From positions 558,001 through 622,000 of the forward strand of contig NW_026570291.1 in NCBI RefSeq assembly GCF_019649055.1: a stretch of DNA of 64,000 nt. Direction: 5' to 3'. Below are positions 1 to 64,000 of this stretch, piece after piece (positions within the stretch are counted from its first letter, which is position 1; every line of letters begins with the position of its first letter). This DNA comes from Paramacrobiotus metropolitanus. Its lineage: Eukaryota > Tardigrada > Eutardigrada > Parachela > Macrobiotidae. A program made the translations under genes and the position numbers. The notes beneath the pieces were generated by a model, which was not told where the DNA came from, did no database searches, and saw nothing but the letters and a program-made list of their open reading frames with translations.

Positions 1-238
1 CGTGTTCCGTAATGTTATGCAAAATGTAGCCACTGAGGTGGTGAGTCCTCCCGTTTCAGTACTTTAACAGTGATGCTAAGACGTCGTTACTTCTGCAGAA
101 CATGGAACTGCTTTAAATTAATTTATTGCAGACGCACTCTAAGCGGCTCGCAACAATTAGGCCAGTTACTTAGTTTGACCAGCTGACAGATAGATAAAAT
201 AAAAAAAGACAACATAATCTGGAGATAAAGCTATATTC
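1..238. other. 3' flank of guanylyl cyclase A, no gene seen
   Basis: This is AT-rich sequence downstream of the stop codon of guanylyl cyclase A, which lies on the minus strand. I see no open frame with splice signals and no repeat here. Confidence 0.5.
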
Positions 239-3200
239 TCATTTTACTTGACCTATATCTAGTAAAGAAAATAGCTGCTCGTCCTCTGTAGCGTCGTAAT
301 CAGGAAGCACTCCACTGAACTCATCACTGCTTATTAACCAGTAAGTCAGCATGGCGCCCTTTCCCTGTAAAACCAATGGCAAATGGCGATATTATTGTTA
401 ATTATTTAGATACCTGCGAGCACGCGCAGTACGCGGCGTTATCTGTTTTCAGTGCTATGTATACCTTGACGTCACGTAATCCTCGTTCAACTACCCGATA
501 AATATTGAATTCTTCTAGTAAAACTTTCGTGGCTTCGGATAACTGAATTCGTAAAGGTAAAGATGAACTTTCCATCCTGGAAGCGGTATTGACTGCAAAT
601 CAATAAACAAACGATGTTAACAATAACACAAATGATCTGGACTGAATTTCTAACCACATACCAGTATCACCAAAAAGGCAGTAGCGAGGCATTTTCAGAC
701 CCACTATGCCCGCTATCACAGGTCCGCTGTTGATTCCAATCCGAACTTTGAGCGGCTCCGAAAGTACATCGGAAATCTTGACAGTTACCACTGTGCTAAG
801 AATGCTTAATGCCAGATTGGCAATTTCCGCTGAATGTTTATTCCCGTTACGGTTTGGAATTCCGGAGACGCACATATAAGCGTCGCCAATTGTTTCCACT
901 TTGTACACGTCGGAACTTTGTATTATGACGGCATCGAAAGCTGCAAAACACTATTATAGTATTATACGGAGTAAATTTTTATTGACGTTAAATACTCTTA
1001 CCGGAGTAAAGGTCATTCAAAAGTTTGACAACTTCAAAAGGTGTGTGAGCAGAGGCAAAGGTTGTAAAGCCAACAATATCTGAGAAGAAAACCGTGGCAC
1101 TCTCGAAGTATTCAGGCTCCACTAATTCGCCACTGGCTAGCTTCGCAGCCAAAGCAGCCGGAAGCATATTGTTCAGCAATGATTCTAGACTCTTGGTCGT
1201 CTTCTCCAGATCTCGGGTTCGCTCCATGACTTTTTCCTCTAAATTAAATGCATACCGTTCTACCGCCACCATCATCGTGTCCAAGATGCTTTTCTGCTTC
1301 GGATTGGCCATTTTCAGCTGCTTTAAAATCTCGGAAAACGTCGGTCGATTGTGGGGAGTGGTATCCCACGTGGACCAAATCAGCGCTCCGATTTCATCGA
1401 ACTTCATGGCCAGTTCGTTATAGTACGCCGGGCGCAGTTGCTCCGATTTGATTTGCTTCAGTAGCATTTGCGGGGATTTGTAGAGATCCTCACTGAGCGC
1501 TTTCAGTACGGATTCATACGGTTCACAACCGGCGAACGTCTCATACACGACGACACCGTAGCTGTAGACATCGGCGGATTTCTGCATGCCACCGGCGGCG
1601 TAAACTCCGGCAATCCACACCAGGGCTTCCGGAGCGGTCCAGAAGAGCAGTTTGTAGTAGTCATACTGGCTGATCTCTTGATTCTGCTCGTCTTGAAGCG
1701 CGCTGTGCACCCGCTCAAATGCGTAGAATTCAATTTTTTGGGCTTTATGCAGAGATAGTTGTTCCCAGTCGCCAATGACGACGTTCCACCGGGCATCAAT
1801 ATAGCAGCAGCTTGTTGTTAGCTGACCGTGGATAATGTTTTTCTGATGCAGGTGAGCCATGCCTTTCGCGATGTCGTTAATGATCGAGTTGCGAAAGATG
1901 TTGTCCAGGTTGAACTTTGTTGTGCGCAGAATGTCGGTGAGTCTACCTGTAAAGAATCCAACATTTGCTAGTATTTTACAATTGCAGTTTACTTACGTAT
2001 GTTTTTGTTTCTGGGAGCTAGGTTTTCAATCGCTATTAATAGTGGCATGTCTAAAATAAAATTTCTAACATTTTGAGGCAAGATATAAGGTAGTACAAGG
2101 TAGATACAGTTAAGTGCACCATTTGCATAATTACTGAAAAGTAATTAGCAGTTTGTCAAGTGGTTTCACTGCTATGAAAAAAATTGTACAAACTCTGTAT
2201 ACTGTAATTAGTCCGCAGTTTCCGAAATTGGTAACAATGAATTGACCTTTGTGACTGCGATCACTTATTTTAAAAATTTGACATATCTATATACATAGTA
2301 CATATTTCAATACCTTTTGTAGGACATATACTGACCACGTTCCACCGTTCCTTTCTTTCACAAATTCCAATAAATTTCACGAGATTCCCCTGTGCGATCT
2401 CGTCGCGAAAGCGGACCAACGCAATTTTGGCCTGCCAGGTCAGTTCCTCAGGATTCAAATGCGCGCATAATGGCGTCAAAAGGAGATTATCTCCGATAAT
2501 CTGCTGAATAATTTCTCCTTCAAATCCGGTGGCCATCCAATCGATCATCGTCGAACTGGGGCCAGACTGTTTGGTCTTGGTGCTGGTGACAGAACCTACC
2601 GGCTTCATTTGTGCCTCGATCTGATTATTGGACAAGATGAATGAATTCGTTAGGGCGCTCTTATGTTTTTGATACTTGGAATAACCCAACATTGACAGGA
2701 CGATTAAGACAACCACCATAACAAGAACGATGACAATAGCGGTGGGCAATTTCCACGCGTCACGGGAACCGTTTTCTACGGATATAGCGTACTCCGTCAT
2801 CTCTTTAACGCTCTGACCCTGACAAATCATCTGGTTGAGCGCTTGCTGCTTGACCTGGTTAAAGGCGTTGTCGTTGAGCGGCACTTTCAAGAGATCACGG
2901 GCCACAGTTTGCGCTAAAGGGTCACTCAGTAAATAATCCAGCATACGGTACAGTTCCATGGCGACGGTGCAGTTACGCATGGTTGTTTTACGGATGACAA
3001 AGTATGTGAAGCCGGCAATGGGATAGGTCAAGTCCCCTGGAAGATTGTTCAGATCAGATGTTAATCGCGCACTAAAACTGGGTGACGCATCCAGAGCGGA
3101 TTGAACGTTTCTCAGGTTCGGATAAATCAGGTAGCCGTCTTTATTTTGTAGGCGGGCTTCCATTAGGTTAGAATCTCTTGCATCAGATGTTCCCAAATAC

Positions 3201-4882
3201 CCGATAGAGTACTTGTTCTCCATGATAATAGCGGCTACGCCTCGGCCGGCGTTGCCGCATCGGATTGTTAAACTGGCGTTCCATTTTACCGGTTGTCCGT
3301 TTTTACACCCTGCAATGTTCCAGTTAAGCGCTATAAAATATTACTGTAGGCCAGCATTACAAGGCTTCCATATATTTCTATTGGTTATAAACTTATTAAT
3401 ATAATTAATGACACGAATCTATACTTTGCATATTGTGAAACCTTTTGCAGTTCGCTTTAACACCGTACAATAACAAAAATGCATTTACGCACGTAGTAAT
3501 TATATTAACTGCATGATCGAGAAATGGTGATACGGACCATCGCTAAACCTTGAATAAGTGGTTTTCCACATAGGGCTGAAGCGTCCCAGCGCTCCTGAGA
3601 ATATCTGCGTTGTTCCTGAGCCATCGGCACGTACGACCACGGTGATTGTGCGGTTAACATCACGCAACGCTTCATTGTACATCACAATCAAAGGATCGTT
3701 CCAATAGATTATCGTCCCGTTGAATATACCCACGAGTGCCTCTTGGGAAAGGTTTAAGCATCCAGATAATTCTTGAGAAGCGTTGCTGCAGTTAGGAGAA
3801 AGCTCAGGTAGATTGTACGCCAGCGAGACCGATCTAGAACAAAAATGCCGAATCAAGATTATTTAAAGCAGTACAAAGCTTCGATTCCCCAGCAGGTCAC
3901 AGTTTAGCGGAAATTGTGGACTTCCACCTGATAATAATAATTTTAAACAATAAATGATAATTATAACTTTTAATGTTTTCATTATACCGAATACCTACGT
4001 TTGGATTTCGTAAAATGTTTCTGTAAAGGCTATTTCTCTGTAAGGGATCGAATACCGAACGATAAAAATTGGTATATTTAAATACCCGGGACATTTCAAT
4101 ATGGATTCCCGCTAAGCTATATATAGGTTCAATTTCAGAAATCGTCTTTTGACGTGCGTTATGATAAAAGCATCTTACGCGGCCATTGTAGGAAACATTT
4201 GGAAGTCAGGAAATGCATCATAGGTTGCATTATTCAGCTCCGCATCCGATCCTGCCACGTCGAATTCACCGGTTTTCAGTTTGGCGATCCCTTCTCCGCT
4301 GCCGACGCCCTGATAGCTAAACTCTACTCGCACAAACTTTGAACGGTAGGCTTGATAAACAGGTTTCCAAACCTGCTAACGAAGCAGACCACTTATTTAT
4401 GTACGGCGCGCAAAGGAGTCAGTGATGATTCATTTTAGCGTAAATTGCGTAAAATGCGTTTTAGCGTAAAAAACAAGTGTATAATGAGGTCACACTTGTA
4501 TTGTTGCCGCGTGGTACAGAAACTATGCCAAACCATAACTAGAACATCACAAAGCTCCAAGCCGATCAAAAAACCTGTATGTTCTGACCGTTAAATTCAG
4601 CACCGATGAAATCATCGCAAACTCTTCTAACCACTCAACTGTAAATTATAGACGCCATACGGTTAATAAGCGTCTTGCTGAGGAAAACTTTTTTTTGTAT
4701 TTCTGGTAACAAACACTGTTGTGACAAACACTGTAACCGACCTTATAAACATCAAGGGGCAACGTCGAACCTCCAGCATGAATTAATGTCGATGGCAGTT
4801 CGGCATTCAGAAAATGCTTGGGCACAAATACAAACACAATCAGCAAAACAGCACACTTCCGTTTTTCCGATGCAATCTTCAT
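239..4882 (-). CDS. Receptor guanylyl cyclase with PstS-like phosphate-binding ectodomain (copy A)
   Basis: Predicted single-pass receptor that makes cGMP in response to an extracellular ligand, probably phosphate. Exons by eye: 4882-4742, 4372-4179, 3833-3538, 3309-2314, 1946-1002, 940-662, 592-465 and 364-239. They total 3,105 nt, exactly 1,034 codons plus stop, with GT-AG borders throughout. Order of parts: signal peptide (about residues 1-28); PstS-like domain with [28 protein letters not shown] and [13 protein letters not shown], which match the phosphate-contacting loops of bacterial PstS; TM helix ([19 protein letters not shown]); kinase-homology domain with HGQ and GDW where active kinases have HRD and DFG, so a pseudokinase; coiled linker; cyclase domain with FFSDIVGFT and NTASRM. 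KVETIGD (E) and RYCLFGDT (C) are the residues known to select GTP. Receptor cyclases normally carry an ANF-receptor ectodomain, so this fusion is unusual. Phosphate as ligand is inferred. Confidence 0.92.
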
Positions 4883-5279
4883 GATCACCCAGAAAACGCA
4901 ATTTTAAAGTCCCTTAACTACGTATGTTCAAGTTAACGAATTAAAGAACGCAGGCAGGTGGAAGAGTTGGGATTATACGCAGTTGCGTGCGGGAAAGTGA
5001 TAACCATTTTATTGTCACGTTCGGAATAAGCTTCCAACAGATCCGGGATAATTAGGATTGTCTAAGCCGGGCAGCCTAATAGTGCCGGTAGGGACCCAAA
5101 GAAAAGAAACGCATCGCATCGCGGCCGTTCAATCGATTTCGACAAGCCGCACGTATGCATGGGCACTCTGCCTATAGAACCCTGCCTTGCCATCTTCCTT
5201 TAATCAAGTGCAACAGTATTGTGACCTCGATCGAAGGCGGGTTTTGAATCTGCCATAGAATTCTCAGCCTGAGCATTAC

Positions 5280-5402
5280 CTCAAAAGGAAAATCTGATCC
5301 ACCCCTTAATGCTGAGTTGCTAGCTGCACACAAATCTGCACAAACGATAATTACGAGTACTAGTACTGTACTTGCAGCAGGCTTGCGTGAATTACGTGAC
5401 AA
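5280..5402 (-). pseudogene. First-exon-like relic for a PstS-cyclase
   Basis: The reading frame encodes a hydrophobic leader (STVLVLVIIVCADLCAASN) followed by ALRGGSDFPFE. This resembles the signal peptide plus GGST-P loop of the cyclase first exons, and it ends at a GTAATG donor-like site. There is no ATG in frame within the block and the segment ends three codons earlier than the functional first exons. It looks like a decayed duplicate of exon 1 or an internal alternative exon. A further, weaker relic (an ATG at 6801 leading to NTLRGGSR) lies near 6727-6801. Confidence 0.45.
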
Positions 5403-5776
5403 CTGGCCTGTACCGCAGCATCTTATCTCATATTGTTATACGTATATTATTAAAAAGAGCTGTCAAGCTTTTTAAGCTTTTTTCAGTGAATCTATTATTG
5501 CATAATGCACCGGTGTATTTTGGTAAGTACTGGCTTGGTAAAAATAGATATATATATCGGAATGTATTTAGTGATAACTAAAACCGATGAGAGTTAAATT
5601 ATGATTTCCTTTCTTATTCGAATTTATTTTCCTAAAAGATTTTCTGGAAAGTGGAAGCAGATTTTGAAATCATGTCTTTCTGTGCTGTTCTTCTTCTTTA
5701 CATTAAACATCACAGTTGTGAAGTTCAGTTTATATCCACTGGTGTCCTCACTATTCATATTTATACAAATACTTTT

Positions 5777-6281
5777 CATACTTCGGTTACTGCCTTATAT
5801 GGGCTCCCCTTATATTACTCTTCCTTATCTGGGCTCCCGGGCAATATGAGCAACCCTCTACATGGGCGGTTACGTTATTACTCACACTTTCGCAGCTGTT
5901 ATCAGTGTTATGACTGACTGAAAATTTTGATTTATTTAAAATACTTATCTGATAATCAAAAAAATTAATTTGATATGAAATTTCGGCATTTTTCAGTTTG
6001 TTCATTGGCAAATCCGGTTGAACTTGATGAAAAATATATATAAATAATATTTATAAATAAAATTCATGGATGTGAAATTTTGGAATTCTTTGGTGCGCTC
6101 ACTGGTAAATCCGGTTGAAAGAAGTAGAAAAGGCCCGTCAAATTATGTTTATCGGATTTATAGCAGGTTCTGATATAAATCCGATAAACATAATTTGACG
6201 GGCATTGCTAACTAGCCGGGAGCCCAGATAAGGGAGAGTAATATAAGGGGAGCCCATATAAGGCAGTATTCGAAGTATACG
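5777..6281. mobile_element. Non-autonomous inverted-repeat element (MITE-like)
   Basis: Terminal inverted repeats of roughly 65-75 bp bound the element. The left arm (about 5777-5845) and the reverse complement of the right arm (about 6205-6281) share CTGCCTTATATGGGCTCCCC and continue with few mismatches. The interior has two imperfect direct copies of a roughly 100-bp unit containing AAATCCGGTTGAA, and a perfect palindrome at 6133-6203. There is no coding capacity. I could not find a clean target duplication, so the outer limits and superfamily are uncertain. Confidence 0.7.
6133..6203. repeat. Perfect 30-bp inverted repeat with 11-nt loop
   Basis: Bases 6133-6162 are exactly the reverse complement of 6174-6203, leaving an 11-nt spacer. 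The arms begin GCCCGTCAAATTATG. The palindrome lies inside the MITE-like element and could be a nested foldback or a structured RNA if transcribed. Confidence 0.9.
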
Positions 6282-6399
6282 TACAGTATCAGGTAAAGGT
6301 AAACGCGTTGCAGTTACAGCAAATTATATGTACGGTTACACCAAACCATGCGAATAGATACGAGATAACGCGAATCAGTGTACCGACTGTGTCCCATAC

Positions 6400-6510
6400 C
6401 TTGTAGATCTCAATTGGCAAAGTTGCTCCTCCACTGTGTATATAATGCACCGGAATGCACCACCGTATCGGAAATATCAGACTCGTTGTCGCTATTAATA
6501 CGGCGAACAT
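6400..6510 (-). CDS. Alternative first exon, PstS-cyclase type
   Basis: A clean 37-codon exon: ATG at 6510, a hydrophobic leader (MFAVLIATTSLIF), then YIHSGGATLPIEIYK, then a GTATGG donor. The exon ends in phase 0 after IYK, just as exon 1 of copy A ends after VYK, so it can splice in frame to exon 2 at 4372 (VWKPVYQ). It therefore encodes its own signal peptide and its own version of the first phosphate-binding loop (GGATLP versus GGSTLP). It could be an alternative promoter and exon for copy A or what remains of a duplicated gene. Coding potential is clear; use is not demonstrated. Confidence 0.65.
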
Positions 6511-6852
6511 CTCTTGAAAAATAGCAACCGCACGTAATTTAAAGGCATTGATCCTTCGTTAACAACTGGCGCCGAGCAATGTCTTTAACAGCTTACGACG
6601 CAAGAAAATCCAGGCACATTCTGGATCGTCACCATTTCACCGGCATGATTCAAAATGCGTACACATTTCCTGAAAGGGTATCAAGGACAGAAGCATCTTA
6701 ATTAAACTTGTGCTCAGGTGCAAAAACCTACTTCCGCCACGCAAGGTATTTGAGCAGGCTACTGCATATTTGTATCGTAGGAAAAAGCACCGTATTCCCA
6801 TTACTGCAGTTGTGGATACAGTGCGAATATTGAATCTGCTCTGCCAATCCAC

Positions 6853-7585
6853 GATTCAGCGTGCCGGTTTAGTTTCATCCAAAACCAGATTCAGTCAGCT
6901 CAATGTCATACAGCTGGGATCCGGTTCGGGATAAAATTCCCATCATAAGGCATAAGTAGCGGTAGGGCTGATGGCCTCATAATTACGATTATCGCTTGCA
7001 CTGCTTTTGAAAACTGAGATTGACGATGGAAGGACAATAAAATTAGCAAATCAAACATTTTTCATGAACTCGTACAATTTCCGGCAGGTGAATAATGCAT
7101 GCTCTAACGTGCGTGATACATGTTCGCTTTACAAGAGGCGCTGCTGGTATAGCAAAATAATGGAGCAAAGTGAGTGCGTCTGAAATATTAACCATGACCT
7201 TCAAGACTGAAATTTCGATTCTGGTGATCTTTAGTGTGCAACATAACTTACAGATACATAACACGATTATTGCCTCGAAGGCTGTTTTACCGGCTTTCGG
7301 CAACTCGATTATCAAATAAGTAACTGTACTATACAGCTTTTCCGAGTTTTCTAATTGTGGCATCCTTATTTTCGATAAATTATGCTTAATCAATTTCCAG
7401 AATGCAATAGTAAAAATTTGTTCATACATCGAGCAAAAGAAACATTTCAGAACAATAAAATGGCGGTCGATGTCGGTTCATTTTCCGCTGCCTCAAGGAC
7501 GAATGCCGCATTGTGTAGCACCGTAGAGCTTACACTAGCAAATCATACAGCGTATAAATCACGGTAATTTCTGATTTCTTAAAGT
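6853..7585. other. Intergenic, no gene supported
   Basis: Open frames here are short and lack family signatures or convincing splice contexts. I see nothing definite before the inverted-repeat element that begins at 7594. Confidence 0.4.
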
Positions 7586-7593
7586 GTTATTCG

Positions 7594-7827
7594 GGCCCAG
7601 ACTCCAACTCTGACTCTGACTACTCAAAGTCTGACTCTGACCGCTCAAAGTCTGACTCTGATTCTGAAGGTTTCTTAATAGGTTTCTTAGTTTTCTTAGG
7701 TTTCTTAGATTTCTTAAGTTATTCTTAGGTTATTCAGTCAGAGTCAGAGTTTGGACAGTCAGAGTCAGACTTTGAGTAGTCCGAGTTTGAGCGGTCAGAG
7801 TCTGAGTCAGAGCTTGAGCGCGGGCCT
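7594..7827. mobile_element. Foldback MITE with 8-bp target duplication (hAT-like)
   Basis: A 234-bp foldback element is flanked by the identical 8-mer GTTATTCG at 7586-7593 and 7828-7835. Termini are GGCCCAGACTCC on the left and, reverse-complemented, AGGCCCGCGCTC on the right. The arms consist of repeated CTGACTCTGAC-type units and the centre is a low-complexity run of GGTTTCTTAG-type repeats. An 8-bp duplication is typical of hAT-superfamily elements, so a hAT MITE is the best assignment. There is no coding sequence. Confidence 0.8.
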
Positions 7828-7986
7828 GTTATTCGTCACTGAGACATAAAAAAGCGTTAGCAGAATATCGTAAGCTGTATCAGTGTTATGCTTGGAAAAG
7901 CATCAGCTTTAGTAAAACCTTCACGCTAAGATTGTTATTAACATAAATAAACAGAGGCATCGTCAGATGGAAACGGAAATAGGATT

Positions 7987-8283
7987 CTAATTATTAAAAA
8001 AAAGTAATATACTAGAAACCATGTTCACTGCGAGGAAAAGGCCAAACATGGATGCCGCAAAGGTTTTTACAACGTAGTGTACTTTGTCGATGATTTCCCA
8101 ATTATCATCGACAAACTCCATGAAGTCTAGGCTTTCCTCGTATAAAATACATGGTATCAGTAATACTACAACAGCACATATCAGTACGCCCATGACTGAT
8201 ATGTGCTGTTCCATGTATAGGATTAACGATCCCCAGAAGCTTGTACCAGAGGCTATCAGGATTCGGTTTCCAGGATAACGCAC
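7987..8283 (-). CDS. Small predicted membrane protein or final exon, unidentified
   Basis: The frame ends with a stop at 7987 and contains two hydrophobic segments (VLICAVVVLLIPCILY and FAASMFGLFLAVNMVSSILLF) separated by an acidic loop (EESLDFMEFVDDNWEIID). A possible in-frame ATG is at 8217. A second open frame in another phase (8473-8300) begins MVSIQFCSVEELNVF and could be an upstream exon, but I could not place a splice junction confidently. The gene sits between the two cyclases on the same strand. The family is not recognised. A 14-bp inverted repeat (CAGCACATATCAGT, 9-nt loop) lies within the coding stretch. Confidence 0.45.
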   Translation of the reverse strand: MRYPGNRILIASGTSFWGSLILYMEQHISVMGVLICAVVVLLIPCILYEESLDFMEFVDDNWEIIDKVHYVVKTFAASMFGLFLAVNMVSSILLFFNN

Positions 8284-8473
8284 AAGTATTGGAGGTCTTT
8301 GCGGGCATATCGGGTTTAGGCGAGACTGGATTATCCTTCAACGCTACGTCTGGAACCGGGCAGGTATCGGGACCATGTGGAGCGATTCGGTCAGTAAGTA
8401 ACTGAATGTTAGAACTATAAATACGAACAAACACGTTAAGCTCTTCGACGCTACAAAACTGAATACTAACCAA

Positions 8474-9337
8474 ACTGGCTATTCGTTATTGACATCGTTA
8501 AAAAAAACTGCGGTTTTTAAAAATAAAACACACCATGCCATCTTTGAATCCGTTAGAATTTGCTGATTTACTGACTGATCTTCGTTACCTCATGACTTTG
8601 ACGTAGTGACTGAGGATTTGCAGATGGGTGTGTGTTGTTAGCGTTGCCGGAGTCACATTCAGTGAACTGTGAAGCTGTTGATCATCAAAATCCGGGAATG
8701 CGGTGGTGCCACAGTAGCCGCTAAACGTCATGAAAATGGTAACGCTGCACAGCAACGGCAGTAGCTTTGCAAAGTGATCATGTCGGGTACTACAGCTAAA
8801 CCGAAGACAGACCTATGTTGTTCCGCAGCACGAGAAACTTTTCTAAAACAGCTGGCAAAAATTTTAAAGGGCTTAAATTTAATAAGATGTAATCATGCAG
8901 GCCCGCGAAGTGCTCCTGAAATGACAACTAGTCATTAAACTCCACACGCGTCAGTTTGGCTTCGTCTTCTAATGATGTCTTTTATGGTGAAGCAGTTGCG
9001 ACAGCATACTGGCGTGTGCAACAAGTTCAAAACTGCGGGAATTACTCGCATCATTTCAAACACATTCACAACCCAGCTCTCTAGAGGCCTTTGAAGAATT
9101 GGTCGACATTCAAGTAGAATGCGAAACTTGCTTCGTAACCGCATATCGTTGAGACATTTCGTCTAAATCAATTATGTGTAGTCTATAGATGAAGTATTTT
9201 CTACGTCAATCTAGTGTCCTGTACATTTGATTTTCTGCCGGATGGATACATACAATGCTGCGTGAGCATAGAATACACTTTTAATAATTATGTTTTCCGT
9301 GATCAACACATATCATTGGATGTGATTTGATTTTTAC
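8474..9337. other. Intergenic between membrane-protein ORF and cyclase B
   Basis: AT-rich sequence with only short frames. I find no RNA gene, repeat or protein family signature here. Confidence 0.4.
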
Positions 9338-12300
9338 TTATTTCACTTGAGTGGAATCTAACAACAAAAATAACTGGGTATCATCTGCAGAGTTATATTC
9401 AGGAAGCACTTCTTTGAACTGATCACTGCTTATTAGCCAATAAGTCATCATCGTTCCCTTTCCCTGAAAAGCAGAAAACAGCTACAAATAAATGTTCATC
9501 AGTGGTTTACTTTTCTAGTTGTACCTTTACACTCTGCATTCCTCGTTCTACCATGTGATAGATATGGAATTCATCAAGCAGTAATTTTGTCGCTTGCGAC
9601 ACCTGGATTCTTAAAGGCAGAGACGAGCTCTCCATGCGGGAAGCAGTATTTACTAGCGAAAACCCGAATGAAAAAGCGTTCTGTCTGCGTAGGAACGTGT
9701 TCTGTAATATCGTGCAGTGTGACAACGACAGTTGCATACCGGTATCACCGAAGAGACAGTAGCGGGGCATTTTCAGACCCACTATGCCGGCTATCACAGG
9801 TCCGCTGTTAATTCCGATCCGAACTTTCAGGGGTTCCGAGAGTACCTCGGATATTCTGACCGACACTACAGTGTTCAGAATACTCAGAGCCATGTTGGCA
9901 ATTTCCGCTGAGTGCTTATTGCCATTGCGCTGAGGAGTACCCGAAACACACATGTAGGCATCACCAATTGTTTCCACTTTGTACACCTCTGCACTTTTTA
10001 TTATCACTCCATCAAAAGCTGCAAATAAAAACCTGGATTTAGAAACATCGTATATTGGAAATAAATAGCCTATACACGCTGCTCATCAGCACAAGTGTAG
10101 CAAAACTGCTGGTACCCAAAAACTCTGATCGATAAAAGCATTGCCTCTTTACCTGAATAAAGGTCATTCAGAAGTTTCACAACTTCAAAAGGCGTATGTG
10201 TAGAAGCAAACGTCGTAAAGCCGACGACATCGGAGAAAAATACCGTGGCACTCTCAGAGTACTCAGGCTCAACCAGTTCTCCATTGGCCAGTTTGGCAGC
10301 CAATGCCGCCGGTAACATATTATTCAGTAGTGATTCCAGGCTCTTGGTTGTCTTTTCTAAATCTCTGGTGCGTTCCATCACTTTCTCTTCCAAAGTAGCA
10401 GCATAGCGCTCCACGGCTACCATCATGGTGTCCAGGATACTTTTCTGCTTCGGATTAGCTTTCTTTAGCTGTTTTAAGATTTCCGAGAATGTTGGACGGT
10501 TTTCTGGATTGGCATCCCATGTCGACCAAATTAACGCACCGATCTGGTCGAACTTCATGGCTAATTCGTTGTAATACGCCGGTCGCAGATGATCGGATTT
10601 GATTTGTTTCAGCAGCAACTGGGGAGATTTGAAAAGGTCATCGCTCAAGGCTTTCAGTATATGTTCGTATAATTCACAACCGGAAAATATCTCGTATATA
10701 ACGACTCCGTAGCTGTAAACATCAGCGGGTTTCTGCATACCACTAGCGGCATACACGCCGGCTATCCAAATTAGCGCTTCGGGAGCCGTCCAGAAGAGCA
10801 GTCGGCAGTAGTCATATTGGTTAATCTCTTGGTTCTGTTCGTCGTGCAAAACATTGTGTATTCGTTCGTAGGCGTAAAACTCAACTTTGTTGGCTTTGTG
10901 CAGAGATAGCTGCTCCCAGTCTCCAACGACGACATTCCAACGGGCATCGAGATAGCAGCAGCTTGTTGTCAACTGGCCATGGATAACGTTCTTTTGGTGA
11001 AGATAAGCCATGGCTTGAGCAATGTCTGTGATAATGGAACTTCGGAAGATGTTGTCCAAATGGAATATTGTGCTGCGTAAGATGTCCGTTAACCTACCTT
11101 CAAAAATCGTAATAACTAAATCACTCTACAGGCGTTCAGCTGTTCATGCGAATGTCGCAGTTTAAACATTTACTGGCCGTCGCAAAATTAAGAATTCGAA
11201 TTCTCCAAACACTTTGGTCGTTCTAATAAATAAAGTTGATTACTCACAACGGTTCCAAATAAAATTACTCGTACTCGTCTTTACTTATATTTGTATGCAT
11301 ACTCGTATAGTGTTACAACAGAGTATCTGTATGTATCCGAAGGCAAAAGCACAGGCTTTGTTACCACGCATTAGCTTTACCTTTAGCGGGACAGATGCTA
11401 ATAACGTTCCACCGCTGCTTTCGCTCACAAATTCCAATAAACTTTAATACATTTCCATGAGCAATGTCATCGCGAAAATGTACCAGCATGATCTTCGTCT
11501 GCCATCGAAGCGTCTAGATGGTAGCATAATGTCGTCAGCAGCAGATTATCCCCTATCATTTGATGCACAATCTCCCCTTCAAATCCCGTTATCCAGTCCA
11601 CCATTTCTCCCGAACTGGGACCCGAATGCCTGGATTTCGTGCTAACGGCCGATCCAACCGGTTTGGCGTGCGCTTCGATGACCTCTGCGGGAACGATAAA
11701 AGAGTTGGTCAGCGCACTTTTATGCTTTTGATACTGCGCAAAACCCCACACGGAAAAAATGATTAAGCCAATAGCCATGACCAGAACGATGACGATGGCG
11801 GTAGGCAGTTTCCAGGCGTCATGAGAACCGTCTTCTAGCGACACAGCGTAATCCGTCATTTCTTTGACATTACGGCCTTGGCATGTCATTTGAAACAACG
11901 CTTGCTGCCTGACTTGATTGAAGACGTTAGCGCTCAGTGGGACTTTCATCAGATCCCGTGCTATAGTCTGCGCTAAAGGATCACTCAGCAGATAGTCAAA
12001 CATTCTGTACAGTTCCATCGCAGTGGTGCAGTTGCGCATAGACGTTTTCCGTATTACGAAATACGTAAAACCGGCGATTGGATACGTTACATTTCCCGGC
12101 AGATTGTTAAGGTCGGATGTTAAACGCGCGCCGAAATCGGGCGCTGTATCGATAGCCGCTTCGACGCTGTGGAGAGTTGGGAAAATGAAGTGACCTTCTT
12201 GATTCTCCAGTCGAGCTTCCATCAGATTGGAATCACGTGCGTCAGATGTGCCTAAGTAGCCGATGGAGTATTTGTTTTCCAGAAGAATAGCGGCTAAGCC

Positions 12301-14237
12301 ACGTCCCGTGTTGCCGCATCGAATATTCAGCGTAGAGTTCCATTTAATTGGTTTTTCGTTGGATTTGCATCCTGAAAATGTTAAACCAGACAATAAATCA
12401 GCGGAGAAAACTTTAAAAGCCGTAAATTACTGTAATACTTTGATTCTGGCTTGCGTACCATCGCTGAATTTGGAATATACTGTTCTCCAAGTATTGCTGA
12501 ATAGCGCCAACGCTCCTGTGAATATCTGGGTCGTGCCTGAACCGTCAGCGCGAACCACAACGATGGTTTTGTTATTGACATTGCGTAAAGCTTCGTTATG
12601 CAGGATAATTAATGGATCATTCCAGTACTGGATGGTTCCGTTAAATATCCCAACAAGGGCTTCTTGGGTTAAGTTTAAACAGCTGGACAGATCATGTGAT
12701 GCCGTGCTGCAGTTGGTCAAAAGCTCCGGGACGTTGTATGGTACCGACACCGACCTGCCATCATATTATTCTATCACCAACTTAATATTATTCTGGTATA
12801 CTTGTCTGTGCAATCAGCAGCATTACTGCAGGACCATTTGGTTCTTTTAATGCTATTATTAATTTTGCCCTCAAAATTCCCTTAACTACCGGCAGTCTCA
12901 CTGTCGCAGCAGTGCACTGCTGCAAGCGGAACGCTCCTAAATAATTTTCAGTACTGGATAACCACCTGTAGAACAAACTGATGTCTCTCCGAATCAAATT
13001 ATTACTTCGAGCGGTTTAACATTAAAATAATTTGACCTTACGGGTGATTAATTTGATGTAAGCCTTTTCACATCTGATATCGCTGATGCACCTAGTAGGC
13101 GGTATGTGCCTTACTCTGCCATTGTGGGAAACATTTGGAAATCCGGAAATGCATCGTATGTTGCATTATTCAGTTCCGCATCCGATCCTGCCACGTCGAA
13201 TTCACCGCTTTTTAATCTGGCAAGGCCTTCCCCGCTACCTATGCCTTGGTAGCTGAATTCTACCCGCACGAATTTAGAACGATGTGCTTGGTAGACGGGC
13301 TTCCAGACCTGCTAATCATACCAACATTCGGTGCATGAATGCGTTTTGCAGAATACATGTATATCAGCCTGCAAAACGGAAAGTGAAAATTCAACCTGGT
13401 TTCTGGAAAAGCTTAAACTAAACAGGTAACAAAATCGTACCGTCGTTATCAAAATTATATTACAGATAGTCAATACTGCGAAGGAAAGAGCTTTGATATC
13501 CATATTTCGAGCAGATCCAAGAATGTACTAGTATTTTTATTTATACTTTGCGTGCATTCGTGACGACATTAAATTTTATTAGTTACTGAAATTACCCTTA
13601 CGACTTAATTATAAACATGCTCTTAGCAAAGGTGAAAAGGTTGATGCACTTCCGATTCCTCGGATGCCTTTTAACACCGGCTAAACTATACTTATCTAAC
13701 CGCAGTACTGTATACTGTAGAGCTGATGTTAAGAGTTTACGGTACAGTATGCAGGATATCATATCATAAATAATTCTATATTGCTGTTACTACTCTACCT
13801 TACCGGTTAGAACACGGCATTTAATTCGCATACCTGCTGTACCGGTTGGATAAATCTGCCAGCATACTCTTACAACTGTAAATAGAAGTGTACGCAATGT
13901 ACATGTATGTACGAGTACAAATAAATTCAGCTACTGCTGATAGTGATAGTTACGGTATGGAGTTCACTAAACTTCGTTTACAGCATAGCTATTAGTAGGT
14001 TTTTATATTTTGTATAATGTAAAAACACTAAAATTAAACTATTATTGAGAATGATTGAAAACTGATACTGCAGTTCACTTATAGGCTGTTCCGCCAGAAA
14101 CAGACCTGGTAGACATCAAAGGGCATTGTAGAGCCTCCGGCACGCACAACTATCAATTGTTGTGTGGTAGCGTCTAAGACCCCGGCGAATATGAGCAAAA
14201 GTACAATCGTAACACAAAAGTCTGCCAAGAAGGCCAT
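9338..14237 (-). CDS. Receptor guanylyl cyclase with PstS-like ectodomain (copy B), frame shifted in exon 4
   Basis: Tandem paralogue of copy A with the same architecture. Exons: 14237-14106, 13308-13115, 12754-12459, 12371-11381, 11097-10153, 10018-9740, 9652-9525 and 9463-9338. Exons 2, 3, 5, 6, 7 and 8 are the same lengths as in copy A (194, 296, 945, 279, 128, 126 nt). Visible motifs: signal peptide [61 protein letters not shown], a TM helix, the pseudokinase HGQ and GDW, FFSDVVGFT, KVETIGD and RYCLFGDT. Exon 4 is 991 nt against 996 in copy A, and near 11,515 the frame shifts just after the TM and juxtamembrane part. If real, only ectodomain plus TM could be translated (a decoy or a pseudogene); an assembly indel is equally possible. 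The exon 6-7 intron is short and lacks an in-frame stop. Confidence 0.88.
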
Positions 14238-15605
14238 CGTTGGAAGTGTGCTATGAATGTCATTGTCGTCCAGCAAACATGTTTCTGGAAGCGAGGTTTA
14301 AACCAAATCTCCAACGCGGATTAATGGGATGGGTATTTTTTACTTCACAACTCCAGCTGCAATTTAAAATTTCCAAAGTTGTTCGTACATAGGCTACGGC
14401 CTACGTACATACTACAAAATAATAAAAGTTACAAAACTCTGCCCGTTTTCAGCTAATATTTTTCGGGAATAATTTTCGGCACAGTACTTACTTATTGTCA
14501 TTGTGGCTACCAACCGGAAGTGTGTTTCGGCGATGAAGCCCCTTAGCTACACGTATAAGAGGCTTCAGCTCGATCCGCTAGTGACGCCTCAAACCAAAAA
14601 CTGAAAAACGTTTGACTTCCTACAATCCACAAATGCAAATAACCGAAATAAACGCAGAACATGAAATGCTGTTTTTCCTGTACATTTTTCCCACTTGCGA
14701 TTCCTTTATTTTATGCCATCCAGTAACATGAAAAGCAGGCTTAAGCAGCTGCAGAATTTGGTTTTCCCTTAGCGATTTACAGTGCTCGTCATTCGTATTC
14801 GTCTCTGATCTGAGAATCTTTACAGCGCTACTTAACCTACATAGTTGACCCCGCGCAAACTGCGCGGAAAAAATAGGCTAAATAATTAAGGTTAACAGTT
14901 TTTCCCGCGCTTATTTTATTAATAATGGCTAAATCAACCCCAAAACTATTCTATTGTAACCCGGTTTTAAAATCGTTTATTATTAAATCTGCTCCTGTGC
15001 AAAATATGCGTTTGATTACCGGCGTTATTTAATTTTTAACCTTTAAACTGTTTTTCACTTCACGTCTATGTGATTTACAGAATAAGAACCCCAGAATAAC
15101 AAAAGCAGAGCTGATTTACGACTTTCGGTGATTTTCGACTTGTTGTTTTTATTTTAGACTTTTAAAATGGTTGCTTACCTACTTACACTTCAGTTTCACC
15201 TATTACCAAGGAAATTCAAACTTTTCAGAACCCTTATGCAGCGACTCGCTTGCTGCTCCGCGAGCTCCGCTCGCGCCGCAGCTTGGCGTCGCTTTCGGCT
15301 CTGCCTTCGACTGATAAAGATCATAGAAGTAATTTGTGAAGTAATTCTAGCCGCTACTAAAAATTAGGCATGTACAATCAATCGGTTTTGAATAAAAATT
15401 AAGTAAACGATGGGAGAGCACTTACAATAGTAATATAACCAGTGACGTGATTATTATTAACCGCACAGTACGCACATTATACATAGAACAAAAAAAGGGT
15501 TTTCGGTTTGCAAAATATTGTGAAAAATTGCCAATATAAAGTAAGTGGTGCCTGACTGTCTGTGTGCAGTGTGCACTGTGACAGTGCACACTTCGTAGAA
15601 TAATA
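14238..15605. other. Intergenic upstream of cyclase B
   Basis: No gene is supported. The likely promoter of cyclase B lies at the left side of this stretch, but I see no clear TATA box plus initiator. A short GC-rich palindrome (CCGCGCAAACTGCGCGG) lies near 14,850. Confidence 0.4.
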
Positions 15606-16073
15606 ACTGTATTGCGGTGACTCTCAGATCGCTATATCTCAGCTTACCGCTACATCTCAGCTCTCTGCCGGCTGATCCGAAAAGGCTGCGTTTTGAAAGA
15701 AGCTTGCGAATATACAAAGTACATAGCAGGCGTTTAGCACATCAGCACCAACAGATTTGATGTACAATAACCGCTAAAAGCGCGTGTAGAACAAAGGGTA
15801 GCTGGCCTGCCCTTCTCTGTGACTTTTTTGAAAGGGAGAAGGGAGCTGCAGGACACCTGCCCTTCCCTGTGTCTTTTTTGAAAGGGAGCAGGGAGCTGCA
15901 GGACACAAATACCTACCGGTTGAAAAAGGCGATTTGGACCGTGCTGCAGGATCGTCGCAGAAAACGGTTTGCAGGGAAGAACGGGTCTGATTCAGACCGC
16001 TCGCCATTTTTATGGCTTTTGGACCGTTCTGCGAGGCTGCGATGTAGCGATCTGAGAGTCACCGCAATACAGT
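15606..16073. mobile_element. MITE with TA target site (Tc1/mariner-like)
   Basis: A 468-bp element begins ACTGTATTGCGGTGACTC and ends with its near-exact reverse complement, the arms matching for about 40 bp. TA dinucleotides flank both ends (15604-15605 and 16074-16075). CAGT-type termini and a TA target suggest Tc1/mariner. It contains a 50-bp tandem duplication and no coding sequence of note. Confidence 0.7.
15806..15905. repeat. Two tandem copies of a 50-bp unit
   Basis: Units at 15806-15855 and 15856-15905 begin CCTGCCCTTC and end GGGAGCTGCAGGACA, with a few substitutions between them. They lie inside the TA-flanked MITE. Confidence 0.85.
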
Positions 16074-16618
16074 TAATAATATTAATGACTTCCCATTCCC
16101 ATGACAGTAGGTACTGCGCCAGCCCATGGCTGGGTTGTTACGTTCACATTGAGCATCCCGGCTCGGGAGCCAGCTACGTAACCCGCAGCTAGTTGTGAAA
16201 TGATGTCTCTTTTCTCTGATTGGTTGCCGCAGTGTTCCGTAGACTTTGCATAGTAAGGTTTTCCAATTTTCTTCGGAAACTTATTTGTTTTTCCAAATTA
16301 AATGCATATTGTACACTTCTACCAAATAAGCGCTATTAAACGATATATAGAGAATAGGGATTGACCCAGTATATCGTTCGTAGTAGGAGCGCAAACACGC
16401 TGGCCACACCCCCTCTTAATCTTTTATTAATAAGGATTCTGCGTTTGTGTAGGTGGATCTGAAAATGTGACTTGGATATTTTGCTGTTTCATCTTTACCA
16501 GAATTTTATCCTCAGTCTACTGTATCCCCTTATTTTTATCCTGATACACTTGCCAATATTCTTGCCTTTGGCTGGCAGCAGCAGTACGTAGACGACACTG
16601 GGCAGGGAAAGATCCGCC
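16074..16618. other. Upstream region of the GIT-like gene
   Basis: No coding sequence is supported. The promoter of the GIT-like gene presumably lies here, but no distinctive core element was recognised. Confidence 0.4.
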
Positions 16619-19600
16619 ATGAATACTCCACAGCAGCAGTCGCCATGGCGCAGTCCCGCAGTGGGTGGCATCGCCACCACCACCACCATTATCAATCAGA
16701 TCTGCGCTGATTGTGGCGCTGCAGGTACGTTATATTCCCTACTCTTCCAGTGTACCATGACCTGCAGCTTCGGTTTCCACAGACGCCACGTGGGCCTCAG
16801 TGAACCGTGGTGTGCTCATCTGCGAGGAATGCTGCAGCATCCACCGTGTACTGGGCCGTCATGTGACCCAGGTGAAACCCCTGCCCTTAGCCCGTGCCCG
16901 GCCGCAGCGTCGCAGCACGGCATCCAGTGCCAGCGGCAGTCCGTCCTCTAGCGCCGCCGCCGGATGCTGGCATTGGCCACCCACATTGCTCACCGTAAGA
17001 TAAGGATCAAGCTGTATCGAAGCATTGAGTTTTTATTTAGAAAAACCGAACTCTTAATTTATAGAATAAAAATATTCAGGTACAGTATTTTCTGAATTAC
17101 TTAACAGAAATGTTTAAAAAAAACATATTTTGGGAAATATTTCGGGCAGGATATTAATTTTTTCTAGATAACAAAATTTTATTGTTAAAAAAGTATAAAA
17201 ATATTTATGTTTTTTTTAAAAATTAACCAGAAATATTTTCCAATATTTTGGGACGTGTGGGTCAAGATATCTCCGTTGACAAAGTTTGAATACTTCTACT
17301 GTAAGTCTGTAACTATATACTGCGGTACGATAATAGTATTAAATTATTTACAACCTGATCGACAGTTTGATAGTGAATGTTTTTTTGTAGATGGTAACCA
17401 GCCTGTACAGTAAGGGTGCCAATGGTCTGTGGGAATACTGCCTCCTCCATCCCGGTTCCTCGTCCGGCCACACCAGTTTGACGTCCAGTGGGAGCAGTCC
17501 ATCGGCGCTGGCGGCAGCAGCCGCCACAGGGCATAAGCAGCACAGCCAGACGCAACGCCGCAAACCGTCCCCGAAAGATCCGATCCATCCCAATAAATCG
17601 GACTTCATCCGTGCCAAGTATCAACTGCAGTCATTTATTCACCGTCCCACTAGAGACGATTCGCAAAGCACATTGGAGGATGTCAGCCAGGCACCGCTTT
17701 TGTTTTTGAGCATTTTCACATCGTGTTCATATTTTTCGCATTGTTTTTGAGCCTCTACTATGTTTATTTCCTACTATGCAAGTGCCGCTGTGTTGTCCTC
17801 TCCTGTAAAGATTTATTCTAATAGTAAACGATATTCGATTTGTCTAAAAATTTACTTTGTTGGTGAAGGCTGATATGAACTCCTGACTTCTGAGTAAGAT
17901 ACACTTTTTTTAGCAACTGCTTTAAAGGGTAATGAAACATTTTTTTCACTTCTAAACAAAAGTCGCAAATAGAAAGAATTGCATTTGTTTTTGTAGCAAC
18001 TGCATTCATCCGTCAGAACAGGCAACATTGAAATATCTTTACGCCTTTAATGCTTGGGAGCTGATCCGAACTATTGGCATCGGGAAAAGGGTAATCGGCC
18101 TCTGCACGTGGCTGCCAAAGCTGGACAAGCATCGCAGGCGGAACTGTTAATTGTATGCGGCGCTGATCCAGGTAAAACATCTCCAAACGGGTTTGTTATA
18201 ATTTTGCTCGAAAGAACTGATCTGTCTCTATAGGTGCTCCTGATCGCTTGGCGTTCTTCTTATGCAATCGTCGACCGGATCATGCAGCCGGACAGCACTT
18301 CCCATACCAGAAATGGGGGATCAGTATGTACCGCTTTTTGGTAACAATCATCGTTGCAGGCTTTATGATATTCAGCGGGAGTTTGCTTTTTTAGCTCTTC
18401 TGATCTGTCAGAGCTTTCGAAAAGCGCTCGACGAGCATTGCATGCGCTCAGTAACAGCCTTTTGGAAACGTTAGCTATGGAAGTGGAAAGTACGTTGAAG
18501 TGGATCGGCGCGAAACGGAAGCTGGTGAGATAAAAATCATTTGGTTTCTGATGCCCATAATGCTTGTCACTATGACTTATTTTGCTTGTTGTTAGCTTGC
18601 CAAGGAGAGGATGCTCACACGCCCACACACCGCCGCCCATCCGGATTTTTGCCGGTTAATCCGAAATTATCTTCGACGCATAATCAAATGCGTCAGAAAC
18701 TGGGCACGCTAAACTCCCGTGACTTAGCCGGCCTGATCATTGATTTGCTGACCGAAATACGGCGTCGTCAAGGCGGCGGTGACAGCGCGCGGGCCCTTCC
18801 TGCTCCCGTGCCAACACCCCAGCAGGCGACGATTCTTTCCGTTTCCAGAGCGGCTTCGCGCGGGCCTAGCACTGAACGGGAAGTCGATCGAGATGTCGCA
18901 ACCCGGGAAAGTCCGGTGTACGACGTGACGCTGGACGATCGTGAGGATGAAGACTATTTGGATTTTGCGCCAGCTGCCGGCGCCACCCGTGGAAATGCGC
19001 AAGTGGTGCGCGCGGGAAAGGAGCCCATTTATGCTCAGGTGCGGAATGTGCGTTTGACACGGGAGACCAGCCAGCAGAGTGTGACGGCGGAGCAGTATAT
19101 GGAGATGAAGAAGGCATTGGATGAGGCGATAGCACGGGGAAAGATCTGTCAAGAACGGTGGATGCTTGATGCGAAATGATCTCGAGCGCTTGAACAACCA
19201 AGTGAGTGAATATCAGTTAATTTTTTTAACGTACATGTATTCGTTGATTATTGCAACACCATCACCGTTCTGTTTAGTGACGCTGAACGCTGTGATGTTC
19301 ATCCAGGTTTCCGTTTTGCTGAGCGATCAGTCGAGGAAGATCCAGGAGTGTGGCAATATGCCGGGAGGCTCAGATTCATCTGTGGCACGTCCCGTTCCAT
19401 TTCCGCGAACGCTTCGGGATGACTCCCGACTTGCAGATACAAACGAAGAATCTAACGGAAACATTGACGGGTATGCTTTCCACATCGTTTTTTTAAATGA
19501 TTTCTAAATGCCGCAGCAATTTTATCGGGTGAACTTTTTTTTCTCGTCTATGGTAAAATGAAAAAAATGGATTGTTCAGTAAATTGACTAATTCTTCTGT

Positions 19601-20222
19601 GTCAAACGGGGTTATCTGCAGATACTTACATGAAACATTTTGTTGTATGTATTAATTACAGATGTACGTAATTATTACTATTCTCAGGTCTCCGAAGAGG
19701 AGCATCCGGCCGGACCAGGAATCGGTCAGTGGGTACACGTCCCAAATCACACAATCCATCCATGAGCTCAAGCGCGCGGCGGAAAACGAAGATCATAACG
19801 TACTGAGTAAATGTTCGCAGAGAATCCACACCTTGACCCATAATCTCTGCAACCACTGTTTACCCTTTATGGTACGATTTTTGCGTCGTACGGTCAGAAG
19901 ATTTAAGTCGTCTTGATTGGATTCTTTTGCAGGATGGAGAACGGCCAGCGGCGTTGTCCGACCTTTTGACCAGCTCCAACCGACTTTTGACAGATTGTCT
20001 GGAGTTTGTAAATGAAACTACATCGGGTTTTCCGGATGGAGATGCGGACAGATCGCCAGGCGATAACAGAGCTAGTAAAACTAAAGCGGCGCTGAAACAG
20101 ATGCTCATCGACGATGCGTCGATGCCTATAATGTGGCTATGGGTTTGAAGAATATTCTTTTGCTTTACACGAGCTTGGGCAACAATGCGGATGCGGTTCA
20201 CAGCACTCCATTCCCGAAATAG
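16619..20222 (+). CDS. GIT: GIT-family ArfGAP (G-protein-coupled receptor kinase interactor), frame interrupted
   Basis: Orthologue of GIT1/GIT2, scaffold proteins that inactivate Arf GTPases and bind PIX and paxillin at adhesions. Exons by eye: 16619-16724, 16783-16994, 17391-17690, 17997-18171, 18234-18524, 18596-19201, 19308-19470, about 19688-19871, and about 19934-20222. The ArfGAP zinc finger reads CADCG, then TWASVNRGVLICEECC and HRVLGRHVTQVK (the Arg finger is present). DFIRAKYQLQSF, PLHVAAKAG (ankyrin), LNSRDLAGLIIDLL (Spa2-homology), a coiled coil and a paxillin-binding C-terminus (SQITQSIHELKRAAEN) follow. A low-complexity Ser/Ala/Arg insert follows VTQVK. Oddities: intron 3 appears to use a GC donor, an in-frame TAA lies at 18048-18050, about 30 ankyrin residues are missing before DRLAFFLC, and frame changes occur near 18,300, 18,490, 19,165 and 20,120. 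It is either a decaying copy or an assembly with indels. Confidence 0.85.
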
Positions 20223-20556
20223 GAATTTTGTAGTCGTGCGATATTTAAGAAAAATTAATGAGAATATGACGGTTTTTACCTCTTTGTTGTCTGCGTATCT
20301 TTTTAGCTTTTTACGAGTGCTTTTTGTGGCTTATAAAGAGAAGCAGATGGTTAAAGAGTTCTAGTTCTGACAAATGTCGTAGAGGTGAACGCGACGGATC
20401 CGTAGAAAAAAGTTTAGACTGCAGAAGGCGCTATAATTCTGCATATTTCGATCGTCAGATGTCAAACACCACTTTTTGAGGTCAAATAATTTAGCAGTTC
20501 TAACGAAGTTGAGTTTCTGACTGTGAGCATTACGATTATAACTTGGCACAAGCATA
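20223..20556. other. 3' flank of GIT-like gene up to the LTR element
   Basis: Ordinary AT-rich sequence that ends at the GAGA target-site copy. No gene is seen. Confidence 0.4.
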
Positions 20557-20560
20557 GAGA
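20557..20560. repeat. Target-site duplication GAGA (left copy)
   Basis: GAGA immediately precedes the left LTR and is repeated immediately after the right LTR at 45181-45184, as expected of integrase-mediated insertion. Confidence 0.8.
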
Positions 20561-21134
20561 TGTCGTGTATAAGCGTTCACACCGGTTAAGGTTCCATGAA
20601 CAATCTTTACTCTTCCACGCCTGTAATGCTCAATCGGTAGGCAACTCTATATCTCAAACTGTAACAGATAAACTACGGTGGAAATAAGAACGACTCAGGA
20701 ACAAGAGAACTCAGGAATCCCTCCGGAACACTCCAACTACAACTTCCGGTCGCGAGTCCTGTGAGGATCGGCAAGAGCGAGGACGATTGTGTCACGAGCA
20801 AACCTGTATTGTATGCAATAATCCGGGAACGATCATGTACATCAGAAGGAACAAGTATTGCTGTCTCTTTATCCAATTCACATCACAGTTCACAACGCAA
20901 GGAAATCATAATTAGAAAGCAGTCTCCAAGTCGATTGATTAGCGACTGCTGCCGATATTAGCGACAACCAGAACTTATATAGACTCTGCGTTATGACATC
21001 ATATACATCGCTAGTAAAAGAGAACAGCAAATCACAGCATTGATTGACTAGATTATCTGTTATGTTGCAGGTGGAAGGCGGACAGTCAGCATCCGTACGT
21101 ACACTCCGGCGTGTGATCCTACTCCCACACGTCA
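20561..21134 (-). repeat. Left LTR (3' LTR of the element)
   Basis: 574 bp, nearly identical to 44612-45180. On the minus strand it begins TGACGTGTGGG and ends TATACACGACA. A TATA-like motif (CTATATAAG, minus strand) lies at 20974-20982. Confidence 0.95.
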
Positions 21135-21150
21135 CCCCCACGAACGATGC
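21135..21150 (-). promoter_or_regulatory. Polypurine-tract candidate
   Basis: The minus strand reads TTCGTGGGGG directly before the 3' LTR. This is a short G-rich tract in the expected position, but it is weak as a polypurine tract. Confidence 0.4.
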
Positions 21151-21792
21151 TTGGCCGTTCCAATATAAACAATCCTTCCCGCAACATCCCAGTGCGATTG
21201 TGCACTTCCATCCATCCTGATCCCGCTCCACCGCACAATCCACGTGTCCATCCGATGCCCAATGTGACTGTACGCCGCGATTCCAAATGAGTTAGTGTGG
21301 AATCCTTGGCGAAATGGCATCCGGAAGTCCACGGGTTTGAGCAGGGCGGAGGTCCAAGGATCCAAGAGGGCGAACTATGAACTACTATTTACGTATGCCG
21401 TTTTAAGATGGTGTTTGTATGTACAGTATATGGCATAAAGCTTTATTGACTGTAAAATTAAAATCTTGAAGAGGGAGTGTGGTTGATACTGCTACTACTA
21501 TGTATTAAACAAACGGAACCGCAAAGTCAACCAACTGGTATTCTTACGAATTCTCGAAAACCAGGCCACATCACATAGCAACAAGGTCAACAAGAACAAA
21601 CAAGCTATAAGATCATAAAAAGAAATTACTGGTAAGCCGGACAAAATGTAAACCAGAAAAGGACAACAACCAGAAAGAATGAACAAGGTTCAGTGCATCA
21701 AGGTGATTCACAAAATAACATTACGACCAGTAACACACAACAGGTGAGATCAAAAGGAAAACAACAACGGATCATTGAAAGGTTATTGAAGG

Positions 21793-22593
21793 TTACTTAC
21801 CAGCATTAGGAGCCAATGAGAACAGACCAGTGATGCCACCAGATCCAGATGCGGCTGCTGCGGCATCGAGACGGCGAGAAACATCAGCAGCCATCTGTCG
21901 GCGACGATCTGCATCCAATTCGCGCTGCTGCTGCTGGGCCAAATAACCAGGCACAAAATTATGCTCAGCTGAACCAACAGGGCCAGAAGGAGCAGAAGGC
22001 GCTCGTGGGCGATCAGCTGGAGAACGGTCGCGGGCATCGCGGACAATCGGAACTGCAGGTAGCGGCAAGACATTCGGCGGGAGGCCCGGAAATTCAGCGT
22101 TCTGCTGGGCCTGCTGCTGCACCTGCACGGGTGGAATTATAGCCGGAGGAACGACAACATCTACGGCTGGCGGGCCAGGTAAATGGACAGCAACGTTGAC
22201 ACCATTGGGCTGACCTGGAACCACATTTCCGTCGCCTTGGCCCGGATTTGGTGCATTCGGCGCTTGGTTTGCCGGGAGGTCAACCTCCATGTCTGCGGCG
22301 GGAGCTTCCACTGGAGCAGCTGGGTAAGGAGCTCGATCAGGTATTTCAATAACTTCCGGTGCAGCCAAATGTCGGCCCTGACGACGCCAATTATCGTTTC
22401 CGCGACGGAGGTTATTGTCTCCAAAATTGCGATGATTTCCTCGGCCGTACGGACGAAAGTTTCCACGGTAAGCACCACGGGCTCCACCCCTTCCTCGGTA
22501 ATTATAACCGGCATTATTCTGCTGCTGATTGGAAGACGAATGAAAGATAGCGTCTACCAATTTATCGAAAGCACGGTTAGGATCAATAGGCGG
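21793..22593 (-). CDS. Element accessory ORF: RGG-box, Pro/Gln-rich protein
   Basis: An ORF inside the giant LTR element. The preferred start is the Met of MPPIDPNRAFDK, although an open frame extends upstream. Residues about 20-70 are RGG-rich (RGRGGARGAYRG, then RPYGRGNHRNF), a composition typical of RNA-binding proteins. A long Pro/Ala/Gln-rich stretch follows, then an Arg-rich helix (QQQRELDADRRRQMAADVSRR) and a Gly-rich tail. The frame runs into GTAAGT, a strong donor, so a further exon toward the 3' LTR is likely. The RGG region resembles in style the Arg/Gly stretch of this element's own gag, so it could derive from gag; that is inference. No known family is recognised. Confidence 0.6.
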   Translation of the reverse strand, partial: PPIDPNRAFDKLVDAIFHSSSNQQQNNAGYNYRGRGGARGAYRGNFRPYGRGNHRNFGDNNLRRGNDNWRRQGRHLAAPEVIEIPDRAPYPAAPVEAPAADMEVDLPANQAPNAPNPGQGDGNVVPGQPNGVNVAVHLPGPPAVDVVVPPAIIPPVQVQQQAQQNAEFPGLPPNVLPLPAVPIVRDARDRSPADRPRAPSAPSGPVGSAEHNFVPGYLAQQQQRELDADRRRQMAADVSRRLDAAAAASGSGGITGLFSLAPNAGK

Positions 22594-23118
22594 CATGCCC
22601 ACACACAGAAACAAATGACCTTTTAACGCAAACAGTGAAAAGAGAACAGCATCAAAATCGCACACGGAAAGTGCAGAAAATCTAACACGCTACTGCGCCG
22701 AAACGAAAAATCCACAATGCCGATTTCTGCACACCGCATGCAAGTGATTTTATACCAGTCTATCTGTGCGAAAGTTTAGAATACGGCAGATTTCACAGGT
22801 AAGGAGAAACGACCAATCAGCGCTTCGCGCTATATCCTTTTAAGGCAAACTAATCAGCGGATCAGATCAGATCTAGGCACAACGGAGGATTCAGTACTGA
22901 CTACCAGTTCACTGACTCATAATACAGTATCAAGGATAAAGAGTACAAAAATAGGAACAAAAGTAAAGATAGCGCACAATTCCAAAATTGAAAATACACA
23001 TTGTGAGCCTGGACGAATGAAAGCAGATCAATTGGCGTGAAATAAAAGTAAAAGGCGGCTGTGTTATGATACAAATAGCCGAACAGAAGAGCAGAATACC
23101 ACGGCAAATGAAACAACA

Positions 23119-23913
23119 CTACAGTTCATCAGAGTGAGGCTGCTGACCGTAAATTGCTGGTTCCCCAATTTCAGGCGAATCCTCGTGAGCAGCAGGTGGA
23201 GCTGGTTGCAGCGACGGCAACGGATCAACATCCATCTCTTCCAAGCCAGATTCGTCATTTTCAAGTTGGCTGTCCTCAGCTTCGTCATCAGCGTTTTCGG
23301 CATCAGAAACCGCAACCGTGCTATCATAGTCATCATCTGTATCCGAAGAAGAATTGTCGCTTTCCGATGAAGAGGACGAAGAAGACACGTCCGCGTACTT
23401 GCGCTTCTGGCCACGAGAACGGAGATGATACGGACCAGCAGCAGAAGTGGACGGCTGCGGTTCTTCATTTTCCACACTCGATGACGCAACCACCACTTGG
23501 CGGGCCACCGCATCCGCCTTTTGACGCTTCGCGAGTTCTTTGAATAAACCGAGAAAAACAGGATGCAGATAAAGATATTGGCGGCGCAGTTCTAATGCAA
23601 TTAACGAGGGTAATTTCCGCATAGCCATGCACAGATCAAAACGATTAATAAGTACTCCGTCAACAAATAAAAAGCGAGACAGATACAACTGGGAATAGAA
23701 ATGATGGAAGCGATTTAGGCCTGGAAAATAGGCTTCAGAGATAACCAAGTCATTCTCACCCAGCTTATCCGCTACGGTCATTCGTGGAAACACTCCGGAG
23801 TATGCTCGTTTGCGAGCCGTCTGCTTGGTCTTGAAAACCGGCCGCGGTGCTTTCGGATCATATGGCACGTACAAAATTCCGCCACGTTGCACATGCTCTT
23901 CATCTAACATCAC
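23119..23913 (-). CDS. Element accessory ORF: protein with acidic Ser-rich C-terminus
   Basis: About 264 residues. The N-terminal half looks globular (RGGILYVPYDPKAPRPVF, then YFPGLNRFHHFYSQLYLSRF and LIALELRRQYLYLHP). A basic patch (HLRSRGQKRKYAD) resembling a nuclear localisation signal follows, then a long Ser/Asp/Glu tract. An acceptor-like site lies close to the first codons and the neighbouring ORF to the right (24,137-24,662) ends at a donor-like GTATTG, so the two may be exons of one gene. The function is unknown. Acidic tail plus basic patch suggests a nuclear or chromatin-associated role, which is inference only. Confidence 0.6.
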   Translation of the reverse strand: MMLDEEHVQRGGILYVPYDPKAPRPVFKTKQTARKRAYSGVFPRMTVADKLGENDLVISEAYFPGLNRFHHFYSQLYLSRFLFVDGVLINRFDLCMAMRKLPSLIALELRRQYLYLHPVFLGLFKELAKRQKADAVARQVVVASSSVENEEPQPSTSAAGPYHLRSRGQKRKYADVSSSSSSSESDNSSSDTDDDYDSTVAVSDAENADDEAEDSQLENDESGLEEMDVDPLPSLQPAPPAAHEDSPEIGEPAIYGQQPHSDEL

Positions 23914-24136
23914 ATAGAAGCACCATTAGCATAAGCACTAGCTGACGATCGTCCACGATCAAATGTAGATAAACAGGCTACAATACGCTAAATAGTGATA
24001 TCAGCTAATAGCGATAAGCCACACAGTACGAATTTCAGAAACAATAACACTACGGACGTAGACCAACAAATACAATACCACAAAAGTGACAAAAAGTTGA
24101 TTGCCACTGTTATAACGTAGGTATAAACCGTGACAA

Positions 24137-24662
24137 TCAACATTGACACAATACCTCGCTTTGCCCGAACTGATGCAGTCTCTGAGGACTGTGGCTCCTC
24201 ATCCGTAAGATCTGGAGTGCCCAGCTGTCGTGAAGGGGTGCTCTGCTTCTTCTCTGGTTTTTCGGAGACGGTTGGCTAATCTCCACGTCTGGATCAGCAG
24301 GAAACTTGCCACGACGGTTTCCACGGCTTACCACAGTCGCATTGCGTCGAGCAATACCAGCAAGCTTAAGTCTTTCATAACGGCGACGTAATGCATCATT
24401 GACTGCTGCTGCACGACTGGTTGAAGGTTTAGGGCTTTTTGCTGCAGCGGAAACAGTTCCAGATGGTCCGGCGGACTGAGCAGCAAAAACAGGTTGTTCA
24501 GCAGTACGAGCAGAAACTCGAGCTCGAGTAACTCTGCTGGAAGATTGCGCCTCATCACTTTCAGGCGAATATCCGAACGGCAACCCTGCCAACTCTCTAC
24601 GCGGGCGAACAACAGGGACGACAGTCTTTCGCGCATTAGGTTTTCGCGGAGTTGCAGACATT
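24137..24662 (-). CDS. Element accessory ORF: basic Ser/Ala-rich protein or exon
   Basis: The likely start is MSATPRKPNARKT. The product is rich in Arg, Ser, Ala and Pro (VVRPRRELAGLPFGYSP, then SRVTRARVSARTAEQ), looks disordered and carries many basic residues. The frame ends near a donor-like GTATTG, suggesting splicing toward the ORF at 23,913. No homologous family is recognised. It lies within the accessory zone of the giant LTR element and in the same orientation as gag-pol. Confidence 0.5.
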
Positions 24663-25245
24663 TTAGAACTAGTACTGGCAAATATGGAAAACTGGCAAAC
24701 GCCCGACAAAAGAGAGAAACAAATCAAATTAAGACCGAAAAACCACAACAAAGTAAATGGCTGATTACAGTGCGGTTAATCCGGCACCGACACCGGAAGT
24801 CAGAAATTCACGAAGTCAACTACACGGCGGCTGACAGGCGACAAGTAAGATCTTCCGAATTTCACAGGATTTTGGTTGTTTCACACCAGGAGGAAACTGA
24901 CGGAACTTTTCCTTGGAAGGTTTGTAAATTTAAAACCCAAAATCTAAAATTTTCATACGCCAACACCTTCATGGTAGAATAAGGGACAAACATCACACAT
25001 CAAAGGCCAGAACACGCGGCTAGGATAAACTCAGAACACAGACCGGAAACCGCATAGTTTCCGACGAAATTGCCTTAACGGGGCGGCTGATAAGCGACAG
25101 AATGCCGCATCGCAAGTACAGAAAATATCAGCTGATCATAACCTGGAAGTGAAGAACCCAACGATATTTATTCTCTTACGGTGGAGGTCTATCTATTATT
25201 CACACGTGTTTGTTCTGTTTTTATTTTAACCATCTCGGCTTTATC

Positions 25246-25878
25246 ATGTCAGTACAGCCCGGAGAACCATCGCCAGAAACTGACGCTGTGGAACATGCAC
25301 GCTATTGGAAACAGCGGACGCAGGAATCCATTCAGCTTGCAATGGCTGCGCCACTTACCGGGAACGAGACGATCATCAGCCGTCGTCAGCTGGCCATGCA
25401 TACCGCCGCTCATGCCTGTATTCTTGAAGCGGATATTACTGGGTACTACGTCGATATCGCAGCAATCAAGCAGTTCGTCCAGGATATGCACCCAGACTTC
25501 AGAGCTGATCGTGTCGAAGTTTTCCTAGAAGACGCGATTAATGCGGGGATTCTGTTGAAAAAGATGGCGCGAGACGGGCGCTTCGTGCTTGAAGTTGCGG
25601 AAGAAGTTTACAAGAGTCGCAGGGTGAAGATCGTGGACACATACAGCAAACTTCGCTGCATGATACGCGCGATCCTTTATCACGCACGTTATGCCATGTC
25701 ACGGCCAGAGATTCAGCAGTGGGCCGCCGGAACTTACGATCTACAGCTAGAGAACTACGAGCGGAAGTTTAATCGTGGATTGCACCGACTCTTGGAGAAA
25801 AAGCAAGTCGTGATGGTTTACGGCAATCTTTATGTGCACAGCTGTATCGACCTGTGGCTGCGCAGCATTCGTGGATGA
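25246..25878 (+). CDS. Opposite-strand ORF in the element: helical protein with possible winged-helix repeats
   Basis: This ORF runs against the direction of the LTR element. The preferred start is the Met of MSVQPGEPSPETD. The 210-residue product is mostly helical and basic, with two loosely similar stretches: KQFVQDMHPDFRADRVEVF leading to AINAGILLKKMARDG, and MIRAILYHARYAMSRPEIQ leading to GLHRLLEKKQVVMVYGN. Each has the look of helix-helix followed by a beta wing, as in winged-helix or linker-histone-like domains, but this is a weak visual impression. The stop is closely followed by a donor-like CAGTGAGTA. A second plus-strand ORF follows within about 140 bp. Its own promoter was not identified. 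Confidence 0.65.
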   Translation: MSVQPGEPSPETDAVEHARYWKQRTQESIQLAMAAPLTGNETIISRRQLAMHTAAHACILEADITGYYVDIAAIKQFVQDMHPDFRADRVEVFLEDAINAGILLKKMARDGRFVLEVAEEVYKSRRVKIVDTYSKLRCMIRAILYHARYAMSRPEIQQWAAGTYDLQLENYERKFNRGLHRLLEKKQVVMVYGNLYVHSCIDLWLRSIRG

Positions 25879-26011
25879 TGTTTGTGCGACACTTTGGCTC
25901 AGACGATCAGTGAGTACTTAGATAAACCATTGATAAAAGTAGATACAAAAGTAGACATAAAACTTTCTCTGTATTTTCAACGCAATAACGAGAGCAATTG
26001 CAGATGTAAAA

Positions 26012-26542
26012 ATGGCCACGTTGAAGGTCGAAAGGAACGGAAAGGAGACGGAACAGCACGTCGCCGATGCTAGTTTCGGCTACGTCGGCGAGGACGTCGA
26101 ATTAATTATCGACGGCGTTATGGAGCGCTTGGATGCCATTGATCCCGCCAAAAACAACACCATCGGAGCCAACATGCTCGTTCGCGCCAGTAAAGACGGC
26201 CGCATCAAGCGTGAGCCAATTATTACTCTTAAACAGCTGCAAGAAATGAATGCCCGTCCGCGATATGTAGCACCAAAACTGGACAAACAGCGTAAGGAGG
26301 CGAAAGCGGGGAAGCCCAAGGAAAAGGCTGAAAAACCAGGCGCCGATAACACTGACGATATTGACAAACTGCTGCTGATGGTAGAGAGCGAGAGGGACAT
26401 CATGGATAACTGTAAGGCGCTGGTATATACTTTAAAGGCGCGCGTGTACACAGGCATTGACCATATTCAGTATGTCCGTGAAGCTTTGGAGCAGCGTATG
26501 GCCGACATCAAAAACGCCAAGGAACCGCTGGATTTAGACTAG
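26012..26542 (+). CDS. Opposite-strand ORF in the element: charged protein with coiled C-terminal helix
   Basis: 176 residues starting MATLKVERNGKETEQH. The start is preceded by an acceptor-like AATTGCAG, so the ATG may sit just inside an exon. The N-terminal part is mixed alpha/beta (FGYVGEDVELIIDGVMERL); the middle is very Lys-rich (KLDKQRKEAKAGKPKEKAE); the end is a long amphipathic helix (DIDKLLLMVESERDIMDN onward) that could dimerise. Base composition and codon use look like real coding sequence. With the ORF at 25246-25878 it forms a two-gene unit antisense to the retroelement. The family is not recognised. Confidence 0.65.
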   Translation: MATLKVERNGKETEQHVADASFGYVGEDVELIIDGVMERLDAIDPAKNNTIGANMLVRASKDGRIKREPIITLKQLQEMNARPRYVAPKLDKQRKEAKAGKPKEKAEKPGADNTDDIDKLLLMVESERDIMDNCKALVYTLKARVYTGIDHIQYVREALEQRMADIKNAKEPLDLD

Positions 26543-27127
26543 ACAGCAGTGTTTAATGCTTCTCGGTTTTGGCGGCTGATGGATAATTTGTAACGAATTC
26601 AGCCGGTTGTTTTCTTAATCCTGGTTTTATTAATTTTTGGATCTGAGTTTAATTTTGTAATCCATGGACAGATACTCATTTAATTTTTATTCTCCATGTC
26701 ATACGGATCTTGTCAATTGAGTTTAATGGGAGACTTTAACGGCCGTGAAGATAGTCTGCAGATGTTGTAATAAAAGGTGCTCAAAAACAACGACCATCCC
26801 AAATCAAACGGAATGCAGATAACAGAACTAACTGTGTCAGCACATCAAGCAGAAAATATAACAACGTTGCGATATATAAAAGTATAAAAAGAATATTCTG
26901 GTTTGCAAAATCGGAAACCACTTGGCTACAAAAAAATTTCCTTTAGAATTTAGACACCGGAAGCGCTTCATGTCGTGTATATTCAAAATAGGCCGTTAGT
27001 TGTAGTTTAAATTGTGAATCTCTCTCCGTAACAATCATAGAATTAAAAATGAAAACACCACTATTGTGCCCCACAAAAATACAAAAATATAAAACCGAAA
27101 AAGAAGGTTTTAAGACTGCAAATTAAT

Positions 27128-28485
27128 TTATGAGGGTTTTGAACCCAAAACCGTCCGGTTCACCCGTTGTTGTGGTTCAACAGTTCTCTGCACAAGACTA
27201 CCGATATTTCTACGATATATCCGCATTAAATTTCAGCACCGGAAATGGCTCATCCGTAACGCGCACAGAATTAGACTGAGTAACCTAAACATATGGCCCA
27301 TTATAAACACAAAAATAGAAAACCCAAAAATAAGGTTTTTCAAAATGCGCAAATTAAATTAGGGGCTTGAACTCTAGACCTAGAAACAGCTGGTTTGTGT
27401 GGATTTTCTTGTCTAGCCACTACGCCACAATATGTGCTTCACTATAGCCGAACGAAGTCTCAACACTGCAATATAGACTAGATCACACATACAGCCGGAT
27501 GTAATTTTAACACACAGCATTATCGCTCAACCGTTTTAGTAGAAAAATTCACGACAATAATACCAAAGTGTCAGTATTCAAGGCCACGAAGATAGAAAAC
27601 AAAAAAAAGAAGATGAAATTTAAATGTGCATTAATTATGAGGGTTTCGAACCCGAGGCCTTAAATTGACCGGGTGGTTGCAGAGATTTGCTACTTGACCA
27701 CTACACCACAAAGTCTTACGACAAAAACAAGTAAAAATTGAACGATATAGGCTGTACGCTTGCATGCTGCTCACTGGCAACTGACACAGAATTGGCGCCA
27801 CAATACAGAATGCATAGAGTAAGAGTGTTTGAAAAATATAAACCCGAAAAAGAGTATTTTATGAAAATGCGTTTAAATTTGTTACAGGTTAGAACCCAGG
27901 AGCTAGCCGAGAGTCGCCTAGTATTGTCCTCTTGTCTAGTCCACTACGCCACACAGGGCACTGATAAAGATACAGTCATAAAATGACGTACAGGAGTTAC
28001 ACTTTACAGTATTCCACTTTTCGTAGTTCATAACGACGGATCTCACCGGAGAGTAACTCACAATTCGTACTGCTTAACCCAACACATAAAAATATGAAAA
28101 CAGAGACAATAAAACCGAAAAAGAAAGTTTATTTACAAGATTGCATTTTTTATGTGGATTAGAACCAGAGACTAGCGGGGAGTCGCGGTCCATTGTTCTT
28201 GTTACTACTCCTCTCGGCCATACAAGCCATTTAACAAAATTACCGTTTCGTAATACCATACAGTCCGCACACATACACTGTATTCCACATTTCATATGTC
28301 GCTCTCCGTAACTACTGATCTATAATTGGCGGTATTAAACCCAAAGCATATAAATATAAGAATGCACAAAATGAAACGATAAAACGAAGATCATTTACAA
28401 AATTGCGACTTAATATGGACTAGAACCTCCGACCAATAACGGAGCCAGAACGGAGACCAGTACTACACCAGCGGGGTCGCTCTAC
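27128..28485 (-). ncRNA. Array of six tRNA-like units with Pol III A and B boxes
   Basis: Six diverged tandem modules on the minus strand, in the sense direction of the LTR element. Approximate tRNA-like parts: 27128-27200, 27356-27432, 27635-27712, 27884-27956, 28152-28226, 28413-28485. B-box-like motifs: GGTTCAAAACC, AGTTCAAGCC, GGTTCGAAACC, GGTTCTAACC, GGTTCTAATCC, GGTTCTAGTCC. A-box-like motifs such as TGGCGTAGTGGC, TGGTGTAGTGGT, TGGCGTAGTGGA and TGGCCGAGAGGA lie about 45-60 nt upstream. B-box spacing is 228, 279, 244, 270 and 261 bp. Downstream of most units, about 25-50 nt on, is a short hairpin around CTTTTTC (perfect 7-bp stem in the first unit) and then T runs that could end Pol III transcription. 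Acceptor stems pair poorly, so these are tRNA-like rather than working tRNAs. They could be a Pol III RNA cluster or a tandem tRNA-derived repeat. Confidence 0.7.
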
Positions 28486-29018
28486 GCAAAACGAAAATAA
28501 ACAGCAGCGCTAAGGGCGCACAACAACGGTATAAAATTTGTGTATAGGCTGTCCGCCCGAGTGACAGTCTATATGAAAAGTGACGGAAAAATTAACGGAA
28601 GCGAACACTTGTGGGGTTGCAGGCTGCGGCGTTCAAAATTTGTCAACAGCAGCACAAACAGCAACTACATATAGTTTATTAAACTCGCAATCTGCACAGT
28701 GATCAAACACTCGGACTAACAGAGGAACAAAACGCAATAGCCATAGTGTTATCCGTGCAGGAAACAGAACAGCAAAAATTCATGGAACAAAACCGAAGGC
28801 AAAGAAACCATAACTATCTATCAAAAGATAAAATTCTAAAAAGGACCAGCAACGCGAGATCGTAAAATGAGCAAAATGAGCACAGAGGCGAACGGAAAAC
28901 AAACGATAAGGCGAACCGAACAAAAGTGTTCAATCAACAGAAAAGAAAGAGAACTACTGTGCAGTTTAGCATATAGGAGCAAAGTTTGCTCCGAAGGCTT
29001 CATTGAACTCATGTCGGT

Positions 29019-29201
29019 CTACGGGTTCTTCAGTGGAAGCTTGGAAACAGCCTCCTTGACAGCAATCCGCTTCCGTTCAAAACGATGCTGTGCTTCAGTG
29101 CGTTGAGCCATCTTGTGTGCAACAGACGCCGTCCATTCCGAAACACGGTTTTCCAGCGCCTGCTTGGCCGCTTTCTTCTGCTCTCGTGCAGGAGGAGTCA
29201 T
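29019..29201 (-). CDS. Element accessory ORF: 60-residue basic helical protein
   Basis: A short frame beginning MTPPAREQKKAAKQALENR and ending KLPLKNP before a stop. It is strongly basic and predicted to be one long helix (RTEAQHRFERKRIAVKEAV). It lies in sense orientation within the accessory zone. Length and composition alone cannot establish that it is translated. No family is recognised. Confidence 0.35.
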   Translation of the reverse strand: MTPPAREQKKAAKQALENRVSEWTASVAHKMAQRTEAQHRFERKRIAVKEAVSKLPLKNP

Positions 29202-29817
29202 GGTAAACAAAATAGTCACAAAGGTAACCATAGGACAAAACGAGAACTAATCCCAGAGTATGAAGGGAGGTGAGCTGGGAAGTGAACCAAAGGAAATAAG
29301 GGAAGAGCACGACTAGAACGAACGAAAACTACTAGGGTATATTCAGAATGCTTGTAGAATGGGTGTCCGCTCCTTGACGGCAGTGACAAATTGTCGGACT
29401 TCGCTAGCTGCGAAGTTAACGTTAACGGAATTGCCTCCACAGGTGGGTAGCGTACAAAGCTGATTTCTAATATTACACGACAAATCTGTATTTTCCACCA
29501 TTTTATTTCATTGACAATATCGTTGTAAAACGTTATGATAGTACCACAGCATTGGCAAAATTATTAAGCCACTGCAAAATTCACAGAAAAGCTAGCCATA
29601 ACGATCAGGCTTTATTACAACTGTAAACAAAGATTCAGACACGATTAGTGCCATTGGCAAAATCATAGCCCAAGGTACGAAAATTTAAACACACAAAATC
29701 AGGGAATTAAACCCAGAGATTTAAAGTATTAGGTGCAACAGCGGAGACAAATGTAAAAATGATCTGTACAAGTTATTCAGACCGCTGCCTACTCCGAACG
29801 GCCGTTCAATCAACTGC

Positions 29818-30357
29818 TTACTTCCAGTAATTATAGGGAATTCCGCGCAAAGGATGACGCTGCACGACAATGTGCTTACGCTTCTTCTTCGGCGAATCGG
29901 GAATGGGAGGCTCCACGTTCTCCCAAGGCGTGTTCACGTGCGCCTTTTCATTCCACCAATCTGCAAAATCTGGATCGGGCTCCTTCCAATCCTCCAGATT
30001 GCCAGATCCCCACAATTTCGGGACGGGTTCGTCGTCAATCGTCCACAACATACGGCCGCAAGAGCCTGGGCCATTATTCTCACACTCCACACAGCAGAGT
30101 TCGTCCTCCATAATGCGCTTATTTTCAGCAATTAAGCGCTTACGGCGAGCACGCGAAGTTTCCGGCTTGGGTGGCATCGGCGGAAGACCCAAGTCTTTAC
30201 GAATACGATCCGCTGCAGCACGGACGACCAAAGTGTCGGGTCCGGGCCAGATTCCGCAACGGATGTAGTAAAACTCCGTCTGATCCGCACGAATCTCATC
30301 CTCTGCGTAGTTGACGAGCATTTCATATCTTTCGGGTTGCTCCTCTACAATGCACAA
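29818..30357 (-). CDS. Element accessory ORF: protein with Cys cluster and nuclear-signal-like tail
   Basis: About 179 residues in the visible main exon. Features are FYYIRCGIWPGPDTLVVRAA, an Arg/Lys-rich helix (ETSRARRKRLIAENKRIM), a cysteine group (CCVECENNGPGSCG) that could bind a metal ion, a Trp-rich acidic segment, and a C-terminal KKKRKH resembling a nuclear localisation signal. An acceptor-like TTGTGCATTGTAG lies just inside the frame's 5' end. A short upstream exon-like segment with a GTAAGT donor lies near 30,466-30,548. This suggests the accessory gene is spliced. The function is unknown; a regulatory nuclear role is a guess from composition. Confidence 0.55.
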   Translation of the reverse strand: MCIVEEQPERYEMLVNYAEDEIRADQTEFYYIRCGIWPGPDTLVVRAAADRIRKDLGLPPMPPKPETSRARRKRLIAENKRIMEDELCCVECENNGPGSCGRMLWTIDDEPVPKLWGSGNLEDWKEPDPDFADWWNEKAHVNTPWENVEPPIPDSPKKKRKHIVVQRHPLRGIPYNYWK

Positions 30358-31161
30358 GAGAGGATGTAATTTGCAAAATGGACGAAAAGTCCTTCAAATA
30401 CGCTCACAGCAACAGTGCTAATATGATGCTGGGTTATGCAAGAAGTATGCGTAGCACTAATTACTTACGACGCAATTGCTCCGCATAGTCGTCTGAAATA
30501 ATGCGGGCAAAACTGCCCTTAAAAGTGAAACTTTCCTTGATGTTATCCATAATGAGACTGTAGGAGAATCAGATTTAAACCGAAAGAGTGGAATCTAAAT
30601 TTAGAAAGCCAACAGAGCGCGGGGAAAATCAGAATGACAGGTCTGAACAAGAAGACTGTTGACACACACTGCACTGCAGGAACCAGAACCGGAAACAGCT
30701 GTACCGCCCCAAACTGCCGTCGCCCTAACATTTAGCTACATATGGGCGGTCGGTACAGCGACACAGTTCCTCTGCATGTTTGAACACGAAGACTCGCATT
30801 TTTCGTTGAAAAGCTGTAAGATTTACGTTTTCTTATAATTAATTAATGATTTCTGTTGGAATTTCATTGAATAATAATTTGAATGGATTATATCGGCTAA
30901 TTCAACTGGATTTATTCATGAGCAGCAAATCCAGATCGCGCAAGACCAACGGTAAGCCAATAGATCATGAAGTTTTAAACAAAAGATGAATTGCGCAGAA
31001 GGAAGAAAAGGCTTAAATGTAAACAACATAAAAGGTTCTGTGCAAGATGCTATAAACATAAGACTATAAGAGTAGTGCTGCTCCACATAGAAGGTGAGCG
31101 ACTAAAAGGGAGCAAAGGACAATAACGCTAACGGAACTCAGTGTTTGCAGGGAAGACTTCA

Positions 31162-32028
31162 TTACATCGCGGAACCCATATTATCATCATCGTCGCGGCC
31201 GTGGTGCTGACGCTTGGCGGTCGAAGCATCCAGCCTGCCCGGGCTAGGTTTCTCCTGTCCCTTCGTCAGCCAACGAGATTGCTGCAGCCAATCTGAACGA
31301 CGGTGAGCTGAGTGCCAACGTTCTTCCGCCTCCAACTGCAGCTCAAAGTCAATATCGGATACGGGATCGTTGGCGTGTTGAGTATAGACGTCCACGAGTG
31401 TGACCACTGCACCACCATCTCCAGTTTTACCAGGAGCATAATTCATCGCAGTGAGCAACTGCACTGGATTGCGCACTACATTAATGCCATGGTTCCGGCG
31501 GAGTTCGCAGATAATCTGGCCAAGGAGCCACGTCTGATGGAAATCCGCACGCAGGTAACGAAGTAAAGCATAGTGAGCTTCACTGCGCTGAATATCCAAT
31601 GTATGGACGAAACGATTATACTTATCCAGGCTCATCTGAGATCCGATGTGATAGATTCTGCCGCGGTAACGCAATTTAGTATCCGGATGCAATACAATAT
31701 ATTCGCTGTCAGGATCGTACGGGCATTGATGTAGGCCGGACGGGGGAATATATCCTCGCTCTCCACGTGCATACTCATACGGAGATGGCGGAATACCACA
31801 ATGGACCATGCGCCCTGCCCATTCGAACGTTTCTGGCCAGCCAACATGAGGATCATCATTCAGTGGCGCCTGTACATTCGCTTCAACCTGCACTGAATCT
31901 TCAGAAGAACTAGTGGTGTCTTCCTGCTGCTGAGAGCGATGGGGTGGCAATCTCGGACGATGCATGATAAGGGCCAACCAAAAGGTAAAATACACAAGCA
32001 CGGAGATACAAGTAGGACTTGCCAACAA
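31162..32028 (-). CDS. Element accessory ORF: about 270-residue protein, unidentified
   Basis: A likely start is MHRPRLPPHRSQQQ (about 31,965), though the frame opens earlier with a hydrophobic run. After a Ser/Glu-rich N-terminus comes a globular part (YIPPSGLHQCPYDPDSEY, RYRGRIYHIGSQMSLDKY, then YALLRYLRADFHQTW) and a basic/acidic tail (KRQHHGRDDDD). Spacing of aromatic and Leu-rich helices faintly recalls the ORF at 23,119-23,913, so the two may be paralogues; this needs profile comparison. It is the first accessory ORF downstream of the integrase, where env would be expected, but it has no clear signal peptide plus TM anchor. Confidence 0.55.
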   Translation of the reverse strand: MLASPTCISVLVYFTFWLALIMHRPRLPPHRSQQQEDTTSSSEDSVQVEANVQAPLNDDPHVGWPETFEWAGRMVHCGIPPSPYEYARGERGYIPPSGLHQCPYDPDSEYIVLHPDTKLRYRGRIYHIGSQMSLDKYNRFVHTLDIQRSEAHYALLRYLRADFHQTWLLGQIICELRRNHGINVVRNPVQLLTAMNYAPGKTGDGGAVVTLVDVYTQHANDPVSDIDFELQLEAEERWHSAHRRSDWLQQSRWLTKGQEKPSPGRLDASTAKRQHHGRDDDDNMGSAM

Positions 32029-32367
32029 ATAAAAGTGCGCAGGTTTGAAAAACTGATACCGATTTGCAGGCAGGCAACAGACTCCATCAATCTACTAATT
32101 TGTCAGACCAACTTCGCCAAAAGTGAACCTGTGCGGGGCACAAACCCGACGTCATCAGCTACTGGCCAATGGCGAGACTGGACTTTTAGAAAGTACGTGC
32201 ACTAGAATTTTGGGAATTTTCCTTACAAAATAGTGCGTCAAAGCATAAGATTTTAAATATTTTAAAATTCAAAAATCAAACAATTAAACATATTTACACG
32301 GCCGCTCGCTTATTTTAATCTAAATTGCATAACGAGCAGATTTTGGTAAATTTAACCAAATCGTCCT

Positions 32368-35300
32368 TCATTTCCGGCCAGAAAAATCGAAGTTTAGAAT
32401 ACAAATATTCATGCGGCGATATTGCACTATTATATTTGTGCAAAAGACGTCGGTGTACCGATTCAACCAAATTTTTCGCCACTGAAACGGAATTAACACT
32501 TTAGGGATTCTTTTAACAATATCCTCTCTTTCCCCGTAATGGCGAATAACACCATTAACTTTCAGGACTAGCGGAAGATGCCAAGCTGCATAAGTGGATT
32601 CTTCGAGCGTAAAATCTCCATCAACAACAGCGTCCCAGATCATGGTATCGCTGCACTCCATTTGCCGATATTTCCAAAATTCCTGTTTGTCGAGAACATC
32701 GTCAGATATCACGCCCTGGGGCCAAAAGCGTTCAATCGGACGCGCCCAAGCCGGGGCTGGTATAATCCTTTCTTCAATGACACCCGTGAGTACTGGCATC
32801 GACACCGGAACAATTTCGATGGCATTGCAGGTAATAGCCGGTGTACTATTGGCTAGCAGCTCAATGGATGCAGATGTACTTTCTGTAGGCTGGGGTATAT
32901 TCGGTACAGCCGTATTTCGATTATTTGTAGTCATACGTTTTTTATTATCCAATGACGGGTCTCTCTTGCGTTTTTTGTCATTGCTTTCATTGACAAATCT
33001 CTCCACAGGTTTCACTACACGCCCGGAACGGGTTTTAAGTAACGGAACTTTTTCCATTTCATCATCCAGATATTTAGCATATTCTGCATCAAGCCTGGAC
33101 GATGCATTGTCAACCGATGGGATAACCGGCGGCGGCGCGGGCGCCTCAACAACTTCGTCAGGACACTCTTTTTCCACACAGTTAAGCAACTTAGGTAATT
33201 GTTCATCTTGTAAAATAGTATCGACGTCGCGGAAATTATAGGGTTTTAATCTACTAGCGTGAACTGTATCAGTTTTGACATTTCCACGCCTATTGCTCTT
33301 AACAACATAGTGCACAGGCCCAGACGGGCGAACGATTTCCCATCCAGCAGCCCAACGGGGCATAAGAGACGGATTCTTGCCCACTTTTCTGTGAAGTACA
33401 TACACAAGAACTTGATCACCTGGTCTATACGTGACATGTGATATATTCGAATCGTAACGGATTTTGTCTTTTAGTTTATGCCGGAACTCCTCGGCGTTCA
33501 CCAGATCCAATGCCTCACCGAGGCCACGCTGCATCTGCTGTACGAAAACATGAGCGAGAACAACGAAGTCGTCTTCAAATGGGAGGAAATTGTTTACAGG
33601 TAATCTCATCTCGGTGCCGTGCATCATAAAGAACGGTGTACGGCCCGTCCGTTCCACTACCTTGCTGTTAAAGGCGGCACAAAGTGCTGGAAGGAAAAGT
33701 TCCCAGTCGCTTTGCTGCTCATTAACATACTTCGCCAACGCCTTTTTAATTTCTCCTACACGTTTTTCAACCAAACCATTTCCCTGCTGGTGACCTGACG
33801 CTGTCGGTGCGTGAGCAACACCGGCAAGAGCTAGAAGCTCTCGAAACATTTCAGACATAAAGTTGCTGCCACGATCCGACGTAATATGAAGTGGCATACC
33901 AAAAACCGTTAAGATGCGCCGATAAAGGAATTGGGCTAGAGTGGCGGCATCATTTCTCTCAACTGCTTCAGCGACAATATATTTGCTCCCATAATCAACT
34001 GCAATAATTATATTTTTGTTTCCAGATTCCGTCGTTGGATGTGCCGGAGCAACATCGATTGCCCACACCAGTCTAGGAGGAACCGTTGGGTTGGACTGCA
34101 GAGCGCCAGCCGGGGCTGTGGCGGGGATATTTGGGCAAGACACGCCGCGCAGGATGCACAGTAATTCTTCACCAACTCAAACATCCGTGGCCAATAGAAG
34201 TACTTATACATCCGCTTATAGGTGGCCAGAACTCCTAAATGTGCTGCCAGAGGCGAGTCATGGTTATCCTGTAGGAACTGGAGACGCCAATGCACTGGCA
34301 CATACATACAGTAGAAAATTTTTCTATTTAATTCAAATTTATAATAAACAACGCCCTGTTTAACGACAAATTTATTTAGGTGTAACTGCTCGTGTTCTGA
34401 CATCTTTTCCTTTTTATTTTCTAGGAGCAAGTGCCATCGAACAATGCGCGCGTCGCGAGACTGTTCTTCAGCCCAGTATGAGGCTTTGTCATCCGTAATC
34501 AACTTCTGCACCTTATCTGCATCAAAGGCTTTCATGTCCTCTTCTGATATGGCCTTCACTTCAGCCGACATCATTTCAAAGCGGATATCCACGTAGTCTC
34601 TTTCCAGGACTGCGAAGCAACACTCCATCATCGCTGCATCACCGGCGAAAGGGTAAGTTTGCCGATAATCAAACTCGATATCTGAGTCATCTGAGTCGGG
34701 TTCTGGTTGTTCTCCTGGATTTTTACTTAAAGCGTCAGCAATAACATTCTCTTTTCCAGGGATATGCACCGGTTTGGTGTTAAATTGCTGTATATATAAT
34801 GCCCACCCAAGGCGGCCAGCAGCATCGCGCATATTATTAAGGAACACCAAAGCCTGATGATCAGTCTGGACTTCGAACTGATAATCTGACAGGTAATGTT
34901 TCCATTTCTTTAAAGCACAGATAACTGCGTAAGCTTCGAGTTCTGTAGGAAAATAAAGTCTCTTCTGCGTCTCTGTCAATTTGCGGCTTAAGTATGCAAT
35001 AGGTCTCCAATTTGTCGCCACGTCCGTTGGCTTATTCCGAGGACATTGCATAAGCACCGCGCCGACAGCGATAGTGCTGGCATCCACCACAACACGAGAC
35101 AAGGCTTCTGGATCATAACGGGCCAGGACCGGCGCCGTAACCAAGGCTTCCTTCAATTTTTCAACTGCATGACACTGGTCAGTTCCCCATTCAAAAGTAA
35201 CTTTTTTAGGAATAAGCTTTTGAAGAGGCTCCGCAATCTCTTGGAAGTTCTTAATGAATTGGCGATAGTATCCTACCATGCCCAAGAATCTTAAAATGTC

Positions 35301-38300
35301 TTTTTTGTCTTTTATAGGGCCAAATTCCTTAACAGCCTGGATCTTCCCTGGATCAGTGCTTATACCAAACTGATCGACCGTATGTCCCAAAAAGGTAATG
35401 GAGTTGACAAACAACTCTGTTTTTTCAGGACTGATCGTCCAACCACATTCCTGGAGCCTGAGAAATAGCTCCCGTAAATCCCGCATATGATCAGCAAGGT
35501 TTTTACTAAAGACGATAATGTCGTCTATGAACACGAGCACGTTTCTCCACTTCATGTTCGCAAGTGTCAAATCCATTGCCCACTGAAAAGCAGAAGGCGC
35601 ATCCTTCATCCCAAATGGTAATACCTTGTATTGAAATGTGAACTCTTCGCCAACCATCGTCGTTTTACATCGGTCTTCCGGTTTAATCTTAATTTGCCAA
35701 AAGCCACTCTTTAAATCGATTTTACTAAATACCGTTGCTTTATCTAAAGCGTTGAGAATATCATCCACTCTGGGGAGCGGGTAACTGCTACCCATCAATC
35801 TCTCATTTAGTTTACGAAAGTCCACAGTTAAGCGCCGGGATTTGTCCTTCTTTTTTACTATACAAATAGGACTTCCCCACGCAGAGTTAGTTGGCTCGAT
35901 TATGCCGTCTTTAATCATTTCCTGTGTTTTAGCCTGGAGCCATTTCCTATCCTCAAACGACGTGCGATACGGAGGAGTTCGAACCGGCAAACTCGTTCCC
36001 GTATCAACAGAGTGCTCATATATAGTACAACATCCGACTGGACGCGCTTTCGTTGGTAACACAGATTTTGCTTCGTAAAATATGGCCTTTAATTCTTCCT
36101 TGCTCGGACAAATATCTCCAACCTTAATTTTTGCAAAGGTTTCCTCTGTTTCAGGATCAATGACGCCGGGAGCGGCTGGTTGTAGTTGCACAGCCATGCA
36201 TTCGTTAATTTTATCCGGTATCGGAGCGCCCTTCTCATCGCGTGAAACGCCGCACGTTTCATCATGGTAACTCTCCTGGAACTCCGGAGAGTCCATCTGG
36301 TACACTGCATCGACTAACGCGACTTCACCAAGGTTTGTTTGTTCACTGAGAACCAATGGTTTGTCTGACACATTTACTACACAGACTCTGCAGTTACCAT
36401 ATTCATTCAATGTTAAAACGCCGTCCAACAGTACTGCATTTTTATTTGTTTCCGGTATTTTGCCTTCGTACAGGAACGGCTGAGTGTACAAATACTCATC
36501 CTGGAATTCCATAAACTGTTCGTCCGACATTGCCGTAGTTGCGCGAATAATTCCCTGCGAATGGGGCTGGATTATTACCGGTGAGGCCGGAAATAGCTCC
36601 ATCTTGAAACAGTCGATAGGACCAGGTTCAGGCTCGAAACTGTAGATATCATGTTCTGAGTAATTAATTTCTGTTTGTGCCTGTGCTTGTTTCAGGTGGG
36701 CGTCTCTGTACGCCAACTCTATGGCATCTTTGGTGTACACACATGCCGGAATTTCTGTGGACTCACGGACGTCCTGTGATCGCTTGGGAAGATTTTTGGC
36801 CACTGGGTGCTGTTGGACCGTTTCAGCAGACATTTGACTTGCCGCCTCCCGCTCTGCATATTCGCGTTTAGTTCTGCGGCTGTAACTAGACTTTTTACGC
36901 CGGGGCGAACTCCTTCCTAAACTTTCCGTTGACGGTTCATAGTTTCGTACGGTAGGTTGCGCTGCATTAGTCGCCGTAGGCTCTCTCAATGCCTTCTGTT
37001 TCTGAATTTCGTTCCAGATTTCCCACTGTTCATTAATGTTTACATCCACCGGCGTATCATATGTTGCCCTAACGGTCGGAGGGACCAATTCCGACATTTG
37101 TTGACTGATCAGGACATGTTGTTGCGGTGAGTTACAAACCGTTTGAGAATTTATCTCCCTATGCTTCTCCGCCTGTCTGTCTTCATAGGAGAGCCGACAC
37201 GGGCCGATGTTAATGGGCTGCATGCCATCAGCTGGGATAAAGCTACCGTTCTCAAATTCACCTACTGGTGCCGGGTTATCCACTGAAAAGGTAACTTTGC
37301 GTTTCCCTGTGGCTTTCTGTGCCTTTAATTGTTCTTTCCGTTTGGTTAATTCGAAATGTCGCCGGTCATTCACGGAATTTCGGCATGTGTCACAATTCTT
37401 TTCGTACCGTTCAATTTCAATGATACAGTCGGGCCAATAAAATAATTTCACTAAATACGGATACAATTTCTCATGGGAGCCATACGCTTGCTTATGAATT
37501 AAAATTTCATGGAAGCAGGCGATTAGCTTTTGTCGCCATTGGTGCGGTACGTAAATCCTCGGACAAGCACCAGAGTGATCGGGCACTCTGCACAGAATTC
37601 CTTCACAGATCATCAGTCTATTGACTTCATATTTAGTATAATTAGTATTCGCATGCGACGGTTTCTTAAACATTTTGTACCACATCCGGCTATCTACACA
37701 CATCTGTTGCGTTTCACGCCAGAACTGTGGGTCACGGAACATTTTCTCTGTAGGGAATAAGCCCTTATCCTGCGGCCTATCCATCGGCGTCATCCATCTT
37801 TTCAATTCCGGATTCCGTGCCATGTACGACGGATAATCATGGACTTCATCAACGTCTCTGCGGTCGCGTTCAACAGGTATAACATTCAATAATTTATTGT
37901 TAATGCTGAGACATTCAACTGATTTAGAGGATTTGTCCAGTACACCCATGTATAAGTATTTTGCTGCAGGGTGTTGCTGTAGTACAGCATCAAGCGAGGA
38001 AATTTGGATGGGAAGTTGTAAGGGATTATCACCCCCACGAACTTGACTGGAGCCAGAATGAGGCACAGGACTGACCGATGCCGAAGACGAGGTACTTGCA
38101 CTACTCGAGCTGCTTGCCGGTGACGGCGGAGAGATTTTTTCTCGTTTAATCTGCGGCTGGGACGGCGCTTGTTCTCTCCCCCGCGAACTTGACTGCATAT
38201 TATTTACAACAACTTCACCGCCTCCCCCACGAACTTGACTTTGTTCTGGGTTTTTCTCCGTCTTAATTTCCTTCTTAATTGCAGGTCGGATGGGTTCGTC

Positions 38301-39370
38301 AGCCACCGAAGCTGCCTTGGGCAAATATTGCCTGATCATTTCCTGAACCACATTTCGCACAAACTCATCTCTTTGATCTGATCCGGACTTAGCTGGTGTA
38401 GCCCGCACGGGCACAACCTCTTCGACTTTGGCTTTTACCGGTACATGAGCGGTATTTACTTTGTTTACTTGAGACGGCTGAGTTGAGCGAGGCCACGACT
38501 GTTTGGCTTTCTGTAAGTGCAAAATACAAATTTCTGGGTATGCCTTTGCAAGGATTAAATGGGCCGACTCATAAGGGACAAACTTTGCCTCTTTAGCGAC
38601 ACCGATACGCTCAGTCAACATTAGCGCAGGAATCGATGGCGACGGCTTGACTCCCGGAGGAATTTATGGGTCGAAATCATGCGACCGGATGACATCCGAC
38701 ATAAGGTGAGTTTCACGGCGTAAGAATGCCGGTGCCTTAGGCTGTCTACCCGAGAGGCGCCAAGTCATCGTGTTCAGATCTAACACGAACGGCTTCATTG
38801 CCAGGAAGTCTGGACCCAAAACTACGTGGTCCCTATCAAAAGTAGAACTGACCAATATAGCGTGCTCGAAGGCCATCCCGAATTCGGATGGTGACCACTA
38901 CCGAAAGCGGTTCAATTAATTGCCTTCCTTGGTACGCTGTATGTACAATTCTTCCTTTAACGTGGTCAGGACAACGGTGAATATTTAATTTGAGATCTTT
39001 GGCCATTTTTAGGGACATGACCGATATGCTGGAACCCGTATCCAGCATGGTTTTCACTTTCTGGTAATTAATGTCGATTACAGAATACCAAGCCTGGGCG
39101 TCCAGAGTTGGCAACAAACAGACATGATCTGCCAACGGATACTGGGAGAAGTCTTGGACTTCCGTTTTATGACGCTGTGGCGTTGGCGAAGACAAGCCGG
39201 CAGGTAGGTCCAATTCCATCATATTGATTTGCTGGGGATTGTTGTACCGAGCCAACAATTCTGCAGACTGTTCATACTGGCGAGGGAGTACATACTGATT
39301 TGTACAACCTGCTCCAGGGTGTAAACCATGGCAGCGGAAGCAAATTTCAACTCCGCGATTTGTTCGCCAT
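32368..39370 (-). CDS. pol: pol region: zinc knuckle, aspartic protease, RT, RNase H, integrase
   Basis: Ty3/gypsy-type pol of the giant LTR element. Readable parts in order are: a CCHC-like zinc knuckle (CFRCHGLHPGAGC, near 39,330-39,370); aspartic protease with MLDTGSSISVMS (about 39,040); a long linker containing an extra HHCC zinc module (37,380-37,550); a dUTPase-like-fold linker (YGNCRVCVVNVSDKPLVL); RT with VDFRKLN, KIDLKSGFWQI, LPFGMKDAPSAFQ and a FIDDI catalytic box (about 35,520); RNase H (VVDAS, TDHQALVF); the integrase HHCC finger (HLGVLATYKRM, then CASCAAC, about 34,150-34,250); the integrase core with its D-D-E residues (AIDVAP, TSDRGSN, GLVEKR); and a GPY/F-like C-terminal module (RWAAGWEIVRPSGP). 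It looks largely whole, with a small number of frame interruptions or programmed shifts. Confidence 0.92.
37380..37550 (-). other. Second HHCC integrase-type zinc module, N-terminal to RT
   Basis: Within the pol frame, residues near 357-415 read HEILIHKQAYGSHEK, then LFYWPDCIIE and NCDTC. The pattern of His residues, a FYWP motif and CxxC matches the integrase zinc-binding domain, of which a second copy sits in the normal place at 34,150-34,250 (FYWPRMFELV, CASCAAC). It looks like an internal duplication or captured module. Confidence 0.6.
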
Positions 39371-40442
39371 TTATCCTTTTGAATGTTTCGTTCGTCAAAC
39401 GGGGGCTGATTATTAGCTTGCTGGTTCGGCCGAAAATTCTGATTTTGATTTTGCTGGCGGTTGTTGTAATTATTATAACCACCGCGCTGGTTATTATTTC
39501 CACGGTAGTTATGATTTTGCCGATAGTTCCCACCAGACCTGATTATAGCGTTATTAGTTATTATTAGTTAAGGGCAGTCGCTGAGTTACGTACGCAATAA
39601 CTAAGTTAACTGGCTGCTTCTAATAAACTGTCATGATTATTAATCTTCAAGTAGATGCATATCACTTCACCAGATTTTGATGCCATTGATTTACCAGATT
39701 TGAGACAACAAACAGCATTATTGATTTTTCTTAAAACTGATTTTGAGAAAATTCATGCATTTTCTTATGTTTCTTTCATGTTTTCCTGAGGGAGAACGAT
39801 AAGAATATCTTGGTTAAGATAATTTTCTCTCCTCAAGAAGGAATAAAAGTCCTTATCTGACAAAAACTCCCTCATTCTCGAAAATTTTTTGTTCTTATTC
39901 TTTCCCTGATTTTTAGTCATCCGGCAACTTTTTTATCTTTACATACGTTTCCCACTTCAACCCGAGGTTCTTTTCAAATTCTGACAGTTTTGGGAGGCGT
40001 TATAGATTCCTAATGGGCGTGACCCTCAGAATGCTGTACATTCCGGTGTTGAACTTGCTTCATCGGTTTAATTCATCAAATTGGAAGAAAACTACAGACG
40101 CTCAACCGGTGATTTTGGTGCGTTAGATTTTCCTCGTTTGCAATTGCTAGAAAAAGCCTCGGGCGTAATAGTGCACGTTTAACGAAATCACCATACTTTT
40201 TTATTATGGCAATTATGCGATCTACGGTTAAAATGCTTAAATGCACATACTCTATAAATAATTTCATTTTGCTTTCAAACGAATTTCTACGTTGAGCCAC
40301 TTTTGTATTTTTTCGAGTGCGCTAAAGTTAAGTTTCATCTTCGTTAAGCTTTTCTCCCGAGTTAGCTTTAATTAAAAAACTCGCGTTAAGTTAAATAGTT
40401 AGTGCTTATTAGCCATTCTTCCCACGATTTTATTATTATTAT

Positions 40443-43400
40443 TTACAGGGCCGTCCTGATGATACTGTGGATCAAAATTTTGTACATTTTGGACAGGCTG
40501 CGGTTGCGGGAAACTGGCATCATCGGATTCATTATCTGCATGGGGACTGGCATAGCAGCTTGCATCGGAATGGGCTGTTGAAATGTCTGCGCGAATTGTA
40601 CAGGTTGTGGGTCAACAAACTGCGGTTGTTGATACACAGGAACAGGGACAAACTGCGGCTGAGCAACATTCAGGATAGGCTGTATTGGAGCCGAATTCTG
40701 TTGTTGTGGAATCACCGTTTCAGTATACGAGCGGGAATATCCTCCGCGATTATTCCCATAATTTCCTCGGCCTCCCCGAGTCGGGTAATAATTCCCTCTC
40801 TGAGACGAGCCGCCGCGGCCGCCTCGATTCTCGTAATTATTATTATTGTTATTACTACCGGCACTTCTTGGTCCTGCAGATACATTTTTCTGTGCTGGCT
40901 CCGGCACTTTCTTATCTTTATTCATACGTTTCCACAGCTTCTCACACTCCTGTAATTTCTTTTCAAATTCTGAATAATTTTTAGGAGAGGCGTTATAGAT
41001 TTCACGGAACCATGCCGGCCGGTGACCCTCCAGAAGTGCTGTACACCCTCCAGAAGTGCTTCAACTTGCTCCTCATCGGATATCTTCAATTCATCAAACC
41101 ATGGAAGAAAACTATCCAGGTAAGCGCGAACCGGCTCATAAAAATCCAGTTTACGATTATTCATTTTTCTGCGAATGTCGGCTTTAGAAAAAGAGCCGTT
41201 AAAATGTGCGACTATTGCAGGTTTAAAGAAATCAGTCCATGACTTTCCTTTATTATCCCTCCAGAACTTGTCGAACTATTGGAAAGATGCTCCCGTAAAT
41301 GCACCGGTTACTCTACGACAAGTAACCTCATCGTCCCAATTGTTTGTGGTACGACACTGTTCTACGTTCATGAGCCACTTTTGTATTTTTTCGGGATGGG
41401 AGTCATCAAAGGTAAGCAATTTCATACTTCCCACTTTATCACCTCCTTTCTCCGCGAGCTTAGCTATTAATTCAACAACACTCTCTTGTGTAAGTGCTGT
41501 TCTGTCAGATATTTGAGTTTGCTTAATTAGCCATTCTTCCAGCTGAGGATTTCTGGAGACAGAATCATTACTGGCCGTACTGCTGGGACGGCGGATGGGA
41601 TCATAATCTAGCGGGATGCCATCCATTAATTCATTTTCTGTATCCGAGCCATCCCTGTTTTCAGCTCCACGTGTCTGACGCATATCTTCTGAAGTTTTTC
41701 TAAAGACTTCCTGACGAAGATCTGTGGATTTGCCTTTTTTCTGTTTAGACGTTGACGTTTCTCTTGGAATCTGACTCTCTGAAGACGAGCGCTGTACAGA
41801 GTGAGTTTCCGAAAACTCGACACGTGACTCCTGTCTAGGTTTCCTCAAAATGCCGGCTGGGTTACCTGCGGCAGCTGCAGGCTGTTCATTGGATACCGAA
41901 AAGTTCTGAGGATCAAACAGTGAAAACTGAGACGGCCGCAAGACATCTCCTGTCGCTACAGGTGCTTCCCTTTCAAAGTGCCTCTGACCGCCTCCAAGAG
42001 CAACACCTGGGTTTCGAAATTCATGGAGCTGAGTGCATGGTTGCCGGAATTCCTCCTCCATTTTAGTAAGTTGCTCCTGCTTTTCAAACCACTGATCTCG
42101 AAGCTGCCTATTTTCTTCATACAACCGGTTACAGTTTTCGGACTTTTCGTACGCCGCGGCTTGTGCTTCTTTCTTAGCTTTAACAGCTTTTTCGCAATTA
42201 GCGCATTTATTAGAAGTCTTAAACTCTTCCCATTCGGTTTGAGCTTTTCGAATATTTTCTCTTTCTGAATTCAATAAACCTTGAAGCCGGTCAATTTCTT
42301 TCTGACTTGTTTCATTTTTTTCCTTAGGTATATGCATCAAGCCAACTGAGGATAACTTGTTGATCTGAACGTTCGCGTTCGTGAGATCTCGCTGGAGCGT
42401 ATCCTCCCTGTCCTTGGCGCGCTTCTTTTCATCGTCTAAATCCTTGGACAACTTCTGAGATAAGTTTTGCGCATCCAGTAAGTTCTTGCCGGTCAGTTTA
42501 TGTGCGTCTTTTTCTGTATTGAAATCTCTCAGAGCCTTCGTCAACTTCAGCTCCAAATCACTTACTTGCTTCGCTGTATCAGGGAGTGTCTGTGCCTTAA
42601 AACCATCGATAGTAGTTCTTGCGGCCGACAATTCCCTCTGCACGTCTTCCAGCTGTTTCTCTAAATGTCGGTTCATATCAGTTAAACCGTCTTTTTCATT
42701 TTTCATACCATCATAAGCGTTCTGCGCATTTTTATTGGCCTCCCTTAACCGGGCTAAATTATCACTTGCAATCCGTAATTCGTTGGTCAGCCGATCATTT
42801 GCTGCTTGTTCGTTCTCAAACTTAATCCGCATTTCATTGAAATCATTTTGAAATTTTGATTTCTTTCCGCTTCAACTCGAGCGTCTAAAGACATCGAGTT
42901 TCCCATTTCATCGACTTTTAGTTTTGTAGTTGCTATCCATGTACGCAGACCCTGGAGTAGCACGGGCATCGTCTTCCGAGCGACTAATCCGACATCCTGA
43001 TCGGTTTGAGTGCTTGCCAACATTTCATCCACTTCCTTTGCTTTGGTAAGGAATTCTTCGTCGGGTTGCTCGAAATCTTTTTCCGATACAAAGTCGTGTA
43101 ATCTTAACTGAGATGGGTGAAATGACATTGCACCACCCATAATACTCTTCTTTCTTGCAGATGCCTCCGGAGCTGCACACTCGTTTTCGCCAAAGGCTAC
43201 ATGAACTGGAGTATCATCCTCTGATCGACTATCCGACTCATCCATATCAAAATCTGGAGGCAGCTGGTCTTTGTCGAGCAAGCTTTCCTCGGAAAGTGGT
43301 TCCACCAGTTTGAGTGGCTCTGTGTTCGGCTCACTTCGGGTAATTTGCTCGAATTTATCGTTAGGTTTAACTTTTGCCGCTACGGCTCTTTTGGGTCGTT

Positions 43401-43863
43401 CGTCAGAAACAGACTCCTTTGTTTTTTCAGCAATTTTTGCAGCTGCTACAGACGCTGTGATAGCCGCCTGTCTACGATCTTCCATATTCTTCTTATATCC
43501 AGGTAGCCATTTATAGGCCTTTTTTAGTGCTTCATTAAACTGATCATCCGTGATATCCAAATAGGCTTCCGGAATGCATTTTTCGGTATCATACCATGCA
43601 TTGTAATAAAATGGGACCCTTTTGTTTGGATCCACCGACTTCCCAAATTCTTGGAAATCCACCCACAATTTGCCACAATAGGCTCTCGAACCTTTTGGCG
43701 GCTCTACGTTGAGTGCGAAATACATTAAACCTAACGGTATCTCGTCGGGTTTGAATTTGAATCTGGTTTGTGATGCTGCCGCTTCATATGGACCATTTAT
43801 CACTTTATCTTCCGGAATTTGGCTTAGCGCCTTCCTTTTATTTTCTGGATCAGACATTATCAC
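40443..43863 (-). CDS. gag: gag region: coiled-coil, capsid-like and RGG parts
   Basis: Gag of the giant LTR element. It opens with MSDPENKRKALSQIPEDK, a globular N-terminus and a long acidic stretch, followed by an extended coiled coil (about 42,830-42,000) rich in Leu/Glu/Lys heptads. A capsid-like segment begins near 41,430 (LLTFDDSHPEKIQKWL, typical of retroelement capsid N-termini). The end is an Arg/Gly-rich nucleocapsid-type region (RGGRGGSSQRGNYY) followed by Gln/Pro-rich sequence. The gag region is unusually long because of the coiled coil. A partial, diverged duplicate of the 40.9-41.4 kb segment appears at about 39.9-40.4 kb. One or two interruptions may be present. Confidence 0.8.
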
Positions 43864-44594
43864 GGTACGTACAGTAACTATTGTGCTACTGTTTCCGTAA
43901 TGTCAAAGAATTGCAATTGTGCAATTCAATTTCGCAATACAGTCCTCCTTTAAGGTTTGAACTGTTCTGCGATAATTTTTTCACAGCCGACCTTTGCGGT
44001 TTCGACTGTTAAAATGATTGTTAAAATTACTCTGCTGCACTTTGCGTGCTGCCGTAATCTTAACTCCACAGGTCAATCACCGTTTGCCGGTGTTTACCTT
44101 TTTCACGGTCAACTACCTCTAGCTGCTGATTCTGGCTACCGCTTGCGGCTTGCCTTTATCGAGCTGCTGGAGATCGTTATCACACCTGGCCACTGACAGT
44201 GGCTCAGTACTCACTATCTGATCTATCTGCAAGCCAGGTACACTGACACAGCAGATTACGCTTTATTCGCCGAGGTCACTGCTTTGCGCAGATAACCCGG
44301 AAATTACCCACACATTATCACTTTACGCACACAGCCGACCTTTAAGGTTTCGACTGTTTTCCTACGGTCCGAATTAAATAAATTTAATTTAACTGGCGAG
44401 GATGCTCAGCCGTGAGGAAGCTCACCATTTGCGAGGAAGCTCGCCAAAAATCAATTAAATTAGGCCAGATCGGGAACGCTGACCTCCTTCGGCGTACCTT
44501 TGCGGTTCGACGCCTTTTTATGCGGACCACTTTACTAATAAATTACCATCAAACTTTCCACCAATAATTTTCTGTTACATCGGGAAAATTAAAA

Positions 44595-44611
44595 GACACC
44601 GATGGGCGCCA
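44595..44611 (-). promoter_or_regulatory. Primer-binding site candidate
   Basis: Directly inside the 5' LTR the minus strand reads TGGCGCCCATCGGTGTC. TGG at the LTR border is the hallmark of a tRNA-primed site. The first eight bases match lysine-tRNA-type sites, but the remainder does not obviously match tRNA-Lys, so the primer tRNA is unresolved. Confidence 0.7.
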
Positions 44612-45180
44612 TGTCGTGTATAAGCGTTCACACCGGTTAAGGTTCCATGAACAATCTTTACTCTTCCACGCCTGTAATGCTCAATCGGTAGGCAACTCTA
44701 TCTCAAACTGTAACAGATAAACTACGGTGGAAATAAGAACGACTCAGGAACAAGAGAACTCAGGAATCCCTCCGGAACAATCCAACTACAACTTCCGGTC
44801 GCGAGTCCTGTGAGGATCGGCAAGAGCGAGGACGATTGTGTCACGAGCAAACCTGTATCCTATGCAATAATCCGGGAACGATCATGTACATCAGAAGGAA
44901 CAAGTATTGCTGTCTCTTTATCCAATTCACATCACAGTTCACAACGCAAGGAAATCATAATTAGAAAGCAGTCTCCAAGTCGATTGATTAGCGACTGCTG
45001 CCGATATTAGCGACAACCAGAACTTATATAGACTCTGCGTTATGACATCATATACATCGCTAGTAAAAGAGAGCAAATCACAGCATTGATTGACTAGATT
45101 ATCTGTTATGTTGCAGGTGGAAGGCGGACAGTCAGCATCCGTACGTACACTCCGGCGTGTGATCCTACTCCCACACGTCA
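44612..45180 (-). repeat. Right LTR (5' LTR of the element)
   Basis: 569 bp, over 98 percent identical by eye to 20561-21134. On the minus strand the TATA-like CTATATAAG is at 45023-45031 and would drive transcription into gag. Confidence 0.95.
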
Positions 45181-45184
45181 GAGA
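45181..45184. repeat. Target-site duplication GAGA (right copy)
   Basis: Matches 20557-20560 on the other side of the element. Confidence 0.8.
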
Positions 45185-45361
45185 ATAAAATTTTTACTCT
45201 AATAAAATCACCATGACATCTTTTGAATATTTTCAGCCGCCGTGCAAGGATCAGTATTAAACTATGAAACAAAAGAAACCAAACAGCACAAAAAAACAAA
45301 AGATGAGGAAACCGATAAACGGATAACAGAAAACTATGATAAAAATATTTCATTCGGGTTT

Positions 45362-45799
45362 TTACGATGAGAATTCCCACCAGTCTGTATCATAGCCTTC
45401 ATGCATATGATCCACCAAGGCTCGCCGGCGTATTTCGCAATAACTGGCTTTATCCTGCACTTTCTGTTTGATTTCCACCGCGTTCTGACCGGTAATATCC
45501 CGTTCCAGGTAACCGGATAGGGTTTCTGTCGCATTCTCCAGATCATGTTGATTATCTTCAAACATGATCTGCTGATTGTTCTTCCGCAGGTAGAAGGCGA
45601 ATACGTACGTGTACATTAAAGTTTGGCGACACTGTTGCAGAATATTCACTCTGTAATAGAAAATTATCCATCGTAAGAAAGCTGAACGCGAGGCCAGCGT
45701 CGGCTAATAAACTTACGCTTTCTGTAAGAACTGCACTTCAATCCAGGACATATTGTGCTGCTGTAATTCTTCCATCTTGAGGAGAATGGAGTTGTTTAA
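45362..45799 (-). pseudogene. ARIH1: Ariadne-1-type E3 ligase, C-terminal fragment only
   Basis: Two exons in frame: 45799-45717 (KMEELQQHNMSWIEVQFLQK) and 45650-45362 ([20 protein letters not shown], then [12 protein letters not shown], to [12 protein letters not shown] and stop). These match the Ariadne domain at the end of ARIH1, an RBR ubiquitin ligase that works with neddylated cullins. The RING1, IBR and RING2 exons (many CxxC motifs) are not found upstream to the right, where PPP2R3C begins in the opposite orientation. Only about 120 of roughly 550 residues are present, so this looks like a truncated copy or a rearrangement breakpoint. The frame itself is intact and the splice sites are good, so N-terminal exons elsewhere cannot be ruled out. 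Confidence 0.85.
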
Positions 45800-45924
45800 C
45801 TGAAAACATAAAACGGTTCAATAATTATAAATAAGTTTACTTTTCACCATAAACACCATATCCTGCCGAACAGGCGCTAACGCGTTAAATGTATCTGCCA
45901 ATGGAAATCTGACGGCTCTTCCAT

Positions 45925-48588
45925 GGAATCTGAACAGCTTCCTGCTTCCCTCTTTCTACCGTCGTATTATGCCCAACAAAAATGCCCACCAGTTTCGTTT
46001 GTTGAAAGAAGCGCGCGGCATGGCTCTATCGAAACTGAACGCGAAAATCCTCGACAACGAAGAAATACAGAAGTTATTGAATCAGTTTCAACAGCATGCA
46101 CAGAGTTCGGCGCAAGTTGGTAATAACTAATAAGTATTCGTACCGAATACGTAGTAAGCATCAGCCGCTGATGCTTACCGGCTTACGTTTAAATTTTTAT
46201 TGCTAGGAAGTAGGACCGCTGATGATCAGCGTTCCTACTTCCTTGCAATAAAATTTGTTGCATCGTCTTCGTGCAGCCTGAGATTTTTGTGACTGAAAGC
46301 TTAATTTTTAGTTAAAAAACAAACGTTGCAGGATAATTAGGAACGTTACTCGTGGTAAATCGTTACAGTTGTTGCAGCTCGAACGTTCACTCACGATTAG
46401 TTTAATAGTACCATACATGCCACTGATTATTAAGAAACAAGCTTTCTGTGCCATCCCATTAGTTTTATTTAACAGTGGCAGTATATTTAGCATACAAAAA
46501 TCTATTAAATTATTCTTCTTTTATTTCTCAGCTTTTATTTTCTATTATTTTAATCGGTTTCACTTTTGTTCTTGTAGAATTCCGGTGCGAAAGCGGAGGA
46601 GAAGCATTATCTGACATTCAAAAATTATTCCACCATTCGACGCGCATCCTCGCCTAAAGTGCAAGCATATCTCCGTCCCACCACCTTCCTGGCGTTGATC
46701 TGCACGGAGAATGCGCGACAGCAATCTAATCCGCGTTGCGGATCTGTTCAATTTTGTGGTGCGGAAAGTCTGGCTGGAATGGACGCGGTTGGCGTTGTCA
46801 CTGTACGATCTGGAAGGGAATGGTTTCCTTAAAGAAGCGGATCTCGAGCAGTTCATCGATGAGCTGATTCCCACTCTTGACTCGCTGGCTCGCATGGATC
46901 CCGATTTTAAAAAGTTCTACGTATGCTCCGTGCTGCGCAAGTTCTTTTTCTTTCTGGATCCAGGCAAACAGGGCAGGATCAAAATCACCCGTGTACTGGG
47001 ATCGACACTCATGCAGGAGCTGATGGATGTAAGGTGTAGTAAATCCAGAAAGCCGATAAAGCCCACAATAGCGCTAACTTGTAAAGTGGATTGAGTCAAA
47101 ACTTATTTACTTTATTCTTTTTGGTTAAATACTTCGATAATAAGTACGTAGGTACTAGGTAGTAAGTATATTAAGCAATGGCGCGGGGTTTCGTTCTTAT
47201 ATTGCAACTTTAAGAGTGTTGCATTATAATTACTTGATAACTGTAGGTTGTTGAAAACTTTTTTGGATTCCTTAAAGAATTCTGTAACCTTTTTGTTTGA
47301 ATTTAAATAGTGCTTTGTAAGAAACCCATTCGCCGGTAAACAGTACGAATAAAATAGTAGTTTCAACTAGTTTCCTGGTGAACTTTTAAGCCGTGCTGCA
47401 AATACCTACGTACACAGCCCATAGAATGATAGAAGTAATAGATTAATGATCTGTTTGTTGAATTGGCTAAGTACTAAATAGGTACTTAATATGTATGTTT
47501 AGATATCCTGTAAAGGCAGTAATTATGAAGTTTCTGGTTTTATTAATCGTTCATTTCTCACTTAAAAGTCGGAGGTTACGTTTATAAAAACTGTAATTAA
47601 ATCACACTACAGTTTTGGCTGTTTGGAGTGTTGCGTGAATGGTTGTACAGTACCGTAACTGTCTGTTACTGTATCGCGCATTAGTTTTATTGTCGTTATA
47701 CATTCGTGGTGTGTCCGCAGTACGTTGGCTATAATTCAATGGCTTTTCCATGATAGCGCAAAGAAGTTCTGTCTCAACGTTATGACAAAAATGGGAATAG
47801 TTTTGTGTCATACATTTTTTTCTAGGTTTAAGAATCTGGCGAGAAGCCGGATAAGAACTGGTTTACATTGGAAGCCAGTATGGACACGTACAACGACTAT
47901 CTGTCTCTGGACCGGAAGCGCAACGGCCTTCTATCCCGGGAAGAATTCGTCCACTATCCCAAAGCCAGTTTAACGGAAGCGTTTGTGCGGAGAGTGTACG
48001 AGGAGTGTTTGACGTATGAAGGCGAGATGGACTACAAAACCTTCCTGGACGTGGTGCTGGCACTGGGCAACAAAAACGAAGCACCGGCGGTGCGCTTTCT
48101 CTTCCGGATCCAGGATGTCAACCATCAAGGCGCCATCGATCGACAAGCAATTTAATATTTTTATAAAGATTATAAAAGCTCATACTTATGGATAATGTGC
48201 ATCCGCCTACGTTTGTGGATGTCGTCGGGGAGATTTTCGATATGGTAAGCGCACAATTCTGACAAAATCAGACGTTCGAAGGATTTATTTTGTTAATATA
48301 ATAAATTCAAATTTGATGACGCGTATCGTGATGGTATTTGAAATCAAATTCGCCTTGCAAACATGAAATGTCGTTGAAGTTAAGCACATACAGTGAACGA
48401 TTAGCATTGCTTTCCCTCGTTTCAAAAACTGTATCTAATGAAAGCGACGTTTCTGTTTTCTGTTGTGTTACTAATTTACTGCGCGTTGCAGGTGCCCAGT
48501 CGACAATACGGATGGATTACTTTCCGAATTGATCCACAGTCGTTTAGGCGGGACTGTTTCTCAATCGCATTACGCGCGCGCCGCGTAA
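45925..48588 (+). CDS. PPP2R3C: PP2A regulatory subunit B''-gamma (PPP2R3C/G5PR), frame interrupted
   Basis: EF-hand regulatory subunit of protein phosphatase 2A. Exon-like blocks: about 45,925-46,121 (FYRRIMPNKNAHQF, then NAKILDNEEIQKLL), 46,578-47,034 (LRPTTFLALICTEN, VVRKVWLEWTRLALSLYDLE, RKFFFFLDPGKQGRIKI), 47,830-48,245 (WFTLEASMDTYNDYLSLDRK, then EECLTYEGEMDYKTFLDVVL), and about 48,492-48,588 (a weak match to the LLSELIHS-type end). The EF-hand loop LDRKRNGLLSRE is visible. The first roughly 60 residues of the family were not found. Single-base frame changes are apparent near 46,712, 48,150, 48,192 and 48,500, so the copy is either decaying or affected by assembly indels. It is divergent from the ariadne fragment, with about 125 bp between them. 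Confidence 0.78.
46154..46249. repeat. Two adjacent hairpins in an intron
   Basis: Bases 46154-46178 form a near-perfect palindrome (GTAAGCATCAGC with its complement, no real loop). Bases 46199-46249 form a stem of about 24 bp with a few mismatches around a 3-nt loop (TGA between CGCTGA and TCAGCG). Both lie in the first visible PPP2R3C intron. They could be the remains of a small foldback element. Confidence 0.75.
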
Positions 48589-51500
48589 TGCTTGCACCAA
48601 CTTGCACACAGCAATAATTAATTTTCATGTCTTCCCATTTACTGTACTTGCATCTATACTTCTATTTTTAACCGTAGACGTGATGTACATGCATTATAAT
48701 TTGATTACAAATGATTTTTGAAGTGTTTGAAATTTTGTTTTGCGAAGTATACAACAATGTTCTGATAGTTTTTATGGCATAACAAGTATACATAAATTAT
48801 TCCAGAATGTTTTTATTTCTGTTACGAGTCTTACGACAAAACTAAAATATTTAAGTATTTATACACCCTGTTACTAACTTACTAGACAGTACAGTAGACA
48901 CAGTAAGGTATGAAAACTAAAAATGCAATACACCGACACGTAGCATACCCGTACTAAGCGTACTTAAGCACTTATAAACAGTGTTAAAACTTATTGTTAG
49001 TACGGATCTGTACAGTGAATTTTCATAATATAGTATCAACTCTTCAGTCTCGAGTTCGTATAAGGACGATCTGTCCGCATTGTTCATTACATGTACAGCA
49101 GCGGTTGACACTACTGAAACTAACAATTGTGAGATCCATTGTGCACAAATCAAATCGCATAGCCGGTCGCAGAATTGTGTCACAGTTTTAAGCTGACCGC
49201 CGCATTGTCGTCACGTCACCGCCTCGACCAGTTAAATGACATTGAAAATTGAAGATTCAACTGGGTAAGCTTATTGTCAGCGTCGCTAGAAGCCTCGCCG
49301 CCCTCGCGTAAGTATACAATTTACACTTTACGGTCGTGCATCAACGGGCCAGTGGCTGTCCGGGCAGTTAAGTTCACTTCCGGTGTACACGACTGGAATT
49401 CGTTGCATCTGGAAGCGTTGCATGCGCGTCTTGCAGCCATGCAGCCATGCAGCTGACAACAGATAAGTGTAATGGATCTTGTTTAAGCGTAGAAAAAGGC
49501 TGTAACCCTTTCTGTAAATAAGTACGAATGCTGGTTGCACACAATGTGAATGGTGACCTTTCAGTGAACATAGCGACGCACGTATAGTACATCGTGCGTA
49601 CAGTTTATGTTTTCTTAATTGCCATATGTACATGAACCGTATATGTTTTAACGATTTAGCAGTTCCCAGAAATTTGTAGTTTTCCCATATGCCTGCTGCA
49701 TCAAAATTCCAAATCTGTAATTATGTGAAAGAAATTCGTATTTGGTGTTGACACTCCATCTGCCAATGCATGCATCATTTCTTCTTCCGGCAACGGCATG
49801 GCGATCTCCATAGGTACAGAGTCTGTAGAACTGCGAACTTGTGAAGTACAGTAAATATTTGTACACAACGTACATTACCGCCACAGAGTGCAGTACAATG
49901 ACAATAATTAATAGTAATAAACTAATAATTAATAGTAATAATTTTGCTTTTGCAGAATCTCGACTTGGTTTTCAAACTGGCACAAGCGGGGGCAGGTGAC
50001 CCTTGCACATAGACTTGATCTGTCTGTCATCGTAATTCAAACAATCTACCCATATTTCCCTCTTCAGGTGTTTCGGCATTTTTTTCATAATCGAATATTA
50101 TATAATGTATGCTATATCTTCCCTGTATGTACTTGTCCAGTCAGCCGCCGTAGTTTCGCGGTGCGCAAAGCGCCCATGCAGTCGTGCGGGGTGGCGTAAT
50201 AATGCCTCGTAATACTCCGGGTTACCTGTTACCACATAAATTGATATTCCTTGACTTCTTGTACTATTGATATAATGTTATCATTTATTAATAAGTATCG
50301 TTTTACTACTCGTAGTACTGTACTGCAAATCCCAGTCGAAATCAATGTGTAGTGTGGAAGCTGCGGACCTGCCGCAGTGACGTCATTCTACGGTCTACCT
50401 GTACAGTTAAATCGGTCGCCGGTTGGTGAAGTCGGAAAAGAAAGTACTCGCAAGGTCGCAGCGAAAATAATACGGCCAGGTAGAAATAGCCGACTGTGGA
50501 AATAGTGAATGCCTGTTCACTACGAGTGAGGATTAATTCTGTCGAAATTCGTATGCTACAGTACGAACGTACCCTCGTTCGACAGAACGTACCTACATAG
50601 ACAAGTGAACCCACCAGAACTTCACAGTTTTTAAAATTTAATTATATCGTGAAAATAAAAACCCTTCGGAACGTTTCCTAAGCGGAAACCGTAGTACGTA
50701 GGCGCTGGAATTAGGTTGATTACGAGTACGAATAAACGCGGAAAAGGTTTTGAAATATTTTGTCTTGTTTCTGTGGAAAGGGTACAGGCGTAGGAAAATA
50801 GGAATGCAAGCCTGTTGCGCTTCATTCGCTTTCTTGACATGCATTCGTTTTCTTTCCATAATATTCTTCTTCTCAGCCTGGGCACAGCATTCTTGTCCTG
50901 GGAAATGAGCAATTAAGTGTTCCAGTTCAATAAATTTTTTTCCTATCGGAGATAGTATGGACTATGGAGCTTAGTCACGCCCCAGATACTGACAAACTGT
51001 AGAATGGGTGGAATGAGAGAAAATGAGAGCGATCTTTACTTTTAATCTCTTTTCCCGTTAGAGAATAGATAGACGCAAAAGCTCACAATCTGAACAGACA
51101 GGATCGTTCTGACCTTTCGCAGTAACCAGTACAACTCTGCACTGGTACGTCTACTACTACATTTTATGGTAGGCTGCCGGCCTTAACCGTGCAGCGCCTA
51201 CGTAAATCGCCATTGCAAGAAATATTAACCGAAGTAGAAAAATTTGAAAAAAGCAAAGTTTTGTTCGTCTCCTGTTATATTTTACGCCTGTTTTCATGAC
51301 GCATACAATCATGCGGGCGTGATCTTTTTCATCCATACTCTGCTGAGTTGCTCAACAAAACATCAGAGGAACTTAGATTTGCAGTACGGGAGCAGAACAG
51401 TGAACCCACTATTTGGACAACAATGGTACGGATTACGGACGCAGAGACGCCTTATATTACAGATTTTTCCGAATCGTGTTTGACCTTTTTAATAATTATC

Positions 51501-52198
51501 TACACTTCTTACTTAAATTTTATAAAAATTTCTTAACGGCTGGGACCGATGCGATCAACCGTTGCGATTTGTGCATTGCATAAAAACTTACGCCGCAAAA
51601 GGTTGTGTACGGATGTAGATCTCGTAAACTGGTTATATGAATACTAACTACGTGACAAGTGTCCCCGACACTTTGCCGTTGTCTCGAATGTTAACCCGAT
51701 CCACACATCCAATCTGCACGCTCTAAAGTGCAACAGAATCCTCTCAGTGTCAAGAGTGTTCCTGCATCATCAGTTTTCTGGAAAGCCCAGTACCCACAGT
51801 CCAGTGGTCACTCAAAAGCTTGTTACCATGGTTGCCATTAGCTTAACATGGGCTGTTTGTAAATCCCCGGATTGTTATTATGTGTTATTATATCGAATTG
51901 TCATTGAAATTAGCGAACTGCGAATTAGCAAAAATAACAGGTTCTGCTCACGCCTGTTTATTTTGTTCGTGCCTCCTTATTGTAATAAACATCGTGCCAT
52001 TATTTAATACACATGCAGTTAACCTTTTAACATGCTCGAAATCCCAAGACATTATTCATCCGTGCTGGGCTTGTATCGGTATAACTGTATAAGAAAGCGG
52101 CATAATTATTCGTAGTGTTCACTGTTCAACAATTAACAACCCCAATTGGTCTGTTCGTATTACTGGCATTCACGCTCCGCCTCCAGGCTTTGTTCTAC
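48589..52198. other. Long gene-poor stretch
   Basis: Many short frames but none with family signatures and paired splice sites. A possible isolated exon follows the acceptor TTTGCTTTGCAG near 49,957 (NLDLVFKLAQAGAGD), but it ends quickly. A 10-bp inverted repeat (TTCTGTCGAA) lies near 50,540-50,585. I see nothing else that I can support. Confidence 0.35.
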
Positions 52199-52609
52199 TA
52201 AGGCCTCGTCCCTTTCTGTAGCGAATCTAGCTTCCGTACAGTGCACCACCGTCCCAGAACAGCAGGTACGCGATACGGTATGGCAGTTTTCGATTCGCGT
52301 ACCTGGCTACCAAGGAAAGATTCGGGACGGAGGTGCACTCCGTATCCGAGTGCGTCCCGTATTCGCAACGGGTAGATACGATGCTTCGCGTACCGTACCT
52401 CGTAGCCTGTACTAACCCTGCGTCTCATATCAGGCGAAAATTAAACGCGCCCTTTTTTCGCATACCGTCGAAAACAAAGAAAAACGATACGGTACGCGAA
52501 GCCACCTTCAGAGGTGGCTTTCCTTGGTATCCGTCGTTTCTCATGATAATTTTCAAGAAATTTTTTCGCCTAATAATCTTGAACACTTATTAATGGAATT
52601 TTGTTAAAA

Positions 52610-54002
52610 ATGGATTATGATGCCGTTTGTTCTGATGACGAGAACGAAAGCGTTACAAAAACTGTTAGTGCAGTATGTATGTCAGTTTCTAGTGCAATTC
52701 AGAATTTATTTGGTGGTTTAAAAAACTTGAGTACTAAGGGATATCTATCTCGTGGAGGTAATAAGAACGTTAATCGCCGAGAAATTCGTTTTGCTGCGCA
52801 AAACCTGTACAAGCGATATCCTGGGCATTTATTCTTTGAGACGTACCACGTTAATGCGGATGTTTTTCGTGAAATTGTGGAAAAATTACGTCCATATTTT
52901 GAAAAGAGTTCGACGAAGAGGCCTTATTCTACGGAATGCAAAATCGCTGCCTGCCTCCATATGCTGGCACACGGATCATCGGTACGGTCACAGTGCGAAC
53001 TTCATGGTTTGTCGCGCTCGACGACGAGTAGAGCTTTTCGGACGTTTTGAATGCCATGAAGAAAGAATACTGGTCGCTTATACAGTTTCCCGACGAAGAT
53101 GGTATGATGCGTTCGGCCCGTGAGTTTGAAGAAAAAGGACTGCTTTATGGCGCTGATTGGGTACCAAAAATACTGGGAGCAGTGGACGGGACACATCAAC
53201 ATTAAAGCACCACACTCGCCCCGAAAGCTACGTCAACAGGAAAGGGAATTATCTCTTAACGTGCAGGCTTGTGTCAATTCTTCTATGGAATTTATACATC
53301 TATATGTTGGAGCTCCTGGCGGGTGCATGACCAGAACGTGTACGACAATTCGGGCTGGAAGGCTTAATTCCAGAGAACTGGATGATTTTGGGTGAGTATA
53401 CGCACTAAGGAATTTAAAGGAATTTGTTATTTTAGAAATAAACGAGTCTATAGTGCTGACTTAAATTTGTACTGCTGTTAATTTCTCCGATTTTTAATAG
53501 CTTTAATATTTTTCTACTAATGTTGTGTAAAAAGGTAAAATTAAGTAGTGTATTTTTTCATTTTCGAGATTAAATTTCAACGAAGTAACGCAATTACAAG
53601 TTATTATTGTAATTTGCAGGTGATGGTGGGTACCGTGCGACAAGAAAAGTTTTGACACCGTTTAAAGAGAACGGCCGTCTCTCTGCTAGGCAGGAAGATT
53701 TCAATGAAATTCAGTCCAGCTTAAGAAAAGTCGTTGAAAGAGCTTTCGGCGTTCTGAAGCGACGCTTTCGAATTTTAAAGTTTTTGGATTATGACGACAT
53801 GAGTGCAATGAAGCACATTATTATTCTGTGCTGTCTGCTTCATAATTTGGACATCAAATCCGTAGATGATTTTACGTTGGAGGGGGACGATCATGTCGAA
53901 GCGGTTGATCTGGATGATGAAGTGGATGATGTTGCCGAAGGAGCATCTACCGATTTTAAAAGCGCTCTAGTTGCGCGGATGCTGCCAAATTCGCTGGGTT
54001 AA
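52610..54002 (+). pseudogene. Harbinger transposase (HARBI1-like, DDE_Tnp_4), frame-disrupted
   Basis: Starts MDYDAVCSDDENESV. The N-terminal helical part reads KIAACLHMLAHGSSVRSQC. Catalytic blocks are recognisable in three frames: GAVDGTH (first Asp, near 53,180), VHDQNVYDNS (second Asp, near 53,325), ILGDGGYR (third conserved Asp, across the intron 53,392-53,619) and VVERAFGVLKRRFRIL (Glu, near 53,730). Frame changes occur near 53,045, 53,190 and 53,310. The intron has a GTGAGT donor and a TTTGCAG acceptor. The C-terminus is acidic (DLDDEVDDVAEG). The C-terminal exon after 53,620 is clean. Confidence 0.88.
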
Positions 54003-55576
54003 GAAATCGGTAAGTGTAAAATTTTTGGTAAATTTATTCATGCAGTTTTATTAAGCCAATAGCTATCAAAATAACAAAAGTTGCAAACGCGGGCATTATC
54101 GTCCGTAGATGCGTAAAGCCCTAAGTATGTTTTCCTTGGCTTTCTATACAAGTACTGTATGCCCGGAAGCGCGCATAAAACCAGTAATTTTACTTGTTGG
54201 TACAACGGAACTTACGTGCCTGTATGTACTGGTGGGCATTAGGTTGCATATGCCTTTTAAATCTACTTGTCTCTAAACTGAGGTGAGCAAATTGCTATAA
54301 TAATGTTATAATACGAGTACATAACGCTTTTTGTATGATATATCTGTACACGTGAATATGCACTAGATTCATTCACAATTTGCATTTGTAATCAGATATG
54401 TCGGCTTTTAAAAATAGCTGGTCGTACGTGTGCTGTACTGTTAATTATTCACTCAACCGGCAAGTCAAAGTGAACGGCTTACATTACCGCTGCAGTTTGT
54501 TTATCGAGTTTACGTATATTATTTTATTTTGATTCTATAGCACAGGTGCTGTTTTTATTTTTATCTCATTTTTATCCATGGAGACGCTTAAGGATCGACA
54601 CACATGGTTTTGGCTTGTTTTGTGAAAACTGGTTATCTAATCATCAATAACTCCTGCATATTGACAGGGAAGGTGACCTAACGAAGTGGACCTGATGCGA
54701 GTGAGAATCTGTTGCTGCGCTATGGAAACACTGTAGAGTGGTGGCTAAATGCCAGTACGGTACAGTATACAATGCGCGTTGAAGTCGTCGTTTATGCTGC
54801 GGTTAGCTGTTTAAATGTGGATGAAGTTGAAAATGGATGGACGCCCTTGTACCTCGGAGTGGCTGCGCGATCATTATGAAAGCGCTTTATCTTCGGCTCT
54901 CATTCTGGACTGTCATCCTCATGCAGAATACAATTATGTCGGCCATTAATGTAAGCTTACCGGCGATTGTGCTGCGCTCACATTTTTTGTTACCTTTGTT
55001 GCGATTAAAAAAATTCGTGATTTGTCGAAGCTAGGTAGTTCACCGGATTGGTTAACTATCCGGATAGGTTTTAACCGAAAACCGCTGTTTAAACGATCCT
55101 CGTAAACAGTGGATATTTTTAACAATAGCAAAGTTTTTCTGTTTGGTCCTATTGAAAGATTTTCCTATTAAAAGACAAAATCTTCGCATCTGTATAATTA
55201 GTGGCAATTGTCTACATTTGGACACAGTGCCCCATACTGTAGAGGCGGCGTAGACGTACTATATGCGTAGTCGGAAAATGAAAAACGGGTTTCCATGAAT
55301 GGATGTGTAACTGTGATTAAGATGTATTGCGGTTAACATTCTTGTTATTATTTCTGCTTGTTATATGGAAAGTAGGTAAACAGTGTGGCGATTATATTTT
55401 CTATTGCTGAACTCTATTATACTTCTATTGCTAAACTACACAACGCTTTAATGAGTGTTTATATACCCAGAAAAACAACAAAATTACACACCAGAGTTTT
55501 TACGACACCGTTTTATCATAATAATCTCAAGTCAAATTTCGGTTCCGCTTTACTAGTCAAATTCAGTTCCGCTTTA
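54003..55576. other. Interior spacer of the Harbinger element
   Basis: Sequence between the two Harbinger genes. A short frame near 54,830-54,950 (GRPCTSEWLRDHYESALSS) has coding-like composition but no recognised family. Otherwise I see nothing definite. Confidence 0.35.
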
Positions 55577-56603
55577 CTACTCTTCTCCTAAAGCCTGCGG
55601 AACTTCATCGTCTCCGAAGTCGACTTCCACGTTGTACTGCCGCTCGAACTTCAATTTTGCAAGCTCAACTTTCATTTTTTCCAGCTTTACCATTTCGGTT
55701 AGAGAAGTTCGCATATCATCCATGATAGCAACGGAACGCGTCATGAGTTTAACCGTCTCACTGGCGGCGCTGCGTTTTTCGCTCTTCTTTGCTTTCTTTG
55801 GCTTTTCCGCGCTTCCAATTGGAGATCCCGCAGGAGTATCCGGTTGCATATCATCGTCGCTAAATTAGCAAAACTTAATATTTCTATTATTTTGCCACAT
55901 CAATTTCTCAAATTACTAGGGTACAACTGTGCATGATAATATCAAAGATTTTACCTCAAATTAATATCACATTCTCGGCACCGATGTCTTCCAAAACGTT
56001 GCTCGTGGATCCCGCTCCCAGAGCCACCGAATTAGTTGCAAAGCAATATCATCCCGATCGCCGTACGTCTTATCGAAGAGTTCAAATAAATGATATTTCA
56101 CTTCACCGCTTTCCCGGTGCCATTTTTTTTTTTTCTGCCTACAAGTAACCGCAAAAAAGTGCAAAAATTAATTTCACAGTTTGCAGAACTATTGTTAGTA
56201 ATTTAATCACTGTCACTAATGCAGGTAAGTAATTTCTACATATTTTATTTGAAAACATGTATTAAAGCAAAAATTGATTTACCTTATATTTCTTCCACGC
56301 ATTTTCGTAAGAGATCTTCAGGTTCTCGCTGGTGCGGTTTCCCAGGGCATCTTTAAAAACCAACTGCATCTCCTGGAACACCTTTGACCAAAATTTCGCT
56401 TTACTTGTACAACGTCGAAACTCATCCTCCCGGTCGATACGAGTAGCGACAAGCCACCTATGCAGAAACAAAATAAGCATGGCTGATAACACAGAGGAGC
56501 TCCTGCAGCCATCGGTCGTAGACTAAAAGATTATGAGAAGTATAGACAGCACTCACTTCATTTTTTTGGGAGACAGAGGAGCAGATTTGGGAGCGCGAGG
56601 CAT
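55577..56603 (-). CDS. Harbinger second protein: MADF/Myb-like DNA-binding partner
   Basis: Spliced gene read by eye. Exon 1 is 56603-56557 (MPRAPKSAPLSPKKMK). Exon 2 is 56457-56283 (WLVATRIDREDEFRRC, then FWSKVFQEMQLVFKDALG and YENAWKKYK), a MADF/Myb-SANT-like trihelix. A third block lies around 56,114-55,960 (VKYHLFELFDKTYGDRDD, after which the frame probably changes), and the last block at about 55,860-55,577 has a Lys-rich patch (KPKKAKKSEKRSA) and a coiled C-terminal helix ending QALGEE. In Harbinger elements this protein carries the transposase to the nucleus and binds the termini. Its position, convergent to the transposase inside the TIRs, supports the assignment. Confidence 0.72.
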
Positions 56604-56978
56604 CGTGGAAGTAACTGGTTAGATGATATACTTCTATGGAGCTGATACAACACGAGGATCAAGAACTTCTATACAATTTTCCCGAACTTCGAAATTAAAA
56701 AAGCGAAAACTTTCGTCGTACGAACTGATCGGCGCTCGGACAAATAAAGTTATGCGCGGCAAGATGCGATCGAAGCGATGAGACGCAAGTACAGCGATAC
56801 GGCGTCAAAGCTAGAGATGCGATACAGGAAACCGATAGCGAGCCCGGTTTCGATGTGCGTAGCTTGTACTGTGTCTTGGTGGTGCGCACCAAATAGTGTC
56901 CCATTTTTATACTGTAACGAAACTAGATACGGTGCTGTATCGCAACACGATACGCTTTAGAAAGGGGACGAGGCCTAA

Positions 56979-58363
56979 TCTTAGGTCATGCTGCCAGCCC
57001 GCTCCTTGCCACTCGCTCGTTTCCGACTGCACGCTGCATTCAATCGACTCCATGTCTGGCACTGTCAAGTGTAATCCGACAGACCACAAACTACAAAGTT
57101 GTCAGTTGAACGGTGGATTTTGTACGTATGCCCTTTCTAGCTTGGAATACTGAGCTGAAAAATATCTTAAGAAGTTTATATTCCTCCTGTTTCCACGGGT
57201 ATTATGGAGTATGAATGTGGACTATGCTATTATGGAATGTGAACGCGGTGACTCTGCAGTCTGCACCGATATGATGATATGCGGATCACTTCATTCGTTA
57301 AAAATCTGCTTAACCTCGTTTTGTTCTACTTGGTCCCCATTAAATTTTAACATTAATTTTCTCTGAAGAAGCTCATTCTTCGCCCGAAAGTGCGCTATAA
57401 AAGGAAGTTTATTAGGCAGTTGATATCCGTTTTGGATGTGCCTGTAAAGTGTAATGACATGTCACATTATTATCCATCGAAAGCGTTCCTTTATCGAATC
57501 TACTTAATCAATACATGAATTACTTATCTCCCTGTACCCAGTCTGAATTGTTTCCCTTCGGCACATACTGAGATCCATCGCTTGCGTAGTTTTATTTGCC
57601 AGGCGTCGAAGTCGAATCCGTGCGCAGGTGACACCGTTACTGAGATATTTGGTACGTGCTGCTGTTCTTCTAGACGTCGTAATCTTTTCAGAGTTTTCTT
57701 CATATTTTTATTTTTTTGTCAATAGATTCTAATATTTATCACACTGATGGCCTTTTAGGGTACATACAATACGCAGCTACAACTTGGCAAGTAGACAGAA
57801 ATACTCTGTAAACCAGTGAAAAGACATCAGGGATTTTACTTAAATCGTTTTAGTTTTCCCTTCTCAGTGGTTTCTGGCAGACTTTCAGTGCTTCAGTCAA
57901 GTGCAGTGCATTACTTCACTTTTAGCACAATAGTACCCCATTCTCGATGATTGTTAAATGTTAACTTACAAAACTTGGTGCTTAAAATTTATTATTAGCA
58001 CTTAATCAACGGATGGCTTCTTAGGTAATACAAGAAACATAATGTAGAAATCCCAGTATAATTATAGTCAATTCTTAAGAGATAGAATAGATTTAGTAGA
58101 AGTTGTATGTCGCTTGTGAAACCTTATAATTTTGTCAACTCTATAAATTCTTCGTGAATTCATCTTTTGTCTTCTCCTTGCTGCTTAAAAGGAGACGACG
58201 CTTGCGGCTTGTAGAAATGAACATAAAGCCATTTTTCAATAACATTAGTCTAGATTTCCACAAAAATAATAATTTGATGTGCTTGATGTTTTTTTAAAAT
58301 CCGCTGTTTGGCACGGTAGATACAATTCGTAAGACATTAAATTCAGTAATTAGCCATGTCCAT
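56979..58363. other. Intergenic, no gene supported
   Basis: Immediately right of the Harbinger target site. Only short frames are present and no repeats or RNA genes were recognised. Confidence 0.4.
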
Positions 58364-58577
58364 ATGACCTTATTGCACAAAGCATCGGGTGCCAGTAGTG
58401 TGGTGAGAATGCACAACCAGGCTTTTAGCTTCCCGTTGACACTGGCCGATGTACGGTTCCCGCTGAGCATTCTTGTTCCCGAAGAGTTACGACACCGGTT
58501 TGATTTCGGGATGATGGTGGATTGTAAGCGGCTGCTGCGCAGTTCATCGCGTTTGGCGCTGGTGAATGGAGTGAACG
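58364..58577 (+). CDS. Single coding exon of an unidentified gene
   Basis: A 71-codon open frame from an ATG to a strong GTAAGG donor. The product reads ASSVVRMHNQAFSFPLTLAD, then RFPLSILVPEELRHRFDFGM and DCKRLLRSSSRLALVNGVN. Composition is that of a folded protein, more GC-rich than its flanks. The partner exons were not found, so the gene's extent and function are unknown; the ATG may be internal to the exon. It could belong to a gene continuing to the right toward 60 kb. Confidence 0.5.
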
Positions 58578-60735
58578 GTAAGGCAATACTGCAATTGACA
58601 TTTTGGAATTATTGGCCACTGTACTGTATCAGTATTACTTCTTTCTGACGTGACAAGAAATTGTTATTTGCATTTCTTTCGAGAATGAGTAGAACTTCGG
58701 AAGGTTTTTTTCTGTGATAATTGTAGAAAATTGTGTCACTGTGTTGACTGATTGCTTTTGAAGCTAAAACTGGAAAAATCATAGTCATGTTTGGCTTCTG
58801 TTTTTTGTACCTCTTTTATGGAGCAAAACAACAAAAAAGCCGAGAAGATTTGCTATTACATTTGTGTGGGCGTAGCGTTGGAACATGCCGCTCTTCGTTA
58901 GCTTCCTAGAGTAGTTCCTAACTTCCTGCTGGGCTGCTTTTTTGTAGTATCTGCTGTGCTGTGGGCTAACTTAAATTTCCCTCCCAAATGGTGATGTCAC
59001 TGTTTAGTGTTTACAGAATTTTGGCAGATTCTTCTTTTCGCAGTCAGTAGCGGGATCGCTGGGTTGTTTAATCTTCAAGCATGGCATGGCGCGGCAGAGC
59101 AGCGCATGGGTAATCAATCGATGGCTCCGTGTTCTGTGATTGCAGTTCACGGTACCAAAAAATGGTTTTTTTAAAATTTCGTAATGAATGCTTACTATAT
59201 TATGAAATTTTTGTAAACAAAAATCTAATGAAAAAGACAGTTAACTGAAATCTTTAATTTGAAAAATTAAAGGAATTTTAAAAAATTTGATAAAAATTGT
59301 TCAATAATAACATTGGAAAACCGGAATTGCTCTACGTACCGGAAGTTGTATTTACTGGTTAGTAAATTTGTCGTTTTGCTGCAACACAGCCATGCGATTA
59401 CATTTTTCTTTGTACTCGTAATTTGCAGTGTATTGTTATTTGGAAAACTCTAGATTTGTCCGGCACTGCTTCATAAGTGCGTTAGATAATTTTTAATTAG
59501 CCGCTGCTCAATGTTAACAGGGGGCGAGCAGGCCGGCTAAACTATTAATTTTCGTATCTTTGCACCTGCTCCCTAACGCGTCTGCTGTGCACTGAGCATC
59601 GGGGATTTGGTATCAAAATATGTTAGTGAATAATGGTTATTTAGTCATTTCGAGCACATAAGAAGAAATGCTTTAATCTGAAGAGCGAAAATGAGTAAAG
59701 TTCGAGCAAAATGAATCAAGTTCGACAGTTCTGTGATTCTTAATAGAAAAATCGAATCATTGTTTGGTTATGTGAAGTTGTGAACTTAATGATTCTTTAA
59801 TTTTTAAATATGGAAAAAAAATAGAATATTAACGGAAAGATATTATTCAATGTTCGCGTTTACCTTGGAAGTTGTTGAAATTTATTCCGATTTTTTATTA
59901 ACTTCAGGATTAGAAAGCGGCTGTTTGGTCGCTTTTGGTGGCGTAAGATGTACGGTAATTGTTCAGTTGATTGCTATCGGCGAACAATACTACTGCAGTG
60001 TGAACGATGATTTTTTATTTTGGCAGTTCAAGTTTAATGTGCATTTTACACCTTTTTGAGTGCATAAATGGCATAATAAACGTAATTTTTATAACGCCGG
60101 CAGTCTTGTCTTCTCGCCCGTCAGTCCAAGCTGTCCAGCACGAGCAAATGATTACCAGCTGTTTTACTCCGAAACCCGGCTGGAACGTATTATACACATT
60201 TTGCAAAGCTCTTTAAAAATGAGCAACGCCGAACGATGAAACTGCGTCAGAAATTTGAGAGAGAAGAGCGGTGGTTAGCAACATATTTGCCTCCCAAATT
60301 TTTGACAAACCGTATCATAGCAGAAATGGTTAAATACATGGTAGATTTCGACGTTTTCCTGTGCGCTTCGGATAATCGGATTAGTTTTTGTTGCGAAAGT
60401 CGCCGAGTGTTAACTACATGCGTTGATCAGCCATTCTCCGGTGATATTTTGTGTGTTAAACAATAACGTGCAGTTACCTTAATAATTAACGGTTTAAAAC
60501 CGAAACAGTGCATGATTTCTTAAGAAATTCCATCGTGTTTTGCACGATGTTGGAGGAAGTGATTTTAAAAGTGGATAAGGGTTGCTCTTGGGCGATAAGC
60601 GCGTGAGGCGATTGACCCATGCCTGGATCTCTGGTCGGGATGCCCAGCTTTGGTTGTGTGCTCAGTACGCCACGTAGACGCATGTCTTGGGATTGCGTTA
60701 AATGTTCATAGAGGCGTAGTGGTAGCGCATGCCGC
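58578..60735. other. Non-coding or intronic stretch
   Basis: AT-rich. A 76-codon frame at 60236-60466 (MKLRQKFEREERWLATYLPP) is the only one with coding-like character, but it lacks context. No repeats or RNA genes were recognised. Confidence 0.35.
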
Positions 60736-60764
60736 TATATAAACGAGCGATCCGCTTGTCAGTT
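60736..60764 (+). promoter_or_regulatory. TATA box and initiator of the small two-exon gene
   Basis: TATATAAA at 60736-60743 is followed by TCAGTT at 60759-60764, an arthropod-style initiator, placing a start site about 25 nt after the TATA box and roughly 120 nt before the ATG at 60885. Confidence 0.65.
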
Positions 60765-60884
60765 CAATTGGAAGTCTGCTTCTTCTTTTTCATTAAAGAG
60801 TGATTCCAGTATTTTCTTGATCTCCCGTTAGAAAATTAGTCCTTTTTTCATAACCTTCGCGGATAAGCTCGTGAATATTTCGTT

Positions 60885-61815
60885 ATGATGGCCCAGCTGG
60901 TTCCGGACGCGGCTAACAGATTGGTTAGCGTTGCAGCTATGCCCGCTGCTGCTGATCAGGCGGGGGATCATATGCGGAAAATTGAGTTCGATTTTCCCGT
61001 AGGTCAGTCTGATTTAATCGGTGATCTTTGGCTCTTAAAAATTGTCCTTGTTTAAAAGTATACGTTTTCTTTACGAGTAAACGTAATCGGTTTTGTACTT
61101 ATTGATACAGAATTTCGCTATGTACAACAATTTCAGTGGAATTTGCTTGCTGATGAACTTCCTTGTTTAACATCCACCGAGTAGTCTAAAATAACCAATT
61201 AACCATCAGGCGTGAGTGTAAACTGCAAAGCATTAATTAATTTTTATTGCTTGTTTATATTAACGTTCAAGAATAGCTTTGATCTGGAGCAGGTTTTGAT
61301 AATAATGTGCGACAGCGCTAGCGGTTGTTATGATGTGCTGTCGCGCCAACTTAATATAACTTAATTAACTTAACGCCGACTTAATATAACTTAATACCTG
61401 TACTGCTTGAATTTTGTGCATCGCTGTTGTATAATGTATTGTCTCTTTACAATGAAGACAGATTTTGTAGATTTTTACGTAAAATTGAGTTAATTAGGAA
61501 TGTGTAAGAATTGTAGGTGTTAACGGTTTTGAAGAATATAACATCCGTATTGATGGCAGTCAAATGTGTCGATCGGTAATGAAAGTATGACCTTGTGTTG
61601 CAGCGGCCCATATCCCTGCAGGAGAGACTGCCGACGTTTTCCTTACTGGACTGGGACTGAATGCTCATCTACGCGGCTTCTTCGAAGGACAGCGCGACGT
61701 TGATGTATTAGGCCGGAAGCGCTTCGTGTACGTCCAGCCCGACCCTGAGTTGGATGTGGATGACCTGGTGAATGATATAAAGTACGGTAACTTTGATGCG
61801 CGCCGTCGCGTCTAA
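60885..61815 (+). CDS. Small two-exon protein of 109 residues, unidentified
   Basis: Exon 1 is 60885-61002 (MMAQLVPDAANRLVSVAAMP, ending EFDFPV before GTCAGT). Exon 2 is 61604-61815 (AAHIPAGETADVFLTGLGLN, then HLRGFFEGQRDVDVLGRKRF, ending FDARRRV and stop) after a TTGCAG acceptor. The total of 330 nt is in frame with no interruption. No signal peptide or TM segment is seen; the C-terminal half is acidic (PDPELDVDDLVND). A TATA box and initiator lie upstream. A possible alternative last exon follows an acceptor near 61,997 (ALLNNAGDGVVCRRVMQP to a stop), reachable from a weaker donor at about 61,782. The family is not recognised. Confidence 0.7.
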
Positions 61816-63356
61816 TATCAGTGTACCGTCTGGTCTAGAGCAGCTACAGTGTCTAGCACAGTACAAATTTATGCTAACTATTTGTATTAATGTGCAATAC
61901 CACAAAGTTTGTTCATGTCTTCTTACGTGTAAATTAGCGTCTCCTTGTGTTTATGAGGTCTAAATTCGTGTTGTGACATTATGCTGTCGCTTTGCAGTGC
62001 TCTGTTGAATAACGCCGGTGACGGCGTAGTGTGCCGCCGCGTGATGCAGCCTCGACAACCGCAAGCTGTTGCTGCTGAACAGTGAACTCTGAATCCGGCC
62101 AGTCCATTCCTTTTCGTATTCAGCGTGTTCAACGAATGTTTTGTTTGAGGCGGAACGGGCCCATTTCAAACCGTTTCAAACCCATTATGCTAGAGATATT
62201 TAAATAGCGCCTGCCAAATGTTCTTATCTTATGTGATATCTTTCTGTAAATCTTTTTTACTGCTTTTCTTTCTAGAATATTTGATGTATTTATTGCTTAT
62301 TAATTTTTATAGATTATGTTCGCTGGAACTTCCGTATCTTACGAGCTTACGTATCTTCACTACGCTCTAGTCTGATGAATTAATTCATTAATTATACAAT
62401 AATTAATTAGCGCGGCGGTGGTGTCATTCACGGCTGGTCTGCACAGGAAAACAAAATGCGTTTTTGTTTTTTTACTTTGTTTATTGATTTACAGTACTGT
62501 CTGCACCTTGACGCTGTTTGGTCGTAGCGATTGTTCCTGTGATTTGATTCGCTATTATACCGTGCTGTTAGATAGTGAAGTTCTGTCCTTTCCGTGTCGG
62601 AAATTTAGTTGTAATTTAATGTTATTATGATGGCTCATTCAAAGTAGCGTTGATATAGTTTCATGCATACAGTAGACGATGAAATGAATAGTTTAATGTT
62701 GACACCAAAGCGTTGCCCTTTTTTCAGGTTCGGAAATCTGACTAAGAAATGCATCTATTGCATGTAGCATTTTTCTCGGATGCTTTTCAGTGCGTTGATG
62801 TGCTGTACGGATGCAACCAGAAATGTCGCTCTCGTTCCGAAGTCCCGCAGCACACGACACACTGCCGACCGGAAGGGCGGAATGTGGAAACGTTGTGCGG
62901 ACGCGATGCGGAATCCTTAATCATCAGAAGAAATGTCTCGTTGCTCGTGGCGAAGCGCCGGTAACGTCAAAGAAGGCACCGGAAGTGCTCAGGGGATACT
63001 GATGCGTGTGTTTGTCTTCGGATTAGTGATTATTGTATTTCCGGTTACTCCAATACTGTTTCTAGTTCTGCTTTATGGAACTTGTGTTCGGACCAGTTCG
63101 GTTAATCTTTTGCGCTGCACAGACGCCTTCGTAAGCAGCAGAAACTGTTGCAGATGTTAACGCATTCACGCAGATGGATCTCCTGGATGGTAACATTTTG
63201 CTAAGGGGATCGTTTGATGATGTACGCAAAACTTGCTTGCAAAAGCAACTGACAATGATTAGCGAAGCCAAATTATTGGTTTATTCGAGTTTGTGCATGC
63301 TGATATTCTCGTATACGTATAAAGAAAAAGTAGAAAATATATGTGTATCGGTTTAG
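61816..63356. other. Stretch before OXCT1 exon, no exon placed
   Basis: The N-terminal exons of OXCT1 should lie to the left of 63,357, but I could not recognise the GGFGLCGIPE-type segment here. Short frames at 62,749-62,964 and 63,174-63,356 have no family signature. The N-terminal part may be missing, very diverged, or much further upstream. Confidence 0.4.
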
Positions 63357-63958
63357 GGTACACTGGCCGAGCGTATACGCGCGGGCATTGCCGGTATACA
63401 CGCCTTCTACACGCCCACCGCCGTGAGTACCCTGGTGCACGAGGGCGGCGCCCCCATCAAGTACGGGCCCAACAAGAAGATCGACATCGCCAGCCAGACC
63501 CGCGAGTCGAAAATGTTCAACAACCGCGAGTACATTTTGAAGGAGGCCATCACCGGCGACTTCTCCCTGGTCAATGCGTACAAGGCCGACAAACTAGGGA
63601 ATCTGGTCTTCCGCAAGACCGCGCGCAACTTCAATCCGCCCATCTGCAAAGCCAGCCGCATCACCATCGCCGAGGTGGAGGAGATTGTAGAGGTAGGCGA
63701 GCTGGATCCAGAGCAGATCGACGTGCCGGACTTGCACCGGCTGGTGCAGGGCGAGAAGTATGAGAAGCGGTCCGAGCGGATGACGCTGAAGAAGATGGAC
63801 GAAATGAAGGGCGGCGATGGTGTGGATGCCATTGTGCGAGAAAGGATTATCCGCCGCGCCGCCACGGAGTTCAGGAGGGCCGAGGAGATGCATGCTAATC
63901 GGGCACTGGGATTGCCATGGTGGCCAGTACTCGTATTTTTCAAGGGATACGTGCAAAG
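63357..63958 (+). CDS. OXCT1: Succinyl-CoA:3-ketoacid CoA transferase (SCOT), internal exon
   Basis: Mitochondrial enzyme of ketone-body use that transfers CoA from succinyl-CoA to acetoacetate. The exon runs from a TTTAG acceptor to an AAG/GTACG donor. Readable blocks are GTLAERIRAGIAGIHAFYTP, STLVHEGGAPIKYG, EAITGDFSLVNAYKADKLGN, FRKTARNFNPPICKA, VEEIVEVGELDPEQID, VQGEKYEKRSERM and VRERIIRRAA, all strongly SCOT-like, followed by an HAN-type segment. One base appears missing near 63,898, after which the expected GTGIAMVAS segment continues in another frame. The catalytic Glu motif (SENG) would lie in the next exon beyond the window. The exon is distinctly GC-richer than its surroundings. The first roughly 130 residues were not located. 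Confidence 0.9.
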
Positions 63959-64000
63959 GTACGTGATCGGCGATCGGGAAATTCTACAGCGGGGAGTGGC

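Follow-up and report, generated by a model that had tools for sequence, protein, structure and literature searches.

To our knowledge, which receptors sense phosphate directly in animals is still an open question. A gene in the window (the 64,000 nucleotides analysed here, from the tardigrade Paramacrobiotus metropolitanus) joins a domain of the bacterial phosphate-binding protein PstS to a receptor guanylyl cyclase, and raises the question of what such a receptor would bind and where the fusion came from. According to a passage of PMC3592877, the mechanisms controlling phosphate outside cells, and its effects on them, are poorly understood. This gene, hereafter copy A, is an assayable candidate for an animal phosphate receptor, being encoded in the genome and combining an intact PstS pocket with a cyclase, and it has relatives in animals amenable to laboratory culture (Hypsibius, Owenia).

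Gene model and domain order

The initial annotation had proposed an eight-exon gene of 1,034 codons at 4882..239 (-), and an exon-by-exon rebuild returned the identical model: all introns are GT-AG, the phases match and the single stop lies at the end (Table 1). A nine-exon, 1,059-residue model was ruled out by the NCBI P. metropolitanus protein P0001 and the Hypsibius protein P0003, both of which show the later exon-4 acceptor (..FSD|GC..) and lack the extra 18-residue exon. It should be noted that this longer model was the query in the protein search for fusions and in the protein search of the tardigrade's own genome; the figures of the domain and solved-structure searches are those of the final 1,034-residue model. 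P0001 is identical to residues 106-1034 of copy A; its model leaves out exon 1 and the greater part of exon 2, and it has neither the signal peptide nor pocket loops one to three. Support for exon 1 comes from paralog B, whose first exon (14237..14106) has a signal-peptide-like start and carries RAGGSTMPFDVYQ before the identical intron position. The encoded protein comprises, in order, a signal peptide, a PstS-type ectodomain, one transmembrane segment, a kinase-homology domain and a guanylyl cyclase domain, the signal peptide and the transmembrane segment having been called by eye from the sequence.

Table 1. Features of copy A and of related pieces in the window.
Feature	Position	Strand	Details
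PstS-type receptor guanylyl cyclase gene, copy A	239..4882	(-)	8 exons, 1,034 aa; GT-AG, in phase
Copy A, exons 1-4	4882-4742, 4372-4179, 3833-3538, 3309-2314	(-)	
Copy A, exons 5-8	1946-1002, 940-662, 592-465, 364-239	(-)	
Exon 1: signal peptide and first PstS loop AGGSTLP	4742..4882	(-)	Thr40 = E. coli Thr10 (alignment); paralog B has a matching exon layout
PstS-type (type 2 periplasmic binding protein) ectodomain	2822..4801	(-)	Residues about 28-373, exons 1-4; profile and structure-sequence matches
Phosphate-pocket Ser72 (GVGSGEG) and Asp90 (GSDAEL)	4244..4300	(-)	Exon 2; aligned to E. coli Ser38, Asp56
Phosphate-pocket loop RADGSGT	3611..3631	(-)	Residues 180-186, exon 3; aligned to E. 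coli Arg135, Ser139, Gly140, Thr141
Single transmembrane segment	2678..2749	(-)	About residues 398-421; by eye
Kinase-homology domain (pseudokinase)	1219..2503	(-)	HGQLTTSC at catalytic loop, GDW instead of DFG; alignment, Pfam
Guanylyl cyclase domain	332..1119	(-)	Residues 819-1004; scored catalytic and GTP-selecting residues 6/6; alignment, Pfam
Orphan first-exon-like piece	6400..6510	(-)	MFAVLIATTS..HSGGATLPIEIYK, donor GT after AAG
Paralog B	9341..14237	(-)	Architecture as copy A; ectodomain identity 78% (296 columns); pocket S, D, R, S, G, T retained

The ectodomain and its phosphate pocket

The PstS-like reading of the ectodomain held up in the profile search: residues 32-320 match PBP_like_2 (PF12849; E 4.6e-23), with no ANF_receptor among the Pfam matches up to E 0.1, and the solved structures matched include PstS 2z22 (E 2.8e-31 over 310 residues) and E. 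coli PstS 1ixh (E 5.3e-29). ANF_receptor was recovered in five of the nine other cyclase loci tested in the same genome (as a control, five of the ten upstream reading frames of these nine loci match at E up to 0.01, and four lie above the curated cut-off).

The four loops that had been named as contacting phosphate are all present. A match to a non-phosphate-binding family with the pocket residues out of register had been named beforehand as a refutation; the alignment places these residues in register with those of PstS. Seven of the eight phosphate contacts of E. coli PstS are identical in copy A (Thr40, Ser72, Asp90, Arg180, Ser184, Gly185 and Thr186); the eighth, Phe11, which contacts phosphate through its backbone, corresponds to Leu41. 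Conservation was scored in 14 selected bilaterian rows (copies A and B, P0003 of Hypsibius and 11 spiralians; three tardigrade paralogs without the full pocket were excluded): mean identity is 97% in the seven pocket columns and 58% over 334 ectodomain columns, and none of 100,000 random seven-column sets equalled this conservation. The pocket is near-invariant even in spiralian members with a decayed cyclase site. Among the six tardigrade ectodomains scored, a count outside which the divergent copies F and G fall, three have lost pocket residues (Hypsibius P0002 and P0037, and P. metropolitanus copy E), which rules phosphate out as a ligand common to the entire family.

The kinase-homology and cyclase half

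The nearest solved relative of the inner half is NPR-A (E 1.4e-103). Residues 514-753 match PK_Tyr_Ser-Thr (E 2.5e-23) within a very divergent kinase-homology domain, in which the Asp of the HRD motif is replaced by Gln and the kinase catalytic residues are absent, and the cyclase domain matches Guanylate_cyc (E 7.2e-63). The initial annotation had seen the GTP-selecting Glu and Cys; alignment with NPR-A finds them together with the catalytic residues, all six scored positions (two metal Asp, the guanine Glu and Cys, an Asn and an Arg) being retained.

The same complete site is found in Hypsibius P0003 and P0037 and in Owenia P0010, whereas 10 of the 11 named spiralian members keep only 0-2 of the six residues and P0005 keeps four, with Asn and Arg replaced. 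A cGMP output is therefore not general to the family. These mollusc, annelid and nemertean proteins, many of which bear natriuretic-peptide or retinal cyclase names, are revealed as receptors in which the cyclase is probably dead and the phosphate site is kept.

Paralogs, distribution and origin of the fusion

The PF12849 matches listed in the assembly number eight, in six genes, and every one lies within a cyclase fusion; a seventh PstS-type fusion gene came from the protein search. Kinase or cyclase pieces follow downstream in all seven genes, weakly so in two. The ectodomains of copies A and B differ with pN 0.12 and pS 0.77 (synonymous sites being saturated) and are under purifying selection; a cyclase comparison of copies A and D was excluded because of intron read-through. 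The orphan piece of Table 1 may be an alternative first exon of copy A or the relic of a duplicate.

A search of related genomes for the same fusion, as had been suggested, found it in nine other named species, giving ten named species in four phyla (tardigrades, molluscs, annelids and ribbon worms), and a probable ichthyosporean carries it too, there with two PstS domains. Few matches came from the third protein search, whose cut-off was strict (E 1e-100).

In a 63-row ectodomain tree, a single clade (99/93) holds the bilaterian fusions. The same tree separates 30 rows, eukaryotic or of unnamed source, from 33 bacterial ones (100/100). Placing the tardigrade ectodomains in a clade with bacterial PstS is rejected (dlnL 39, AU p 0.013). 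The kinase-cyclase halves of 18 fusions are likewise split from 16 others (100/100), and a tree that unites the tardigrade fusions with 13 other cyclase loci from their own genome is rejected (dlnL 138). Copy A thus shares its descent with the spiralian fusions. The P0005 ectodomain groups with the bilaterian fusions (95/85); its kinase-cyclase half lies outside them in the free tree, although a single clade is not rejected (p 0.609). Since both trees unite the bilaterian fusions, one ancient fusion event fits the sequences best, and any bacterial capture is placed by these trees before the tardigrade-spiralian split.

The bacterial PstS sample rests on one scan for two conserved peptide patterns, of which the best 80 of 100 confirmed loci were kept, and is therefore biased to close relatives. 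A 97-row ectodomain tree had dropped 11 domain fragments shorter than 235 residues, P0001 and P0039 (both partial and of the same species), three P0034/P0035 rows and, out of the 60 bacterial loci above L041, the 30 with odd numbers; the 63-row tree results from removing 34 further long, odd or redundant rows. The careful kinase-cyclase tree was built without Pmet_RGC_L112 (long branch), and an earlier tree that included it gave the same split at 100. Viral contigs contributed three loci, placed among the bacterial rows.

Proposed function and alternative readings

We consider it reasonably likely that copy A is a single-pass receptor of an ancient animal class, with a PstS-type Venus flytrap for inorganic phosphate, acting via cGMP; it is probably chemosensory. 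Phosphate as ligand, the flytrap motion, dimerisation, the direction of the effect and the sensory role are what we infer for this protein. Inorganic phosphate would enter the cleft lined by the seven retained contacts, and its binding would close the two lobes of the flytrap. Lobe closure may then rearrange a receptor dimer, and the change would run through the transmembrane helix, the pseudokinase and a signalling coiled coil to alter cGMP production. PstS binds phosphate with micromolar affinity, and a similar affinity here would fit phosphate sensing in the outside water better than in body fluid.

Two alternatives concern the fusion itself. That an adjoining PstS gene and cyclase gene with separate transcripts were joined by artefact could draw on the NCBI model, from which exon 1 and the greater part of exon 2 are missing; yet exon 4 alone runs in a single open frame from the end of PstS across the transmembrane segment into the beginning of the kinase domain, and the identical fusion is predicted in all nine further species, which makes an artefact scarcely credible. 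The initial annotation had also raised the possibility that this lineage captured its PstS from bacteria or algae. Foreign gene acquisition has been suggested for tardigrades, and seven of eight pocket residues are as in E. coli, but the presence of the fusion in other phyla, the clades of both trees and the AU test speak against a recent capture in tardigrades; we hold it to be very improbable and have discarded it.

The ligand and the output leave more room. The kept pocket might read another ligand (arsenate, phosphite, phosphonate or a small organic phosphate), or hold a structural phosphate while a protein partner provides the regulated signal. Body-fluid phosphate would saturate a site of PstS affinity, and the changed pocket in half of the six scored tardigrade copies indicates that ligands can drift. 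Every phosphate-specificity side chain of PstS is, however, present in copy A; the pocket Asp of PstS favours protonated phosphate over sulfate, and PstS buries phosphate completely, leaving no space for an organic group. We judge such another ligand or role unlikely, though still worth weighing. It is less probable again, and in our view improbable, that the receptor acts mainly without ligand-regulated cGMP, for example as a scaffold or as the partner of another cyclase: spiralian members with decayed cyclase sites and kept pockets must signal without ligand-regulated cGMP of their own, but the complete sites of copy A, Hypsibius P0003 and P0037 and Owenia P0010 argue otherwise for these. 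Returning to the phosphate receptor acting via cGMP, we tentatively suggest a wider history, although we would not favour it over its negation: a PstS-cyclase receptor may have existed already in the ancestor that animals share with their unicellular relatives, tardigrades and spiralians retaining a direct sensor of inorganic phosphate at the plasma membrane, with most spiralian copies turned into cyclase-dead phosphate-binding partners.

Comparison with known systems

Like copy A, the receptor guanylyl cyclases NPR-A and GC-C have a single transmembrane segment, a kinase-homology domain, a coiled coil and a class III cyclase with Glu and Cys for GTP. The ectodomain of copy A, however, is of the PstS type (PBP_like_2) and not ANF_receptor, and the inner halves of the fusions form a clade separate from NPR-A, GC-C and the 13 other cyclase loci of the same tardigrade. 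We found no description of a PstS-type receptor guanylyl cyclase class in the open-licence literature searched. The fusions show that receptor cyclases have long had a second option besides the ANF domain, an ancient ectodomain of the type 2 periplasmic binding protein kind.

With bacterial PstS, the subunit of the Pst ABC transporter, copy A shares the domain family and most of the pocket. It differs in being anchored in the membrane and fused to a cyclase, with no transporter partner in the protein, and is thus not a free periplasmic PstCAB subunit. Tardigrade ectodomains carry one or two extra Cys pairs compared with bacterial PstS; at the two columns of the fusions' C-terminal pair, Cys occurs in 35 and 24 of the 80 bacterial PstS loci.

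The ectodomain also matches 5j1d, which we take to be a DING-type structure, weakly (E 0.005). DING proteins are PstS-like phosphate-binding proteins that excerpts of the literature report from eukaryotic tissue, and their genes are discussed as missing in parts of PMC7922408 and PMC2225411. Unlike them, copy A has a genome-encoded gene with introns, and its presumed mature start lacks DINGGG; eukaryotic PstS-type genes, without which that literature has had to proceed, can now be named. Finally, PstS-type ectodomains occur in P0019 (cyclic nucleotide phosphodiesterase), P0021 (class C 7TM), P0007 (PARP) and P0009 (Palpitomonas). As in copy A, one or more PBP_like_2 domains are joined there to membrane and signalling parts, but the inner domains differ and the ectodomains branch outside the 24 cyclase-fusion rows.

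Gene model and domain organization

The gene under study (copy A), in a 170 Mb assembly of 533 contigs (window, C71:558001-622000), is, as the initial annotation had it, a complete eight-exon gene with borders in phase, every intron being GT-AG. NCBI lists its protein as 'guanylate cyclase 2G-like [Paramacrobiotus metropolitanus]' (P0001). That entry begins at an internal methionine and matches residues 106-1034 exactly, so that neither the signal peptide nor any of the first three pocket loops is part of the public model. A nine-exon draft of copy A was dropped, being contradicted by P0001 and by the Hypsibius protein P0003. Exon 1 is independently supported by the paralog copy B, about 4.5 kb upstream within the window, since the first exon of copy B encodes a differing signal peptide yet matches it in the GGST-P loop and intron position. 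An orphan piece resembling a first exon, with its own signal-peptide-like start, HSGGATLPIEIYK and a GT donor at its end, recurs upstream of copy D (L010:6195); the piece in the window could act as an alternative first exon of copy A, joined to exon 2 by an in-frame splice.

Features of the window, of the copy A protein and of the P. metropolitanus family
Feature	Location	Remarks
Copy A	window 4882-239 (-)	1,034 residues
PBP_like_2 (PF12849), PstS-type	copy A residues 32-320	Pfam, E 4.6e-23
Kinase	copy A residues 514-753	Pfam
Guanylate_cyc (PF00211)	copy A residues 819-1004	Pfam, E 7.2e-63
Copy B	window 14237-9341 (-)	first exon 14237-14106
Orphan first-exon-like piece	window 6400-6510 (-)	
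Retroelement	window 32371-38663 (-)	long frames encoding reverse transcriptase, RNase H and integrase domains
Reading frame	window 41279-42871	weak coiled-coil match
Copies D and C	C71:637000-649000 (L010, L011), about 78 kb from A and B	duplicate of the A and B pair, one frame break in each
Copy E	C4	
Copy F	C39	divergent
Copy G	C22	divergent

The three Pfam domains of copy A, with no Pfam match to ANF_receptor, bear out the predicted PstS-like module in a transmembrane receptor order. Among solved structures, the ectodomain matched PstS 2z22 (E 2.8e-31) and E. coli PstS 1ixh (E 5.3e-29), and the inner half matched NPR-A (E 1.4e-103) and GC-C. Profile alignment maps the phosphate contacts of E. 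coli PstS (Thr10, Phe11, Ser38, Asp56, Arg135, Ser139, Gly140 and Thr141) to Thr40, Leu41, Ser72, Asp90, Arg180, Ser184, Gly185 and Thr186 of copy A; the contact loops are kept, as had been claimed, with Phe11 to Leu41 as the sole change. All six scored cyclase residues (two Asp for metal, Glu and Cys for guanine, Asn and Arg) are present, including the GTP-selecting Glu and Cys already pointed out, and the HRD Asp position of the kinase-homology domain is Gln. To judge from these pocket and cyclase residues, both the phosphate-type flytrap of copy A and the cyclase beneath it appear functional.

The family in tardigrades

The genome search runs exon by exon, so that its counts are lower bounds: PF12849 gave at least eight matches in at least six genes, and a protein search added a seventh gene on C22. 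Each of the seven is followed downstream, on its own strand, by parts of a kinase or cyclase, with weak scores in copies F and G. Copies A and D are 97-100% identical across the exons compared; the frame is broken in exon 4 of copy D and in the kinase part of copy C, reflecting either assembly errors or decayed copies. As a duplicate of A and B, the D and C pair is a recent segmental duplication or an assembly error. Between the ectodomains of copies A and B, pN is 0.122 and pS 0.77 over 343 codons (synonymous sites saturated), which points to strong purifying selection.

Six tardigrade copies were scored for the pocket, divergent F and G being left out: it is kept, where covered, in copies A, B and Hypsibius P0003, and partly lost in copy E and Hypsibius P0002 and P0037. 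The last, from H. exemplaris, is named GPI ethanolamine phosphate transferase 1 and consists of that enzyme joined to a PstS receptor cyclase, probably two adjoining genes merged in annotation. The cyclase family of P. metropolitanus is very large (at least 200 Guanylate_cyc matches reported; 150 scored of 849 candidates). At nine other cyclase loci, ANF_receptor was found in five of ten upstream reading frames at E <= 0.01, four of them above the curated cut-off.

Relatives and age of the fusion

Residues 30-400 of the nine-exon draft retrieved at least four proteins, namely P0001, two Hypsibius fusions and P0004, a fusion-type protein with two PstS domains. With both of these domains as query, at least 33 proteins including P0004 were found, at least 13 of which combine PF12849 and PF00211: the molluscs Gigantopelta (three), Haliotis (two), Pecten, Solemya and Liolophura, the annelids Owenia and Paralvinella, the nemertean Lineus, P0032 and P0005 (EukProt, Nk52). 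An alignment query (E 1e-100) gave at least five: P0001, P0037, P0038, P0039 (an incomplete P. metropolitanus protein) and P0040 (a bacterial PstS). The suggested check of related genomes thus found the fusion in Hypsibius, three spiralian phyla and P0005. No arthropod, nematode or vertebrate fusion was among the matches listed, which carries no weight as to real absence because the searches were word-based and only top matches are listed.

P0005, probably from the ichthyosporean Chromosphaera perkinsii, has two tandem PstS domains in one receptor cyclase; P0004 is 67% identical to it and ends inside the kinase domain. Apparently double PstS-type ectodomains also occur in protist and environmental proteins, joined to a cyclic nucleotide phosphodiesterase (P0019), a class C 7TM receptor (P0021), PARP (P0007) or a C-terminal part that is cyclase-like by eye (P0022, P0028). 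Judged from these five sequences, PstS is apparently a receptor module of eukaryotes.

Contamination is argued against by the introns of the gene, by orthologs in another tardigrade and by the exon-by-exon search of the assembly, which listed no free-standing PstS gene among its matches. Capture of a bacterial or algal PstS in the tardigrade lineage, as the initial annotation had envisaged, does not agree with the ectodomain tree (63 rows). Its 33 bacterial rows are split at 100/100 from the other 30, whose source is eukaryotic or unnamed, and forcing tardigrade and bacterial ectodomains together costs 39 log units and is rejected (p 0.013). The six tardigrade ectodomains group at 100/100 within a clade shared with fusions of other phyla (20 rows, 99/93), comprising 17 rows from named bilaterians, P0032, P0038 and P0025 (in which a cyclase is not known); 24 rows including P0004 and P0005 group at 95/85. 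In the kinase-cyclase tree (34 rows), 18 fusions (16 from named bilaterians, two unnamed) are split at 100/100 from NPR-A, GC-C, 13 other cyclase loci of the assembly and P0005. Joining the tardigrade fusions to these 13 loci costs 138 log units, and forcing P0005 into the fusion clade is not rejected (p 0.609). The agreement of the two trees argues that the PstS cyclase predates the split of tardigrades and spiralians and was already present in their ancestor.

Pocket conservation and cyclase decay

Over 14 chosen bilaterian rows (partial rows, unnamed rows and the three tardigrade copies with lost pocket residues left out), mean identity is 97% in seven pocket columns versus 58% over 334 columns, a conservation equalled by none of 100,000 random seven-column sets. 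The pocket is kept in all 11 named spiralian proteins, with Ser replacing Thr10 and, in two, Thr141. Only Owenia has all six cyclase residues; the other ten (P0006, P0008, P0011-P0016, P0018 and P0020) have zero to two, scores in such decayed regions resting on rough alignments, and would form a class of cyclase-dead receptors. P0005 has four of six, Asn and Arg being replaced. As the spiralian pocket is kept despite the decayed cyclase, ligand binding seems to be selected even in members that gave up the cyclase, which suggests partner or decoy roles for them.

Proposed function

By homology, inorganic phosphate would most likely close the PstS-type flytrap, and closure would most likely change how active a cyclase dimer is, in the manner of other flytrap receptors. 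PstS binds phosphate with near-micromolar affinity and body fluid phosphate is far above this range, so that a role in sensory cells that monitor the outside water would fit the receptor better than one in internal homeostasis.

In the open-licence literature, partially covered, we found no description of PstS-type receptor cyclases. One account, general in scope, counts PBP-I/II among the sensor domains used in signalling by both prokaryotes and eukaryotes (PMC1592074), and another discusses the missing status of DING genes (PMC7922408). The proposed role has a parallel in the receptor cyclases of C. elegans sensory cells (PMC1435932).
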